Source: Thermophilibacter mediterraneus (lineage in GTDB: Bacteria > Actinomycetota > Coriobacteriia > Coriobacteriales > Atopobiaceae). Taken from it: a DNA stretch of 64,000 nucleotides. The notes below the pieces were generated by a model that did no database searches, had not been told where the DNA came from, and worked only from the letters and a program-made list of their open reading frames with translations. Made by a program: the position numbers and the translations under genes. Shown here piece by piece: positions 1-64,000 of the stretch (its first letter is position 1; every line of letters starts with the position of its first letter). The stretch is taken from assembly GCF_900119385.1 (NCBI RefSeq), contig NZ_FPKO01000008.1:1-64000 (forward strand). Direction: 5' to 3'.

Positions 1-75
1 GCTGCATGTGGAATGCAAGGTGATGTGATTGCGAAAGATAAAAATAAGGTAGGCAGGGGGGATGTTTTTTTTTTT
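1..75. other. Non-native AT-rich contig end with T-run
   Basis: These bases are AT-rich and end in a run of about 11 T, unlike the GC-rich sequence that starts after position 122. They run directly into a sequencing adapter. Nothing in them resembles a coding region or the neighbouring gene. I read them as a chimeric read end joined to the contig; the source cannot be told from the sequence. Confidence 0.75.
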
Positions 76-122
76 CAAGCAGAAGACGGCATACGAGATG
101 TAGAGAGGTCTCGTGGGCTCGG
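76..122 (+). other. Illumina Nextera i7 adapter contamination
   Basis: Bases 76-99 match the 24-base P7 flow-cell sequence. Bases 100-107 read GTAGAGAG, which I recognise as the Nextera N707 index, and 108-122 are GTCTCGTGGGCTCGG, the Nextera read-2 handle. The 19-base mosaic end expected next is absent, and native GC-rich sequence begins at about 123. This is library DNA left in the assembly, so ppk1 is artificially cut here. Confidence 0.97.
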
Positions 123-2490
123 GGGCGACGGGAACCTCGACGTAGCCCTCCCTCGTCACCTCGTCCTTCTCGCCGTTGCGCTCCTCCTGCTCCTCCGGGG
201 CGTCCTCGGTGACGAGCTCGGGCACCGCGTCGGGGACCGGCTCGACGCGCGGGGCCTTGGCGGCGGCTGCGCGCTCCTCGAGGGCGGCGCGGGCGCGCTC
301 GTAGGCCTCGCGGAGGAGCTCCTCCTGGCAGTTGACGCGCGGGTCGTCCGGCGCGCTCTCGACGCGCGCCCAGGTCCCCTCGGAGGTGAGCTGGCGCGCC
401 TTGACGTTGTCGGAGAGCTGCAGGTCGATGAAGTGGCGGACGATCTCGCAGCACGCGGGGTCGCGGACCGGGTAGGCGATCTCGACGCGACGCTCGGTGT
501 TGCGCGTCATCATGTCGGCGCTCGAGAGGTAGATCGTGTCTGCGTACTCGCCGAACGCGTAGATGCGCGCGTGCTCGAGGAAGCGGCCGGCGATCTGGCG
601 CACCACGAGCCCGTCGGTCTTGCCGGGGACGCCCGCCTTGATGCAGCAGATGCCGCGGACGATCATGACGACCTTGACGCCCGCCTCGCACGCCTCGGAG
701 ATCTTGTCGATGACGTCGCGGTCGGTGAGGGAGTTCATCTTGAAGAAGACGCGCGCCGGGGCGCCCTCGCGGGCGCGGGAGATCTCGCGGTCGAGCCCGC
801 GCATGACGAGCGGCTTCAGGCCCACGGGGGCAACGCCGAGCTGGCGGTAGGTCCCGCGCAGGTTGCCGAGCGAGAGGTTGCGGAAGAAGGTGTTGCCGTC
901 GGCGCCGATGCCCTCGTCGGCCGTGAGGAGCATGAAGTCGGAGTAGAGGGTCGCCGTCTTCTCGTTGAAGTTGCCGGTGCCGAGGCACGTGATGCGGCGG
1001 ATGCCGTCGTGGTCGTGGTAGGTGATCTGGCAGATCTTCGAGTGGCACTTGAAGCCCTCGGACCCGTAGATGACCGTGCACCCGGCGTCCTCGAGGCGCT
1101 CGGCCCAGGCGATGTTGTTGGCCTCGTCGAAGCGGGCGCGCAGCTCCATGAGGACGGTGACGTCCTTGCCCGCCTCGGCGGCGCTGATGAGGCTCTCGCA
1201 GAGGTGGCTCGACTTGGCGACGCGGTAGAGCGTGATCTTGATCGAGATGCACGCGTCGTCCGCGGACGCCTCGCGCACGAGGCGCAGCAGCGGCGTCATG
1301 GACTCGTAGGGGTAGGTGAGAAGGACGTCGTGGTCCTCGACCTGGCCGCGCATGGGCTGGGAGAGGTCGACCATCGGCGAGATCTGGGGCTCGAAGCGGC
1401 GGAACACGCACGCGGCGTGCTCGTGGTCGGGGATGTGGGACTCGAGGCCGTAGACGTAGCCCAGGTCGATGGGGCGCTCGAGCCTGAAGATGCGACGCGG
1501 CTCGAGGGAGAGCTCGTCGGCGATGAACGACTCGAGGGACTTCCCCAGCTTCCCGCGGATCTCGAGGCGCACGGGCTGGAGGCGCTGGCGGAGCTTGAGG
1601 ACCTTCTTCATGTGCTGGCGGTAGTCCTCCTCCTCCTCGACGCCCTCTCCGTCGGGGTCGATGTCGGCGTTGCGCGTCACGCGCAGCACCGCGGAGCGCT
1701 TGGGGGCGTAGTCGCCGAAGCACTGGTCGAGGCAGGTCTCGAGGACGTCCTCGAGCAGGGTGTAGCGCCAGGCCTTGGCGGTCGCGGGCAGCGCCACGAC
1801 GCGCGCCTCGGTGCGCGGGACCTCGATGATGCCGAGCACCCCGGCCTCGTCGGCGCCGTCGAGCGAGCAGGCCACGAAGAGGCGGCCGTTGCGCAGGTTG
1901 GGGAACGGGTGGCGCGGGTCGACGATGAGCGGGGAGATGATCGGCGCGAGGCGGCGCTCGAAGTGGCGCTGGACCGCGGCGCGGTCGGCGTCGGTGTAGT
2001 CGGCGGGCGACACGCGCACGAGGCCGTGCTCCGCGAGCAGGGCCTCGACCTCGGCGAGGCCGCGCTCGTGGCGCTCGACGAGGGCGGGCAGCGCGTCGAA
2101 GATGGCGGCGAGCTGCTCGGTGGGGGTCATGTTGGACTTGTTGTCCTTGGGCTGGTTCTTGAGGGAGGCAAGGTCGGAGAGGCCGCCCACGCGGATCATG
2201 AACCACTCGTCGAGGTTGGACTCGACGATCTCGCAGAACTTGAGGCGCTCGAAGGCGGGCACCTCGGGATCGTAGGCCTCGTCGAGGATGCGGTCGTCGA
2301 AGCGCAGCCAGCTCAGCTCGCGGTTCTGCGTGTACGAGAAGTCGCGCTGGTGGCGCTTGGAGCCGTCGTCCTTCTCGCCCGCGTACTTGCTCGCGGCCTT
2401 CTTGAGCGCCTGCTCCTTGGCTGCCGCCTTGGCGTCGCCCCCGTCGCGCGCCGGGGACTGCGCGACGTCCTTGCTCTTGTCCTTGCTCAT
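123..2490 (-). CDS. ppk: Polyphosphate kinase 1, 3' end lost at adapter junction
   Basis: PPK1 reversibly transfers the gamma phosphate of ATP to form long-chain polyphosphate. The minus-strand frame opens with a charged Lys/Asp-rich tail of about 45 residues, then the PPK1 start FSYTQNRELSWLRFDDRILD. FKCHSKICQI holds the catalytic histidine, and later parts match the C-terminal catalytic domains (VRQIAGRFLEHARIYAFG, YLSSADMMTRNTERRVEI). About 789 codons are present. The end is an Ala/Glu-rich extension that runs without a stop into the adapter, so the true C-terminus is unknown. The ATG at 2490 has AAAGG about 9 bases upstream. A TAGAAT -10-like hexamer lies at 2574-2579 on the minus strand, without a convincing -35. 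Confidence 0.93.
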
Positions 2491-2747
2491 CGCTGATGCC
2501 TTTCGATGTGTGCGTTGCTTGCGCCGGGGCGCGGCGTGGCGCGCGCGGACCCGTCGCACGATCTGTCCGTATGATTCTAGCAGCGCCCCGGCGCCCCGGC
2601 CGCCCCTCAAGGTTAAGGTTGTGAAAAGAGCCGGGCCAGCGGGCGCGACGGCCGAGCCTGCGCTCCGCGGGGCGTGCTACGATGCAGCTCTCACGCTCGC
2701 CGCGACGCCGCGCCGTGGCCGCGCGCAACGCCCACGAAAGGAGAGCC

Positions 2748-3746
2748 ATGGCCGTCAGCCTCACCGGACGCAACTTCCTCAAGCTCCTCGACTTCACGCC
2801 GGAGGAGATTCGCTACCTGCTCGACCTCTCGGCGGACCTCAAGGCCAAGAAGCGCGCGGGGGAGCCGCACCGCTACCTCGAGGGCAAGAACGTCGCCCTC
2901 ATCTTCGAGAAGACCTCCACGCGCACCCGCTGCGCCTTCGAGGTCGGCGCGGCCGACCTCGGCATGCACGCGGTCTACCTCGACCCGAGCGCCAGCCAGA
3001 TCGGCAAGAAGGAGTCCATCCCCGACACCGCCCGCGTGCTCGGCCGCATGTTCGACGGCATCGAGTACCGAGGGTTCGGGCAGGAGCGCGTCGAGGAGCT
3101 CGCTGCGTTCGCGGGGGTGCCGGTGTGGAACGGCCTCACCACCGAGTTCCACCCCACGCAGATGCTCGCCGACGTGCTCACGATGGAGGAGGAGTTCGGT
3201 CGCGGCGGCATGGCCGGGCGCAAGGTGACCTTCATGGGCGACGCCGGCAACAACGTCGGCAACTCGCTCATGGTGGTCTGCGCCAAGCTGGGGATCGACT
3301 TTTGCGCCTGCGGGCCGGCGGAGCAGATGCCGGACGCCGCGCTCGTGGAGGAGTGCCGCGCCGTGGCGGCGGGGTCCGGCGCCACGATCACGCTCACGCC
3401 CGACGTCGAGGAGGGCGCGCGCGGGGCGAGCGTCATCTACACCGACATCTGGGTCTCCATGGGCGAGCCCTCCGAGCTCTGGGGCGAGCGCATCCGCCTG
3501 CTGTCCCCGTACCAGGTCAACGCCGAGCTCATGGCGCTCGCCGCGGACGACGCCATCTTCATGCACTGCCTGCCGAGCTTCCACGACCGCAAGACCACCA
3601 TCGGCGAGGAGGTCTACCAGCAGTTCGGTCTGGCCGAGCTCGAGGTGACCGACGAGGTCTTCGAGGGGCCGCGCAGCCGCGTCTTCGAGGAGGCCGAGAA
3701 CCGCCTCCACTCGATCAAGGCCGTGATGCTCGCTACGCTGCGGTAG
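2748..3746 (+). CDS. argF: Ornithine carbamoyltransferase
   Basis: The enzyme interconverts ornithine plus carbamoyl phosphate and citrulline. The 332-residue protein carries the carbamoyl-phosphate motif STRTR (57-61), HPTQ (135-138) and HCLP (273-276). The ATG at 2748 is chosen because GAAAGGAG sits just upstream; an in-frame start 66 bases earlier has no such site. The sequence resembles the catabolic ArcB branch of the arginine deiminase pathway at least as much as anabolic ArgF (for example the N-terminal [20 protein letters not shown] block). No arcA, arcC or other arg genes lie beside it, so context does not settle the direction. It stands alone between ppk1 and a repeat array. Confidence 0.93.
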
Positions 3747-3778
3747 GGACGTGCGGGACGTCGACTGCGCGCTGGTGG

Positions 3779-4007
3779 GCGCGCAGTCGACGCGTATCGT
3801 GTCCGCGCGGACAGGAAGCGCTTCGAGTGCGCGCCCCTTGGCCGGGGCGAGCGCGCAGTCGACCCGTATCGTGTCCGCGCGGACAGGAAGCGCTTCGAGT
3901 GCGCGCCCGGCCCGGTCCGGGAGCGCGCACTCGGCGCACATTGCGTCCGCGCGGACGGAAATCGCGCCCAATGCGCGCTGCGCGGCGCGCACTCGACGCG
4001 TATCGTG
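3779..4007. repeat. 72-bp palindromic tandem repeat, left array
   Basis: Units start at 3779, 3851, 3923 and (partial) 3985. The first three are spaced exactly 72 bases apart; the last follows after 62. Each unit has a left arm like GCGCGCACTCGACGCG, a central TCCGCGCGGA palindrome and a right arm CGAGTGCGCGC, so about 55 bases can fold on themselves, followed by a GC-rich spacer of about 17. A partial inverted piece lies just upstream (about 3757-3773). No start site or terminator T-run is evident. A second array lies at 5384-5582. Confidence 0.85.
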
Positions 4008-4033
4008 GGCGGCGAGAAGTACCTCCCGCCCTT

Positions 4034-4051
4034 GACGCGGCCGGCCGCGTC
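4034..4051. repeat. Perfect 18-bp palindrome
   Basis: GACGCGGCCGGCCGCGTC is perfectly self-complementary and lies in the gap between the left repeat array and the DUF559-like gene. It could be a protein binding site or simply GC-rich symmetry. The remaining gap, 4052-4253, holds nothing recognisable apart from the ribosome binding site at about 4240. Confidence 0.4.
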
Positions 4052-4253
4052 GTGGCTGGCCCGTGTTCATTTTGCGAAGGCGGACGCGTCGAGGCGACTC
4101 GAGGCCGGGTTCGCAACCCCGGGCACCGGCGCCGCTTCCTCGGCGCACGAGGCGTGAGCGCGTCTTCGCGGAGGTCGCCGCGAGCGGGCCGCGAGCCCCC
4201 TGGCGGCGAGGTGCGCGCGTGACCCGCTAGCCTCCTCTCATGGAGGTGGTGTC

Positions 4254-5354
4254 ATGAGGGAGAGCAGGATCTGCCTGGCGGCTCGCGACTCTCTGAAGAT
4301 GCTGAGGCTGGCGAGGAGGACCGCGGGGCTCGCGCTCGTTCCCGCGGACGAGCGGGCGCTTCGCGGCGCCGACGACTCCGTCTCGCGCGACGAGCTGCTC
4401 GAGACGCTGCCGAGAGAGGTCTTTCAGCCTGATCTTCACCCCGTTCACCTGCGCTTCGATGACGCCGGGTCGCGAAGCCGCTGCTCGCTTGTGCAGGCGC
4501 ACTCCGGTCTGGGCGTCCTTCCCGCCGACTGCTACCTCGAGGTGCTGCGCTCCTCGGGGGACCCCCTCGGCGAGGGAGGGGGAGGCTGCGCGCACGTCTT
4601 CGTGGAGTCCGGCGGGATGATGATGGCGAGCGCCGCCTCCGCGCTGGCCGCCGCGGTCGCAGGTGATCGCCTCTCGGAGGATGAGGCGCAGATCAAGCTG
4701 GTCAGCCTTGCCATGGAGCTCTGCGGAATCTACGCGCGAGACCCGCTCAGGCCGCTTTCCGGCGATGTCGCCCACGACCTTGCTCCCATAGGGACCGTCA
4801 GCGAGGCGATCGAGCTCCTTGGTTCGCTGGGACGAAGGCGCGGCGTCGCGCTGGCCCGTCGCGCGCTCCAGCTGGCAAACGACGGCTCGGGCTCTGCCAT
4901 GGAGACCTTCTGGTACGGCATCTTCTGCCTCCCGCCCCGCCTCGGCGGCGCTCACCTTCCGCGCCCGCTCCAGAACGTTGCTCTTGAGTGGCCCACCGAC
5001 GTCGTCGACGTGGTGTCGCACGAGCGCATGCGTCCCGACTTCCACTGGCCCCGGTACCGGACCGCCTGCGAGCACCAGGGCGGCGACCACACGAGCGAGC
5101 GGGCGCTTGCGGAGGACAGCCGTCGCGCGCGCGACTACGAGCTCTGCCACATGCACTACCTGCCGCTCACCAAGGAGGACGCGCGCAACGAAGGGGCCGT
5201 GAGGGCGCTTCTCGCCCAGCTCTTCGAGGTGATCGGTCCCTACGAGGGGGAGAGCTTCCCGAGAAGGGCGCGCCGGGTCCTCAACGACCCAAAGGTCCGC
5301 GGTTCCCGCAGGGTGCTCATGGGTCATCTCCTTCCACCGGTGACGTGCCCGTGA
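4254..5354 (+). CDS. Hypothetical protein with C-terminal DUF559/VSR-like nuclease fold
   Basis: This 366-residue protein has no signal peptide or membrane segment. Residues about 210-320 resemble the DUF559/very-short-patch-repair endonuclease group: a SxxE motif (214-217), PDFHWP (D262), an E-x-Q-G element at E273, H279, D288 and Arg-rich helices. That layout fits a PD-(D/E)XK-type core. The N-terminal 200 residues are unrecognised, with a Gly-rich loop at 106-111. Similar N-terminal/DUF559 architectures occur in actinobacterial AbiEi-like antitoxins, but no partner toxin is present. GGAGGT lies 8 bases before the ATG. The gene sits alone between two 72-bp repeat arrays that share a 36-bp direct repeat, as if inserted as a cassette. 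Nuclease activity is inferred only. Confidence 0.6.
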   Translation: MRESRICLAARDSLKMLRLARRTAGLALVPADERALRGADDSVSRDELLETLPREVFQPDLHPVHLRFDDAGSRSRCSLVQAHSGLGVLPADCYLEVLRSSGDPLGEGGGGCAHVFVESGGMMMASAASALAAAVAGDRLSEDEAQIKLVSLAMELCGIYARDPLRPLSGDVAHDLAPIGTVSEAIELLGSLGRRRGVALARRALQLANDGSGSAMETFWYGIFCLPPRLGGAHLPRPLQNVALEWPTDVVDVVSHERMRPDFHWPRYRTACEHQGGDHTSERALAEDSRRARDYELCHMHYLPLTKEDARNEGAVRALLAQLFEVIGPYEGESFPRRARRVLNDPKVRGSRRVLMGHLLPPVTCP

Positions 5355-5383
5355 GGCGTGGCGGCGCGCGTGGGGCGACAAAG

Positions 5384-5582
5384 ATTGCGTCGAGTGCGCG
5401 CTGCGCGGCGCGCACTCGACGCGTATCGTGTCCGCGCGGACAAGAAGCGCCCCGAGTGCGCGCCATTTGGCCGGGGCGAGCGCGCACTCGACGCGATTAC
5501 CGTCCGCGCGGACAGAAAGCGCGCCGAGTGCGCGCCCCCTGGCTGGGCTGGGCGCGCACTCGGCGCACATAGTGACCGCCGG
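5384..5582. repeat. 72-bp palindromic tandem repeat, right array
   Basis: This is the same repeat family as at 3779-4007. Units begin at 5408, 5480 and 5552, exactly 72 bases apart; the last is truncated at about 5582, and a partial right arm (5384-5407) precedes the first. Arms and centre are better conserved here than in the left array. Bases 5395-5430 are identical to 3972-4007 (36 bp). The array follows the stop of the DUF559-like gene by 30 bases and lies downstream of trpS, which ends on the other strand at 5652. Confidence 0.85.
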
Positions 5583-5648
5583 CCCGTGACCGCCGCCAGC
5601 CGTGGCCGCCGCCAGCCGTGGCCGCCGCTAGCCCGTGACCGCAGGTCC
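5572..5648. repeat. 16-bp GC-rich minisatellite
   Basis: Copies related to GTGACCGCCGCCAGCC start at 5572, 5586, 5602, 5618 and 5635, that is, five units of 14-17 bases. They fill the space between the right palindromic array and the stop codon of trpS. No terminator T-run is seen for trpS, so this GC-rich tract may be all that lies at its 3' end. Confidence 0.65.
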
Positions 5649-5651
5649 GCG

Positions 5652-6701
5652 CTAGTACACCATCCCCATTGCCTCGCGGACCTCGTCGAGGGTCGCCGCG
5701 GCGATCTCGCGCGCGCGCCGGTTGCCCTCGTGCAGGACGTCGGCAACGTAGCCCATGTCCTTCTCGATCTCTGCGCGACGCTCTCGGATGGGGGCGAAGT
5801 AGCCGTTCACGGCCTCGGTGACGTACTTCTTGAGCTGCCCGGCGCCGCCCATGCCGATCTCCTCGGCGATCTCGCGCGGGTCTCGCCCGGTGCAGATGCC
5901 GGCGGTGGTGAGCAGGCCGGAGACCTCGGGGCGGCTCTCGGGGTCAAAGGTGATCATGCGCTCCGAGTCGCTCTTGGACTTCTTGATGAGGCGCGCCGTC
6001 TCCTCGGCGGTCATGGAGATGGCGATGGCGTTGCCGTAGGACTTGCTCATCTTGCGCCCGTCGAGGCCCGGGAGCAGGGGCGTGGAGGTGAGAAGGCCCG
6101 TGACCTCCGGGAAGACGCGGCCGTAGCGCTCGTTGAAGCGCCGCGCGATCTTGGAGGTGATCTCGATGTGGGGCAGCTGGTCGCGGCCCACGGGCACGAT
6201 GTTGCCCTTGCAGAAGAGGATGTCGCAGGCCTGGTGCACGGGATAGGTGAGCAGGAGCCCCGTGAGGGCGTGGCCGCTCGCCTCCTGCTCCGCCTTGACG
6301 GTGGGGTTGCGCTCCATCTCTGCCTCGGTCACGAGCGAGAGGAAGGGCAGCATGAGCTGGTTGAGCTCGGGCACCGCCGAGTGCGTGAAGATCATGGTCC
6401 TGGCCGGGTCGACGCCGCACGCCAGGTAGTCGATGACCATGTTGTAGACGTTGTCGCGGATGTGCTCGGTGGTGTCCCGGTCGGTGATGACCTGGTAGTC
6501 CGCGATGATGATGTTGGTGCGAACGCCCATCTCCTGCAGGCGGACGCGGTCCACGAGCGTCCCGAAGTAGTGGCCGAGGTGCAGGCGCCCCGTCGGGCGG
6601 TCGCCCGTGAGCATGGTGTACGCGCCGGGGTTGACGAGAAGGTCGGCGTGGACCTCGTCGCTCCTGCGCTTGGCGGCCTCGTAGCTTCCCTCGTTGGGCA
6701 T
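5652..6701 (-). CDS. trpS: Tryptophanyl-tRNA synthetase
   Basis: This class I aminoacyl-tRNA synthetase charges tRNA-Trp. The 349-residue protein has the HIGH-type motif HLGH (41-44) and a perfect KMSKS (217-221), with the compact length normal for bacterial TrpRS. The start at 6701 (MPNEGSYEAAK) is chosen because AAGGAGGA lies immediately upstream; the frame extends 7 codons further without a better site. It is divergent from the folate cyclo-ligase gene and shares a 145-base intergenic region with it. A TTGACA-like hexamer is present on the minus strand near 6745, but no matching -10. I see no T-box leader. Confidence 0.96.
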   Translation of the reverse strand: MPNEGSYEAAKRRSDEVHADLLVNPGAYTMLTGDRPTGRLHLGHYFGTLVDRVRLQEMGVRTNIIIADYQVITDRDTTEHIRDNVYNMVIDYLACGVDPARTMIFTHSAVPELNQLMLPFLSLVTEAEMERNPTVKAEQEASGHALTGLLLTYPVHQACDILFCKGNIVPVGRDQLPHIEITSKIARRFNERYGRVFPEVTGLLTSTPLLPGLDGRKMSKSYGNAIAISMTAEETARLIKKSKSDSERMITFDPESRPEVSGLLTTAGICTGRDPREIAEEIGMGGAGQLKKYVTEAVNGYFAPIRERRAEIEKDMGYVADVLHEGNRRAREIAAATLDEVREAMGMVY

Positions 6702-6846
6702 GGGTCCTCCTTGCGTGCGCACGCGTGCGCGAAGCCTCGTGGTTGTGTCAACGGTTCCCTATGGTACGGCAATCGGTCCGCTTGTGCACCGAGCGGGCGC
6801 CAAACCCTGTTAAACTGGTGGGGATACGTCGACGAGAGGGGGAGCC

Positions 6847-7449
6847 TTGGCAAGCTCATACGGCACGGACGCCGACAAGAGCTCCCTCAGGAGCAACTAC
6901 CTGCGCGTTCGCCGGACCATCCCCGCCCGCCTCAGGATCTCGTCGGACGATGCCATCCGCTCGACGCTGCGCTCCTTCGGCGTCTTCGCCGACGCGCCCG
7001 TCGTGCTCACCTACGTCTCGTTCGGCGCGGAGGTCGACACGCGCGTCCTCATCGAGGACCTGCTCGAGGAGGGCCGCCGCGTCGCCGTGCCGCTGGTCGA
7101 CCGCGTCGAACGCTCCATGAGCTTCCGCGAGATCTTCTCGCTCGGGGAGCTCGCGCCGGGGACGATGGGCATCCTCGAGCCCGCCCCCGACGCGCCCCGG
7201 CTCACCGTGCCCGAGATGGTGCGCTCGGCGTGCCTCGTCCCCGGCCTCGTCTTCGACGGGTCGGGCCATCGCGTGGGCTACGGCGGGGGGTACTACGACC
7301 GGTTCCTCGCCTTCTACCCCGGCAACAAGATCGGGCTGGCGCGCGTGACGCAGCTCTCGTCGAACCCCCTGCCGGTGGGGGAGCACGACATGCCCATGGA
7401 CTTCCTCGTGAGCGAGGGGTCCGTCTGGGGCTGCCACCCCAACCTGTAG
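6847..7449 (+). CDS. 5-formyltetrahydrofolate cyclo-ligase
   Basis: The enzyme converts 5-formyl-THF to 5,10-methenyl-THF using ATP, returning a stored folate form to the one-carbon pool. The 200-residue protein has the typical ending LVFDGSGHRVGYGGGYYDRF, whose Gly-rich loop binds nucleotide/phosphate, and an early Arg/Lys-rich segment (RVRRTIP). It starts with TTG at 6847, preceded by GAGGGGGAG; no better ATG lies in frame. It is monocistronic and divergent from trpS. Known names for the family are fthC, ygfA and MTHFS. Confidence 0.92.
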   Translation: MASSYGTDADKSSLRSNYLRVRRTIPARLRISSDDAIRSTLRSFGVFADAPVVLTYVSFGAEVDTRVLIEDLLEEGRRVAVPLVDRVERSMSFREIFSLGELAPGTMGILEPAPDAPRLTVPEMVRSACLVPGLVFDGSGHRVGYGGGYYDRFLAFYPGNKIGLARVTQLSSNPLPVGEHDMPMDFLVSEGSVWGCHPNL

Positions 7450-7524
7450 GACCCGGCGAGAAGGACCTCGACGCTTCGCGCAGACTCGCGGCGCGCGCCG
7501 CCCTGCGGCGGGGCCCCGACGAGG

Positions 7525-8499
7525 CTACAGCCCGAGGTGCGCCGCCATGTCGTGCATGGCCTTGCGGTACCCCTCGACGCCGAGGCCGATGATGGTCTCG
7601 AAGCACGCCGCGCGGATGTAGGAGACCTGGCGGAACTCCTCGCGCTCGGCGACGTTGGAGATGTGGACCTCGATCATGGGCAGGCCGACGGCCTTCGCCG
7701 CGTCGAGGATGGCGATGGACGTGTGCGTGTAGGCACCGGGGTTGATGATGATCCCGGCGTAGGAGCCGTAGGCGTCCTGGATCGCGTCGATGAGGTCTCC
7801 CTCGTGGTTTGACTGGAAGCACGTGCAGTCGGAGAACCCCGCCTCGCGCGCCGCGTCGTGGCAGACGCGCAGCATGGCCTGATAGGTGTCGGTGCCGTAG
7901 ATGTCGGGCTCCCGAATGCCGAGCATGTTGATGTTGGGGCCGTTGATGACGAGCACCCGCGCCGGCGCCGCGCCGCCCGCCGCCCCGCCCCCGTCGGCCG
8001 CCGCGGGCGCGACGGCGGTCTCGTCGTCCTCGTCGAGCGGGGCGACCGGGTCGCCCCCGTCGTCGGAGTCGGCGATGACGTCGAGCAGGCTCACGAGCTC
8101 GTCGACGGAGTCGCCCGCATGGGCCGGGGCCTCGTCGGTGCGGCTCTGCGCGAGCGCGGCGTCGCGCAGAGCGTTCTGCGTGATGTGGACGTGGATGGGC
8201 GCGTTGGCCCCGCTGCCGAGGTCGTCGAACGCGTCGTCCGCCCCCTCGATGCCGGTGAGCCTCACGAGCGCCTCGTGCACCGCCTCGACCTTGCCCGGGC
8301 CGAACACGACCTCGATGCCGTTGGAGCCGCGCTTTACGAAGCCCAGGACGCCGCGGGCGGCGGAGAGCTGGTCGGTGTCGACGAGGGCGGGGTCCTGGGT
8401 GAGGATGCGCAGGCGGGTCATGCAGATGTCGTTGGCCGTCACGTTGTCCCGGCCGCCCACCGCCGCGAGGACCTCCTCGGCAATCTGATCTCTGTCCAC
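7525..8499 (-). CDS. aroQ: PTS EIIB-domain / type II 3-dehydroquinate dehydratase fusion
   Basis: The C-terminal 144 residues (181-324) are a complete AroQ, which turns 3-dehydroquinate into 3-dehydroshikimate: NGPNINMLGIREPDIYG, FQSNHEGDLID, INPGAYTHTS and EVHISN are all present. Residues 1-75 resemble a glucose-family PTS EIIB domain, with Cys26 in the phosphorylation-site motif CMTRLR and a following LGFVKRGSNGIEVVFG. About 100 Ala/Asp/Gly-rich residues link them. No EIIC or EIIA is nearby. The GTG at 8499 has AGGAAGG 8 bases upstream; the frame extends to 8625 without similarity. It follows aroEK on the same strand after a 183-base gap with its own -10-like TATACT, and supplies the one shikimate step missing from the operon upstream. 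Confidence 0.9.
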   Translation of the reverse strand: MDRDQIAEEVLAAVGGRDNVTANDICMTRLRILTQDPALVDTDQLSAARGVLGFVKRGSNGIEVVFGPGKVEAVHEALVRLTGIEGADDAFDDLGSGANAPIHVHITQNALRDAALAQSRTDEAPAHAGDSVDELVSLLDVIADSDDGGDPVAPLDEDDETAVAPAAADGGGAAGGAAPARVLVINGPNINMLGIREPDIYGTDTYQAMLRVCHDAAREAGFSDCTCFQSNHEGDLIDAIQDAYGSYAGIIINPGAYTHTSIAILDAAKAVGLPMIEVHISNVAEREEFRQVSYIRAACFETIIGLGVEGYRKAMHDMAAHLGL

Positions 8500-8591
8500 G
8501 TCGCGACCCTTCCTGTCGTCGAATCGCGAGCGTGGGAGCCCCGTCTCCGCACTCAACGCATGCTCGACCCGTCGTTGCTGTCTGATGTGAC

Positions 8592-8620
8592 AGTATACGG
8601 GGTGCCCCTCCTCGGCACGT
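8592..8620 (-). promoter_or_regulatory. Possible promoter for the EIIB-aroQ gene
   Basis: The minus strand reads TATACT at 8597-8592, a near-consensus -10, about 90 bases before the GTG start. The -35 position has no good match. It lies in a 183-base gap between aroEK and aroQ, so separate transcription of the fusion gene is plausible but unproven. Confidence 0.35.
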
Positions 8621-8682
8621 CCCACTCCGCGAGCGGCGTCGTGGGCGGCGTCCGGACACGCACGCGCGCCCGGACGCGCGCG

Positions 8683-9990
8683 TCAGAGCGCGCCGAGAAG
8701 CCCCGCGATCTTCTCGGCGTCCCCCGCGGCAGATCCCGTGCACTCGACCGTGACGTCCGCCCACGCGCGGTAGAGCGGGAGCCGCTCGCGGGCGAGCTCC
8801 TCGATGCCCCGGCGCTGTGAGACGGGGCGCCCCTCGCTGCTGAGCTCGGAGGTCGGCCGGTCGAGAAAGACTATCGTCGCGTTCTGGCGGAGCAGGTCGC
8901 GGTTCTCCTCACGGGTGACGACGCCGCCGCCGCACGCGATGACGAGGCCCGACCTCGCGGCGTAGCGGCCCGTGAGCTCCGTCTCAACCCTGCGGAAGCT
9001 GTCCTCGCCGTCACGCTCGATGATCTCGGCCGCGCTTCGGCCGGTCTCGGTGCGCACCGCCTCGTCGATGTCGACGAAGGGGCGGCCGAGCAGACGCGCG
9101 AGGCGCCGCCCGCAGCTCGTCTTGCCCGCGCCCGGCATGCCGATGAGCGCGACGCTCTGCGTCTGCGCGGTGATCGCGGCCTCGATCTTGGGCACGAGCG
9201 CGTCGTCGAGCTCGCGTCCCTGGAAGAGCTCGCTCGCGTAGAGGGCCTGCGCCACGAGCATGGCGAGACCGGACTCGGCCGGGATCCCCAGGCGCTCCGC
9301 CAGGAGCACGAGCCCCGTGCGGCGGGGGTTGTAGACGATGTCGAGGACGCCGAGCAGGGCGCGCAGCGAGACGAGGCACCCCTCGTCGACCGGCGTCGCC
9401 GGGCAGGCGGGGTACATGCCCACCGGCGTCGCGTTGACGAGAAGGACGGCGCCGGCGTGGCGCTGCGCGAGGGTGGTGTAGGTGTCGTCCCCGGTCCGGG
9501 AGATGAGGCTCACGCGCGCGCCCGCGTGCTCCTCGAGCGCGTAGGCGACGGCCTGGGCGGCACCGCCCGTGCCGAGCACGACCGCCTCGCGTCCGTCGAG
9601 GAGCTCGCGCGGCGAGCCGCCCAGGCGCTCGCGGCAGAAGCGCGCGAGCATCCAGGTGAACCCGAGCACGTCGGTGTTCTCGGCGACGACGGAACCGTCC
9701 TCGGCGCGCACGAGCGTGTTGGCCGCGCCGAGCCGCTCCACCGCGGCCGAGCGCACGTCGGCGAGCATCGCGGCGTCGCGCTTGTAGGGGATGGTCACGT
9801 TGAGCCCGCGCCAGGCCCCGTCGCGAACGAGGGGAGCGACCTCGTCAGGCTCGAGCTCGACGAGGTCGTAGGGCGCCGAGCCGAGGCGCTCGTGGATCTG
9901 CCGCGACCAGCTGTGCCCGAGCTTGCGCCCGAGCAGGCCGAACTCGGCGCCGCCGCTCAGCCCCGCCCTGCCCCGCTCCCGCGCCGTCAT
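8683..9990 (-). CDS. aroE: Bifunctional shikimate dehydrogenase / shikimate kinase
   Basis: This 435-residue fusion carries two consecutive shikimate steps. Residues 17-270 are shikimate dehydrogenase, with the NVTIPYK substrate motif (catalytic K70), ENTD (D107) and a nucleotide-binding GTGGAA (140-145). Residues about 278-435 are shikimate kinase (AroK/AroL), with P-loop GMPGAGKT (284-291), DIDEAV and CGGGVVTREENR. Each part is close to normal family length, so both should be active. The ATG at 9990 overlaps the pheA stop by one base (TGATG), indicating translational coupling. It is the last gene of the tight aro operon. Fusions of AroE with other aro enzymes are known; AroE-AroK is less usual. 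Confidence 0.93.
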   Translation of the reverse strand: MTARERGRAGLSGGAEFGLLGRKLGHSWSRQIHERLGSAPYDLVELEPDEVAPLVRDGAWRGLNVTIPYKRDAAMLADVRSAAVERLGAANTLVRAEDGSVVAENTDVLGFTWMLARFCRERLGGSPRELLDGREAVVLGTGGAAQAVAYALEEHAGARVSLISRTGDDTYTTLAQRHAGAVLLVNATPVGMYPACPATPVDEGCLVSLRALLGVLDIVYNPRRTGLVLLAERLGIPAESGLAMLVAQALYASELFQGRELDDALVPKIEAAITAQTQSVALIGMPGAGKTSCGRRLARLLGRPFVDIDEAVRTETGRSAAEIIERDGEDSFRRVETELTGRYAARSGLVIACGGGVVTREENRDLLRQNATIVFLDRPTSELSSEGRPVSQRRGIEELARERLPLYRAWADVTVECTGSAAGDAEKIAGLLGAL

Positions 9991-11141
9991 CACAGCACCT
10001 CCGAGTAGCAGCCGAGGAGCCGGACGTCCTGGCAGACCCCGCCGATGCTCCCGAGCAGCGACGCGAGCTCGGGCGAGGCAGCCGGGCAGGCGACGTCGAA
10101 GTAGAACATGAACTCGAAGTCGCGCTCGGGTATGGGGCGGCTCTCGAGCTTGAGGAGGTTGATGTCGAGCGCGTAGAACTTGGCGAGCAGCTTGTAGAGC
10201 GTGCCGGGCTCGTGCGGGAGCACGATCATGAGCGACGCCCGGTCCGCCCCGGGGTAGATCTCGAGGTCGCGGGAGATGCAGGCGAACCGCGTGTAGTTGT
10301 TGTCGCGGTCCTGGACCGAGGACGAGAGCGTCGCGAGGCCGTAGAGCCCCGCGCAGGCGCTCGAGGCGAGCGCGGCGACGTCCCGGCGGCCCGACTCGGC
10401 GACGCTGCGCGCGGCGACGGCCGTGTTCTCGCAGACGTGCACCGTGACGTCGGGCAGGCCCGAGAGGAACTCTGCGCACTGGTTGATGGCCTGCTCGTGG
10501 CTGTAGATCTCGCGGACGGTCTCGAGGCGCGCGCCCGGCGCGGCGAGCAGGCTGTGGTCGACCTTGACGCGCGTGGTGCGGACGACGTAGAACGAGTGCT
10601 CGCGCATGAGGTCGAAGACCTGGTTGACCGAGCCCGCCGTCGAGTTCTCGAGCGGGAGCACGCCGTAGTCCGCGGCACCCTGCTCAACGGAGCGGAAGAC
10701 GGCGTCGAAGGTGGGCGCGAAGCTGATGGTGGGCCTGCGGAAGATCCGCTCGGCGGCGATCTGCGAGTAGGCGCCCTCGGTTCCCTGGCAGGCGACGTGG
10801 GCCGACCGGGGGAAGAGCTCGGGCGTCGCGGCGCGCGCGGCCGCGACGGCGCCGCGGAGCCCGTCGGGGGCGTCGTCGCCGAGAAGGGCGTGCTGCCGCG
10901 AGCGGGACGCCTCCATGAGGAGCTCCATCAGCACCTGGGCGTAGGTGGCAAGGTCCTCCGGCGCGCGCCGGGCCGCGTCGGCGACCTTCGCTCGCTCGCG
11001 CGCGGGGTCGAAGACGCGCATGCCGTGCTCGCGCTTGTAGGCGGCGACCCCCTCCGAGACGCGCCCGCGCTCGGCGAAGAGGCGGAAGATCTCCGCGTCG
11101 ATCTCGTCTATCTGCTGTCTCAGCTCGGAGAGCTCAGCCAT
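9990..11141 (-). CDS. pheA: Chorismate mutase / prephenate dehydratase (P-protein)
   Basis: The enzyme converts chorismate to prephenate and then phenylpyruvate, committing to phenylalanine. In 383 residues the order is: N-terminal AroQ-class chorismate mutase helix bundle (1-85, LRQQIDEIDAEIFRLFAERG), prephenate dehydratase (about 110-290, with CQGTEGAYSQIA, ENSTAGSVNQV and the catalytic NNYTRF), then an ACT regulatory domain with ESRP. The ACT domain suggests phenylalanine feedback. AGGAAGGA precedes the ATG at 11141. A 178-base gap with strong nested inverted repeats separates it from aroC upstream, and its stop overlaps the aroEK start by one base. Confidence 0.95.
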   Translation of the reverse strand: MAELSELRQQIDEIDAEIFRLFAERGRVSEGVAAYKREHGMRVFDPARERAKVADAARRAPEDLATYAQVLMELLMEASRSRQHALLGDDAPDGLRGAVAAARAATPELFPRSAHVACQGTEGAYSQIAAERIFRRPTISFAPTFDAVFRSVEQGAADYGVLPLENSTAGSVNQVFDLMREHSFYVVRTTRVKVDHSLLAAPGARLETVREIYSHEQAINQCAEFLSGLPDVTVHVCENTAVAARSVAESGRRDVAALASSACAGLYGLATLSSSVQDRDNNYTRFACISRDLEIYPGADRASLMIVLPHEPGTLYKLLAKFYALDINLLKLESRPIPERDFEFMFYFDVACPAASPELASLLGSIGGVCQDVRLLGCYSEVL

Positions 11142-11181
11142 GTCGTTCCTTCCTCTTTGCTACGTACCTGCGCGTCGCCGG

Positions 11182-11269
11182 GCGTCCCGGTCGTGAGACC
11201 CGGCGCTCGGACAGCTTGCCGAGAAAAGCGCTCGGCAAGAACTCGCGGCGGGCCTCACGACCGGGACGC
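11182..11269 (-). repeat. Nested perfect inverted repeats in the aroC-pheA gap
   Basis: The outer arms GCGTCCCGGTCGTGAG (11182-11197) and CTCACGACCGGGACGC (11254-11269) are perfect 16-base reverse complements. Inside them CTTGCCGAG (11215-11223) and CTCGGCAAG (11231-11239) form a second perfect hairpin with a 7-base loop. The structure occupies most of the leader before pheA. No T-run follows on either strand, so it is not an ordinary terminator. It could be an attenuator or RNA processing site in the aro mRNA, or a mobile palindrome. Confidence 0.8.
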
Positions 11270-11319
11270 ACGCGAGTCGTCTTTCGACCCGGGCCTTGGC
11301 CCGCCCGGAGCCCGACGGC

Positions 11320-12438
11320 TCACTCCTGCGGCGGCCAGGCGAGAAGCGCGTCGGCCACGGCGAGCGCGCAGACGGCCTCGACCACGGGGACGGCGCGGAT
11401 CACGGCGGTGGTGTCGTGGCGACCGTGGACGCGCAGCGTCGCGGGCTCCATGGTCGAGAGGTCGACGGAGCGCTGGTCGACCATCACGCTCGAGATGGGC
11501 TTGAGGGCGCAGCGCACGAGCAGCGGGGCGCCGGTGGTGATGCCGCCCAGGATGCCGCCGGCGTTGTTGGTCACGGGGACGCACGAGCCGTCTCTGACCT
11601 CGTAGGGGTCGTTGTTCTGGGTGCCGCGCAGGCGCGCGGCGGCGAAGCCCCTGCCGAACTCGACCCCCTTCACCGAGGGGACGCCGAAGAGCGCGCGGGC
11701 GATCACGTTCTCCATGCCGTCGAACATCGGCGACCCGACGCCGGCGGGGAGGCCGCACGCCACGCACTCGACGATGCCGCCCACGGTGTCCCGCTCCGAG
11801 CGCGCCGCCATGACGGCGTCGACCATGCGCGCCCCGGCAGCCTCGTCGACGACGGGGACGCGCCTGCCGTCGGCGAGCGCCGCAAGCTGCGCGGCGAGGG
11901 CGCGGGAGGCCTCGGGCGAGTTGTCGAGCGCCGCGAGCGGCTCGTCCTCGATGCCCGCGAGCTCCGCCACGTGCGCGCGCACGGTGACCCCCCTCGTGCG
12001 GAGCCACTGGAGGGCGATGCCGCCCGCCACGCACAGGGGCCCGGTGAGGCGCCCGGAGAAGTGCCCCCCGCCGGGGACGTCCTGCTCGCCGTGCCACTTC
12101 GCCCACGCGGTGAAGTCGGCGTGTCCGGGCCGCGGCACCTCGAGGATGTTGCCGTAGTCGGCGGAGCGGGTGTTGGTGTTCTCTATCAGCGCGGCGAGCG
12201 GCGCCCCGCAGGTGCGGCCCTCGGGGTTGAGGCCCGAGACGACGCGCACCGCGTCGGGCTCGCGCCGCGGCGTCGACCACGGGTCGCGCCCCGGGGCGCG
12301 ACGCTCGACGAAGGCCGAGAGCTCCTCGAGGTCGACGGGCATCCCCGCGGGGAGCCCCTCGACCACGCAGCCGACGGCGGGGGAGTGGGACTGGCCGAAC
12401 ACGGTGACCCTGAGGGCGGTGCCAATGGATGAGGGCAT
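11320..12438 (-). CDS. aroC: Chorismate synthase
   Basis: The enzyme eliminates phosphate from EPSP to give chorismate using reduced FMN. The 372-residue protein shows the family signatures GQSHSPAVGCVVEGLPAG near the N-terminus, the RSERDTVGGI block and GRHDTTAVIRAVPVVEA near the end. Length is normal. The ATG at 12438 overlaps the aroA stop by one base (TGATG). A long upstream extension of the frame lies inside aroA and is not coding. Confidence 0.96.
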   Translation of the reverse strand: MPSSIGTALRVTVFGQSHSPAVGCVVEGLPAGMPVDLEELSAFVERRAPGRDPWSTPRREPDAVRVVSGLNPEGRTCGAPLAALIENTNTRSADYGNILEVPRPGHADFTAWAKWHGEQDVPGGGHFSGRLTGPLCVAGGIALQWLRTRGVTVRAHVAELAGIEDEPLAALDNSPEASRALAAQLAALADGRRVPVVDEAAGARMVDAVMAARSERDTVGGIVECVACGLPAGVGSPMFDGMENVIARALFGVPSVKGVEFGRGFAAARLRGTQNNDPYEVRDGSCVPVTNNAGGILGGITTGAPLLVRCALKPISSVMVDQRSVDLSTMEPATLRVHGRHDTTAVIRAVPVVEAVCALAVADALLAWPPQE

Positions 12439-13757
12439 CAGATCTCCTCGCTTTCGACGACGCCCCCGAGGGAGGCGAGGTCCTCGAAGAAGGCCGGGTA
12501 GGACTTGGAGACGCACTCGGCCCCGCGGATCGTGACGGGCGCCTCGCAGCGCGCCGCGAGGACGGCGGCCATCATCGCGATCCGGTGGTCGCCGGCCGCG
12601 TCGACCGTGCCGCCGCGCAGGGCGCGCGAGCCCTCGATGACCAGGCCGTCCGCGGTGACCTCGGCGTGCCCGCCGAGGTCGTTGACGACGGCGGAGACGG
12701 TGGCGAGCCGGTCGGACTCCTTGAGGCGCAGGCGCGCGGCGCCGCGGATGCGCGTGCGCCCCTCGGCGCAGGCCGCCACGGCCGCGAGCGGGGGCACGAG
12801 GTCGGGACAGCTCTCGACCGACAGGTCGCGGCCCGCGAGGGCGTCGGGGGCGCATGCGGCCCCGTCCGCGCGGCGCAGCACGCGGGCCCCGAGCAGGGCG
12901 AGCGCCGCGAGCACCTGGCGGTCGCCCTGGGCGCTCGCGGGGTCGAGCCCGCGCACGGCGACCCCGGCGCCCCCGAGCGCGCCCGCCGCGAGCCAGAACG
13001 CGGCCCCCGACCAGTCGCCCCCCACCGACACGGTGCCGGGCGAGGAGAGTCCGCTGGGGGCGCTGACGACGAGGGCGCGCGCCGCACCCGCCTCGGTGCG
13101 GACGCGCTCCTCGGACACCTGCGCCCCGAAGCGCTCGAGCGCCCGCGCGGTGAGGTCGATGTAGGGGCGCGACTCGACGGGCTCCGCCACGTCGATCTCG
13201 ACGGGCGCGCGAAGGATCGGCGCCGCCATCATGAGTCCGCTCACGAACTGCGAGGAGACGTTGCCGGGGAGGGAGAAGCGCCCGGCGCGCAGGCGCCCGC
13301 CCACGACGAGCGGGACCTCCCCCTGGCGGGAGAGCTCCGCCCCGTGGGCCACGAGCTCCTCGTAGAGCGGCGAGAGCGGTCGCTCGGGCAGGCGCCCGTG
13401 GCCCACGAGGCGCGCCCCGCACCCGAGGGCCGCGACGACCGGCAGGAGGAAGCGCAGGGTCGAGCCCGACTCGCCGCAGTCGAGCACGGCGCCCCGGGCC
13501 GCCTCGGGGAGGTTGTCCGAGGCGGAGGTCCCAGGGACCGGGCGCACGCGGAACCCGCGGCGGGTGCGCGTGACGCGCGCGCCGAGCGCCTCGAGGCAGG
13601 AGACGGTGGCGTCGATGTCGTCAGAGGACGTGGTGCAGTCGATGTCGGTGGTGCCGGGCGCGAAGGCGGCGCAGATCAGCAGGCGGTGCGCCTCGGACTT
13701 CGAGGACGGCGCCTCCACCTCGCCGGTGAGCTGTCCGGGCTGTACGGTGACGTTCAC
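12438..13757 (-). CDS. aroA: 3-phosphoshikimate 1-carboxyvinyltransferase (EPSP synthase)
   Basis: The enzyme joins PEP to shikimate-3-phosphate. The 439-residue protein has SSKSEAHRLL near the start (shikimate-3-P binding Lys/Ser), the DCGESGSTLRFLLP loop, the conserved KESDRL and DHRIAMM. Start choice: GTG at 13757 with GGAG 8 bases upstream; no ATG fits at the N-terminus of the conserved region. It lies 80 bases after aroB and overlaps aroC by one base. The SGSTLRF form (rather than NAGT) and the SSKSEAHR start suggest a non-enterobacterial class; glyphosate response cannot be judged from this. Confidence 0.95.
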   Translation of the reverse strand: MNVTVQPGQLTGEVEAPSSKSEAHRLLICAAFAPGTTDIDCTTSSDDIDATVSCLEALGARVTRTRRGFRVRPVPGTSASDNLPEAARGAVLDCGESGSTLRFLLPVVAALGCGARLVGHGRLPERPLSPLYEELVAHGAELSRQGEVPLVVGGRLRAGRFSLPGNVSSQFVSGLMMAAPILRAPVEIDVAEPVESRPYIDLTARALERFGAQVSEERVRTEAGAARALVVSAPSGLSSPGTVSVGGDWSGAAFWLAAGALGGAGVAVRGLDPASAQGDRQVLAALALLGARVLRRADGAACAPDALAGRDLSVESCPDLVPPLAAVAACAEGRTRIRGAARLRLKESDRLATVSAVVNDLGGHAEVTADGLVIEGSRALRGGTVDAAGDHRIAMMAAVLAARCEAPVTIRGAECVSKSYPAFFEDLASLGGVVESEEI

Positions 13758-13837
13758 GTGATGGTCTCCAGGCGGTCGTGGCTGTTCCTGCTTCGGTGTC
13801 GGCGCGCGGGGCGCGCCCGGCGGCTGCGGGGCGGGGC

Positions 13838-14941
13838 CTAGCACCCGAGCTCGACCAGCTCGCGGAGCTCCTCGAGGCTGACGCGGCGCACCTCGCAGCC
13901 GCCGACCTCGACCGGCACCACGATGTTGACCCCGCCTCCGCGGCGCTTCTTGTCGTGGGCCATGTAGCGCATGAGCTCGTCGACGGGCACCTCGCAGCCG
14001 GTGGGAAGGCCGTGCGCGGCCACGCAGGCCTCGATGCGCGCGGCCGTCTCGCCCCCGCACCAGCCGCGCCGCGCGCAGGCGCGCGCCATCATGCAGAGGC
14101 CGGCGGCGACGCACGAGCCGTGCCCCCGGGCGAAGTCGCTCGCGGCCTCGATGGCGTGGCCGATCGTGTGGCCGAGGTTGAGCGTCTGGCGCACGCCGCT
14201 CTCTCGCTCGTCCGCGTTCACGACGTCGCGCTTGATGGCGACGTTGCGGGCCACCACGTCGACGAGCCTGCGCTCGTCGAGCTGGTCCGCGGTGAGCGGG
14301 CGCGCGGTCAGCTCGTCGAGCAGCGCCGCGTCCGCAAGGACCGCGTGCTTGACCACCTCGCCGCAGGAGTCGCGGAAGAGGTCCGCGGGGACGCTCGCGA
14401 GGCAGCGCACGTCGGCGACCACGGCGGCGGGCTGCCAGAACGCGCCCGCGAGGTTCTTGCCGGCGGAGAGGTCCACCGCGGTCTTGCCGCCCACGGAGGA
14501 GTCGACCATGGCGAGAAGCGAGGTCGGCACCTGCACCACGTCGACGCCGCGCAGGTAGAGTGCCGCGGCAAGGCCCGCCATGTCCCCCGTCACGCCGCCG
14601 CCGAGCGCGACCACCGTGTCGCCCCGGGTGAGCTCGCGCTCGGCCAGCGCCTCGAGGATCTCCCCGAGGGTGCCGATTCGCTTGCTCTGCTCGCCGGCGG
14701 AGAAGACGATGCGGCGCGCCACGTCGTAGCCGGCCCGCGCCAGCGACGCCTCGGCCGCGTCTGCGTAGAGGGGGGCGACGTTGGTCTCGCTCACCACGCA
14801 GCAGCGCGACCCGCCCGCCGCCTCGCGGGCGATGCGCCCGAGCTCAAGGAGCGTGCCCGCCCCCACGGTGACGTCGTAGTCTGCGGAGGCGGCGCTCACG
14901 TGCACGAGGCGCTCAGCGCCCTCGCGGCCCTTCTCGATCAT
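13838..14941 (-). CDS. aroB: 3-dehydroquinate synthase
   Basis: This NAD- and metal-dependent enzyme cyclises DAHP to 3-dehydroquinate. The 367-residue protein shows GGGVTGDMAG, QVPTSLLAMVDSSVGGKT and LNLGHTIGHAIE, which hold the nucleotide loop and metal-binding Glu/His ligands. The ATG at 14941 overlaps the tyrA stop (ATGA), and the gene is part of the aro operon. Confidence 0.96.
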   Translation of the reverse strand: MIEKGREGAERLVHVSAASADYDVTVGAGTLLELGRIAREAAGGSRCCVVSETNVAPLYADAAEASLARAGYDVARRIVFSAGEQSKRIGTLGEILEALAERELTRGDTVVALGGGVTGDMAGLAAALYLRGVDVVQVPTSLLAMVDSSVGGKTAVDLSAGKNLAGAFWQPAAVVADVRCLASVPADLFRDSCGEVVKHAVLADAALLDELTARPLTADQLDERRLVDVVARNVAIKRDVVNADERESGVRQTLNLGHTIGHAIEAASDFARGHGSCVAAGLCMMARACARRGWCGGETAARIEACVAAHGLPTGCEVPVDELMRYMAHDKKRRGGGVNIVVPVEVGGCEVRRVSLEELRELVELGC

Positions 14942-15825
14942 CTCCTGTCGACCTCCCGCTTGATCGCGTCGCCCTCGGCGAGAAGGGCCTCGAGCCGCTC
15001 CGCGTCGCCCGCGTCGATGGCGTCCTTGTACGCCGCGAGGCTGTCGATGATCCTGCCGAGCTCAGCGGAGAGGTTGTCTGCGTTGTCGAGGAAGAGCTCG
15101 GTCCACATGGGGGCGTTCAGGCGCGCGACGCGCGTGAGGTCGCGGTAGGAGCCGGCGGAGAAGCCGCGGTGCCCGCGGGCGGTGGGGCTCTTGACGTAGG
15201 CGTTCGAGACGACGTGGGCGAGCTGCGAGGTGTAGGCGATCATGCGGTCGTGCTCGGCCGCCGTCGCCAGGGTGAAGCTGCCGAAGGCGCAGGGGGCGAG
15301 CAGCCCCTTCAGGCGCTCGAGGACCTCCGCGCGCTCGATGTCGCCGGCGGTCTCGGGCGGGACCACGACCATCGGCGCCCCCTTGAACATGGTCGCGCGC
15401 GCGTGGGCGAAGCCGGAGTACTGCGTGCCGGCCATGGGGTGGCAGCCGACGAAGGTGAAGGGGCGCCCGGCGCACGCGTCGCCGCAGCGCTGGCAGATGA
15501 CGCGCTTGACGCCCACGGTGTCGATGACGATGGCGCCGGGGGAGACGAGCCCCGCGCTGCGCTCGAGCCACTCGACGGCCGAGGCGGGGTAGCCCGCGAG
15601 CACGATGAGCTCGCAGGTGGGGATCGTCGACTCGTCGAGCTCGCCGCTCACGGTCTCGATCATGGCGAGCTCGAGGGTCGAGCGCGTGCGGTTCCACGCG
15701 TACACCTCGACCCCGGCGGCGGCGAAGGCCTTCGCGAACGAGCCCCCCATGAGGCCGAGGCTCACGACGCCCACGCGCCCGGGCACGAAGGTCGGCGCGG
15801 GGCCGAGGCTCTTCTCGTCGGACAT
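14938..15825 (-). CDS. tyrA: Prephenate dehydrogenase
   Basis: The enzyme oxidatively decarboxylates prephenate to 4-hydroxyphenylpyruvate, the tyrosine branch. The 295-residue protein has an N-terminal Rossmann motif (VVSLGLMGGSFAKAF), a CHPMAGTQYSG active-site block and the helical C-terminal part with TSQLAHVVSNAY and GFSAGSYRDLTRVA. No ACT or chorismate mutase domain is fused. The ATG follows the aroF stop with no gap, and the stop overlaps aroB, so it is surely co-transcribed. Confidence 0.94.
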   Translation of the reverse strand: MSDEKSLGPAPTFVPGRVGVVSLGLMGGSFAKAFAAAGVEVYAWNRTRSTLELAMIETVSGELDESTIPTCELIVLAGYPASAVEWLERSAGLVSPGAIVIDTVGVKRVICQRCGDACAGRPFTFVGCHPMAGTQYSGFAHARATMFKGAPMVVVPPETAGDIERAEVLERLKGLLAPCAFGSFTLATAAEHDRMIAYTSQLAHVVSNAYVKSPTARGHRGFSAGSYRDLTRVARLNAPMWTELFLDNADNLSAELGRIIDSLAAYKDAIDAGDAERLEALLAEGDAIKREVDRR

Positions 15826-16851
15826 CTACGCCTCCTCGATCGGTGCGCAGACGGCCTCGCGGATGAGGGCGATGCGGCGCATGGCGTCGGCGAACTGCTC
15901 GGGCGTGAGCGCCTGGGCGCCGTCGGACCAGGCCTTGGACGGGCAGTCGTGGACCTCGATCTCGAGCGCGTCGGCGCCGGCGGCCGTCGCGGCGTAGGCG
16001 GCGGAGCGCACGTAGCGGGTGTAGCCGGTGGCGTGGCTCGGGTCGCCCACGACGGGGAGGTGCGTGAGGTGGTGAAGGACCGGGATGGCGTTGACGTCGA
16101 AGGTGTTGCGCGTCCTGGTCTCGAAGGTGCGGATGCCCCGCTCGCACAGCATCACGTTGGGGTTGCCCTCGCTCATGACGTACTCGGCGCTCATGACGAG
16201 CTCGTCGATGGTCTGCGACATGCCGCGCTTGAGAAGGACGGGCGTGCTCGTGCGCCCGAGCTCCTTGAGCAGGGTGAAGTTCTGCGCGTTGCGCGCGCCG
16301 ACCTGCATGACGTCGACGCCCTTGGAGACGAACAGCTCGACGTCGCGCGGGTCCATCACCTCGGTCACGACGGGCATGTCGAGCTCTCCGCCCGCCTCCA
16401 TGAGCAGGTCGAGGCCGCGCTCGCCCATGCCCTGGTAGGCGTAGGGGGAGGTGCGGGGCTTGTAGGCGCCCCCGCGCAGCATGGTGGCGCCGGCGGCGCG
16501 CACGGCGCGCGCGATCTCGATGAGGTTGTCGCCCTCGACCGAGCAGGGGCCGGCGATGACCTGGAAGCTGCCACCGCCCACGAGCACGCCGTGACCGCAG
16601 TCGACGACGGTGTCCTCGGGGTGGAACTTGCGGTTGGCGAGCTTGAACGGCTCGGAGACGCGCTGGACGCGCTCGACGAGGTCCATGCTCTCGAGGATGA
16701 ACGGGTCGATCTGGGTCGTGTCGCCGATGATGCCGACGAGGGTCTCGTTGTCTCCCTGCGAGACGTTGGTCTTGAAGCCGCGCCCCTCGATCCAGGCGAC
16801 GAGCTGGTCGAGCTGCTGGGTCGTGGCGGTGCTCTTGACTACTGCGATCAT
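15826..16851 (-). CDS. aroF: 3-deoxy-7-phosphoheptulonate synthase (DAHP synthase)
   Basis: First step of the pathway: PEP plus erythrose-4-phosphate give DAHP. The 341-residue protein has an N-terminal ferredoxin-like domain (about 1-70, MIAVVKSTATTQQLDQLV) as in Thermotoga/Bacillus-type AroG, where it mediates feedback inhibition. A barrel follows with VIAGPCSVE, LRGGAYKPRTSPYAYQG, LLKRGM and the metal-site VGDPSHATG. GGAGG lies about 6 bases before the ATG at 16851. This is the first gene of the aro operon; the region upstream holds repeats and a -10-like TACGAT (16962-16957, minus) without a clear -35. Confidence 0.95.
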   Translation of the reverse strand: MIAVVKSTATTQQLDQLVAWIEGRGFKTNVSQGDNETLVGIIGDTTQIDPFILESMDLVERVQRVSEPFKLANRKFHPEDTVVDCGHGVLVGGGSFQVIAGPCSVEGDNLIEIARAVRAAGATMLRGGAYKPRTSPYAYQGMGERGLDLLMEAGGELDMPVVTEVMDPRDVELFVSKGVDVMQVGARNAQNFTLLKELGRTSTPVLLKRGMSQTIDELVMSAEYVMSEGNPNVMLCERGIRTFETRTRNTFDVNAIPVLHHLTHLPVVGDPSHATGYTRYVRSAAYAATAAGADALEIEVHDCPSKAWSDGAQALTPEQFADAMRRIALIREAVCAPIEEA

Positions 16852-17195
16852 GTGGGCCTCCCTCCGGTCTGCGGTCCGCTCTTCGCGCGGTCGCGCGCTG
16901 CGCCCGCGCCCCGCGCCGGGACCGGGCACGGGCCCCGTTGCGCGGAAATGCGTGCCATCGTACCACGGCGTCGTATCCGCTGGGTTACGGGTCTTGGGTT
17001 CGTGGACGGGTCGTGCGGCCCCGTCGGGGCCGCCGTGGCGGGGCGGAGGCGATTTGAGCCGATCGTTGGGCCCTCCCAGCGCCGCGGCTCCATGGGTCGG
17101 GCGACGGCGGCCGCGCCGCCGACCGGGGGGCGCATGACCGGCCGACGCGTCGCCGACGGGCGGGGCAAGACTGACCGGCGCCTCGCCGACGGGCG
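16852..17195. other. Intergenic region upstream of aroF
   Basis: There is no gene here. The part nearest aroF should hold the aro operon promoter; only a weak -10 candidate at 16957-16962 is visible. A perfect 8-bp stem with a 3-base loop (GCGGCCCC gtc GGGGCCGC) lies at 17015-17033. Two similar direct repeats ending CGCCGACGGGCGG lie at 17135-17163 and 17172-17196, leading into the 88-bp palindromic element. Confidence 0.6.
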
Positions 17196-17283
17196 GCCCG
17201 AGCATGCCTGGGTGCACGGTTCGGCCCCCTCCAGGGCCCCTCTCTGTGCTATGTGGCATTCTGGGCGATATGGCATGCTCGGC
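17196..17283. repeat. 88-bp dispersed palindromic element, copy A
   Basis: The ends are GCCCGAGCATGCC and GGCATGCTCGGC, an inverted repeat, with an interior that is about 80 percent similar (by eye) to the reverse complement of 36219-36307. Shared interior words include GCACGGTTCGG and CATTCTGGGC. There is no coding capacity. It looks like a small non-autonomous palindromic intergenic repeat. The gap continues to 17363 with no other feature except TTGACA at 17342 that lacks a convincing -10. Confidence 0.8.
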
Positions 17284-17363
17284 AAGCCGGCGGCCCGGTC
17301 GGCCGCGGAGGCTCCGCGGGCGGCCGGGCCGGTTTTGCCCCTTGACAATGTTGAGCTCAGATT

Positions 17364-17396
17364 AGAAAAGGCCCGACCCCATGGTGGGGCCGGGCC
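17364..17396 (-). terminator. Terminator of tRNA-Arg
   Basis: On the minus strand GGCCCGGCCCC, a 5-base loop and GGGGTCGGGCC form an 11-bp stem (one G-T pair) followed by TTTTC. It starts 10 bases after the tRNA CCA end. Confidence 0.92.
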
Positions 17397-17405
17397 CGGC
17401 AATCG

Positions 17406-17482
17406 TGGTGCGCCCAGGGGGATTCGAACCCACGACCTTCTGCTCCGGAGGCAGACGCTCTCATCCACTGAGCTATGGGCGC
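17406..17482 (-). tRNA. tRNA-Arg (anticodon CCG)
   Basis: The minus strand folds as a full cloverleaf. The acceptor GCGCCCA pairs with TGGGCGC. The D-arm is GCTC-AGTGGATGA-GAGC, and the anticodon stem TCTGC/GCAGA encloses CTCCGGA (anticodon CCG). The T-arm is GTGGG-TTCGAAT-CCCCC-like, followed by discriminator A and an encoded CCA (17408-17406). It reads CGG codons, which are abundant in this genome. A TATACT -10 candidate lies upstream at 17500-17495, and a strong terminator follows. Confidence 0.97.
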
Positions 17483-17494
17483 GTGCGACTGGAC

Positions 17495-17500
17495 AGTATA
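17495..17500 (-). promoter_or_regulatory. -10 hexamer of the tRNA-Arg promoter
   Basis: TATACT on the minus strand, 12 bases before the tRNA 5' end, is at a suitable distance for a stable-RNA promoter. The -35 region at about 17518 is not a good match. Confidence 0.5.
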
Positions 17501-17664
17501 GCGCACTTGCCGCCACCCCGCGACCGGGTTGGCAAAAAAGGCGGCGGGAGGTCGCCGCGCCGCGCCGGCACGACCGGGGAGTCTCTCCTTTTTGTAAGGT
17601 TTGGGGCCGCGCCGCCGCCGCGTGGCACAATGGCTGGCGTATGTCCGCAGGCGGGAGGGGAGAG

Positions 17665-20055
17665 ATGACCGACGACGAGAGGGGCGCCGAGCTCGCGGGC
17701 CTCACCGACGAGGAGGTCGCCGAGCGCGTGGCCGACGGCCGGACCAACGCAAACACCGACGTGCGCACCAAGTCGGTGGGCCAGATCGTTGCCGAGCACG
17801 CCCTGACGCTGTTCAATGCGGTCAACCTCGCGCTCGCCCTGCTCGTGCTGCTGACCGGGCAGTACCGCAACATGCTCTTCATGCTCGTCGTCGCCGCCAA
17901 CCTGCTCATCGGCGTCGCGCAGGAGGTCCGCGCCAAGCGCATGGTGGACCGCCTCACCATCCTCACCCAGAAGGAGGTCGTGGTCGTCCGCGCCGCGGGC
18001 GAGGTCACGCTCCCGCCCTCCGAGCTCGTCGCCGACGACCTCGTGCGGCTCTCCCACGGGGACCAGGTGCCTGCGGACGCCGTCATCGTCTCCGGGCACG
18101 TCTCGATGAACGAGAGCCTGCTCACGGGCGAGTCCAAGCCGGTCTCCAAGGGCCCCGGCGACGAGCTGCTCTCGGGCAGCTTCGTCGACGCCGGAAGCCT
18201 CGTCGCGCGGGTGACGCGCGTCGGGGCCGAGGGCTACGCGGCGCGCATCAACGCCGAGGCAAAGTACGTCAAGGCGGTGCGCTCGGAGATCCGCGACACC
18301 CTGAACGCCATCATCCGCCTCGGCACCGTGGTGCTCGTGCCGCTCGGCCTCGCGCTGTTCCTGCGCAGCCTCCTCATGGACGGCGGCAGCCTGGGCGACG
18401 CCATCCTCACCTCGGTGGCGGCGGTCATCGGGATGATCCCGCAGGGGCTCGTCCTTCTCACCTCGTCGGTCCTCGCCATCGCGACCTTCAGGCTCGGCAG
18501 GCGAATGGTCCTCGTGCAGCAGGCCTACTGCGTCGAGACGCTCGCGCGCGTGGACACGCTCTGCCTCGACAAGACGGGCACGATCACCACCGGCGAGATG
18601 GAGGTGGCGAGCGTCGTGGCGGCCCCGGGCGCCGCGACGGCCGAGGTCGAGCGCGCCCTGGCGACCATCGTCGCGGCCAACGAGGCCGACGCCAACGAGA
18701 CGGCGCGGGCCATCCTGCGCCACGCCTCGCTCTGCGACGTCGCGGTCGAGCCGGTCGTGCGCGTGGTGCCCTTCAGCTCGGCGCGCAAGTACTCCGGCTG
18801 CGTCACCTCGTCGGGACGGGCGCTCGTCATGGGCGCCGCCGCGTTCGTGCTCGGTCCCGCGCGCGCCGCGGAGGCCGACGAGCTCGCGCGTGCCTTCGAC
18901 GCGACGGAGCGCGTGCTCGTGGTGGGCGAGGCCCGGGGCTTCGACGGCGAGGGGGGCATCCTCGGCGAGGTCTCGCTGCTGGGATGCGTGGCCATACGCG
19001 ACGAGATCAGGCCGACCGCCGAGCAGACCATGCGCTTCTTCGTCGAGCAGGGCGTCGAGCTCAGGGTCATCTCGGGCGACGACCCCCGGACGGTGTCCGC
19101 GATCGCCGCGCGCGCCGGCGTCCCGCTCGCCGAGAGGTGCGTGGACGCGAGCTCCCTCTCCTCCGACGCGGAGCTCGACGCCGCCGTGGACGGCGCGCGC
19201 GTCTTCGGGCGCGTGACGCCGCAGCAGAAGCGCGAGCTCGTGCAGGCGCTCCATCGACGCGGGCGCGTGGTGGCCATGACCGGGGACGGCGTCAACGACG
19301 TGCTCGCCCTGCGCGAGGCCGACTGCTCCGTGGCGATGGCCTCCGGCTCCGCCGCCGCGCGCAACGTCTCGGAGATCGTGCTCGCCGACAACGACTTCGC
19401 CCACATGCCCGAGGTCGTCGCCGAGGGGCGGCGCTCGATCAACAACCTCCAGCGCTCCGCCTCGCTCTTCCTCGTGAAGACCGTGTTCACCGCGCTTCTC
19501 GCCCTCGTGTGCGTGGTGATGCCGCCCTACCCGTTCATCCCCATCCAGATGTCGCTGCTCTCCACCGCGATCATCGGCATCCCCTCGTTCGTCCTCGCGC
19601 TCGAGCCCAACCACGAGCTCGTCCGCGGGAGCTTCCTCGCCAACGTTCTGGCCCGCTCGCTGCCGGCCTCCGCGGCGATCGTCGTCGCGCTCGTGGCGGA
19701 GATCGTCGTCGGGCGGGTGCTGTCGCACTCCTTCGGCGAGGTCTCGACGGTGTGCACGATGCTCGTCGCCTTCGTGGGCGTCGCGCTCATCTGGCGGATC
19801 TCGCAGCCTATGACGCCGATGCGCGCCGCGCTGCTGGCGGTGGTCGTCGCCATTGTTGCGCTTGGGTGTACGGTCTTCGCCCCCTTCTTCGAATTCGTCG
19901 ACCTTACGGGTAGCATGGGTGTCGTCGCCATCGTCGCGGGTGCGCTTTCCGTCGCGCTCTTCAACGTGATGTACGACCGCTCGCTCGGTGGGTACGAGAA
20001 GAGCGAACGCTTCTCCCGTCTCGTGAGAAAGGTTGAGGGAAAGCATGGCAACTAG
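17665..20055 (+). CDS. CtpE-like cation-transporting P-type ATPase
   Basis: This 796-residue integral membrane pump has no metal-binding N-terminal domain. The start GLTDEEVAERVADGRTN matches the CtpE (mycobacterial Ca2+ ATPase) type. The actuator motif is TGES (154-157), the phosphorylation motif DKTGT (302-306, Asp302), and the hinge TGDGVND; hydrophobic segments lie at about 48-85, 215-275 and in the last 180 residues. The membrane motif reads IPQGL (Gln260) where most cation pumps have PEGL, so ion selectivity could differ. The ATG at 17665 has GGAGGGGAG upstream. The 3' end overlaps acnA by 11 bases. Substrate is inferred as a divalent cation, probably Ca2+. Confidence 0.87.
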   Translation: MTDDERGAELAGLTDEEVAERVADGRTNANTDVRTKSVGQIVAEHALTLFNAVNLALALLVLLTGQYRNMLFMLVVAANLLIGVAQEVRAKRMVDRLTILTQKEVVVVRAAGEVTLPPSELVADDLVRLSHGDQVPADAVIVSGHVSMNESLLTGESKPVSKGPGDELLSGSFVDAGSLVARVTRVGAEGYAARINAEAKYVKAVRSEIRDTLNAIIRLGTVVLVPLGLALFLRSLLMDGGSLGDAILTSVAAVIGMIPQGLVLLTSSVLAIATFRLGRRMVLVQQAYCVETLARVDTLCLDKTGTITTGEMEVASVVAAPGAATAEVERALATIVAANEADANETARAILRHASLCDVAVEPVVRVVPFSSARKYSGCVTSSGRALVMGAAAFVLGPARAAEADELARAFDATERVLVVGEARGFDGEGGILGEVSLLGCVAIRDEIRPTAEQTMRFFVEQGVELRVISGDDPRTVSAIAARAGVPLAERCVDASSLSSDAELDAAVDGARVFGRVTPQQKRELVQALHRRGRVVAMTGDGVNDVLALREADCSVAMASGSAAARNVSEIVLADNDFAHMPEVVAEGRRSINNLQRSASLFLVKTVFTALLALVCVVMPPYPFIPIQMSLLSTAIIGIPSFVLALEPNHELVRGSFLANVLARSLPASAAIVVALVAEIVVGRVLSHSFGEVSTVCTMLVAFVGVALIWRISQPMTPMRAALLAVVVAIVALGCTVFAPFFEFVDLTGSMGVVAIVAGALSVALFNVMYDRSLGGYEKSERFSRLVRKVEGKHGN

Positions 20056-22738
20056 CGACTTCCGCGCGGCGGTCCTCGCCGCCCGCCGTCCCGCGCGCGT
20101 CGAGGCGTCAGGCATCGCGCGCCCGGCAACCGTGGTATCCGGCGTCCCGGGGGCCGAGCGCCTCCCGCGCGCGCTCGTCACGCTGCTCGAGAACGTCGTG
20201 CGACGGGCGGCGACGGACGACGACGCCGTCCGCATGGCCGAGGCCGTCGTGCGCGCCGGGTGCGCCGGGGAGGCCGGCGACGAGATCGAGTTCATGCCCG
20301 CGCGCGTGCTCTTCCAGGACTTCACCGGCGTCCCGGTCTTCGTCGACTTCGCCGCCATGCGCGACGCCATGGTCGAGCGCGGCGGCGACCCGCTGCGCGT
20401 CAACCCGCTCGTCCCGTGCACGCTCGTGGTCGACCACTCCGTGATCGCCGACGAGGCCGAGTGCCCGGGCGCCGTCGAGGCCAACCAGCGCCTCGAGGCG
20501 CGCCGCAACCGCGAGCGCTTCGCCTTCCTCAAGTGGGCGAGCAGGTCGTTTCGCAACGTCGAGATCGTCCCGCCCGGCGGCGGCATCTGCCACCAGCTCA
20601 ACATCGAGCGCCTCTGCAGCGTCGTGACCACCGACGCCCTCTCCGACGGCGGCGACCACGCGTGCTTCGACACGCTCGTGGGGACCGACTCCCACACCAC
20701 GACGGCCAACGGCGTCGGCGTGCTCGGCTGGGGCGTCGGCGGCATCGAGGCGGAGGCCGCGGCGCTCGGCCAGCCGGTCTCCATGCTCGTCCCGCCCGTC
20801 ACCGAGCTGCGGCTCGTCGGGGCCCTGCGCCCCGGGTCCTCGGGCATGGACGTGGCGCTCACGGTGGCGCAGCTCCTGCGCTCCGCGGGCGTCGTCGGCT
20901 CGATCGTCGAGGTGACGGGCGAGGGCGTCTCGTCGCTCACCGCCACCCAGCGCGCCTGCGTCGCCAACATGACGCCCGAGTACGGCGCCACCGCCACGCT
21001 CTTCCCGGTCGACGACGCCACCCTCGACTACCTCGAGCTCGCCGGGCGCGACCCAGCGGAGCTCGCCTTCGCCCGCGCCTACCTCGAGGCCCAGGGCGTC
21101 TGGGGAGACGAGGGCGCCGACCGGCGCACCTACGCGCGCACGCTCGAGCTCGACCTCTCTTCGGTCGAGCCCTCCCTCGCCGGCCCCTCGCGCCCGCACG
21201 ACCGCGTGGGCGTCTCGGGGCTCAGGGAGCGCTTCGAGTCGTCGGCGCGCGCGGCGGGCCGCGACCTCTCCGAGCGCTTCGAGGTCGAGGGCGTCGGCGA
21301 GCTCGCGCACGGCGCCATCGCCATCGCCGCGATCACGAGCTGCACCACCGCGACCGACCCCGCGATGATGGTCGCCGCGGGCCTCGCCGCGCGCCACGCC
21401 GTCGAGCGCGGCCTGCGGCCGCGCCCCTGGGTCAAGAAGGTCCTCGCGCCCGGCAGCCACGCCACCGAGCTCCTGCTCGAGCGCTGCGGCCTGATCGAGC
21501 CCCTCCGCGAGCTCGGCTTCTACACGTGCGGGTTCGGGTGCATGAGCTGCATCGGCAACTCCGGCGAGATAAAGGACTGCCTCAGGGCGCGCGCGGCCGA
21601 CATGGAGCTCACGAGCGTGCTCTCCGGCAACCGCAACTTCGAGGGCAGGATCTCGCCCGACGTGAGCCAGAACTACCTCTGCCAGCCCGCCCTCGTGGTG
21701 GCCTACTCGCTCGCGGGCACCGTCGACGTCGACCTCTCCGTCGAGCCTATCGGCCTGGGCGAGGGCGGCGCGCCCGTCATGCTCTCCGACATCATGCCCA
21801 CCGACGAGGAGGTCGCCGCCGCGCTCGCCGGCAGCCTCGACGCGTCGCTGTTCGAGGAGGGCGCGCGCGGGCTGCTCGAGGGGTCCTCGACCTGGCGCTC
21901 GATCGAGGCGGGGGAGTCCGCGACGTTCCCCTGGGACGAGTCCTCGACCTACGTCCGCCGCGCGCCGTACTTCGAGATCGCCCGCGAGCGGCGCGTCGTC
22001 TCCGTCGAGGGCGCCCGCGCCCTCGCGATGCTCGGCGACTTCGTGACGACGGACCACATATCCCCGGCGGGCTCGATAGCCGCCGACTCTCCCGCGGCCC
22101 GCTACCTCGAGGAGCGCGGCGTCGAGCGCGAGGACTTCAACACCTACGGCGCGCGCCGTGGCAACCACGAGGTCATGGCGCGGGGCACCTTCGCCAACGT
22201 CAGGCTCAAGAACGCCCTCGCCGACGGTCGCGTGGGGGGCTGGACCAAGAACCTCCTCACCGGGGAGGTCGTGCCCATCTTCGACGCGGCGCGCGCCTAC
22301 GGGGATGCGGGCGTGCCGCTCGTGGTGGTCGCCGGCAAGCTCTACGGCTCGGGCTCGAGCCGCGACTGGGCGGGCAAGGGCCCGCTGCTGCTGGGCGTGC
22401 GCGCCGTCATCGCCGAGAGCTTCGAGCGAATCCATCGCTCCAACCTCGTGCAGATGGGCGTCCTGCCGCTGCAGTTCCTCGACGGCCAGGGAGCCGAGAG
22501 CCTCGGCCTTCGCGGGGACGAGACCTTCGACGTCGCCCCGGTCGACCTGTCGGGCGGCCTTCCGGCGAGAAGGACCACCGTGGTGACGGCGCGGCGCGCC
22601 GACGGGACCGAGACGCGCTTCGAGTGCGTCGTGCGCGTCGACACCCCGATGGAGGGGGCCTTCCTCTCGAGCGGCGGCATCCTTCCCTACGTCCTCGGCC
22701 GCATCGCCGAGCAGGGGGGAGACGAGTCGCGCCGATGA
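20045..22738 (+). CDS. acnA: Aconitate hydratase (AcnA type)
   Basis: The enzyme isomerises citrate and isocitrate through a [4Fe-4S] cluster. At 897 residues it has the AcnA/IRP length. Visible motifs include GTDSHTTTANGVGVLGWGVGG, cluster cysteines in ITSCTT and GFGCMSCIGNSG, the active-site GNRNFEGR and the C-terminal swivel domain (GDFVTTDHISPAG, YGSGSSRDWAGKG). One cluster motif reads SCTTATDP where the family usually has SCTNTSNP. The ATG at 20045 lies inside the end of the ATPase gene, with GAGGG upstream; the ATGA overlap with the zinc-ribbon gene follows. No citrate synthase or isocitrate dehydrogenase is in the window. Confidence 0.94.
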   Translation: MATSDFRAAVLAARRPARVEASGIARPATVVSGVPGAERLPRALVTLLENVVRRAATDDDAVRMAEAVVRAGCAGEAGDEIEFMPARVLFQDFTGVPVFVDFAAMRDAMVERGGDPLRVNPLVPCTLVVDHSVIADEAECPGAVEANQRLEARRNRERFAFLKWASRSFRNVEIVPPGGGICHQLNIERLCSVVTTDALSDGGDHACFDTLVGTDSHTTTANGVGVLGWGVGGIEAEAAALGQPVSMLVPPVTELRLVGALRPGSSGMDVALTVAQLLRSAGVVGSIVEVTGEGVSSLTATQRACVANMTPEYGATATLFPVDDATLDYLELAGRDPAELAFARAYLEAQGVWGDEGADRRTYARTLELDLSSVEPSLAGPSRPHDRVGVSGLRERFESSARAAGRDLSERFEVEGVGELAHGAIAIAAITSCTTATDPAMMVAAGLAARHAVERGLRPRPWVKKVLAPGSHATELLLERCGLIEPLRELGFYTCGFGCMSCIGNSGEIKDCLRARAADMELTSVLSGNRNFEGRISPDVSQNYLCQPALVVAYSLAGTVDVDLSVEPIGLGEGGAPVMLSDIMPTDEEVAAALAGSLDASLFEEGARGLLEGSSTWRSIEAGESATFPWDESSTYVRRAPYFEIARERRVVSVEGARALAMLGDFVTTDHISPAGSIAADSPAARYLEERGVEREDFNTYGARRGNHEVMARGTFANVRLKNALADGRVGGWTKNLLTGEVVPIFDAARAYGDAGVPLVVVAGKLYGSGSSRDWAGKGPLLLGVRAVIAESFERIHRSNLVQMGVLPLQFLDGQGAESLGLRGDETFDVAPVDLSGGLPARRTTVVTARRADGTETRFECVVRVDTPMEGAFLSSGGILPYVLGRIAEQGGDESRR

Positions 22739-23703
22739 GATGTCCCTCCTGCGGCGCGCAGGTGCCCGACGGTGCGCTGACGTGCCCGAGCTGCCGCTCC
22801 TCGCTCGACGTGACGCGCAAGATCTCGATATCCGACGCCACGTGGTGCCCGAGCTGCGGGGCGCTGGTCGCCCCCGGCGCGAGCGAGTGCCCCAAGTGCG
22901 GGGCCTCGCTCGTCGCCGACGAGCCGCTCTCCGCGCGCTCGGTGCGCGACCTCGACCTCCCCGAGATCGGCAACACGGGCGTGATGGACGCGCTTTCCGA
23001 GGAGGGGCGCACCGGCGTCATGACGCGCATCGAGAGCGCCATCCCGCCGGTGGACGACGCGTCGCTTCCCACGCGACGGGTCGACCGGATGCCGCGCACG
23101 CGCGCCCTCGCCCTCGCGGGGCTGCTCGCCCTCGTGGTGGTGGGCGGGGCGGCGCTGCTCATCACGCACCCCTGGGACCCCGAGGCCAACCGGATCTCGG
23201 CCACCACGCCGGCCGACACCTCGATGCAGGGCTTCCCCGGGCTGCTCGAGTCCCTCACGGGCCAGGACAAGCAGACGGGCCAGGGCTCCGAGACCCAGTC
23301 GTCCGCCGAGCTCCTCGTGCAGTACCACGGGGAGCTCGGCGACCTCTCCGAGCGCGCCGACGCCAGCGAGGAGTCGCTCGGCGACGTCGGGCTGACCGGC
23401 AGCGCCGAGGAGCGCGCGCAGGGCCTCGAGGACGTGAGGGCGCTCTCGATCGAGGTCTCCAACCTCATCGAGTCGATCGGCGGCCTCGAGTCGAGCGACA
23501 ACGCGGACGAGGTCCAGCACCTCCTCACGCTCGGCAACTGGCTGCGGAACCGCTGCGACGCGCTCGAGGACGGCTGGTCGCGCTCCGCGGAGGCGGACCG
23601 GCCCGCCGACGAGCGCGACTCCATCCTTGCGGACGTGAGCGCCTCGGCGGAGTACGCCTCGTTCTTCTCGGAGAACTACGACGACTGGGCACCGGCCGCA
23701 TGA
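22735..23703 (+). CDS. Zinc-ribbon single-pass membrane protein, unknown function
   Basis: The 322-residue protein has two N-terminal zinc ribbons (C3-C6-C17-C20 and C37-C40-C51-C54), a Ser/Asp-rich linker, one hydrophobic segment (about 122-143) and a roughly 180-residue outer domain rich in Glu, Ser and Leu that looks helical. With no signal peptide, the ribbons should be cytoplasmic and the C-terminus outside. The ATG overlaps the acnA stop (ATGA). I do not recognise the C-terminal domain. The design (cytoplasmic zinc ribbons, membrane anchor, extracellular helical domain) is common among uncharacterised proteins of Gram-positive anaerobes. Confidence 0.75.
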   Translation: MRCPSCGAQVPDGALTCPSCRSSLDVTRKISISDATWCPSCGALVAPGASECPKCGASLVADEPLSARSVRDLDLPEIGNTGVMDALSEEGRTGVMTRIESAIPPVDDASLPTRRVDRMPRTRALALAGLLALVVVGGAALLITHPWDPEANRISATTPADTSMQGFPGLLESLTGQDKQTGQGSETQSSAELLVQYHGELGDLSERADASEESLGDVGLTGSAEERAQGLEDVRALSIEVSNLIESIGGLESSDNADEVQHLLTLGNWLRNRCDALEDGWSRSAEADRPADERDSILADVSASAEYASFFSENYDDWAPAA

Positions 23704-23735
23704 CGTGCCCCGCGCGCCGCTCGTCTCTGCCGAAA

Positions 23736-23764
23736 ATGTGAACCATGGCGCATACTGATAGAAT
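23736..23764 (+). promoter_or_regulatory. Possible promoter of the cyclophilin-TPR-mre unit
   Basis: TAGAAT at 23759-23764 is a fair -10, 29 bases before the cyclophilin ATG. TGTGAA at 23737-23742 is a weak -35 with a 16-base spacer. The surrounding 88-base gap is noticeably more AT-rich than its neighbourhood, as expected for a promoter. Confidence 0.4.
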
Positions 23765-23792
23765 CATCTAGTTGGAAGAGACAGGAGGGCTC

Positions 23793-24359
23793 ATGGGCTT
23801 CATCAGCGACCCGCTCTACACGCCGACCTACGACCTGACCGGTGACGAGATCGCCGTCTTCGACACCTCGAAGGGCACCGTCCGCGCCCGGCTCGACGGC
23901 GCCGGCGCGCCCGTCCACGTCGCCAACTTCTGCGAGCTCGCGACCTCGGGCTTCTACGACGGGCTCAAGTTCCACCGCTACGTGCCCGGGTTCGTCATCC
24001 AGGGCGGCTGCCCCAACACGCGCGACATGACGCCCGAGGAGGTCGCCTCCGGGAGGCCCGGTCCGACCGGCCGCCCCGGCACGGGCGGCCCCGGCTACCG
24101 CATCCGCCAGGAGTTCTCCACCAACCCTCGCAACTCTCACGAGGACGGGGCGCTTGCGATGGCCCGCTCCGCAGACCCCGACTCCGCCGGCTCCCAGTTC
24201 TACTTCTGCCTCGGCGCCCAGCACGGGCTCGACTCGGGCTACACGGTCTTCGGCCAGGCGGTCGAGGGCCTCGACGTCATCTCGAGCCTGCGCGCCGGCG
24301 ACGTCATCAACTCCGTCAGAATCGAGCACGCGGGCGACGAGCGGAACACCCGCTCCTAG
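23793..24359 (+). CDS. Cyclophilin-type peptidyl-prolyl cis-trans isomerase
   Basis: The enzyme catalyses proline isomerisation during protein folding. The 188-residue protein matches the cyclophilin core: FHRYVPGFVIQGG (catalytic Arg), GSQFYFCLG and YTVFGQAVEGLDVI. There is no signal peptide, so it should be cytoplasmic. The ATG at 23793 follows AGGAGGG; an in-frame ATG 21 bases earlier has no site. It begins a run of closely spaced genes into the mre cluster (9 bases to the TPR gene). Confidence 0.93.
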   Translation: MGFISDPLYTPTYDLTGDEIAVFDTSKGTVRARLDGAGAPVHVANFCELATSGFYDGLKFHRYVPGFVIQGGCPNTRDMTPEEVASGRPGPTGRPGTGGPGYRIRQEFSTNPRNSHEDGALAMARSADPDSAGSQFYFCLGAQHGLDSGYTVFGQAVEGLDVISSLRAGDVINSVRIEHAGDERNTRS

Positions 24360-24368
24360 GAGGGCACT

Positions 24369-25676
24369 GTGAATCAGCAGGCATACGAATCGGGCAAGCT
24401 CGCCTACCAGAACTCAGACTGGCTCGGTGCGCTCACGCGCCTCGCGGACGCGACCGCCCCCGGCGAGGTCGCGGGCGAGGTTGACCACCTGCGCGGCAAC
24501 GCGTACATGAAGCTCGGCCAGTTCGACGCCGCGGCGCGCGCCTACGAGTCCGCCCTTGCCGACGCGGCCTACGGGCGCCGGGGCGCGCTCCAGTGCAACC
24601 GCGGGCGCGCGCTGCTCGCCGCGGGCAGGGCCCAGGACGCCGTCGCCGCCCTCACCGACGCCGTCGCCGACCAGGGCTACGCCACGCCCTACAAGGCCTA
24701 CATGGCGCTCGGCTCCGCCTACGAGCAGCTCGGCGACGTCCGCAACGCCGGCATGGCCTACCGCAGCGCCGCCATCGACGAGGCCAACCCCGCCCCCTCC
24801 GTGGCCCTCTCCAACCTGGGGAGCTGCTTCATGAGGCTCGGGCGCGCCGTCGACGCCGTCGAGGCCTACCGCACCGCGCTCGACTTCACCACGCCGCTCG
24901 AGAGCCAGAACAGGATCTGGTGCGACCTCGGCCTCGCCTACGTCGCCGCCAACCGCATGTCCGAGGCGGTCGACTCCTTCGCGCACGCGACCGCGGACGG
25001 CACCTTCACGCTCTCGCCGGAGGCGCAGGCCTCCTATGACGCGGCGCGCAAGGCCCTCGCCGCCCTCGCCGAGCGCCGTCCCTCCGAGACCGACGCGCTG
25101 CTCCAGGCCGCCGGCTACGGCGTCGGCTACGACCCGCTCGACCCCACGGGCGCCTCGGGCGAGCTCATGCCCTCCCCGGAGGACACCGGCTTCTTCTCGG
25201 TCAACGAGGAGGACCTCATGGAGGCCGACAAGCGCGAGCGCAAGGTCCGGCGCAAGCACCGCCACACCGGCCTCAAGGTCCTCATCGTCTTTCTGGTCCT
25301 GCTCGTCCTCGCGGTCGGCGCCGCGGTCTTCGCGTACGTGCGCGGCTACGGCATCCCCTCCCAGGAGGCGGTCGCCGAGCAGCTCTTCGACGCCAAGTCC
25401 TCGGGCGTCGACATCGCCCAGTACGTGACGAGCGGCACCTCGACCTCGCAGATCCAGGAGTGGTCCGACGTCCTTCCCGTCGACGCCACGATCGAGGTCA
25501 AGGGCTGCGACCGCTCCATGACCGACTCCACCGTCTTCCTCACCGCCAGCCTCTCCTCCGGCGGCGAGCAGGACTTCGAGATTCAGATGCGTCGAGACGG
25601 CGTGGGCTGGAAGGTCAGCGGCGTCACGCCCGTCTACAGCTCCCAGGACGATGCCGGTACCACCTCTACGGACTAG
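24369..25676 (+). CDS. TPR-repeat membrane protein upstream of mreB
   Basis: The 435-residue protein has tandem tetratricopeptide-like repeats over residues about 1-235 (for example LRGNAYMKLGQFDAAARAYE and LSNLGSCFMRLGRAVDAVEA), an acidic linker, a Lys/Arg stretch (288-300), one membrane segment (302-324) and a roughly 110-residue outer domain. Topology is therefore a cytoplasmic TPR scaffold anchored in the membrane with a small extracellular domain. It starts with GTG at 24369 after AGGAGGG. It is 8 bases upstream of mreB, so a role as an adaptor in cell-wall elongation is possible, but this is inference from position. Confidence 0.8.
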   Translation: MNQQAYESGKLAYQNSDWLGALTRLADATAPGEVAGEVDHLRGNAYMKLGQFDAAARAYESALADAAYGRRGALQCNRGRALLAAGRAQDAVAALTDAVADQGYATPYKAYMALGSAYEQLGDVRNAGMAYRSAAIDEANPAPSVALSNLGSCFMRLGRAVDAVEAYRTALDFTTPLESQNRIWCDLGLAYVAANRMSEAVDSFAHATADGTFTLSPEAQASYDAARKALAALAERRPSETDALLQAAGYGVGYDPLDPTGASGELMPSPEDTGFFSVNEEDLMEADKRERKVRRKHRHTGLKVLIVFLVLLVLAVGAAVFAYVRGYGIPSQEAVAEQLFDAKSSGVDIAQYVTSGTSTSQIQEWSDVLPVDATIEVKGCDRSMTDSTVFLTASLSSGGEQDFEIQMRRDGVGWKVSGVTPVYSSQDDAGTTSTD

Positions 25677-25684
25677 GGTGCACC

Positions 25685-26725
25685 ATGTCACTTCTTGACT
25701 CACTGTTCGGCGAGTACGGCGGAGACCTCGCCATCGACCTCGGCACCGCCAACACGCTCGTTGCCGTGCGCGGCCAGGGAATCGTGATCAACGAGCCCTC
25801 CGTCGTCGCCATCGACAAGTCGGAGAGCCGCGTGCTCGCGGTCGGCGCCGACGCCAAGCGCATGATCGGCCGCACCCCCGGCTCGATCATCGCCGAGCGA
25901 CCGCTCAAGGACGGCGTCATCGCCGACTTCGACGTCACCGAGGTCATGCTGCGCTACTTCATCGAGAAGGCGCGCGGCCGCCACTACCCCTGGTCCCCGC
26001 GGCCGAGGGTCGTCGTGTGCGTTCCCTCCGGCGTCACCTCCGTCGAGAAGCGCGCGGTCTTCGAGGCGACCATCTCGGCCGGCGCGCGCCAGGCCTACCT
26101 CATCGAGGAGCCCATGGCCGCCGCTATCGGCGCGGACCTGCCGATCGAGGACCCCACCGGCTCTATGGTCGTCGACATCGGCGGCGGCACCACCGAGGTC
26201 GCCGTCATCTCGATGGGCGGCATCGTCGTCTCGCAGTCCATCAGGACCGCCGGCGACGAGTTCGACCAGACGATCCTGCAGCACGTCCGCGACGCCTACA
26301 ACCTCTCCATCGGCGAGCGCACGGCAGAGGACATCAAGATCAAGGTCGGCTCCGCGGCGCCGCTCGCCGAGGAGCTCGACGTCGAGGTCAACGGTCGTGA
26401 CGTGATGAGCGGCCTGCCCAAGTCGGTCCGCATCGAGAGCGAGGAGATCCGCCGCGCCCTCGACCGCCCGCTCGACGAGGTGACCAAGGCCGTCAAGGAC
26501 GCGCTCGACGTGACGCCGCCCGACCTCGCCTCCGACCTCATGTACTACGGCATCCTGCTCACCGGCGGCGGCGGCCTGCTCCGCGGGCTCGACCATCGCC
26601 TGCGCGAGGAGACCGGGGTTCCCGTCAACGTGAGCCCCACCGCGCTCGAGAACGTCGTCAACGGCTGCGCCAAGGTCCTCGAGGCAAACGCCCTCTCCGG
26701 CGGCTTCGTCCAGAGCGCCAGCTAG
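25685..26725 (+). CDS. mreB: Rod shape-determining protein MreB
   Basis: MreB is an actin-like ATPase that forms membrane-associated filaments guiding lateral wall synthesis. The 346-residue protein has the phosphate-1 motif IDLGTANTLV, phosphate-2 VVDIGGGTTEVAVIS and adenosine motif LTGGGGLLRGL. The N-terminal MSLLDSLFGEYGGDL is a plausible amphipathic membrane helix. It begins the mreB-mreC-mreD-mrdA-rodA order, each gene 8-13 bases apart. Confidence 0.97.
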   Translation: MSLLDSLFGEYGGDLAIDLGTANTLVAVRGQGIVINEPSVVAIDKSESRVLAVGADAKRMIGRTPGSIIAERPLKDGVIADFDVTEVMLRYFIEKARGRHYPWSPRPRVVVCVPSGVTSVEKRAVFEATISAGARQAYLIEEPMAAAIGADLPIEDPTGSMVVDIGGGTTEVAVISMGGIVVSQSIRTAGDEFDQTILQHVRDAYNLSIGERTAEDIKIKVGSAAPLAEELDVEVNGRDVMSGLPKSVRIESEEIRRALDRPLDEVTKAVKDALDVTPPDLASDLMYYGILLTGGGGLLRGLDHRLREETGVPVNVSPTALENVVNGCAKVLEANALSGGFVQSAS

Positions 26726-26733
26726 GAGCAGGC

Positions 26734-27714
26734 GTGCCGCTTTCCTCAAGGGGCCGGCAGGCTGGTCCGACCATCGCAAACAGCAGAGGTCAGTCGAGTG
26801 GCGGGAGGGCGCTCGTCGCGTGCGTCGCCGTCTCGCTCGTCCTGTTCACCCTGAGCAGCCGCATGGGTGACGAGGGGCCGTTCGGCGTCGTCCGCGGCGC
26901 GTTCCAGACCGTGACGAGTCCCGTGCGCTACCTCGGCGCCACGGTCTCGCTGCCCTTCCAGGGCCTCGGCAACGTGGTCACCAACCTCACCGCCGACCAG
27001 GCGACGCTCTCCGAGCTCCAGGCCGAGAACGAGGCGCTCCGCGCGCGCAACGTCGAGCTCGAGGAGGCCGAGCAGACCGCCGAGCGCCTCCAGGGCCTGC
27101 TCGACCTGCGCGACGCCAACAACCTCCAGTCCACCGCGGCACGCATCATCTCCGGCTCCTCCGACTCCTGGACCACCACGGTCACCATCGACAAGGGCAC
27201 GACCTCGGGCGTGGCGCCCGGCATGCCGGTCACCTCCTCCGGGGGCGTCATCGGGCAGGTCATCGAGAGCGCGGCGACCACCTCGACCGTGCGCCTGCTC
27301 ACCGACGAGAACTCCTCGATCTCGGCCATGGTCCAGTCGAGCCGCGTCCAGGGCATGCTCAACGGCTCGGTCACCGGGGAGCTGCGCCTCACCCTCGTGG
27401 GAACCGACCAGAGCGTGCAGGTCGGCGACGTGATCGTGACGAGCGGCCTCGGCGGCGCCTTCCCCAAGGGGCTTCCGCTCGGCGAGGTCACGAGCGTCGA
27501 GAACTCGCCCGGGAGCCTCTACCTCGACATCATCGTCGAGCCCTTCTCGCGCACCGAGAACTACGAGGAGGTGCTCGTGGTGACCTCGCTCACCGAGGAG
27601 CAGCGCGCGACGGCGGACGACATCGCCGCCGCCGACGCCCAGGACCAGCAGGGTACAGCCGGCACGACGTCGTCGACGAGCGAGGGCCAGGGCGACGGCG
27701 AGAGCACGCAGTAG
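26734..27714 (+). CDS. mreC: Rod shape-determining protein MreC
   Basis: The 326-residue protein has one N-terminal membrane segment (about 26-42), a coiled coil (about 88-125, LSELQAENEALRARNVELEE) and the extracellular beta-barrel domain with GVAPGMPVTSSGGVIGQV and VGDVIVTSGLGGAFPKGLPLG. It activates PBP2 and links MreB to the wall machinery. It starts with GTG at 26734 behind AGGAGCAGGC. The tail of about 40 residues is Ser/Thr/Gln-rich and probably disordered. Confidence 0.95.
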   Translation: MPLSSRGRQAGPTIANSRGQSSGGRALVACVAVSLVLFTLSSRMGDEGPFGVVRGAFQTVTSPVRYLGATVSLPFQGLGNVVTNLTADQATLSELQAENEALRARNVELEEAEQTAERLQGLLDLRDANNLQSTAARIISGSSDSWTTTVTIDKGTTSGVAPGMPVTSSGGVIGQVIESAATTSTVRLLTDENSSISAMVQSSRVQGMLNGSVTGELRLTLVGTDQSVQVGDVIVTSGLGGAFPKGLPLGEVTSVENSPGSLYLDIIVEPFSRTENYEEVLVVTSLTEEQRATADDIAAADAQDQQGTAGTTSSTSEGQGDGESTQ

Positions 27715-27727
27715 GGGAGGGGGAGAG

Positions 27728-28309
27728 ATGCAGGTATCCGACAAGAACCGCAACGTGCGCGGCGCCGTCGTGCTCGCGGTGCTGTGCCTCGTGCTCCAGC
27801 TCGCGCTCGCCCCCAACGTCGGGCTCGGCAACGGTCGCGCCAACTTCGCGCTCATCTTCGCCTCGTGCGTGGCGCTGCAGGTCGGGGGCACCTCCGGCGT
27901 CATCGCGGGCTTCGTGGCGGGGCTGCTCTTCGACCTCTCCTCGACCGGCCCCATCGGGCTCATGGCCTTCTGCCTCTCGGTCTCGTCCTACCTGCTCGGC
28001 ATGGAGCAGCGCAACCGCATGGCGGGCGACCTCGGCGCGACGATGGCGCTCTTCTGCGCCTCCGCGCTCGGCGTCTCCGTCGTCTACCACCTCGCCATGC
28101 TGCTCGTGGGGCAGACGAGCTCAATCGTCGACGCCCTCTTCCTGCGCGCGCTGCCCACGGCGCTGCTCACCGCGGTCTTCTTCGTGCCCTTCGCCTACTA
28201 CTTCTCGCGCGTGCGCGCCGCCTCGGGCGGGCTCGGCGCGGGCTCGATCCGTGCGGGTCGCCTCGGCGGGTCGCGCGGGGCGAGCCACCTCGGCAAGCGG
28301 GGCCTCTAG
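27728..28309 (+). CDS. mreD: Rod shape-determining protein MreD
   Basis: This is a small hydrophobic integral membrane partner of MreC. The 193 residues contain about five hydrophobic stretches between positions 15 and 165, then a short basic Gly/Arg/Ser tail likely in the cytoplasm. The ATG at 27728 follows GGGGAGGGGGAG. Identification rests on topology, size and position between mreC and mrdA, as MreD sequences diverge widely. Confidence 0.88.
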   Translation: MQVSDKNRNVRGAVVLAVLCLVLQLALAPNVGLGNGRANFALIFASCVALQVGGTSGVIAGFVAGLLFDLSSTGPIGLMAFCLSVSSYLLGMEQRNRMAGDLGATMALFCASALGVSVVYHLAMLLVGQTSSIVDALFLRALPTALLTAVFFVPFAYYFSRVRAASGGLGAGSIRAGRLGGSRGASHLGKRGL

Positions 28310-28318
28310 GGGGCGCCC

Positions 28319-30361
28319 GTGGACCTCTCCCTCGTCATCATCATCGTCTGCGTGGTCCTCGCGATTGCGCTCATCGCCGTGTTCCTCGTCTTCGGTCGCT
28401 CCGAGGGCGCCTTCACGCTCGACATCGGCGGCGCCTCGCCGCGTGCCTCGGGCGGGTCGGACACCTCCCCCGAGAAGGGCCTCTCGTCGCGGCTCGTGGG
28501 CTTCGCGGTGGCGGTGGGCGGCGTGTTCTCCGTCCTTCTCGCCCGGCTGTGGACCATGCAGCTCGTCTCGTCCGACGAGTACGCCGAGCAGGCGGAGTCA
28601 AACCGCACGAGCACCGTCTACACCCAGGCCCCGCGCGGACGCATCCTCGACCGCAACGGCAACGAGATCGTGACCAACCGCGGCAGCCTCACGGTGACGG
28701 CCTCGGCCGACGTGCTCGACGACGACATCGAGGTGACGCTGCTCGCGAACCTCATCGGCATGCCCTACCAGGCGGTCCGCCGCAAGCTGCAGGACACCAC
28801 GCAGGGATACCAGAGCCTGCGCACGATCTCGGTCGACGTGTCGCGGCGCGTGGTCGCCTACATCGGGGAGCACCCCGAGGTGTTCCCGATGGTGAGCGTG
28901 GAGGAGCGCGCCCAGCGCTCCTACCCGCACGGGTCGCTCGCCGCCCACGTGGTCGGCTACACCGGCACCGTGACGCAGGAGCAGCTCGCCGCGAGCGAGG
29001 AGGCCGCGGACGGCAGCGTGCGCTACCGCTCGGGCGACGTCGTGGGCCAGACCGGCGTCGAGGCCCAGTACGAGAGCGTGCTGCAGGGGGTGCGCGGCGA
29101 GCGCGTCGTCTACGTCGACGCGCAGGGCAACGTCACCGGCCAGAAGTCCGAGGGCTTCGACCCGCAGAGCGGCTCAGACCTCGTGCTCACCCTCGACATC
29201 GACGTGCAGCGCGCCGCGGAGGAGTCGCTCGTCAAGGTCATCGGGCAGCAGCGCGACATCGGAAAGGAGGCCGTGGGCGGCTCGGTGGTGGCGCTCGACT
29301 GCAAGACCGGCGAGGTCATCGCCATGGCGAGCTACCCCACGTTCACCCCGAGCTCCTTCGTCGGCGGGATCTCGACCTCCGACTGGGAGGCCCTCCAGGC
29401 CGCCGACGCCAACTACCCCATGCTCAACCGCGCCATCGCGGGGCAGTACCCGTCCGGCTCGATCATCAAGCCCCTCACCACGCTCGCGGCGCTCGACTAC
29501 GGCATCGCGACGGCGGGCTCGTGGTGGAACTGCACCGGCTGGTGGACGTGGTCGGGCAACGCCTCCGACCCCAACGGCATGAAGTGCTGGTGGGAGGGAG
29601 GCCACGGCAGCGTGGACCTCGTCGCGGGCATCACCTACTCCTGCGACGTCGTCTTCTACGAGATCGGTAAGGGGTTCTACAACGAGTCCTCCGAGGGCAT
29701 GCAGGAGACCTTCCGCCGCTACGGCCTCGGGTCGGCCACGGGCGTCGACCTGCCCGGCGAGGAGATCGGGCGCGTGCCGGACGCGGCGTGGAAGTGGGAG
29801 TACTTCAAGGGCCTCGGCTACTCGGATGAGGACGCGACCTGGCAGGGCGGCGAGAACTGCAACCTCGCGATCGGCCAGGGCGACCTGCTCGTGACCTGCC
29901 TGCAGATGGCCTGCGCCTACTGCAGCCTCGCCAACAAGGGCCCGGTGTATCGCCCGCACGTCATGCGCGGCGTGCGCTCGCGCGTGGGAGACGGGTTCGT
30001 CTCAGAGTACCGCTGCGAGCAGATCATGGACGTCGACGAGGACGACGCCTACCGCGAGCTCGTGGCCCGGGGCATGTGGGGCGTCGTCTACGAGGAGGAC
30101 CCGGTGCAGACCGCGCACTGGACCAACCTCGACGTGACCGTCCACGGCAAGACCGGCACCGGCGAGCAGATCAGCGCCGACCGAGCCATCGGCTGGTTCG
30201 GCGCCTACGGGCCCGCCGAGGACCCGCAGTACGTGGTGGTCGCCAACATGGACGGCGTCAACGCGGGCGGCTCCTCCTCGCTGCTGGTGGTGCGCGACGT
30301 CTTCGGCGCCATCTACGGGCAGCCCGACACGGCGACCGGCACGACCGGCACGGCTGACTAG
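28319..30361 (+). CDS. mrdA: Penicillin-binding protein 2 (class B transpeptidase)
   Basis: This elongation-specific DD-transpeptidase cross-links peptidoglycan with RodA. The 680-residue protein has the dimerisation block APRGRILDRNG (104-114) and the catalytic triad S381-I-I-K384, S441-C-D443 and KTG (611-613). There are two hydrophobic segments at the N-terminus (about 4-25 and 58-78), whereas class B PBPs normally have one; the first could be a genuine extra helix or reflect a start that is too early. The GTG at 28319 follows AGGGGG, 9 bases after mreD. A Trp-rich loop (402-411, SWWNCTGWWTW) lies between the active-site motifs. Confidence 0.94.
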   Translation: MDLSLVIIIVCVVLAIALIAVFLVFGRSEGAFTLDIGGASPRASGGSDTSPEKGLSSRLVGFAVAVGGVFSVLLARLWTMQLVSSDEYAEQAESNRTSTVYTQAPRGRILDRNGNEIVTNRGSLTVTASADVLDDDIEVTLLANLIGMPYQAVRRKLQDTTQGYQSLRTISVDVSRRVVAYIGEHPEVFPMVSVEERAQRSYPHGSLAAHVVGYTGTVTQEQLAASEEAADGSVRYRSGDVVGQTGVEAQYESVLQGVRGERVVYVDAQGNVTGQKSEGFDPQSGSDLVLTLDIDVQRAAEESLVKVIGQQRDIGKEAVGGSVVALDCKTGEVIAMASYPTFTPSSFVGGISTSDWEALQAADANYPMLNRAIAGQYPSGSIIKPLTTLAALDYGIATAGSWWNCTGWWTWSGNASDPNGMKCWWEGGHGSVDLVAGITYSCDVVFYEIGKGFYNESSEGMQETFRRYGLGSATGVDLPGEEIGRVPDAAWKWEYFKGLGYSDEDATWQGGENCNLAIGQGDLLVTCLQMACAYCSLANKGPVYRPHVMRGVRSRVGDGFVSEYRCEQIMDVDEDDAYRELVARGMWGVVYEEDPVQTAHWTNLDVTVHGKTGTGEQISADRAIGWFGAYGPAEDPQYVVVANMDGVNAGGSSSLLVVRDVFGAIYGQPDTATGTTGTAD

Positions 30362-30370
30362 GGGGGTCAC

Positions 30371-31585
30371 ATGGCACGCGACATCACCGGTCCCGGCACG
30401 AGCCGGGGGGCGCTCTCCTCGCTCGCCCAGCGCGTCGCGGGGGGCTCGTCGTCGAAGGGCCACGTCGGGCAGCACGGCCCGCTCGAGGGGCTCTACCTCA
30501 CGCAGCTCATCCCGACCCTCCTGATCCTCATCCTGAGCGTCGTCACCATGTGGTCGTGCTCGCTCGCGCTCGACGAGGTCAACTTCACCAACCACCTCGC
30601 CGGCATGGCCCTCGGCATCGCCGCGGCCGTGGTGGTGTGGCGCTACGACTACCGCAACCTCGCCAACCTCACCACGGCGCTGTTCGTGCTCGCCTGCGTC
30701 CTCATGGTCATGCCGCTCATCCCGGGCCTCGGCGTCGAGGGCGGCCTGGGAGGCCTGGGGTGGGTGAGGATCGGCCCGCTGCGCTTCCAGCCCTCCGAGC
30801 CCGGCAAGCTCGTCGTGATCGCGCTCATGGCGTCCGCGTGCGCCCAGTACAACGGCAAGATCGACAGCTTCAGGGACTACGCGCGCCTGTGCGGGACCCT
30901 GCTCGTGCCGCTCGTGCTCATCATGGTCACCGACCTCGGCACCGGCCTCATGATCTTCTTCACGGGCGCGACGATCATCATCTGCAGCGGCGCTCCGAGG
31001 AGCTGGGTGCTCGCGACCATCGCCCTGATCGTGGGCGTCGCCGCGCTCGTCATCATCACGTCCCAGATTGACGGGATACCGCACGTCCTCCAGGAGTACC
31101 AGCTCGCGCGCCTCACCGTCTTCCTCGACCCCGAGGGGACCGCGACTGACGACGGCTACAACCTCCAGCAGGCCATGATCGCCATCGGCTCGGGCGGCCT
31201 GTTCGGCAAGGGGTTCGGCAACGCCTCCCAGGCGCTCTCGGGGTTCCTTCCCGAGGCCGAGACCGACTTCATCTTCGCCACCTTCGCCGAGCAGTTCGGC
31301 TTCGTGGGGTCCGTGGTCCTTCTCGCCCTCTTCGCGTGGATGATCCTGGCCACGATCCTGCTCGCGATGAAGGTCGAGTCGACGTTCAGCAAGCTCCTGC
31401 TCGTGGGCTGCGCGGCGCTCTGGACCTTCCAGGTGCTCGAAAGCGTCGGCATGTGCATCGGCATCATGCCCATCACCGGCATCCCGCTGCCGTTCATGAC
31501 CTACGGCTCGTCCTCGATGGTCACGCAGCTCATGGCCGTGGGGATGGTACAGTCGGTGTGGCGCCACCGCCAGAAGGTGGCCTGA
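30371..31585 (+). CDS. rodA: Peptidoglycan glycosyltransferase RodA (SEDS family)
   Basis: RodA is the membrane glycosyltransferase that polymerises lipid II during elongation, paired with PBP2. The 404-residue protein has about 10 hydrophobic helices and SEDS signatures: GGLGWVRIGPLRFQPSEPGK, QQAMIAIGSGGLFGKGFG and the catalytic-loop region with LPEAETDFIFATFAEQFG, then GIPLPFMTYGSSSM. It has a polar N-terminal tail of about 40 residues. The ATG is 9 bases after mrdA. It ends the mre-rod cluster; the next gene follows after 42 bases. Confidence 0.95.
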   Translation: MARDITGPGTSRGALSSLAQRVAGGSSSKGHVGQHGPLEGLYLTQLIPTLLILILSVVTMWSCSLALDEVNFTNHLAGMALGIAAAVVVWRYDYRNLANLTTALFVLACVLMVMPLIPGLGVEGGLGGLGWVRIGPLRFQPSEPGKLVVIALMASACAQYNGKIDSFRDYARLCGTLLVPLVLIMVTDLGTGLMIFFTGATIIICSGAPRSWVLATIALIVGVAALVIITSQIDGIPHVLQEYQLARLTVFLDPEGTATDDGYNLQQAMIAIGSGGLFGKGFGNASQALSGFLPEAETDFIFATFAEQFGFVGSVVLLALFAWMILATILLAMKVESTFSKLLLVGCAALWTFQVLESVGMCIGIMPITGIPLPFMTYGSSSMVTQLMAVGMVQSVWRHRQKVA

Positions 31586-31627
31586 GGCGCGCGGCGCGAC
31601 TCGCCGCGCGAAGGGGGGAGGGCAGTG

Positions 31628-32648
31628 ATGGCTGCCAGAAAGCTGACCGCCGGGCGCATCCTCGAGGTGCTGTCATCGGGGAGCCGCGCGCTCGCCGGGC
31701 GCGACGAGCGCGTGCTCGTGCGCGTCCACGTCGACGCGACCTGCCCGCGCGGGCTCGCCCGCTGCGTGCGCGACGCGCTCGTCCCCGAGCGCGGCACCGG
31801 TGACGTCGAGGTCCTCCCGCTCGCCGCGCCGCCGGTGGGCGCGGACGCCCCGGACGTCGCGCTCGTGCTCGTGGGGGACGGCCCCTGCGCGGAGCTCGTG
31901 GGATCCTACGCCCGCGCGGGCGTCCCGGTCGCGATGGTGGTCGAGGGCGCGCTCGACGCGCCGCGCCTCGAGCTCCCCGAGCAGGCCGCCGCGCTCGTGG
32001 GGACCGTCGCCGCGTCGAGCCCCGAGGCCCTCCTCGACAAGCTCGCCGAGTGGCTCGCGGCGTCGTGCGACAAGGACCTCGCGCTCGCGGCGAACTTCGC
32101 GTTCTGCCGTCGCGCGGTGAGCGACGCGCTCGTCGCGCGCTGCGCCCTCGAGAACGCCGCCGTCGGCGCCATCAGCCTCATTCCGGGCTCGGACCTGCCC
32201 GTCATGTGCGTCAACCAGGCCAAGCTCGCGCTCGAGCTCGCCGCCGCGCACGGGCTCGAGGTCAGGCCCGAGCGCGCGCTCGACCTCGTCGGGGTGGTGG
32301 GCGCGGGCCTTGTCTGGCGCGCCCTCGCGCGTCGCCTCGTCTCGCTCGTGCCCGGCGTCGGGGCCCTTCTGAAGGCCGGGGTCGCCTACGGCGGGACGCT
32401 GGCCACCGGGGCCGCTGTTCGCCTGCACGTGAGCGCCGACGCCGCCCCCGCGCCCGCGGCCGGCCCCGGTGGCCAGCGTGCCCCGGCGGCCCGCCTCCCC
32501 GCCCCCGGAGAGGCCCCCCCCCCCCCCCCCGCCGCGCGGGCCCCCGGGGTGCCCCCCGCCCCGCCGTACTGTCTCTTATACACATCTGACGCTGCCCGTG
32601 CCCCGCGAGGACGAGGGGTACGTCACCATCGGGGGAGGCGCGTCATGA
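31628..32648 (+). CDS. DUF697-like membrane-associated protein, interrupted by adapter artefact
   Basis: The readable part (about 300 residues to 32530) has an N-terminal alpha/beta region and a C-terminal helical hydrophobic stretch (ALENAAVGAISLIPGSDLPV and the following GVVGAGLVWRALARRLVSL) resembling the DUF697 family often found with YcjF/GTPase-like proteins. From about 32500 the sequence becomes C-rich and low quality and runs into a Nextera mosaic end. After it, a second frame reads GYVTIGGGAS then TGA at 32646-32648, overlapping the next ATG. I take that as the true end, so the artefact both inserts bases and shifts the frame. The ATG at 31628 is preferred over GTG 31625 by spacing to GGGGGGAGGG. 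Function unknown. Confidence 0.65.
32569..32596 (+). other. Nextera transposase mosaic end in the assembly
   Basis: Bases 32569-32587 are the 19-base Tn5 mosaic end CTGTCTCTTATACACATCT, followed by GACGCTGCC (32588-32596), the start of the Nextera read-1 handle. A C-homopolymer of 14 bases precedes it (about 32517-32530). In frame it yields the tell-tale peptide CLLYTSDAA. This is not a biological insertion; it falsely fuses two genes into one 965-codon reading frame. Confidence 0.98.
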
Positions 32649-34522
32649 GGGCCCGCCGCGAGTGCCTCTTCGACCGGCTCGAGCCGCTGCTCGCGCGCGT
32701 GGAGCACCCCGGGCGCTACCTCGACCACGAGTGGGGCTCCGTCTCTGAGCAGGACGGGCCGTTCCACCTGTGCATGGTCTACGCCGACGTGTACGAGGTC
32801 GGGCAGCCCAACCTCGGCGTCGCCATCCTGTACAACCAGGTCAACGCCCAGGAGGGAATGAGCTGCGAGCGCTGCTACCTCCCCTGGAAGGACATGGCCG
32901 CCCTCATGCGCGAGGAGGGGGTGCCGCTGCTCTCCCTCGAGTCGGCCTCTCCGCTCGCGTCCTTCGACGCCGTCGGCTTCACGCTCGCCCACGAGCTCAT
33001 CGCCACGAACGTGCTCGAGGCGCTCGACCTCGCCGGGATCGCCCTGACCTCGGCCGAGCGCGACGAGGACGACCCCATCATCCTCGCCGGCGGGCCCTCC
33101 GCCTGGAACTGCGAGCCCATCGCCGACGTCTTCGACGCCGTGCTGCTCGGGGACGGGGAGGAGTCCATCGTCGACGCCTGCGCCTGCATCCGCGACGCGC
33201 GCGCCGAGGGGCTCTCGCGCGCCGACGTGCTGCGGCGCCTGGCGCGCGTCCCGGGCACCTACGTCCCCTCCCTCTACGAGGTGCGCGTCGACGAGACCTC
33301 GACGCGCTGGGGCTACGCCGCCCCGCTGCCGGGGGAGGACGTCCCCGCGGTCGTGCTCAAGCGCTGCGTCAACGACTTCGCGGCCACGCCCGCGGTGGCG
33401 CAGCGGATCGTGCCCTACGTGGGCATCGTGCAGGACCGCCTCTCCCTCGAGGTGCTGCGCGGCTGCGCGCGGGGGTGCCGCTTCTGCCAGGCGGGCATGA
33501 CCTACCGCCCCGTGCGCGAGCGACCCGCCGAGCAGGTCGTCTCGGGGGGCGTCGAGGGGCTCCTCGCGAGCGGCCACAACGAGATCTCGCTCACGTCGCT
33601 CTCGACGACGGACCACTCGCAGTGCGCGCGCATCCTGAACGAGATGAACGCCGCGCTCGAGGGCAAGGGCATACGCGTTTCGATCCCCTCGCAGCGCCTC
33701 GACGCCTTCGGCGTCGAGATGGCGGCCGCCGTGGCGGGGGGCAAGCGAGGGGGCCTTACCTTCGCCCCCGAGGCGGGCAGCCAGCGGCTGCGCGACGTCA
33801 TCAACAAGAACGTCACCGAGGAGGACCTCGAGCGCGCGGCGAGAAACGCCTTCGAGGGCGGCTGGCGCCGGATGAAGCTCTACTTCATGATCGGGCTGCC
33901 CACCGAGACGGACGAGGACGTGGTCGGCATCGCGCGCATGGCGGAGCGCGTCCTCGAGATCGGCCGCGAGGTCGTGGGCCGCGGGGTGAGAAGCGGCGTG
34001 TCCGTCTCGATCTCGGTGGCGGTGCTCGTCCCCAAGGCCTACACGCCCTTCCAGTGGTGCGGGCAGCTCGCTCCCGACGAGGTGCGCCGCCGCCAGCGAC
34101 TGCTGCTCTCCGAGATTCGCGACCGCGCGATCCGCGTCTCCTACCACGACGCCGACGTCTCGCTCGTCGAGGGCGCCCTCTCGCGCATGGGCCGTGCCGG
34201 CTTCCCGCTCGTGAGGCGCGCCTGGGAGCTCGGCTGCACCTTCGACGCGTGGACGAGCGAGTTCGACGTGTCGCGCTGGGAGCGCGCCGCGGCCGACTGC
34301 GGGCTCGACCTCGCCGACGTGGCGTGCGAGGACTTCCCGCTCACCGCGCGCCTCCCGTGGGACCACACCTCCCCGGGCGTCGACGCGGGCTTCCTCCAGC
34401 GGGAGTGGCGCCGCGCCGTCGAGGGGGTCACCACGCCCGACTGCACCCGCGCGACCTGCGCGGGCTGCGGAGTCTGCCCGACGCTGGGCGTCCGAAACGT
34501 CATCCAGGGGGTGAGGTCATGA
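32645..34522 (+). CDS. Radical SAM protein of the TIGR03960 family
   Basis: The 625-residue protein has the radical-SAM cluster motif C274-xxx-C278-xx-C281 (CARGCRFC) and an N-terminal domain of B12-binding-like arrangement (about 40-200). The C-terminus has a Cys-rich end (CTRATCAGCGVCP) that may hold another cluster. The family is regularly adjacent to the DUF2344 protein that follows (ATGA overlap at 34519), and in some genomes the two are fused; their reaction is not established as far as I know. The ATG at 32645 overlaps the presumed stop of the DUF697-like gene; the longer reading frame into that gene is created by adapter sequence. Confidence 0.9.
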   Translation: MRARRECLFDRLEPLLARVEHPGRYLDHEWGSVSEQDGPFHLCMVYADVYEVGQPNLGVAILYNQVNAQEGMSCERCYLPWKDMAALMREEGVPLLSLESASPLASFDAVGFTLAHELIATNVLEALDLAGIALTSAERDEDDPIILAGGPSAWNCEPIADVFDAVLLGDGEESIVDACACIRDARAEGLSRADVLRRLARVPGTYVPSLYEVRVDETSTRWGYAAPLPGEDVPAVVLKRCVNDFAATPAVAQRIVPYVGIVQDRLSLEVLRGCARGCRFCQAGMTYRPVRERPAEQVVSGGVEGLLASGHNEISLTSLSTTDHSQCARILNEMNAALEGKGIRVSIPSQRLDAFGVEMAAAVAGGKRGGLTFAPEAGSQRLRDVINKNVTEEDLERAARNAFEGGWRRMKLYFMIGLPTETDEDVVGIARMAERVLEIGREVVGRGVRSGVSVSISVAVLVPKAYTPFQWCGQLAPDEVRRRQRLLLSEIRDRAIRVSYHDADVSLVEGALSRMGRAGFPLVRRAWELGCTFDAWTSEFDVSRWERAAADCGLDLADVACEDFPLTARLPWDHTSPGVDAGFLQREWRRAVEGVTTPDCTRATCAGCGVCPTLGVRNVIQGVRS

Positions 34523-35289
34523 GCTCCGCGCAGCCCTTCTCGGGGCGTCCCCAGGACCTGCCGGTCAAGGCCGACCTCGCGCGCCTGCGCGTGGAGTACG
34601 GCAAGGCCGAGCGGCTCGCCTACCTCGGGCACCTCGACCTGATCGCCACGGTCGAGCGCTGCATACGCCGCGCGCGCCTGCCCTTCTCGATCGGCAACGG
34701 CTACGCGCGACGCGTGAGGATCCAGTTCTCGAGCGCGCTGCCCGTGGGGGCGAGCTCCTCGTGCGAATACTTCGACGTCCGCCTCACCGAGCGCGTCGAC
34801 GCGCGGGAGGCGCTCCGCTCCCTGCGCGCGGCGACCCCGGAGGCCCTCGCGCCGCTCCGCGCCGAGTACGTGCCCGGCAGGCTCCCTGCGCTCGAGGCGT
34901 GGCTCGACCGCTCGAGCTGGGAGCTCGCGTGCCCGCGCCTCGCCGTGGGGGCCGAGGACCTCGAGGAGGGCGTCCGGCGCGTCCGCGCGGCCGGCGAGCT
35001 CACGTACCTGCGGGGCGAGCGCGAGAAGCGCGTCGACCTCGCGAGCACGCTCGTGGGCTTCGAGGCTCGGGAGGAGGGCGGCGTCGTTCGCGCGCGCGTC
35101 GAGACGAGGGTCGGCGCAACGGCGTCGCTGCGCCCCCAGGTCCTTCTCGACGCCGCGCTCTCGGCGCTCGGGGTGCCGCCGGCGACGGGGGTCCGGGTGC
35201 GCCGCACGGCGCAGCTCCACGAGGAAAGTGGGCGTCTTGTGGAACCTTTCGGACCGTTTGGAAACGAGGCCCCCGCACCCTTATCCTGA
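34519..35289 (+). CDS. DUF2344 / TIGR03936 family protein
   Basis: The 256-residue protein begins with the family pattern RVEYGKAERLAYLGHLDLI and later GYARRVRIQFSSALPVGASS. It overlaps the radical-SAM gene (ATGA) and surely works with it. In many Gram-positive genomes this pair is followed by an RNase E/G gene and rplU; here no RNase E/G gene is present and rplU comes next. The role is unknown; an RNA-modification or ribosome-related job is sometimes suspected from the neighbours only. Confidence 0.85.
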   Translation: MSSAQPFSGRPQDLPVKADLARLRVEYGKAERLAYLGHLDLIATVERCIRRARLPFSIGNGYARRVRIQFSSALPVGASSSCEYFDVRLTERVDAREALRSLRAATPEALAPLRAEYVPGRLPALEAWLDRSSWELACPRLAVGAEDLEEGVRRVRAAGELTYLRGEREKRVDLASTLVGFEAREEGGVVRARVETRVGATASLRPQVLLDAALSALGVPPATGVRVRRTAQLHEESGRLVEPFGPFGNEAPAPLS

Positions 35290-35365
35290 GTCAGGTCGCA
35301 TCGTCGCGGCGAGGCATGGGCTTCCGTCTTTTCCCTTACGGAGGCGCAGGTCACGGCAACTTCTG

Positions 35366-35394
35366 TTGACGAGCTGAGGCGCTGCTAGTAATAT
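35366..35394 (+). promoter_or_regulatory. Strong promoter of rplU-rpmA
   Basis: TTGACG (35366-35371), a 17-base spacer and TAATAT (35389-35394) closely match the sigma-70 consensus. Transcription should begin at about 35401, giving a leader of only about 36 bases. Confidence 0.88.
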
Positions 35395-35436
35395 ACGCAA
35401 CTGTTGCATTCACGCCAGCAATGAAGGGTTTCGCAC

Positions 35437-35745
35437 ATGTACGCAATCGTAGCAACTGGTGGCAAGCAGTATAAGGTTGCCAAGGGCGACGTCATCGACG
35501 TCGAGAAGCTCGACGCGCAGCCTGGCGACAAGGTCGAGCTCCCCGTCCTTCTTCTGAACGACGGCGACAAGACCATCGTTGGCTCTGCCCCGCTTCAGGA
35601 CAAGACCGTCACCGCCGAGGTCGTCGAGCAGTTCAAGGGCGAGAAGGTCCTCGTCTTCAAGCTCAAGAAGCGCAAGCGCTATCACCGTGCCAACGGTCAC
35701 CGTCAGAACCTGACGAAGATCAAGGTCATCGAGCTCCCCGCGTAG
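35437..35745 (+). CDS. rplU: 50S ribosomal protein L21
   Basis: The 102-residue large-subunit protein binds 23S rRNA. It begins MYAIVATGGKQYKVAKGD and ends with RKRYHRANGHRQ and a basic tail, as expected for L21. It has its own strong promoter and is followed 36 bases later by rpmA. The short ysxB-like gene often found between L21 and L27 in Firmicutes is absent. Confidence 0.98.
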   Translation: MYAIVATGGKQYKVAKGDVIDVEKLDAQPGDKVELPVLLLNDGDKTIVGSAPLQDKTVTAEVVEQFKGEKVLVFKLKKRKRYHRANGHRQNLTKIKVIELPA

Positions 35746-35781
35746 TTCTTCTCACTCGGCTATTAGAAGGCAGGTACCACC

Positions 35782-37802
<2,021 letters not shown>

Positions 37803-38915
37803 GTGGTCGACGTGAGGCTCATGGTCGTCAAGGTCGGCTCGTCGACGCTCGTGGACGGCGCGGGCGCGCTCGACCGGGACTTCATCCGCTCGCTCTGCGA
37901 CCAGGTCGCCGAGCTCGTCGCCCGCGGGACCCGCGTGGTCGTGGTCTCGTCCGGCGCCGCCGCCGCGGGGCGCGACGTCCTCGGGTTCCAGGAGCGCCCG
38001 AGCGACCTCGCGACCCTCCAGGCGTGCGCCTCCGCCGGACAGGCGCGCCTCACCGAGGCCTACGCGGAGGTCCTGCGCGAGCGGTCCATCCCGTGCGGCC
38101 AGGTCCTGCTCACGCGGCGCGACGTCATGGACCGCGACGGCTTCCTGAACGCGCGTACCACCCTGACGCGCCTGCTCGAGCTCGGCGCCGTCCCCGTGGT
38201 GAACGAGAACGACACTGTCTCGACCGCCGAGTTCGCCTTCGGCGACAACGACATGCTCGGCGCTCTCGTCGCCGCGCTCGTGGGGGCGGACCTCTACGTC
38301 ATATGCTCCGACGTGGACGGCCTCTACACCGCCAACCCGCAGGAGCACCCCGACGCCACCCTCATCGAGCGCGTCGAGGAGGTCGACCACCGCCTGAGCG
38401 AGATGGCGGGCGGGGCGGGCACCTCCTTCGGGACGGGCGGGATGTCCTCGAAGCTGCGCGCCGCGCGCGCGATGCTCGCGGCGGGGATTCCCACCGTCAT
38501 CTGCCGCGGCCGCCGCCCGAATGTCCTCGCCGAGGTCGCGGGTGGCGCGCACGTGGGGACGCGCTTCGAGGCGCGCGCCGGCGCACCCCACGAGGGCGGC
38601 CGCAAGCTCTGGATCGGCCTCGCCGAGGTCCCGCGCGGGACCATCGGGCTCGACGCGGGCGCCACGCGCGCGGTTCTCGAGCGCGGCGCCTCGATCCTGC
38701 CGGTCGGCGTGGTGTCCACGAGCGGGACCTACGCCGCGGGCGACGTGGTCAACGTCACGTCCGACACCGGCGACGTCATAGGCCGCGGCGTCGCGCGCTA
38801 CTCCTCGGAGGACATGGCGCGCGTCCGCGGGGTCAGGCTCGACGTGATCTCGCGCTTCCTCGGGGAGGGGAGCGCGCAGCCCGCCGTGCACCGAGACGAT
38901 CTTCTCGTCTTCTAG
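37803..38915 (+). CDS. proB: Glutamate 5-kinase
   Basis: First step of proline synthesis: ATP plus glutamate give glutamyl-5-phosphate. The 370-residue protein has an amino-acid-kinase domain (VKVGSSTLVDGAGALD, VVVVSSGAAAAGR, NENDTVSTAE, FGTGGMSSKLRAA) and a C-terminal PUA domain (about 275-360). The GTG at 37803 follows the obgE stop directly; another in-frame GTG lies 9 bases later. Paired with proA 15 bases downstream. Confidence 0.95.
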   Translation: MVDVRLMVVKVGSSTLVDGAGALDRDFIRSLCDQVAELVARGTRVVVVSSGAAAAGRDVLGFQERPSDLATLQACASAGQARLTEAYAEVLRERSIPCGQVLLTRRDVMDRDGFLNARTTLTRLLELGAVPVVNENDTVSTAEFAFGDNDMLGALVAALVGADLYVICSDVDGLYTANPQEHPDATLIERVEEVDHRLSEMAGGAGTSFGTGGMSSKLRAARAMLAAGIPTVICRGRRPNVLAEVAGGAHVGTRFEARAGAPHEGGRKLWIGLAEVPRGTIGLDAGATRAVLERGASILPVGVVSTSGTYAAGDVVNVTSDTGDVIGRGVARYSSEDMARVRGVRLDVISRFLGEGSAQPAVHRDDLLVF

Positions 38916-38930
38916 GAGAGGGGAGCAGGC

Positions 38931-40190
38931 ATGTCCGAGGCTCGAAGGAAGGCGGCGCTCGCCCGCGAGGCGTCGCGGGAGCTCGCCCAGGCGCCCTCCC
39001 GCGCGCGTTCCGAGGCAATCTTCGCCGCCGCGTCGCTCATCGAGGGGCGCGTCGCGACGATCTGCGAGGCGAACGAGGCCGACGTGGCGCGCGCGCGGGC
39101 GCGCGGCATGGCCGAGCCCCTCGTGGACCGGCTGCTGCTCGACGAGGGGCGCCTGCGCGCCATCGCCGCGTCGCTTCGCGAGATCGCCCGCCAGGACGAC
39201 CCCGTCGGCCAGGTCGTGGGCGGCAGGACGCTCGAGTCGGGTGTCCGCGTTGAGCAGGTGCGCGTCCCGCTCGGCGTCGTCGCCGTCATCTACGAGGCGC
39301 GCCCCAACGTGACCGCCGACGCGTTCGCCCTGTGCCTGCGCTCCGGCAACGCGTGCGTCCTCAAGGGCGGCTCCGCCGCGAGCGCGTCGTGCGAGGCGAT
39401 CGTCGCCTGCTGCCGCGAGGCGCTCGGGTCGGCCGGGCTGTCCCCCGAGGGGGTACAGTACGTCGCCGACGACGCCTCTCACTCCGAGACCGGGGAGCTG
39501 CTGCGGGCGCGCGGGCTCGTCGACGTCCTCGTCCCGCGCGGCGGCGCCGAGCTCATTCGCTCCTGCGTCGAGGGGGCCACGGTCCCCGTCATCGAGACCG
39601 GCACGGGCAACTGCCACGTCTACCTCCACCGTGACGCCGACGTCGGGCGCGCGGTGTCGATCGTCGTCAACGCGAAGTGCTCGCGACCCGGCGTGTGCAA
39701 CGCCGCGGAGTCGCTGCTCGTCGACGCCTGCGCCGCGGAGCGCCTCCTGCCGCCGGTCCTGCGCGCGCTCGCCGAGCGCGGCGTGGCGCTCGTGGGCGAC
39801 GACCTCGCGCGCGAGGTCGCGCTCCGCTCCGGTGTCAATATGGCCGCCGCGACCGAGCTCGACTGGGGGACGGAGTACCTCGACCTCAAGATGAGCGTCA
39901 GGTGCGTGGACGGCGTCGAGGAGGCCGTGGCGCACGTGAACCGCTACGGGACCGGGCACTCCGAGGCCATCGTCAGCGAGTCCTACGCCGCCTGCGAGGC
40001 GTTCCTCGCGGGCGTCGACGCCGCGGCGGTGTACGCGAACGCCTCGACGCGCTTCACCGACGGCGGCGTCTTCGGGCTCGGGGGCGAGATCGGCATCTCG
40101 ACGCAGAAGCTCCACGCGCGCGGCCCCATGGGCGCGACGGCGCTCACCACGACGAAGTACCTCGTGAGGGGGGAGGGCCAGGTCCGATGA
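38931..40190 (+). CDS. proA: Gamma-glutamyl phosphate reductase
   Basis: The enzyme reduces glutamyl-5-phosphate with NADPH to glutamate semialdehyde, the precursor of proline. The 419-residue aldehyde-dehydrogenase-fold protein has PLGVVAVIYEARPNVT, LKGGSAA, the catalytic cysteine in NAKCSRPGVCNAAE and the ending GGEIGISTQKLHARGPMG. The ATG at 38931 follows GAGGGGAGCAGG. ProC is not in the window. The stop overlaps the nadD ATG (ATGA). Confidence 0.96.
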   Translation: MSEARRKAALAREASRELAQAPSRARSEAIFAAASLIEGRVATICEANEADVARARARGMAEPLVDRLLLDEGRLRAIAASLREIARQDDPVGQVVGGRTLESGVRVEQVRVPLGVVAVIYEARPNVTADAFALCLRSGNACVLKGGSAASASCEAIVACCREALGSAGLSPEGVQYVADDASHSETGELLRARGLVDVLVPRGGAELIRSCVEGATVPVIETGTGNCHVYLHRDADVGRAVSIVVNAKCSRPGVCNAAESLLVDACAAERLLPPVLRALAERGVALVGDDLAREVALRSGVNMAAATELDWGTEYLDLKMSVRCVDGVEEAVAHVNRYGTGHSEAIVSESYAACEAFLAGVDAAAVYANASTRFTDGGVFGLGGEIGISTQKLHARGPMGATALTTTKYLVRGEGQVR

Positions 40191-40894
40191 GCGTGGACGT
40201 GGCGGCGCTGCGCGCGGCCGACCTTCCGGTGCTCGGGACTGACGAGGGTCGCACCTACCGGCTCGGCATCATGGGCGGGACCTTCGACCCCATCCACAAC
40301 GGCCACCTCGTCGCGGCCGAGCAGGCCTTCGACGACCTCGGCCTCGACCTCGTTGTGTTCATGCCCGCCGGGCGCCCTGCGTTCAAGCTCGACAAGAGCG
40401 TGACCTCCGGCGAGGAGCGCTTCGCCATGACGCTGCTCGCGACCGCCGACAACCCGCACTTCGTCGCCTCGCGCTTCGAGATCGACCGCGACGGCGTCAC
40501 CTACACGGCCGACACGCTGCGGCTGCTGCGCGAGCTCTATCCCAGCAACGTCGAGTTCTACTTCATCACCGGCGCGGACGCCATCACCGAGATTGTCTCG
40601 TGGCGCGACGCCGAGGACATCGCCCGGCTTGCCCGCCTCGTGGGCGCCACCCGGCCCGGCTACGACCTCGACCAGGCGTGGGACGCGATAGCTGCCTCGG
40701 GGCTCGACTTCGACGTGACCTACCTCTCGGTGCCCGCGCTCGCCATTTCCTCGAGCTACCTGCGCGACCGCGTGGGGGCGGGGCAGAGCCTGCGCTACCT
40801 GACCCCGGACGCCGTCACCGGGTACCTGCACAAGCACGGGCTCTACGGGGCGCGGAGGAACCGCTACGGACAGACCGAGGAGGCCGTGGGCTAG
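40187..40894 (+). CDS. nadD: Nicotinate-nucleotide adenylyltransferase
   Basis: The enzyme makes deamido-NAD from nicotinate mononucleotide and ATP. The 235-residue protein has the nucleotidyltransferase motif GGTFDPIHNGHLVAAE and the C-terminal ISSSYLRDR (ISxTxxR type). It has an N-terminal extension of about 25 residues before the first strand. It overlaps proA and is followed directly by yqeK. Confidence 0.95.
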   Translation: MSVDVAALRAADLPVLGTDEGRTYRLGIMGGTFDPIHNGHLVAAEQAFDDLGLDLVVFMPAGRPAFKLDKSVTSGEERFAMTLLATADNPHFVASRFEIDRDGVTYTADTLRLLRELYPSNVEFYFITGADAITEIVSWRDAEDIARLARLVGATRPGYDLDQAWDAIAASGLDFDVTYLSVPALAISSSYLRDRVGAGQSLRYLTPDAVTGYLHKHGLYGARRNRYGQTEEAVG

Positions 40895-41548
40895 ATGGTG
40901 AAGAAAAAGAAGCTCAAGGTCCGCTACGCCCGCGAGCAGGAGGCCCTTCTCGCCCGGCTCCGCGAGGACCTCGCCGTGCAGCTCGAGCGCAAGCCGAAGC
41001 GCCTCGCGCACTCGCTCTCGGTGGCGAGGACAGCGGAGCGCCTCGCGCTCCTCTACGGCGTGGACCCCTTCCTCGCGTGCGCGGCGGGCATCCTTCACGA
41101 CTGGGAGAAGGCGCGCTCCGTCGCCGAGCAGCTCAACCGCGCGCGCGAGCTCGGGATCGACCTCGGCGTCGACCTCGAGCTCGTCCACTCGCTCCTGCAC
41201 GGCATGATTGCGGCGCGGGAGCTTCCCGAGCGCTACCCGGAGCTGCCCCCCTCGGTCTGGCACGCCATCGCCGTGCACACCTCCGCGGCCGCCGACATGG
41301 CGCCGCTCGACATGGTGCTCTTCGTGGCTGACGGCATCGAGCCCCTGCGCCCCGACACCCCGGGGATCGAGCGCACGCGCTTGCTCGTGGGGGAGGCGCC
41401 CCTCGAGGACGTGTTCTGGGAGTCGTTCGTCGGGGGCATCGCCTACGTCCTCAAGGGCGGGCGCTATCTCTACCCCGGGACCATCGACGTGTACAACGAG
41501 CTGGCGGCGCGCCGCGCCGCCGGCAGGAAAGGCAAGGAGAACGCATGA
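40895..41548 (+). CDS. yqeK: YqeK-like HD-domain hydrolase
   Basis: YqeK proteins hydrolyse symmetrical diadenosine tetraphosphate. The 217-residue protein has the HD metal site in GILHDWEKA and later HGMIAA and HTSAAADM histidines; W replaces the middle residue common in HD(C/I)A variants. The Lys-rich start MVKKKKLKVR is typical of a cytoplasmic protein. It lies in the conserved nadD-yqeK-rsfS order, starting right after the nadD stop and overlapping rsfS by 4 bases. Confidence 0.9.
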   Translation: MVKKKKLKVRYAREQEALLARLREDLAVQLERKPKRLAHSLSVARTAERLALLYGVDPFLACAAGILHDWEKARSVAEQLNRARELGIDLGVDLELVHSLLHGMIAARELPERYPELPPSVWHAIAVHTSAAADMAPLDMVLFVADGIEPLRPDTPGIERTRLLVGEAPLEDVFWESFVGGIAYVLKGGRYLYPGTIDVYNELAARRAAGRKGKENA

Positions 41549-41901
41549 CCGTGACCCCGCTCGAGCTCGCCAGGGTGGCCGCCCTCGCGGCTGACTCCAA
41601 GAAGGCCCGCGACGTCGTGCTTCTGGACCTCTCGGCCCAGACCGACGTCTGCGACTACTTCCTCATCTGCACCGGGGAGAACCCCCGGCAGGTCGACGCC
41701 ATCGTCGACGAGGTCCGCGAGAAGGTGAGCGCCAACTGCGGCGTCTCCCCGATCTCGTGCGAGGGCCGCGAGGGCCTCTCGTGGGTGCTCGTCGACTACG
41801 GCTCGGTCGTCGTGCACGTGTTCAAGCCCGAGACGCGCGACTTCTACCGCCTCGAGCGCCTCTGGGGCGACGCCCCGCGCGTCGAGCTCGACCTTGCCTG
41901 A
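41545..41901 (+). CDS. rsfS: Ribosomal silencing factor RsfS
   Basis: RsfS binds L14 and blocks subunit joining when nutrients fall. The 118-residue protein has the DUF143 pattern: DVVLLDLSAQTDVCDYFLICTG-like core followed by the WVLVDYGSVVVHVF segment and the terminal FYRLERLWGDAP. It overlaps yqeK at its start and dinB at its end. Confidence 0.95.
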   Translation: MTVTPLELARVAALAADSKKARDVVLLDLSAQTDVCDYFLICTGENPRQVDAIVDEVREKVSANCGVSPISCEGREGLSWVLVDYGSVVVHVFKPETRDFYRLERLWGDAPRVELDLA

Positions 41902-43177
41902 CGAGACCCTCTCCCCGCGGGGCGGCGGGGCCGGCGCCGATCCCCTCGCCTGGGAGGGGCCTGCGGTCGGCCTGCTCGACCTTGACGCCTTCTTCGCCTC
42001 CGTCGAGCAGCTCGACCACCCCGAGTGGCGCGGTCGTCCCGTCATCGTGGGCGGCTCCCCCGACCGCAGGGGCGTGGTGTCCACCGCGTCGTACGAGGCG
42101 CGCCGCTACGGCGTGCACTCCGCCATGCCCTCGGCCACCGCGCGCCGGCTCTGCCCCGACGCCATCTGGACCCGGGGCAACTTCGCCCGCTACCGCGAGA
42201 TGAGCGCGCGCGTCATGGGCATCCTCGGCGACGAGACGCCCCTCGTCGAGCAGGTCTCGATCGACGAGGCGTTCTTCGACGTCACCCCCGGGCGCTTCTC
42301 GCGGGAGAGCCCGCTTTCCATCTGCCGGCGCGTGCAGGAGCGGGTCGCTGAGCTCGGCGTGACCTGCTCCATCGGCGTCGGGGTCAACAAGACCGTCGCG
42401 AAGATCGCCTCGGAGCGCGAGAAGCCCCGCGGGCTCACCGCGGTCCTGCCCGGCACGGAGCGGGCCTTCCTGGCGCCGCTGCCCGTCGCGGCGATGAGCG
42501 GGGTGGGGCCTGCCACGCAGGAGCGCCTGAGGAGGATGGGCATCAGGACCCTCGGCGAGCTCTCCCGCGCCGACGCGCTCGAGCTCGAGCGCGTGTTCGG
42601 CGTGCTCGGGCCGCGCATGGCGCTGCGGGCCGCGGGGCTCGAGCGCAGCGCCGTTATGGAGGCGGCCGCGCCCGAGGAGGTCAAGTCCGTCTCGAACGAG
42701 CGCACGTTCTCCGAGGACCTCACCGAGGCGGACCAGATCCGCGCCGGCATCGCGCACGTGTCGGAGATGGTGGGTCGGCGCCTGCGCCGCAAGGGGCTCA
42801 GGGGGCACACCGTCACCCTCAAGGTCAAGTACGACGCCGCGCACGCGCGGACCGCGCAGCGCTCGCTCGGCGCCCCCACGGACGACGAGCGCGTCTTCGG
42901 GCGGGTCGCTCAGTCGCTGCTCGACGAGCTCTGGAGTCCCGGGATGCGGGTGCGCCTGCTCGGCGTGGGCGTCTCGGGCTTCGACGACGGGCGCGAGGTG
43001 CAGATGAGCCTCTTCGCGGGGGAGGGGGAGGGCGCGGGGGACCGCGACCGCTCGGCGCTCGGGCGCGCCTGCGACGCCCTCCGCGAGCGGTTCGGGGACG
43101 GCGCCGTGGGCTACGGGCGCGACCTGCGCTTCAGCGGGTCAACGTCGGACACCGCCCCCATGCACAAGGACCTCTAG
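41894..43177 (+). CDS. dinB: DNA polymerase IV (Y family)
   Basis: This translesion polymerase has 427 residues with the catalytic DLDAFFASVE and SIDEAFFDV motifs, a helix-hairpin-helix thumb (GVGPATQERLRRMGI) and a little-finger domain. QMSLF near residue 373 is a beta-clamp binding motif. The TTG start at 41894 lies inside rsfS (8-base overlap) with no clear ribosome site, so translation may be coupled; the exact start is uncertain, but it cannot lie far inside because DLDAFF begins at about residue 29. The stop shares CTAG with the convergent sensor-kinase gene. Confidence 0.93.
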   Translation: MPDETLSPRGGGAGADPLAWEGPAVGLLDLDAFFASVEQLDHPEWRGRPVIVGGSPDRRGVVSTASYEARRYGVHSAMPSATARRLCPDAIWTRGNFARYREMSARVMGILGDETPLVEQVSIDEAFFDVTPGRFSRESPLSICRRVQERVAELGVTCSIGVGVNKTVAKIASEREKPRGLTAVLPGTERAFLAPLPVAAMSGVGPATQERLRRMGIRTLGELSRADALELERVFGVLGPRMALRAAGLERSAVMEAAAPEEVKSVSNERTFSEDLTEADQIRAGIAHVSEMVGRRLRRKGLRGHTVTLKVKYDAAHARTAQRSLGAPTDDERVFGRVAQSLLDELWSPGMRVRLLGVGVSGFDDGREVQMSLFAGEGEGAGDRDRSALGRACDALRERFGDGAVGYGRDLRFSGSTSDTAPMHKDL

Positions 43178-44430
43178 CGCGCGGGCCCCCCGCTCGCCGA
43201 CCTCGCCTGGAGCGTCACGGTGAAGGTGGTGAGCCCGTCGGTCGACGACGTCGCGCCGATCTTTCCGCCCATGCCCTCGACGAGCGCCTTGGCGATGGCG
43301 AGGCCCAGGCCGAAGCCGCCCCGCTCCTGGCGCTCCCGCGCGTCGTCGGTGCGGTAGAAGCGGTCGAAGAGGTGCTCGAGGTCCTCGGGCGCGATGGTCT
43401 CTCCGTGGTTGGAGACGCTGAGGACGGCCCGGCGGCCGTCGCGCGCCACGCGCACGCTCACCGCGCTGCCCGCGTCGGCGTACTTGGTGGCGTTGTCGAG
43501 CAGGGTCCTGACCACGCGGCCGAGGCGCTCGGGATCCGCGCTCGCGCTGACGCGGGGCTCGAGGTCGCAGGAGATCTCGCAGCCGCGCTCGAAGGCGACC
43601 GCGTCGAACTCGAGCGCGCAGCCCGACACGAGCTCGGTGACGTCGACGCTCGCCAGGCTGCCCTGGGTCGGCCCGGTCGCCTCCTGCTCGTCGGCGCGAG
43701 CGAGGGTGAGCAGGTCCTCCACGAGCCCGCGCATGTGACGCGCCTCGTCGGCGGTCCGCTCGACCCACCCGCGCGCCTCCTCGCCGAGGTCGTCCTCCGA
43801 CTCGAGGATCTGCACGTTGGCGAGGATGACGGCGAGCGGCGTCTTGAGCTCGTGGGAGGCGTCCGAGACGAAGCGTCGCTGCTGCTCCCAGGCGCGCTGC
43901 ACCGGGCGGAGCGCCCAGCCCGAGAGCACGTAGGAGATGGCGAACACGGCGCCCATCGAGACGAGGAAGATCGTGAGGGTCGAGAGGGCCTGCGCCCGCA
44001 GGGTCGCCCCGCGAAGGTAGGTGTCGACGAAGGCGATGCGCCAGCCCCACGCGGCGCGCGCCTTCATCCAGGCGACGGGGTAGCCCGTCGCCCTGCCGGA
44101 GTCGTCGGGGCTGTCGAGCGCCTCGCGCACGACGTCGCTCACGACGGCGTCCTCGACGTTGTCGACGAAGCTCGTGCGGTCGAAGATGACGCCGTCGTCG
44201 GTGACGTCGACGACGACGGCGAGCATGAGCTCGGCCGTGCTCTTGTCCGAGGAGTCGCCCACCGTGACCGCCGCGGCGCCGTCGCTCAGGGCGCGCTCGA
44301 GGATGTCGGTCACGATGCCGCGCTGCATGAGGGCGCTCGAGAAGAGCGACGAGCCGAGCACGCCCGCGAGCACGAGTCCGACGAGGAGCATCGTGATGGC
44401 GATCAGCTTTCTGCGCAGGCGGGCGAGCAC
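43174..44430 (-). CDS. Sensor histidine kinase
   Basis: The 418-residue membrane kinase has an N-terminal membrane helix (about 9-30), an extracytoplasmic domain (about 31-146), a second helix (147-170) and a short linker. A HisKA dimerisation domain follows with H193 in SDASHELKTPLA, then a HATPase domain with LLDNATKYA and GFGLGLAIAKALVEGMGG. It starts with GTG at 44430, 4 bases after the response-regulator stop. The signal is unknown. Its tail overlaps dinB on the other strand by 4 bases. Confidence 0.93.
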   Translation of the reverse strand: MLARLRRKLIAITMLLVGLVLAGVLGSSLFSSALMQRGIVTDILERALSDGAAAVTVGDSSDKSTAELMLAVVVDVTDDGVIFDRTSFVDNVEDAVVSDVVREALDSPDDSGRATGYPVAWMKARAAWGWRIAFVDTYLRGATLRAQALSTLTIFLVSMGAVFAISYVLSGWALRPVQRAWEQQRRFVSDASHELKTPLAVILANVQILESEDDLGEEARGWVERTADEARHMRGLVEDLLTLARADEQEATGPTQGSLASVDVTELVSGCALEFDAVAFERGCEISCDLEPRVSASADPERLGRVVRTLLDNATKYADAGSAVSVRVARDGRRAVLSVSNHGETIAPEDLEHLFDRFYRTDDARERQERGGFGLGLAIAKALVEGMGGKIGATSSTDGLTTFTVTLQARSASGGPAR

Positions 44431-44434
44431 GGCG

Positions 44435-45109
44435 CTACCCCTCGAAGACCTCGAGACGGTAGCCGAGCATCCTGAGCGTGGTTATCTGCACCTTTGACCC
44501 GATGTGGCCGAGCTTCTTTCGCAGGAACGAGACGTAGGCCTCCACCGAGTTCTCGGACGCCTCGGAGCCGCCCCACACGCGCGAGAGCAGGTCCTGCTTG
44601 GAGACGACGCGCGAGCTCGACGCCATGAGGATGCGCATGACCTCGAACTCCTTTCCGGAGAGGTGCACCGACGACGCGCCGCAGGAGAGGTCGTGGGTGG
44701 TGAGGTCGAGCGTGAGGTCCGCGAAGTCGACCTCGTCGATCAGCACCTCCCCGCGGCGCCGCGTGAGCGCCCGCAGGCGGGCGAGCAGCTCCTGCGCCTC
44801 GAAGGGCTTGGTCATGTAGTCGTCCGCGCCCGCGTCGAGGCCCCTGACCTTGTCCTCGGTCGACGTCCGAGCGGTGAGCAGCAGCACCGGCGTCGAGACG
44901 TCGTGGCGGCGCAGCTCGTGGACGAGCTCGGTGCCGTCCATGCCCGGGAGCATGACGTCGAGGATCGCGGCGTCATAGGACCCGGAGAGGCCCGCGCGAA
45001 GCCCGGCGCGCCCGTCGTAGCACACGTCGGCGTTGTAGGACGCGCCGCGGAGAATGCGGGCGATGGCGTCGGCGAGGTTCCTCTCGTCCTCGACAACCAG
45101 AATGTTCAT
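44435..45109 (-). CDS. OmpR-family response regulator
   Basis: The 224-residue regulator has a receiver domain (phospho-acceptor D51 in ILDVMLPGMDG, conserved K101 in TKPF) and a winged-helix DNA-binding domain (about 125-222, VSKQDLLSRVWGG and VEAYVSFLRKKLG). It is first in a two-gene operon with the kinase. AGGGGG precedes the ATG. A TAGGAT -10-like hexamer and a CTGAA direct repeat with 11-base period lie upstream, suggesting autoregulation. Confidence 0.94.
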   Translation of the reverse strand: MNILVVEDERNLADAIARILRGASYNADVCYDGRAGLRAGLSGSYDAAILDVMLPGMDGTELVHELRRHDVSTPVLLLTARTSTEDKVRGLDAGADDYMTKPFEAQELLARLRALTRRRGEVLIDEVDFADLTLDLTTHDLSCGASSVHLSGKEFEVMRILMASSSRVVSKQDLLSRVWGGSEASENSVEAYVSFLRKKLGHIGSKVQITTLRMLGYRLEVFEG

Positions 45110-45165
45110 GAAGTGACCCCCTTCGGAGCTCGAAAGCGTCTGTGCGGAGTCGCCGCACCCCTGCT

Positions 45166-45197
45166 ATCCTACCCAGCAGCCCTGAAATTCATCTGAA
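45166..45197 (-). promoter_or_regulatory. Possible autoregulatory promoter of the two-component operon
   Basis: On the minus strand TAGGAT (45171-45166) could be a -10. In the place of the -35 are two copies of TTCAG (read CTGAA on the plus strand at 45182-45186 and 45193-45197), spaced 11 bases start to start. Tandem half-sites one helical turn apart at a weak -35 are typical of OmpR-family activators. Confidence 0.4.
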
Positions 45198-45247
45198 CTG
45201 GGGCGCGCGCCCTGCCCGCCCGGGCCCGGGTTCACAAAAACTGCACC

Positions 45248-45275
45248 TTGCGGACCACGCCAAGAGTCGTAAGAT
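45248..45275 (+). promoter_or_regulatory. Probable promoter of the rpsP operon
   Basis: TTGCGG (45248-45253), a 16-base spacer and TAAGAT (45270-45275) lie 75 bases upstream of the rpsP start in a locally AT-richer stretch. Confidence 0.55.
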
Positions 45276-45349
45276 ACATAACCGCTATGTGGCTTCGCGG
45301 TGCGGCCAACCTACCAACCACGCGCACCGCTCGATCGGAGGAGTTTTCA

Positions 45350-45679
45350 TTGGCAGTTAAGATTCGCCTGGCCCGCCACGGTGCCAAGAAGCGTCCGTAC
45401 TATCGCGTCGTCGTCGCCGACGGCCGCATGCCGCGCGACGGCCGCTACATCGAGCTCGTCGGCCGCTACAACCCGCTGACCAGCCCCAAGGTCATCGACA
45501 TCAACCTCGAGAAGGTCGACGAGTGGATCGCCAAGGGCGCCCAGCCCACCAACGCCGTCGCGCACCTGATCGACGTCGCCAGGAGCGGCGAGCCCGCCGT
45601 CGAGAAGAAGGCCAAGCTCTCCAAGAAGGCCGCCGCCAAGGCCGCCGCTGCGGCCGAGGCCGAGGCGGACGCCGAGTAG
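45350..45679 (+). CDS. rpsP: 30S ribosomal protein S16
   Basis: The 109-residue protein starts [20 protein letters not shown], the S16 signature, and carries an Ala/Lys/Glu-rich C-terminal tail of about 25 residues. It starts with TTG at 45350; GGAGGAG lies 7 bases upstream, which settles the choice. It heads the rpsP-khpA-rimM-trmD-lepB run. Confidence 0.97.
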
Positions 45680-45687
45680 GCGTCCCC

Positions 45688-45978
45688 ATGGAGGCCACGG
45701 ACAGCGCGCTCGTCGAAGACGAGGAGCGCGAGCTCCCCTCGGACCGCGTCGCGGACCTCGTCGAGTACATCGTGTGCGGCCTCGTCGACGACGAGGACGC
45801 CGTCTCGCTCGACGTGACCGACAGCGAGGGCTCCTCCCTCATCGAGGTGAGCTGCTCCGAGGAGGACGCGGGTCGCGTGATCGGTCGCAAGGGACGCACC
45901 ATCAAGGCCATCAGGACCCTCGCGCGCGCGCTCGGGCAGCGCGTCGGCACGATGGTCGAGGTCGAGGTCGTGGGCTGA
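45688..45978 (+). CDS. khpA: KH-domain RNA-binding protein KhpA
   Basis: The 96-residue protein has a single KH fold with the GxxG loop in VIGRKGRTIKAIRTLARAL. An acidic N-terminal stretch (ALVEDEERELPSD) precedes it. KhpA proteins bind RNA and act with KhpB/Jag in cell-division control. Its place between rpsP and rimM is the standard one. ATG at 45688, 8 bases after the rpsP stop. Confidence 0.93.
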   Translation: MEATDSALVEDEERELPSDRVADLVEYIVCGLVDDEDAVSLDVTDSEGSSLIEVSCSEEDAGRVIGRKGRTIKAIRTLARALGQRVGTMVEVEVVG

Positions 45979-45984
45979 CGTCTC

Positions 45985-46512
45985 ATGCGTGAGCGCTACA
46001 GAACCATAGCCCGTGTGGAGAAGACCCACGGGAGAAGAGGGGAGGTCGTGACGGTTTCCGTGCACGGCCTTCCCTCACTTGTGCGCGAGGGCCTCGAGGT
46101 CGCCCCCGTGCCGCCCGAGCTCACGGGGCCGCGCTGGCGCACCGTCGCGTCGTGCTCGTCGGACGGCCGCGAGGGGCAGCTCGTCGCGCTGGGGGGCGTC
46201 GCCGACCTCGACGGGGCGGAGCGCCTCGTCGGGAAGCTCCTGCTCGCCCGCGAGGCGGACCTGCCCGAAGACCTCGCCCTGCACGACGCGGGGCGGCTCG
46301 TGGGCCGCGAGGTCGCCGACACGCGCCTCGGCGCGCTCGGCTCGATCGCCGAGGTGCTGCGCGGGCCCGCCAACGACGTGTGGGTCGTCCGCGGCCCGAT
46401 GGGGGAGTGCCTGCTGCCCGTCGTCGATGCCGTCGTGAGCGAGGTCCCCGACGAGGGTCCCGTCGCCGTGCGCGTGCCCGCCGGCCTCGAGCCGGGGGGT
46501 GGCGCGCGATGA
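45985..46512 (+). CDS. rimM: Ribosome maturation factor RimM
   Basis: RimM binds S19 and helps 16S rRNA 3' domain maturation. The 175-residue protein begins RTIARVEKTHGRRGEV (family pattern G.HG..GE) and has the PRC-barrel half from about residue 100 (GRLVGREVADTRLGALGSIAEV, then LLPVVDAVV). It overlaps trmD by 4 bases (ATGA). Confidence 0.93.
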   Translation: MRERYRTIARVEKTHGRRGEVVTVSVHGLPSLVREGLEVAPVPPELTGPRWRTVASCSSDGREGQLVALGGVADLDGAERLVGKLLLAREADLPEDLALHDAGRLVGREVADTRLGALGSIAEVLRGPANDVWVVRGPMGECLLPVVDAVVSEVPDEGPVAVRVPAGLEPGGGAR

Positions 46513-47255
46513 CCTTCGAGACCCTCTCGGTCTTCCCCGAGGTCTTCGAGCCCTACCTCGGCGTCTCGGTCCTCGGCCGGGCGCGGAGGGCGGGCGTCTT
46601 CGACTTCGTGGCGCACGACCTGCGCGACTGGACCCACGACCGCCACCGCACCGTCGACGACGCCCCGTTCGGCGGCGGACAGGGCATGCTCATGAAGCCC
46701 GAGCCCATCTTCGAGGCGGTCGAGGCGATCTCGTCGTCGGGGGAGCGGCCGCACGTCGTGTTCTTCTCGCCCTGCGGGAGGCGCTTCGACCAGCGCTGCG
46801 CCGAGCGGCTCGCGCGCGAGCGCCGGGTCCTGCTCGTGTGCGGGCGCTACGAGGGCATGGACGAGCGCTGCTACGCGCTCGCCGACGAGGTCCTCTCGCT
46901 CGGCGACTACGTCCTCACGGGGGGCGAGCTCGCGGCGCTCACGGTCATCGACGCCGTGGCGCGCCTTCTGCCCGGGGCGCTCGGCGACGAGATGAGCGCC
47001 GTGGACGAGTCCTTCTCGCCCTCGGGGCTGCTCGAGTACGCCCAGTACACGCGCCCCGCGAGCTTCAGGGGGATGGGCGTCCCGGAGGTCCTGCTCTCCG
47101 GGGACCACGCCCGCGTCGCGGCGTGGCGGCGCGAGAGCGCCATCGAGCGGACGGCGCGCTGGAGGCCCGACCTCCTCGACGCCGCGGACATCACCGACGA
47201 GGAGCGCGCGCGGGCCCTCGAGCTCGCGCGCGAGCGCGAGAGGGGGACGCTATGA
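46509..47255 (+). CDS. trmD: tRNA (guanine-37-N1)-methyltransferase
   Basis: The enzyme methylates G37 next to the anticodon using S-adenosylmethionine. The 248-residue SPOUT-family protein has DDAPFGGGQGMLMKPEPI, CGRYEGMDER, SLGDYVLTGGELAAL (the AdoMet knot) and SGLLEYAQYTRPASFRG. It overlaps rimM before and lepB after by 4 bases each. Confidence 0.97.
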   Translation: MTFETLSVFPEVFEPYLGVSVLGRARRAGVFDFVAHDLRDWTHDRHRTVDDAPFGGGQGMLMKPEPIFEAVEAISSSGERPHVVFFSPCGRRFDQRCAERLARERRVLLVCGRYEGMDERCYALADEVLSLGDYVLTGGELAALTVIDAVARLLPGALGDEMSAVDESFSPSGLLEYAQYTRPASFRGMGVPEVLLSGDHARVAAWRRESAIERTARWRPDLLDAADITDEERARALELARERERGTL

Positions 47256-47818
47256 GCGGTGCGCACAGCAGGGAGGCCGAGCGCAGGGGGCTCTCGGGCG
47301 CGGCGTGGTTCGCCATCTGCCTCGTCGTCGCCATCGCTGCGGGGCTTGCGGTGAGGGCCTTCGTCGCGATGCCCTACGTGGTCCCCACCGGGTCGATGCG
47401 CGACACCATCGTCGAGGGCGACATGCTCATCGGCGAGAAGGTCACGCTCGCCTTCGACGACCCCGTCCAGGGCGACATCGTCACCTTTGAGAGCCCGATC
47501 GACGGCGAGACCCTCATCAAGCGCGTCATCGCGGTGGGCGGGCAGACGGTCGACCTCGTCGACGGCGCGGTCTACGTCGACGGCGAGCCCCTCGACGAGC
47601 CCTACGTCGACGGCAGGCCCAGCTACTCGCTGAGCGACCTCGCGGGGTCCGCCCAGATCAGCTACCCCTACGTCGTGCCCGAGGGCACCGTCTGGGTCAT
47701 GGGCGACAACCGCACCGACTCGAAGGACTCGCGCTACTTTGGCCCCGTGAGCCTCGATGCCGTAACATCGAAGGCGCTCTTCATCTACTGGCCGCTATCG
47801 CACGTCGGGGCGCTCTAG
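47252..47818 (+). CDS. lepB: Signal peptidase I
   Basis: This membrane serine protease removes signal peptides. The 188-residue protein has one N-terminal membrane helix (about 17-38), nucleophile S48 in VVPTGSMRDTI, general base K90 in LIKRVIAVGG and the box GDNRTDSKDSRYFGPV. The length is that of the short Gram-positive type. It overlaps trmD by 4 bases. Confidence 0.96.
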   Translation: MSGAHSREAERRGLSGAAWFAICLVVAIAAGLAVRAFVAMPYVVPTGSMRDTIVEGDMLIGEKVTLAFDDPVQGDIVTFESPIDGETLIKRVIAVGGQTVDLVDGAVYVDGEPLDEPYVDGRPSYSLSDLAGSAQISYPYVVPEGTVWVMGDNRTDSKDSRYFGPVSLDAVTSKALFIYWPLSHVGAL

Positions 47819-47848
47819 CCCCGCGACACCCAAGGGAGAAGGACGGAA

Positions 47849-48760
47849 ATGAGGGAAAACGCTCTTACGTTCCAGGACATGATCCTCGCGCTCGAGCGCT
47901 ACTGGGCGTCCCAGGGCTGCACGGTCATGCAGCCCTACGACTCCGAGGTCGGCGCCGGGACGTTCCACACCGCGACCACGCTGCGCTCGCTCGGGCCCGG
48001 CTCCTGGCGCACCTGCTACCCGCAGCCCTGCCGCCGCCCCGCGGACGGCCGCTACGGCGAGAACCCCAACCGCATGCAGCACTACTACCAGTTCCAGGTG
48101 CTCATCAAGCCGTCGCCCGCCGACTCCCAGGAGCTCTACCTCGACTCGCTCAAGGCCATCGGCCTCGACCCCGCGGACCACGACGTCCGCTTCGTCGAGG
48201 ACGACTGGGAGAGCCCCACGCTCGGCGCCTGGGGCCTCGGCTGGGAGGTCTGGCTCGACGGCCAGGAGGTCACGCAGTTCACCTACTTCCAGCAGGTGGG
48301 CGGCATCGAGGTCGACCCCGTGCCGGTCGAGATCACCTACGGCCTCGAGCGCATCGCCATGTACATCCAGGGCGTGACCTCCGTCTACGACGTCGTGTGG
48401 AGCTACCTGCCCGACGGCACCCCGATGACCTACGGCGACGTCTTCCTCGAGAACGAGCGCGAGTTCTCGGCCTACAACTTCGAGGTGGCCAACGTCGAGA
48501 TGATGCGCCAGAAGTTCGACGACTACGAGCGCGAGTGCCACTCCTGCCTCGACGCGCACCTGCCGCTTCCCGCCTACGACTGCGTGATGAAGTGCAGCCA
48601 CGCCTTCAACCTGCTCGACGCGCGCGGGGCCCTCTCCGCCGTCGAGCGCGCCAACTACATCCTGCGCGTCCGCGCCGTCGCCAAGGCCTGCTGCGAGTCC
48701 TACCTCGCCGAGGTCGCCGCCCGCGCAGACGAGAAGAACCAGAAGGGGGAGGTGGCCTAA
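47849..48760 (+). CDS. glyQ: Glycyl-tRNA synthetase alpha subunit
   Basis: This is the catalytic subunit of the bacterial alpha2beta2 GlyRS. The 303-residue protein has [17 protein letters not shown], the class II motif 2 region [14 protein letters not shown] and [20 protein letters not shown]. It starts 30 bases after lepB; there is no T-box leader in that space. glyS follows one base after the stop. Confidence 0.97.
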
Positions 48761-48761
48761 G

Positions 48762-50861
48762 ATGGCCGAGACCCGCGACTTCCTGCTCGAGATCGGCACG
48801 GAGGAGATGCCCTCCGCGCCCCTCATCAACGCCGTCCGCCAGCTCGGGCCGCTCGTGACCCGCGAGCTCGACGCCTCGGGGCTCGCGCACGGCGCCGTGC
48901 GCGTGGCCTCGACGCCGCGCCGTCTCGCCGTCATCGTGAGCGACGTCGCCTGCGAGACCGAGGCGGTCCACGAGGTCAGGCGCGGCCCCGCCGCGAGCAT
49001 CGCCTTCGACGAGTCCGGCGTGCCGACCAAGGCGGCCGCGGGTTTCGCGCGCAAGTGCGGCGTCGACGCCTCCGAGCTCGTGCGCCGCGTCGACGACGAC
49101 GGCCGGGAGTACGTCTTCGCCGAGCGCAGCGTCCCCTCGGCCCCGGCGCTGCCGATTCTGAGCGAGCTCTCCGAGCGCACGATCGCCTCGCTCGAGTGGC
49201 CGAACTACCGCAGCCAGCGCTGGGGGAGCGAGCACCAGACCTTCGTGCGCCCGATCCGCTGGATCTGCGCCCTGCTGGGCTCCGAGGTCGTCCCGGTGCG
49301 CTACGCCGACGTCACGAGCGGCAACACCACCAGGGGCCACCGCGTGCTCGGGCCCGGCGAGCACGTCGTTGCCGAGCCGAGCGCCTACGAGTCGGTCCTC
49401 GAGGCCGCGGGCGTGCTGCTCGAGGACCGTCGCCGCGAGGTCATCGCCGAGGGCATCGCCCGCATCGAGGCCGAGCGCGGCGGCGCCCGCGTCGACACGC
49501 CCAAGCGCATCCTCGACGAGGTCGTGAACCTCTGCGAGTGGCCCACGGTGGTCGTGGGGACCTTCGACGAGGAGTTCCTGCGCGTGCCGCACGAGATCAT
49601 CTGCGAGTCGATGCTCTCCAACCAGCGCTACTTCCCGATCTACGACGCGAGCGGCGAGCTCACGCGCGAGTTCGTCATCGTCATGAACACCCGCCCGGAG
49701 AACGCCGCGCGCGTCATCGAGGGCAACGAGTGCGTCGTGCGTGCCCGCCTCGACGACGCGAAGTTCTTCTATGAGGAGGACCTGCGCCAGCCCCTCGAGG
49801 CCTACCTGCCGCGCCTGGGGGAGGTCACCTTCCAGGAGAGGCTCGGCACCGTCCTGCAGAAGTCCGAGCGCATGGAGCGCCTCGCCCCCGAGGTCGCCCG
49901 CCGCTCGCTCGCGCTCGACGAGCGCCTCGCCGCCATGGCCGGTCGCGCGGGACGCCTTGCCAAGGCGGACCTCGTGACCCAGGCCGTCGTCGAGTTCACG
50001 AGCCAGCAGGGCGTCATGGGCGGCTACTACGCGGCCGCCTCCGGCGAGCCCGCCGAGGTCGCCGAGGCGATCCGCGACCAGTACCGCCCGCGCTTCGCCG
50101 GCGACGACCTCCCCGCGGGCCCGGTCGGCACCTGCGTCGCCGTCGCCGACAAGCTCGACACTATCTGCGGCATGTTCGCCATCGAGCAGCCCCCGACCGG
50201 CTCCTCGGACCCCTTCGCCGTGCGCCGCAGCGCCATCGGCGTGCTCGCGATGCTGCGCGACGCCCCGCGCGGGGCGCTCGCCGAGCTCGTCTCCTGCTCG
50301 CTCGACGCCTACGCCGCGCAGGGCCTCGAGTTCGACCGCGACGCCACCGAGGCCGCCGTGCGCGCCTACTTCGCCGGCCGCCTCGCCTCCATCGCCCGCG
50401 ACGAGGCGGTCTCGCCCGACACCGTCGAGGCCGTCGGCGAGACCGACGTCATCGACCCCGGGGAGTTCCTCGCCCGCGCCCACGCCCTCGAGGCCGCGCG
50501 GCGCGACGACCCCGCCACCTTCGACGCGCTCGCGCAGGCCTACGCCCGCGCCTCGCACCTCGCGGACGCCTCGCTCGGCACCGACGTCGACGCCGCCGCC
50601 CTCGGCGAGGCCGAGCGCGCCCTGCTCGAGGCCTGCGACGCCGGGTCCGAGCGCGTGGGTGCCGCGCTCGGCGCCCGCGACTTCGGCGCGGCGATCGGTG
50701 CCCTTGCCGAACTCAAGGCGCCCATCGACCGATTCTTCGACGACGTCCTTGTCATGGACGAGGATACTGCGGTAAGAGAGAACCGACTCCGTCTGCTCAA
50801 CCGTTTCGTTTCCGTGTTCGCTGGTGTCGCCAACATCGGCGCGCTCTCCAGAAAGCGGTAG
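48762..50861 (+). CDS. glyS: Glycyl-tRNA synthetase beta subunit
   Basis: The 699-residue beta subunit binds tRNA-Gly and carries HD-like and anticodon-binding domains. It begins DFLLEIGTEEMPSAPLINAV and includes CESMLSNQRYFPIYD and DDLPAGPVGTCVAVADKLDT; the last 110 residues (RASHLADASLGTDVDAAAL to the end) are the anticodon-binding DALR-like part. Length is normal. Translated directly after glyQ. Confidence 0.97.
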   Translation: MAETRDFLLEIGTEEMPSAPLINAVRQLGPLVTRELDASGLAHGAVRVASTPRRLAVIVSDVACETEAVHEVRRGPAASIAFDESGVPTKAAAGFARKCGVDASELVRRVDDDGREYVFAERSVPSAPALPILSELSERTIASLEWPNYRSQRWGSEHQTFVRPIRWICALLGSEVVPVRYADVTSGNTTRGHRVLGPGEHVVAEPSAYESVLEAAGVLLEDRRREVIAEGIARIEAERGGARVDTPKRILDEVVNLCEWPTVVVGTFDEEFLRVPHEIICESMLSNQRYFPIYDASGELTREFVIVMNTRPENAARVIEGNECVVRARLDDAKFFYEEDLRQPLEAYLPRLGEVTFQERLGTVLQKSERMERLAPEVARRSLALDERLAAMAGRAGRLAKADLVTQAVVEFTSQQGVMGGYYAAASGEPAEVAEAIRDQYRPRFAGDDLPAGPVGTCVAVADKLDTICGMFAIEQPPTGSSDPFAVRRSAIGVLAMLRDAPRGALAELVSCSLDAYAAQGLEFDRDATEAAVRAYFAGRLASIARDEAVSPDTVEAVGETDVIDPGEFLARAHALEAARRDDPATFDALAQAYARASHLADASLGTDVDAAALGEAERALLEACDAGSERVGAALGARDFGAAIGALAELKAPIDRFFDDVLVMDEDTAVRENRLRLLNRFVSVFAGVANIGALSRKR

Positions 50862-50920
50862 GATAGGGGCAGACGGGGCGACCGCCCCTACACGCCTGAA
50901 GAGGTACAGGAGGACTTGTG

Positions 50921-51322
50921 ATGGCTAAGCTCGATCTGGATGACGACATCTTCGGTCAGGTCGTCCCCCTCATCTTCGTACTGTCCGACGCGCGCGGCGA
51001 GACCGCCAACACCGTCGTCATGGCCGCCGCCGCCCAGTTCGGCGACGACTGCGTGGAGATCAAGCGCCTCTCCAACGTCAAGGACGTCGACGCGGTGCGC
51101 GCCCTGCTCGACGAGCACTTCGACCCCGATCGCCCGTGCGCGGTGTTCCACACCTTCGCCAACGCCACGCTGCGCCGCGAGATCCGCCGCGAGCTCGACC
51201 GCCGCGGCATCCCCTCGATCGACCTTCTCGGCCCGGCCGTGACGGTCATCTCCACGCTCACGGGCGAGGAGCCCACGCGCGAGATCGGTGCCGTGTACAA
51301 GGGGGATGCGGCGGCCAAGTAA
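50921..51322 (+). CDS. Half-length PPDK regulatory protein (N-terminal kinase-PPPase domain only)
   Basis: The 133-residue protein matches the N-terminal half of the PDRP/DUF299 kinase-pyrophosphorylase family: FVLSDARGETANTVVMAAA, then RGIPSIDLLGPAVTVISTLTG and EPTREIGAVY. It stops where family members continue for about 140 more residues; the P-loop GxSRTSKTP that binds nucleotide is absent. No continuation is found in other frames before the terminator at 51350. It lies directly upstream of ppdK, whose product the full-length family switches on and off by Thr phosphorylation. It may be a non-catalytic modulator or a remnant. ATG 50921 is preceded by AGGAGG; GTG at 50918 is alternative. Confidence 0.8.
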   Translation: MAKLDLDDDIFGQVVPLIFVLSDARGETANTVVMAAAAQFGDDCVEIKRLSNVKDVDAVRALLDEHFDPDRPCAVFHTFANATLRREIRRELDRRGIPSIDLLGPAVTVISTLTGEEPTREIGAVYKGDAAAK

Positions 51323-51349
51323 GGCCAAATCGCATCACATGTTACTACC

Positions 51350-51385
51350 ACTGGGGTCGAGTCGCACGGCTCGGCCCCAGTTTTT
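51350..51385 (+). terminator. Terminator between the half-PDRP gene and ppdK
   Basis: ACTGGGGTCGAG, an 8-base loop and CTCGGCCCCAGT (12-bp stem, one G-T pair) followed by TTTTT. It implies that ppdK has its own promoter in 51386-51552; I see only weak candidates there, such as TTGATC near 51431. Confidence 0.93.
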
Positions 51386-51552
51386 CGTGCCGCTCGCCGC
51401 TTACCTAGCAACACTTACCGGACGTCCGATTGATCGTGGGCGGGGAGTCCCGCGTTGCTACCATGACCAATGGTCGCGCGGAGTCATCGCGCGCTGTTGT
51501 AAGTGCGCGCCACGCAAGCGGCGCGTCCGGACCCAGAAAGCAAGGGGTAAAC

Positions 51553-54312
<2,760 letters not shown>

Positions 54313-54345
54313 TCTCGACCGATCGGTCCCACGGCTCTAGCCAGC

Positions 54346-54377
54346 GGGGGAGGGGGCAGCGCCCCCTCCCCCCTTCT
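54346..54377 (+). terminator. Terminator after ppdK
   Basis: GGGGGAGGGGGC, a 3-base loop and GCCCCCTCCCCC form a perfect 12-bp stem followed by a short CTTCT tract. The U-tract is weak, but the stem is very strong. Confidence 0.8.
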
Positions 54378-54445
54378 CATGGCGCGGGGCGCCCGTCACT
54401 GCTGCTACAATTGACGCGAGCTCAACGTGCGGAGCGGGAGGTGAC

Positions 54446-55498
54446 GTGAGGGTTTCGACGCGAGAGGACCTCGAGCGCGCCGAGCGGCGCGCGCTGTCGC
54501 CGGACGCCACCTTCTCTGACGCGTCGCTCGGTCGCGCGCGGGCGGAGGAACCCGACCCGCTCAGGACCTGCTTCCAGTGCGACCGCGACCGCATCCTGCA
54601 CAGCAAGAGCTTCCGGCGCCTCGCTCACAAGACCCAGGTCTTTCTCGCCCCCGAGGGCGACCACTACCGCACGCGCCTCATCCACACCCTCGAGGTCTGC
54701 CAGGTCGCGCGCTCGATCGCGCGGCCGCTCGGGCTCAACGAGGACCTTACCGAGGCGATCGCGCTCGGCCACGACCTCGGGCACACCCCCTTCGGGCACG
54801 TGGGCGAGCGCGCGCTCAGCCATGCCATCGCCCGCTGGCGCGGCCTCGACCCGGACGTCGCGTCGTCGCGCCGGCTCTTCGTGCACGGGGAGCAGGGCGC
54901 GCGCATCGTCGAGCTGCTCGAGCGCGACGGGGCCGGGCTCAACCTCACGCGCGAGGTCGTCGACGGCATCAGGCTCCACAGCGGCGAGGGCCGCGCCTCG
55001 ACCCCCGAGGGTCGCGTCGTCGCGCTCGCCGACCGAATCGCCTACGTCTGCCACGACATCGACGACGCCGAGCGCGCAGGGCTGCTCTCGGAGCGGGGCC
55101 TTCCCGAGGGGCCGCGCTCCGTCCTCGGCGACGGATCGTCGGAGCGCATCGAGACGATGGTCCACGACACGGTCCGCCAGAGCGCGGGGACCGGCGACGT
55201 GAGGATGTCGCCGACCGTGTGGCGTGCCATGATGGAGCTGCGCGCGTTCCTCTTCGAGAACCTGTACTCGCGCGGCGACGCCAAGTGGGAGGAGCCCAAG
55301 GCGTACGTGATGATCGAGGAGCTCTTCGACCACTTCATGGCTCACCCCGACGAGGTCCCCGAGGAGTACCGCGTGCATGACGCGGATCGGCCCGAGGTGC
55401 AGGTCGCCGACTTCGTCTCCGGCATGACCGACCGCTACGCCGTCCACGTCTACGAGCAGCTCAAGATCCCCCGCTCCTGGAGGCGCCGCCGCGGCTAG
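54446..55498 (+). CDS. dgt: dGTPase-like HD-domain deoxynucleotide triphosphohydrolase
   Basis: Members hydrolyse dGTP to deoxyguanosine and tripolyphosphate. The 350-residue protein has HD metal ligands in RTRLIHTLEVCQVARSIAR and IALGHDLGHTPFGHVGE, plus LADRIAYVCHDIDDA. It starts at GTG 54446 after GGAGGTGAC. A TACAAT -10-like element lies at 54406-54411. In some Gram-positives this gene precedes dnaG; that is not so here. Confidence 0.92.
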   Translation: MRVSTREDLERAERRALSPDATFSDASLGRARAEEPDPLRTCFQCDRDRILHSKSFRRLAHKTQVFLAPEGDHYRTRLIHTLEVCQVARSIARPLGLNEDLTEAIALGHDLGHTPFGHVGERALSHAIARWRGLDPDVASSRRLFVHGEQGARIVELLERDGAGLNLTREVVDGIRLHSGEGRASTPEGRVVALADRIAYVCHDIDDAERAGLLSERGLPEGPRSVLGDGSSERIETMVHDTVRQSAGTGDVRMSPTVWRAMMELRAFLFENLYSRGDAKWEEPKAYVMIEELFDHFMAHPDEVPEEYRVHDADRPEVQVADFVSGMTDRYAVHVYEQLKIPRSWRRRRG

Positions 55499-55537
55499 CG
55501 CCCTCGCCGCCGGGTCGCGTGATTTGTTGTGTGGTTC

Positions 55538-55566
55538 TTGTCAAACCTCGTCGCCGGCCCTATAAT
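55538..55566 (+). promoter_or_regulatory. Consensus-like promoter of rplS
   Basis: TTGTCA (55538-55543), a 17-base spacer and a perfect TATAAT (55561-55566). Transcription should begin near 55573, giving a leader of about 60 bases. Confidence 0.93.
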
Positions 55567-55632
55567 CAACCGCTGTGTGTTGAGCTATGTGTCGTTCGCA
55601 GGAGCGTCGGCACCTCTAGGAAAGAATGAGGT

Positions 55633-55983
55633 ATGAGCATGGACTACATCCGCGCCATCGAGCGTCAGCAGATTCGCGAGGACATCCCCGCCGTCCGCGT
55701 TGGCGACCACGTGAAGGTGCACTACCGCATCGTCGAGGGCGACCGCACCCGTGAGCAGGTCTTCGAGGGCGACGTCATCCGCATGAGCGGCGAGGGCTCC
55801 CGCGAGACCTTCACCGTCCGCAAGATCAGCTTCTCCGTGGGCGTCGAGCGCACCTTCCCGCTGCACAGCCCGAAGATTGCCAAGCTCGAGGTCGTCCGTC
55901 ACGGTGACGTCCGTCGCGCGAAGCTCTACTATCTCCGCGACCGCGTGGGCAAGGCCGCCCGCATCCGCGAGAAGCGCGACTAG
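55633..55983 (+). CDS. rplS: 50S ribosomal protein L19
   Basis: The 116-residue large-subunit protein lies at the subunit interface. It contains [34 protein letters not shown] and the ending [17 protein letters not shown]. The ATG at 55633 has AGGAAAG 8 bases upstream; an ATG two codons later is also possible. It has its own promoter and terminator and is separated from trmD, its usual neighbour, by about 8 kb. Confidence 0.97.
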
Positions 55984-56005
55984 CACTCAGGCACTGACGC
56001 ACGCG

Positions 56006-56034
56006 AGCCGCCCCTCCGGGGGCGGCTTTGTTTG
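56006..56034 (+). terminator. Terminator after rplS
   Basis: GCCGCCCC, a short loop and GGGGCGGC form an 8-bp stem extended by A-T, followed by TTTGTTTG. It ends just before the rnhB ribosome binding site. Confidence 0.9.
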
Positions 56035-56050
56035 TATGGGGAGGCACCGC

Positions 56051-56839
56051 ATGACATCGACGCCCAGGCCGACGAGCGCCCGCGAGGTCGCGGCGCTGCT
56101 CTCGGACGCGCCCCTCGACGAGGCGGCGGCGCTCGTCGAGCGCTACGCGGACGACCCGCGCAAGCAGGTCCAGGCCGCCGTGCGCTCCGCGAGGAGGCGC
56201 ATCGAGCGGGAGACGGCCGAGCGGGCGCGCGTGCTCGGCATGTACGAGCTCCAGCGCGAGCTCGGGGGATCGGGACTCGTGGTCGGGGTCGACGAGGTCG
56301 GGCGCGGGGCGCTCGCGGGCCCGCTCACCGTCGCCGCGGTCTGCCTGCCCGACGAGCCCGTCATCTGGGGGCTCAACGACTCGAAGCAGGTTCCCCCGGC
56401 ACGCCGGGAGCTGCTCGCCGCGCGCATCGCCGACGTCGCCGTCGCCATCGGCATCGCGCACGTGGAGCCCGCGTCGATCGACGCCGTGGGCATGGGGGCC
56501 TCGCTCCGGGAGGCCATGGCCGCCGCCGTTCGCGACGCCGGCGTCGAGCCCGATGCCGTGCTCATCGACGGCAACCCCGTCCACGCCCACCCGGCGGAGC
56601 GCTGCATCGTCAAGGGGGACGCGCGCGTGGCGTCCATCGCCGCCGCCTCGATCGTAGCGAAGGTCACCAGGGACGCGATCATGGTCGCCTACGAGGACGA
56701 GTACCCCGGCTACCACCTCGCGGCGTCAAAGGGCTACGGCTCCGCGGAGCACGTCGCCGCCATCCGCGAGCGGGGCCTCACCCCCATCCATCGCGTCTCG
56801 TTCTGTGGAAACTTCTTGGATCGCCCTCGCCTCTTCTAG
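56051..56839 (+). CDS. rnhB: Ribonuclease HII
   Basis: RNase HII nicks RNA-DNA hybrids and removes misincorporated ribonucleotides. The 262-residue protein has an N-terminal region of about 80 residues, then the catalytic core GVDEVGRGALAGPLTVAAV (Asp-Glu), LNDSKQV, DGNPVH and SIVAKVTRDAIM. The ATG at 56051 follows GGGGAGG; an ATG 15 bases earlier overlaps the rplS terminator and is less likely. Confidence 0.95.
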   Translation: MTSTPRPTSAREVAALLSDAPLDEAAALVERYADDPRKQVQAAVRSARRRIERETAERARVLGMYELQRELGGSGLVVGVDEVGRGALAGPLTVAAVCLPDEPVIWGLNDSKQVPPARRELLAARIADVAVAIGIAHVEPASIDAVGMGASLREAMAAAVRDAGVEPDAVLIDGNPVHAHPAERCIVKGDARVASIAAASIVAKVTRDAIMVAYEDEYPGYHLAASKGYGSAEHVAAIRERGLTPIHRVSFCGNFLDRPRLF

Positions 56840-56909
56840 GGCGCGGCGCGCCGTGACGCGACCCTCCCGGCGCTTCACGGCGCCGCGAGCTGCGCACATC
56901 CCGGCCCCC

Positions 56910-56958
56910 GCGGACGCGCGTCCGCGCGGCGCAAGCGCCGCGTCCGGAGCGCGGACGC
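56910..56958. repeat. Nested GC palindromes between rnhB and yraN
   Basis: GCGGACGCGCGTCCGC (56910-56925), CGCGGCGC-AA-GCGCCGCG (56924-56941) and GCGTCCGCG paired with CGCGGACGC (ends at about 56958) overlap, so several hairpins compete. The 176-base gap has no other feature except the yraN ribosome site. There is no T-run, so it is not a standard terminator. Confidence 0.55.
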
Positions 56959-57015
56959 CCCGCGCTCGCACGAGCTGCCACCATCGCGGCATCACGCCGG
57001 ACGAGGGAGGCAGAG

Positions 57016-57486
57016 ATGCTCGAGACCACGCACGATGACACGCGGCTGCGCGAGGGGCGACCCGGGAGGGGCGGACCCGCGGGGGAGGCGCGCTCGGTGC
57101 GCGACCTCTCGGCCAGGGAGCTCGGGATGCGCGGGGAGGAGACCGCCGCGCGCAACCTCGTCAGCCGCGGGTGGGTGATCCTCGAGCGCAACTACCGCTG
57201 CGCCCAGGGGGAGGCCGACATCGTCGCGCTCGAGCAGGAGGGTGACGAGACGGTCGTCCTCGTGGAGGTCAAGACGCGGCTCGCGCTCGGCGGGGACTCA
57301 GAGGTGGTGCCCGAGCTCGCCGTGGACGCGGGGAAGCAGGCGCGCTACCGCGCGATCGCGCTCAGCTACCTGGGGTCCCACGGCCAGTTCAAGGGGGTGC
57401 GCTTCGACGTCATCGCGCTCACGGTGAAGGGCGAGGGCATCGCGGGCATGCGCCACCTCATGGGCGCCTACTCCGTGGACGGCTGA
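57016..57486 (+). CDS. yraN: YraN/UPF0102 family endonuclease-like protein
   Basis: The 156-residue protein is a predicted PD-(D/E)XK-type nuclease fold, with function not established. The core is GMRGEETAARNLVSRGWVIL, NYRCAQGEADIVAL, VLVEVKTR and FKGVRFDVIAL. The first about 35 residues are a polar extension. GGGAGG precedes the ATG. The stop overlaps the comM ATG by one base. The order rnhB-yraN-comM-dprA is widely conserved. Confidence 0.93.
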   Translation: MLETTHDDTRLREGRPGRGGPAGEARSVRDLSARELGMRGEETAARNLVSRGWVILERNYRCAQGEADIVALEQEGDETVVLVEVKTRLALGGDSEVVPELAVDAGKQARYRAIALSYLGSHGQFKGVRFDVIALTVKGEGIAGMRHLMGAYSVDG

Positions 57487-58973
57487 TGGGCGCCGAGACC
57501 GGCGCCGTGAGGGGAGCGGCACTCCGCGGCGTCGAGGCGCTCCAGGTCGAGGTGGAGGTCAGCACGTCGGGCGGCATCCCGGGCATCGACATCGTGGGCA
57601 TGCCCGACGCGTCGGTCCTCGAGGCGCGCTCGCGCGTGCGCTGCGCCCTGCGCTCCAGCGGCTTCGACCTGCCGAGGGCGCACGTGACCATCAACCTCGC
57701 CCCGAGCTACATCCGCAAGACGGGTACCGCCCTCGACCTGCCTATCGCCGTCGCGATCCTCATCGCCACCAAACAGCTCCCGCGCCGGGTCGCGGAGGGG
57801 GCCCTCTTCGTCGGCGAGCTGGCCCTCGACGGCACCGTCTGCCCGGTGAGGGGCGAGATGGCCTACGCCCTTCTCGCCCGGGAGCTGGGACTCACGCTGC
57901 TCACCTCTGCGCAGAGCGACCTGGCGGGCGGATGGGGGCTCGACGCGCGCGGCGTGACCAGGCTCGGCCAGCTTCGGGAGGGCCCGGAGGCGCTCGGCCC
58001 CCTCGGGTCCGGGCCCGCGTGCCCCAGGGAGGGGGCGGGCGAGGCCCTGGACTTCTCTGACGTCGTCGACCAGGAGCTCGCAAAGCGCGCGATGGCCATC
58101 GCCGCGGCGGGGCGCCACGGCATTCTGATGGTGGGCCCTCCTGGGGCGGGAAAGACCATGCTCGCCCGGAGGCTCCCCACGATCCTGCCGCCCCTGACCG
58201 AGGACGAGCGGGCGGAGGCGCTCGTGATCCACTCCGTCGCAGGGCAGCCGGCCGAGGGGCTCGCGAGCGGGCGGCGCCCCTTCCGCGCGCCGCACCACTC
58301 GACCTCGATCGGGGGGCTCATCGGAGGGGGGCGGCCCGTCACGCCCGGGGAGATCTCGCTCGCCCACAAGGGGGTCCTGTTCCTCGATGAGCTGCCGGAG
58401 GTCGCGCACAACGCCCTCCAGGCGCTCAGGCAGCCCCTCGAGGACCGCCAGATCCGCCTCGTAAGGGTGGACGGCGTCTACACCTTCCCCTGCGACTTCC
58501 AGCTCGTCGCCGCGGCAAACCCCTGCCCGTGCGGGCACCTCGGGGACCCGGGGCACGAGTGCCGGTGCCCCGCGGCGAAGATCGCCGCCTACCAGGCGCG
58601 CATCGGGGGTCCGCTCATGGACCGAATCGACGTGGTCGTCGACGTCGCGCGGCCGCGCTCCTCGAGCGTGATCCAGGGGAGGGAGGGCATGGACTCTAAG
58701 GAGATGTCCGCGCTCGTCGCGGCGGCGCGCGAGTTCGGGTCGTGGCGCGAGTCCCGCGACGAGGTCGCCCGCGACCCCGTCGCCGCGGCGGCGCTCGACG
58801 TGCGGGCGCAGGCGACCTTCGAGGACCTCGCCGAGCGTCTCGCGCTCGGCGGGCGCGCGATCGTGCGGGTCGCTCGGGTCGCGCGGACCATAGCGGACAT
58901 GGAGCGCCGCGAGAGGGTCTCGGCCGACGACGTCGTCGAGGCGCTCGGGTTCAGGTCGCGGGCGCTCGGGTGA
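57486..58973 (+). CDS. comM: ComM/YifB-family Mg chelatase-like AAA ATPase
   Basis: ComM is a hexameric helicase that promotes branch migration during natural transformation. The 495-residue protein has an N-terminal Lon-like domain (about 1-180, with TSGGIPGIDIVGMPDASV), AAA Walker A GPPGAGKTMLARRLP, Walker B VLFLDELPEV and a zinc-like cluster NPCPCGHLGDPGHECRCP. It overlaps yraN by one base and is 13 bases from dprA, a functionally linked gene. Confidence 0.93.
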   Translation: MGAETGAVRGAALRGVEALQVEVEVSTSGGIPGIDIVGMPDASVLEARSRVRCALRSSGFDLPRAHVTINLAPSYIRKTGTALDLPIAVAILIATKQLPRRVAEGALFVGELALDGTVCPVRGEMAYALLARELGLTLLTSAQSDLAGGWGLDARGVTRLGQLREGPEALGPLGSGPACPREGAGEALDFSDVVDQELAKRAMAIAAAGRHGILMVGPPGAGKTMLARRLPTILPPLTEDERAEALVIHSVAGQPAEGLASGRRPFRAPHHSTSIGGLIGGGRPVTPGEISLAHKGVLFLDELPEVAHNALQALRQPLEDRQIRLVRVDGVYTFPCDFQLVAAANPCPCGHLGDPGHECRCPAAKIAAYQARIGGPLMDRIDVVVDVARPRSSSVIQGREGMDSKEMSALVAAAREFGSWRESRDEVARDPVAAAALDVRAQATFEDLAERLALGGRAIVRVARVARTIADMERRERVSADDVVEALGFRSRALG

Positions 58974-58986
58974 GGGGAGGGATGTC

Positions 58987-59910
58987 ATGACGGCGCGACT
59001 GACGGGGAGCGGCTGGGAGCTTCGCGCACAGGAGGGGGACTACCCCGCCTCGCTGCGGGACCTGGAGCGGCCTCCCGAGGTGATCTACGGCAGGGGAGAC
59101 CCGGAGGCCCTCATGGGGCCCTGCGTCTCAATCGTCGGGTCGCGGCGTGCCACGCCCTACGGGATCGCGATCGCCGAGATGGCAGCGCGCGCCGCGGCGC
59201 AGCGCGGCATCACGGTGGTCTCGGGCGGGGCGCTCGGGTGCGACCACGCCGCGGGGATGGCGGCGCTCAGGGCGGGGGGACGCACCGTCGTGGTGTCGGG
59301 ATGCGGGGCGGACGTCGTCTACCCGAGCAGCTCGCGAGACGTCTACGAGGGGGCCGTCGCCGCGGGCGGGGCCGTGGTCTCCGAGCAGCGCTGGGGCGTC
59401 GGGCCGAGGCGCTGGGCCTTCCCGCGCAGGAACGTGCTCATCGCCGCCCTCTCCCGGGTGCTCGTGGTCACCGAGGCGGGGGTGCGATCGGGGACCCTCT
59501 CGACCGCCGAGGCGGCCGTCGAGCTGGGGCGGACGGTCTACGCGATCCCCGGGTCGATCTTCTCGCCCAGCTCGATGGGCACCAACCGACTGATATCCGA
59601 GGGGGCCCGGGTCATTCCCGACGAGCGATCCCTCGTCCTTGCGCTCTCGCTCGACTACGGCGCGCCGGCGCTCGAGGCCGAGTCCGCGCGCCCCGACCCG
59701 GGCCCGGTGATGAGGGCGCTTCTCGCCTCGCCCCTGCGCCCCGACGACCTGGCGACGCGGCTGGGGGACAGCGTGCTGACCGTGCTCAGGACCCTCACCG
59801 ACTACGAGGCGAGCGGGTTGGTCGAGCGCCTGCCGGACGGCAGGTACGCGCCCTCGCGGGCCTACCTCGCCGGCGAGCCCGAGCAGCGAGCTGGGCTGGG
59901 GCGAGCGTGA
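58987..59910 (+). CDS. dprA: DNA processing protein DprA
   Basis: DprA loads RecA on incoming single-stranded DNA in transformation. The 307-residue protein has the Rossmann domain (SIVGSRRATPYG, TVVSGGALGCDHAAGMAAL, PRRNVLIAALSRVLVVTEA, GSGTLSTA-like loop) and a C-terminal winged helix (about 240-295). One loop has GCDHAAG where GID.AAH is usual. GGGAGGG precedes the ATG. topA, frequently next, is absent here. Confidence 0.93.
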   Translation: MTARLTGSGWELRAQEGDYPASLRDLERPPEVIYGRGDPEALMGPCVSIVGSRRATPYGIAIAEMAARAAAQRGITVVSGGALGCDHAAGMAALRAGGRTVVVSGCGADVVYPSSSRDVYEGAVAAGGAVVSEQRWGVGPRRWAFPRRNVLIAALSRVLVVTEAGVRSGTLSTAEAAVELGRTVYAIPGSIFSPSSMGTNRLISEGARVIPDERSLVLALSLDYGAPALEAESARPDPGPVMRALLASPLRPDDLATRLGDSVLTVLRTLTDYEASGLVERLPDGRYAPSRAYLAGEPEQRAGLGRA

Positions 59911-60051
59911 GCGGGTCCGCGCCGGAACGGGGCGCGAGCGCCGCCGCGGGGGGGGTCCAGCGGCGCCCGGGCAGGACGCCGCGCTTTCTCGGCGCGGCCC
60001 CTTGGGGCACAATGGAGGCGGGAAACGCTTTCAGAAGCTGGAGGGAGAGGC

Positions 60052-61383
60052 ATGGGTCAGGTCGTGACGGTCGTAGGCGGGGGGCTTGCGGGCAGCGAGT
60101 GCGCGCTGCAGCTCGCGCGCAGGGGCCTTGGTGTGAGGCTCTGCGAGCAGCGCCCCGCCAAGGCGTCCCCGGCGCATCACGGCGCGCTGCTCGCCGAGCT
60201 CGTCTGCTCGAACTCCCTGAAGTCAACCAAGCCAGACAGCGCGGCCGGGCTGCTCAAGTGGGAGCTCGGCCTCATGGGCAGCGAGCTTCTGGAGGTCGCG
60301 CGCACGTGCGCGGTCCCGGCGGGCGGGGCGCTCGCGGTCGACCGCGACCGGTTCTCCGCAGCCGTGACGGAGCGCGTCGAGTCGAGCCCGCTGATCGAGG
60401 TCGTCCGCGAGGAGGTCACCTCGATCCCGGAGGGCCCCTGCGTCATCGCGGCGGGACCGCTGTGCTCCGACGCGCTCTTCTCGGCCATCGCCGAGCGGGT
60501 CGGCGGCGAGCGGATGAGCTTCTACGATGCGGCCGCGCCCATCGTCGACGCCGACTCGCTCGACCGCTCCGTGGTCTTTGAGCAGTCCCGCTACGGGGGG
60601 GAGGGGGCGGGAGACTACCTCAACTGCCCCATGGGGCGCGAGGAGTACGACGCGTTCATGGAGGCCCTGCTCTCCGCGGAGCGCGTCATCGCGCGCGACT
60701 TCGAGCAGGCGGACCTCTTCTGCGCGTGCCAGCCTGTTGAGGAGGTCGCGCGCACCGGCCACGACTCGCTGCGCTTTGGAGCGATGAAGCCGGTGGGGCT
60801 CGTCGACCCGCGGACAGGGCGGCGCCCCTGGGCGGCCGTGCAGCTCCGCGCCGAGAGCGCCTCGCGGGCGGCGTACAACCTCGTGGGCTTTCAGACCAAC
60901 CTCACGTGGCCGGAGCAGCGTCGCGTCTTCCGCATGATCCCGGGCCTCGGGGAGGCCGAGTTCCTGCGCTACGGCGTCATGCACCGCAACTCCTTCGTCG
61001 ACACGCCCCACACGCTCGACGCGACCTTTGCCATCCCGGGTACGCGCGCGCGGCTCGCAGGCCAGATAACGGGCACCGAGGGCTACGTCGAGGCCATTGC
61101 CTCGGGGCTGCTCGCCGCGCTCAACATGGCGGCCGAGCTCGCGGGCTGCGAGCCCGTGCGGCTTCCGGCGACGGGCGCCCTCGGGTCGCTGGTCGCCTAC
61201 GCGACCGACCCCCAGACGACCGGCTACCAGCCCATGCACGTGAACTTTGGGCTCTTCCCGCCGCTCGAGAACCCACCGCGCAACAAGGCCGAGCGCCGCG
61301 CGGCGCTCGCGGAGCGAGGGCGCGCCGACCTCGCCGCCTACGTTGGCTCGAGGCCCGACCTGTTTGCCGGGGCAGCCCGGTGA
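60052..61383 (+). CDS. trmFO: Methylenetetrahydrofolate-tRNA-(uracil-54) methyltransferase TrmFO
   Basis: This flavoprotein makes 5-methyluridine-54 in tRNA T-loops using methylene-THF. The 443-residue protein has the FAD motif VVGGGLAGSECALQLARRG, AELVCSNSLKS (catalytic Cys) and FGAMKPVGLVDP. The end has GQITGTEGYVEAIASGLLA and the conserved MHVNFGLFPPL. The ATG follows GGAGGGAGAGG. The stop overlaps the xerC GTG by 4 bases. Confidence 0.96.
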   Translation: MGQVVTVVGGGLAGSECALQLARRGLGVRLCEQRPAKASPAHHGALLAELVCSNSLKSTKPDSAAGLLKWELGLMGSELLEVARTCAVPAGGALAVDRDRFSAAVTERVESSPLIEVVREEVTSIPEGPCVIAAGPLCSDALFSAIAERVGGERMSFYDAAAPIVDADSLDRSVVFEQSRYGGEGAGDYLNCPMGREEYDAFMEALLSAERVIARDFEQADLFCACQPVEEVARTGHDSLRFGAMKPVGLVDPRTGRRPWAAVQLRAESASRAAYNLVGFQTNLTWPEQRRVFRMIPGLGEAEFLRYGVMHRNSFVDTPHTLDATFAIPGTRARLAGQITGTEGYVEAIASGLLAALNMAAELAGCEPVRLPATGALGSLVAYATDPQTTGYQPMHVNFGLFPPLENPPRNKAERRAALAERGRADLAAYVGSRPDLFAGAAR

Positions 61384-62336
61384 CGGACGGGCGAGGGGAC
61401 GCCCTCACCCCCGAGGCGTCCGCGCGCCGCGATGGGCTCGAGCGCCTGGAGCTCGCCATCGACGGGTTCTGCGCGCACCTCGCCAAGGTGCGCGGCCTGT
61501 CCCCCAACACGGTGCGAGCGTATCGCTGCGACCTCGCCGCCTTCCGCGACTGGGCGGCTCGCGAGGGCGTCGAGCCGCTGCGGGCAACCCATCGCGAGCT
61601 GCGCGCCTACCTCACCGAGCTCGCTCGCGCGGGCTACTCGGCGCGCACCCTCAACCGCCGCCTCTCCGCGCTGCGGGGCCTCTACCGCTGGATGAGCCGC
61701 GAGGGGCTCTGCGACGGCTCTGCGGCCGCGGCCCTCGCGAGCCCCAAGGTCTCTCGCGCCCTCCCCAAGACGATGAGCGACGCCGAGGTCGAGAGGCTCC
61801 TTGCCACCTGCGACACCGCCGAGCCGGCGGGGCTCAGGGACCGCGCCTTCCTCGAGCTGCTCTACGCGACGGGGGCGCGCGTCTCAGAGATGGCCGCGCT
61901 GCGCGTGCGCGACCTCGACCTGCGCCAGGGCCAGGCGAGGCTCTTCGGCAAGGGGTCAAAGGAGCGCATCGTCCCGGTCTACGAGGTCGCGTGCGCATGG
62001 GCACGCCGCTACCTCGAGGAGGCGCGGCCCGCCCTCGCGGCCCGCGGCGGCCGGGCCCGTGACGAGCTCCTCCTCTCCACGAGGGGAAACCCCATGTCGG
62101 CCGACGCGCTGCGAGACGCCTTCGAGCGGCACGTGCGCCTCGCGGGCCTCGACCCCCAGCTCACCCCCCACGCGATGCGCCACACCTACGCGACCGAGCT
62201 GCTCGGCGGCGGCGCCGACCTCCGCAGCGTGCAGGAGCTGCTAGGGCACGAGAGCCTCTCGACCACCCAGGTCTACACCCATCTCAGCGTCGAGCGCCTC
62301 CGCGAGGCGGCCGAGCGGGCGCACCCCCGGGCGTGA
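61380..62336 (+). CDS. xerC: Tyrosine recombinase XerC-like
   Basis: This site-specific recombinase resolves chromosome dimers at dif. The 318-residue protein has the SAM-like N-terminal core (about 25-125) and catalytic residues R167 (GARVSE), K191/K194 (GKGSKER), H264 and R267 (HAMRH), H290 (LLGHESLSTTQ) and Y299 (VYTH). It starts with GTG at 61380 within the trmFO stop. The housekeeping context (trmFO, rpsB) supports a Xer role rather than a mobile integrase. Whether it is XerC or a sole XerD-like enzyme cannot be told. Confidence 0.92.
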   Translation: MTDGRGDALTPEASARRDGLERLELAIDGFCAHLAKVRGLSPNTVRAYRCDLAAFRDWAAREGVEPLRATHRELRAYLTELARAGYSARTLNRRLSALRGLYRWMSREGLCDGSAAAALASPKVSRALPKTMSDAEVERLLATCDTAEPAGLRDRAFLELLYATGARVSEMAALRVRDLDLRQGQARLFGKGSKERIVPVYEVACAWARRYLEEARPALAARGGRARDELLLSTRGNPMSADALRDAFERHVRLAGLDPQLTPHAMRHTYATELLGGGADLRSVQELLGHESLSTTQVYTHLSVERLREAAERAHPRA

Positions 62337-62373
62337 GAGGGCGCCGACTCCTCCGCCCGGCCCCGCCGCGTCT

Positions 62374-62580
62374 GCAACCCGCACGCGTCTGGACTACGTG
62401 CTGGTTCCGGTCACTATTCAGCCCCCAACCGTCCGCAACCCGCACGCAGTTGGGCCACGTGCTGGTTCCGGTCGTTTCTCAGCCCCCAACCGTCCGCAAC
62501 CCGCACGCAGTTGGGCCACGTGCTGGTTCCGGTCGTTTCTCAGCCCCCAACCGTCCGCAACCAGCACGTGTCTGGACTAG
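62374..62580. repeat. 61-bp tandem repeat array downstream of xerC
   Basis: Units start at 62374, 62435, 62496 and (partial, 24 bases) 62557, each exactly 61 bases apart. The second and third are nearly identical; the first differs at about 10 positions. Each contains CACGTGCTGGTTCCGG preceded by GCAACCCGCACG, which are imperfect inverted repeats; the last unit has AACCAGCACGTG, the exact reverse complement of CACGTGCTGGTT. There are no variable spacers. Both ends carry TCTGGACTA. The gap on either side (62337-62373 and 62581-62654) shows nothing else. Confidence 0.85.
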
Positions 62581-62654
62581 TACTTCTCGACAGATGACCC
62601 GGGCGCACCCGCGCGCGAGGGGAGGGGGCGCCTCGTGAACCCCTCGTGAACCAC

Positions 62655-62683
62655 TCGACAAGGGGCGGCGGAGCGTCTATACT
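62655..62683 (+). promoter_or_regulatory. Promoter of rpsB-tsf
   Basis: TCGACA (62655-62660), a 17-base spacer and TATACT (62678-62683): one mismatch from consensus in each box. Transcription should begin near 62690, leaving a leader of about 150 bases before rpsB. Confidence 0.85.
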
Positions 62684-62689
62684 GCAAAC

Positions 62690-62842
62690 CTGCTGTGCAG
62701 AGGCACGGCATGTCGCGTACCAGCGCGGCACCATCTCGCACGCGCGACGACCCGCCCGCCGTGGTGCCCGGGGCTCCAAGCCAGGTCCCGGGTGGCGTCT
62801 CGGGGATGACATCGCGCGGAGGAACAACCACAGGAGGTTACC
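62690..62842 (+). promoter_or_regulatory. Long rpsB leader, possible autoregulatory RNA
   Basis: About 150 bases lie between the expected start of transcription and the rpsB ATG, including pairable GGTGCCCGGGGC/GGTCCCGGG-type segments. S2 represses its own mRNA in several bacteria, but I cannot match a known S2 leader fold here. The leader ends in AGGAGG 6 bases before the ATG. Confidence 0.3.
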
Positions 62843-63595
62843 ATGGCTAAGATTACCATCCAGACCCTGCTCGATGCCGGCTGCCACTACGGCCACCAGA
62901 CGCGCCGCTGGAACCCCAAGATGAAGTCCTACATCTTCGGCGAGCGCAACGGCATCTACATCCTCGACCTCAAGCAGACCATGCTCGGCGCCGACAAGGC
63001 CTACACCTTCCTCAAGGAGACCGCTGCCAAGGGCGGCACGGTCCTGTTCGTCGGCACCAAGAAGCAGGCCCAGGAGCCCATCGCCGCCCAGGCCGAGCGC
63101 TGCGGCATGCCCTACATCAACCAGCGCTGGCTCGGCGGCATGCTCACCAACTTCGTGACCATCCGCTCCCGCATCCAGCGCATGGAGGAGCTCGAGGCCA
63201 TGGTCGAGGACGGCCGCATGTCGCTGCTCCCCAAGAAGGAGCAGGCCGTGCTGACCAAGGAGCTCGGCAAGCTCCAGGCCAACCTCGGCGGCGCCCGCAC
63301 CATGACCGCCCTCCCGCAGGCCATCTTCGTCGTCGACTCCAAGCGCGAGGAGATCGCGGTCCGCGAGGCCAACCGCCTGCACATCCCCGTCGTGAGCCTG
63401 CTCGACACCAACTCCGACCCCGACGTCATCGACTACGGCATCCCCGCCAACGATGACGCCATCCGCTCCGTCTCGCTCATGTGCGAGCTCGCCGCCGACG
63501 CCGTGCTCGCCGGCTCCGGCAAGGAGCAGATCACGGCCGCCGAGATGGAGGCCGGCTCCACCGAGGCCGTCGTCGAGGCCCCCGCTGCCGAGTAG
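62843..63595 (+). CDS. rpsB: 30S ribosomal protein S2
   Basis: The 250-residue small-subunit protein begins [20 protein letters not shown] and includes [23 protein letters not shown] and [14 protein letters not shown], all S2 signatures. It has an Ala/Glu-rich tail. AGGAGG precedes the ATG. Followed by tsf after 42 bases, the usual order. Confidence 0.98.
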
Positions 63596-63637
63596 CATCC
63601 GCATCAGACAATCGTCCAAGGACAGAGGAGAACACAC

Positions 63638-64000
63638 ATGGCTCAGGTTACCGCCGCTCTGGTCAAGCAGCTCCGCGAGATGACCGACTCCCCGATGATG
63701 GAGTGCAAGAAGGCCCTCGTCGAGGCTGACGGCGACATCGAGAAGGCCGTCGACATCCTGCGCACCATGGGCGTCGCCAAGGCCGTCAAGCGCGCCGGCC
63801 GCGACACCAACGAGGGCACCATCGCCACCTACGTCTCCGAGGACTCCAAGCTCGGCGCCATCCTCGAGCTCACCTGCGAGACCGACTTCGTGGGCACCAA
63901 CCCCAAGTTCACCGGCTTCGCCCTCGAGCTCGCCAAGGTCGTCGCCGAGAACGACCCGGCCGACGTCGACGCCCTCAAGGCCTGCCCGATGGGCGAGTCC
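63638..64000 (+). CDS. tsf: Elongation factor Ts (partial, cut by window end)
   Basis: EF-Ts exchanges GDP for GTP on EF-Tu. The first 121 residues are present: the UBA-like domain (QVTAALVKQLREMTDSPMME), then GRDTNEGTIATYV and ELTCETDFVGTNPKF of the core. CAGAGGAGAA precedes the ATG at 63638. The gene continues past position 64000. Confidence 0.97.
   Translation, partial: MAQVTAALVKQLREMTDSPMMECKKALVEADGDIEKAVDILRTMGVAKAVKRAGRDTNEGTIATYVSEDSKLGAILELTCETDFVGTNPKFTGFALELAKVVAENDPADVDALKACPMGES

Follow-up and report, generated by a model that had tools for sequence, protein, structure and literature searches.

The window analyzed here, a stretch of 64,000 nucleotides from Thermophilibacter mediterraneus (Atopobiaceae), carries on its minus strand a gene in which a glucose-family EIIB domain of the sugar phosphotransferase system (PTS) is joined through a linker to AroQ, a 3-dehydroquinate dehydratase of the shikimate pathway. 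The gene and its surroundings read as follows:

7525-8499, minus strand: EIIB-linker-AroQ fusion gene, 324 aa, GTG start, Shine-Dalgarno sequence AGGAAGGG at 8507-8514
8248-8499, minus strand: glucose-family PTS EIIB domain, residues 1-84 (PF00367, IIBGlc in the PDB, AlphaFold)
8422-8424, minus strand: codon of Cys26 in the motif CMTRLR, the expected phospho-acceptor, invariant in 107/107 proteins
8146-8196, minus strand: linker motif 1 (IHVHIT... in the window, often VxI[ST]P... in relatives), from alignments
8071-8112, minus strand: linker motif 2, an amphipathic acidic helix, LxxLL-like, from a crude regular expression and AlphaFold
7528-7959, minus strand: AroQ, type II 3-dehydroquinate dehydratase, residues 181-324 (PF01220, fold of 8idu, active-site residues)
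8592-8597, minus strand: TATACT, a -10-like hexamer of a putative promoter between aroE-aroK and the fusion gene, from the conservation of CGTATACT
8683-10479, minus strand: fused aroE-aroK, the 5' neighbour (open reading frame as listed, real start inside it; named by eye)
9990-11141, minus strand: pheA-like chorismate mutase/prephenate dehydratase (named by eye; order conserved in most relatives)
11341-12414, minus strand: aroC, chorismate synthase (PF01264 match)

Both ends of the protein are recognized significantly. In Pfam, PF00367 matches residues 8-41 with 40.9 bits against a cut-off of 27 (E 1.3e-10) and PF01220 matches residues 181-318 with 186 bits (E 2.8e-55); these are the only two domains, with no EIIC, DNA-binding or PRD domain, and the coordinates, strand and domain order of the original prediction were right. 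The sucrose IIBC profile of NCBIfam also matches residues 3-86 (E 3.9e-16), with a score far under the cut-off of that whole-protein model, as expected for a single domain, and the AroQ profile TIGR01088 passes its own cut-off. By sequence, the EIIB part matches the E. coli IIBGlc entries 3bp3, 1o2f, 1iba and 3bp8 of the PDB (E about 1e-7), which makes IIBGlc the closest solved domain, and the AroQ part matches the Corynebacterium glutamicum dehydroquinase 8idr/8idu, with a fold match to 8idu of TM 0.96. The AlphaFold model has ten-residue confidence means of 88-97 over residues 1-90 and of 86-98 over residues 181-324, the lid at 191-200 being at 69, and low confidence over the connecting linker of ~96 residues, including the helix that it places in motif 2 (residues 132-143). 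The AroQ domain is complete, as had been claimed, with R19, Y24, N75, H81, E99, H101 and R112 all intact; these seven scored residues are in C. glutamicum/M. tuberculosis numbering (N12 was not scored singly), and their roles are taken from PMC10772564.

Translation begins upstream of the EIIB part, at a GTG (8497-8499) preceded by the Shine-Dalgarno sequence 7 nt to its 5' side, and this GTG and the Shine-Dalgarno region are kept in the window and its 10 closest aligned relatives. We can therefore reject a chance match or a wrongly called start, since the Shine-Dalgarno sequence and start are conserved and the dN/dS of the EIIB part is low. Further 5', all 11 sequences compared, that of the window among them, have CGTATACT unchanged, and beyond TATACT lies a partly conserved GC-rich block (8622-8648, minus strand) seen in the window and 10 relatives. 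From these two elements and the near-invariant Shine-Dalgarno region, the fusion gene probably has its own promoter: TATACT and the GC-rich block form a probable dedicated promoter and perhaps an operator too. No sigma-70 pair turned up when the region upstream of the fusion gene was scanned with a consensus. With as many as 3 mismatches allowed, the consensus of the upstream block matched nowhere in the window, not even at the window's own diverged copy, and a shortened pattern gave 7 sites against 3.1 expected; after these two scans we rejected a conserved operator common to other genes. Near-invariant TCGCGA repeats flank the Shine-Dalgarno region (8500-8530, minus strand) and could form a hairpin that covers it; the variation in them is too small for covariation evidence, and the RNA leader, for which one relative was folded, folds no better than its shuffles (z -0.09).

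To determine how widely the gene occurs we searched 140 Atopobiaceae genomes, assigned to the family by the named relatives among them, with an alignment of 32 fusions. The EIIB gene is found in 132 of them, with AroQ attached in 127 and as EIIB without AroQ in 5; four of the 127 are interrupted, by an in-frame deletion (G035), a frame break (G037), a split over two contigs (G081) or an unmatched N-terminus (G110). The occurrence follows chorismate synthase closely: the gene is present in 132 of the 135 genomes with aroC and in none of the five without it (G008, G009, G010, G030 and G138, where neither this EIIB nor AroQ was found), even though all five of the latter carry some PF00367 match. 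For G138 the absence rests on score, its best match at E 6.6e-25 being near the range of transport EIIBs, which among the matches listed reach down to E 3.4e-28 in frames of about 500 aa. In the three genomes that have aroC and lack the gene (G011, G053, G082) the aroC contig stops inside aroEK, pheA or aroC, before the position of the EIIB gene, and no AroQ or AroD was found in the rest of these assemblies. With the only misses at contig ends, the EIIB gene thus follows the aro pathway.

Outside the family the picture is different. A fusion shared across the Coriobacteriia is unsupported, since full-length matches were seen in Atopobiaceae only: among the matches listed, the 255 genomes of the order outside the family (395 genomes in total) gave no full-length one, none of them scoring better than E 3.2e-82, and the 24 matches listed from them all begin at profile position 111 or beyond, so that among the matches listed the EIIB part is missed. 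Beyond those 24 matches, a fusion split into two weak pieces may still occur outside the family. Similarly, 48 further loci (L036-L083), most of them from Collinsella, Slackia and Firmicutes, are without an EIIB match, and in 41 of the 48 aroEK and AroQ run in the same direction; one of the 48 (L040) starts where its contig does and may be a truncated member of the Atopobiaceae.

Within the family, many loci were seen directly to have the order aroC-pheA-aroEK-EIIB, and the upstream order pheA, aroE-aroK is that of most relatives. The EIIB gene and aroC share a contig in 122 of the 132 genomes and lie on different contigs in the other 10; in 118 of the 122 the EIIB gene follows aroC in the same direction and within 5.6 kb, including all five genomes with EIIB only, while in G078 the two are 13.5 kb apart. 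A single open reading frame (8683-10479, minus strand) encodes shikimate dehydrogenase together with shikimate kinase, and one query matched it over the full length in relatives. In G004, G016 and G033, and likewise at L034, the EIIB-AroQ gene adjoins the aro genes but is read from the other strand; it must be transcribed separately in those three genomes. In G067 and G072 about 3 kb is inserted between aroEK and the EIIB gene (L130:1600-4800, with a matching gap at L134), and by eye the insert in L130 holds an open reading frame resembling an X-prolyl dipeptidyl peptidase. Given this insert and the probable promoter of the fusion gene, co-transcription with the aro genes is not assured. On the other side of the fusion gene, 5652-7449 holds a convergent frame resembling 5-formyltetrahydrofolate cyclo-ligase and a frame resembling trpS (named by eye), in the same order as at L101.

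We read 107 of the 132 proteins residue by residue, the window's included. Cys26, T28, R29, L30, R31, G15, G16 and N19 are identical in all 107, so the expected phospho-acceptor Cys has been kept throughout, and E63 is present in 106 (the other has Asp). The linker motifs are looser: crude regular expressions match motif 1 in 75 of the 107 proteins, among them all five EIIB-only proteins, and motif 2 in 99. In the EIIB-only proteins motif 2 comes close to the C-terminal end. A PGR sequence found in 18 of the 107 linkers resembles the KTPGRED of PtsG (PMC3901232), and we rejected a relationship, as it lies on the opposite side of the EIIB domain and is probably a coincidence.

The fate of AroQ in two genera separates the two halves of the fusion. 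The seven scored AroQ positions are complete in 81 of the 107 proteins, damaged or lost with the domain in 25, and unreadable in one (G037, whose frame break beside an unresolved base places it outside the count; G035, in which the in-frame deletion leaves the seven residues present, is counted as intact). Damage is found in 20 genomes, namely all 16 of genus g31 and four of genus g35 (G129, G130, G132, G133), and in five more, the EIIB-only genomes G122, G131, G135, G137 and G139, AroQ is deleted. In G130 and G132 only R19 of the seven is affected, and the R19A substitution abolishes the activity of C. glutamicum AroQ according to PMC10772564. The losses go together with the presence of AroD (PF01487), the type I dehydroquinase that is unrelated to AroQ: AroD occurs in 24 of the 140 genomes (15 of 16 in g31, 9 of 18 in g35), that is, in 23 of the 25 with a damaged or missing AroQ versus 1 of the 81 with a complete one (G126). 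The two exceptions among the 25 are the incomplete genomes G071 (77% complete) and G139 (73%). Conversely, the seven residues are intact in 80 of the 83 AroD-less genomes read, the remainder being G071, G139 and the unreadable G037. Fisher's p for this association is 6e-20, which given the relatedness of the genomes is a description and no test; the counts are not independent, as two genera, with perhaps two or three gains, underlie the pattern. In the six AroD proteins inspected, a His motif like YHDF/HHDF/NHDF is retained along with PKLAVMA, the motif of the functional Lys. AroD is likely the replacement dehydroquinase where AroQ is damaged or absent.

The EIIB-only proteins, of 145-162 aa, consist of EIIB and linker and end soon after linker motif 2. 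None of the five genomes has a PF01220 match anywhere, and no AroQ DNA was found in the stretches examined (L098 ends 0.4 kb past the gene). All five keep the order aroC-pheA-aroEK-EIIB, and in G131 the upstream frames read by eye as aroF, tyrA, aroB and aroA. A tree built from aroC, pheA and aroEK puts the EIIB-only genomes at two, probably three, separate positions among relatives that keep AroQ, with low support at one node that separates them; in this tree L033 and L035 have zero branch length to G068 and G071, whose sequences they duplicate. The counts leave out the 200-base dummy stretch L151 of G030.

Where AroQ is dead or gone, the EIIB part remains under purifying selection. The Nei-Gojobori dN/dS of EIIB comes to 0.02-0.03 between the EIIB-only genomes G131, G135 and G139, and EIIB-only pairs that lie further apart give 0.08-0.14. 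For g31, values of 0.04-0.06 were obtained with the close pairs G064/G076, G065/G077 and G067/G072, and values of 0.14-0.21 with distant pairs of usable dS; saturation is reached or nearly reached in several distant pairs. Over every pair with usable dS, the dN/dS of EIIB is 0.00-0.25. Because EIIB and linker are kept in this way where AroQ is damaged or deleted, the job of EIIB needs no AroQ catalysis, and its persistence beside the aro genes suggests a control device rather than a passenger.

The loci of g31 (L103-L110, L128-L135) encode an AroQ that lacks catalytic residues and is itself still under purifying selection, with dN/dS of 0.06-0.12 in the same three close pairs. These values lead us to reject plain decay of the dead AroQ in this genus and argue that some non-catalytic role is kept there; the domain looks like a conserved pseudoenzyme and not debris. 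AlphaFold predicts its fold confidently except for the lid, which is weak evidence because the underlying alignment contains intact relatives.

As originally noted, the aro genes seen have no EIIA or EIIC nearby. T. mediterraneus has four PF00358 EIIAs in other places, two of them small and outside EIIBCA genes, and two other PF00367 EIIBs. The loci L096 and L097 (C6:535116 and C6:387066 of the same genome) hold two different small EIIAs with the active-site His motif, and no EIIBC frame was recognized by eye in these 3.4-kb stretches. Across the Atopobiaceae, EIIA is found in 134 of the 140 genomes and HPr in 135. Of 25 EIIA loci scanned for the active-site HxG motif, 24 have it, and L229 has none with that pattern. 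In 12 genomes (92-100% complete) PF00367 matches nothing but the aro EIIB; each of the 12 has HPr and 1-3 EIIAs, at least one of them in an open frame of less than 300 aa. Two of these, G059 and G060, each assembled in one contig, have one EIIA to one EIIB, the EIIA of G059 being a free protein of 155 aa. The EIIA link is a co-occurrence in 134 of 140 genomes, with G075 (98% complete) as an exception that keeps HPr and the EIIB Cys and has no PF00358 match. Enzyme I (PF02896) was looked for in 16 of the 140 genomes; the sole match in G075 is in a frame of 958 aa, the size of PPDK rather than of EI, which reflects either an assembly gap or that phosphorylation is dispensable there. No EI-sized match, EIIA or HPr was found in G139, and HPr was not found in G013 (91% complete) and G101 (85%), both of which keep the EIIB gene.

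The EIIB of the fusion shares its family, its fold and the CxTRLR motif with the IIBGlc domain of E. coli PtsG. It differs in having no EIIC in cis, in being fused to a shikimate enzyme or free, in standing beside aro genes, and in residue 63, which is Glu here and Gln both in IIBGlc and in one transport EIIB of the same genome. The absence of EIIC from the protein, together with aroEK, pheA and aroC on one side, identifies it as an EIIB domain and not a transport EIIBC. PRD-type regulators (MtlR and others) use EIIB-like domains as phospho-sensors, unlike the fusion protein in carrying the DNA-binding or PRD domains that Pfam fails to find here. Another parallel is the NCBIfam entry PRK14905, a triosephosphate isomerase/PTS EIIB fusion that likewise combines a central-metabolism enzyme with a glucose/sucrose-type EIIB; only its EIIB part (profile positions 277-352 of 357) matches ours, its EIIB is C-terminal and its enzyme different, Pfam finding AroQ and no triosephosphate isomerase in the fusion. 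To our knowledge PRK14905 has no assigned function. The C. glutamicum AroQ (8idr/8idu), in turn, corresponds to the whole AroQ domain including the active-site residues, and the AroQ proteins of the Collinsella, Slackia and Firmicutes loci examined have no EIIB, unlike the fusion.

With the identity, distribution and conservation of the domain and its independence from AroQ catalysis established by these comparisons, we consider it probable that EIIB and linker form a PTS-coupled signalling module of the Atopobiaceae shikimate pathway, with AroQ as the enzyme that carries EIIB. Aromatic synthesis spends PEP at two steps, and PTS uptake and the shikimate pathway compete for it. A link between this EIIB and PEP or sugar status is plausible. 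Free EIIA~P would phosphorylate Cys26, whose level of phosphorylation would then report PEP and sugar-uptake status. The phosphorylation state could alter how EIIB and the two linker motifs bind a partner, for which dephosphorylated EIICBGlc, which binds Mlc and SgrT, provides a precedent of an EIIB protein whose phosphorylation state controls protein binding (PMC3901232). The partner would most likely be another Aro enzyme or a regulator of the aro cluster, and the outcome an adjustment of aromatic synthesis. Fusion to AroQ, a dodecamer in C. glutamicum (PMC10772564), would display many copies of EIIB but is not essential, and AroQ and EIIB may profit from each other, since AroQ is present in 127 of the 132. 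A more specific version, which we put forward tentatively and at somewhat less than an even chance, is a dedicated line from free EIIA to the aro-cluster EIIB and from there, in trans and via the two linker motifs, to an Aro enzyme or to expression of the cluster, with AroQ as an exchangeable carrier, free to turn into a pseudoenzyme scaffold or to vanish.

Of the three results named beforehand as refuting the original prediction (no significant EIIB match, loss of the Cys in relatives, a start downstream of EIIB), none was observed. That prediction implied that EIIB regulates the AroQ attached to it, and a direct tuning of the activity or assembly of AroQ by EIIB, phosphorylated or not, would fit both the joint occurrence in 127 of the 132 genomes and the intact active sites in 80 of the 83 AroD-less genomes read. 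EIIB and linker, however, outlast damage to AroQ in 20 genomes and its deletion in five, so regulation of the attached enzyme cannot be the whole story or the sole function of EIIB, and as an explanation we find it unlikely. We rate somewhat lower a structural or docking role, for instance in gathering pathway enzymes, in which Cys26 is unphosphorylated and is conserved for the sake of the fold or of redox chemistry. Both conserved linker motifs do resemble docking peptides, and G075 keeps EIIB without detectable EI and EIIA; however, it is the whole CxTRLR that is invariant and not Cys alone, EIIA and HPr are present in 134 and 135 of the 140 genomes, and EIIA is kept where the aro EIIB is the only one.

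That last group, together with the complete CxTRLR motif, would also suit an ordinary transport subunit acting in trans for EIIC permeases that have no EIIB of their own. Such a subunit would not be expected to be tied to aro genes or to be missing from all five aroC-less genomes, which do have a PF00367 EIIB, and we regard this reading as less probable again than a docking role. Finally, the domain had been proposed as a possible relic, and a functionless neutral leftover of a fusion event is contradicted by the motif being unchanged in 107 of 107 proteins, by EIIB dN/dS of 0.00-0.25 and by the retention of EIIB after deletion of AroQ, which makes it very improbable. We thus favour the signalling module.

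If a signalling module is what this domain is, it would be the first EIIB whose job is the control of an amino-acid pathway instead of sugar transport or the control of a sugar operon; we know of no other with such a job, nor of a direct protein link between PTS and shikimate pathway. A search of open-access literature found no such link, and no report of an EIIB-AroQ fusion was found in the literature searched, which was mostly open access. Atopobiaceae are bacteria of gut and mouth, and what they carry within an aromatic amino acid gene cluster is a domain like a sugar-uptake switch; the hypothesis is testable in culturable human-associated bacteria. The family also provides a natural control experiment, in that with a second dehydroquinase present AroQ is damaged or gone while EIIB and linker stay: a clean case of a fused domain outliving its enzyme, with a conserved pseudo-AroQ in addition. 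The latter has a counterpart in Candida albicans Aro1, where, according to PMC9074039, an inactive type I dehydroquinase domain is compensated by the type II enzyme Dqd1. In both, a dehydroquinase domain is kept in a multidomain protein after catalysis is lost. The Atopobiaceae are the mirror image of that case, with the type II enzyme damaged, type I AroD as its likely replacement, and a PTS EIIB as the partner in the fusion.
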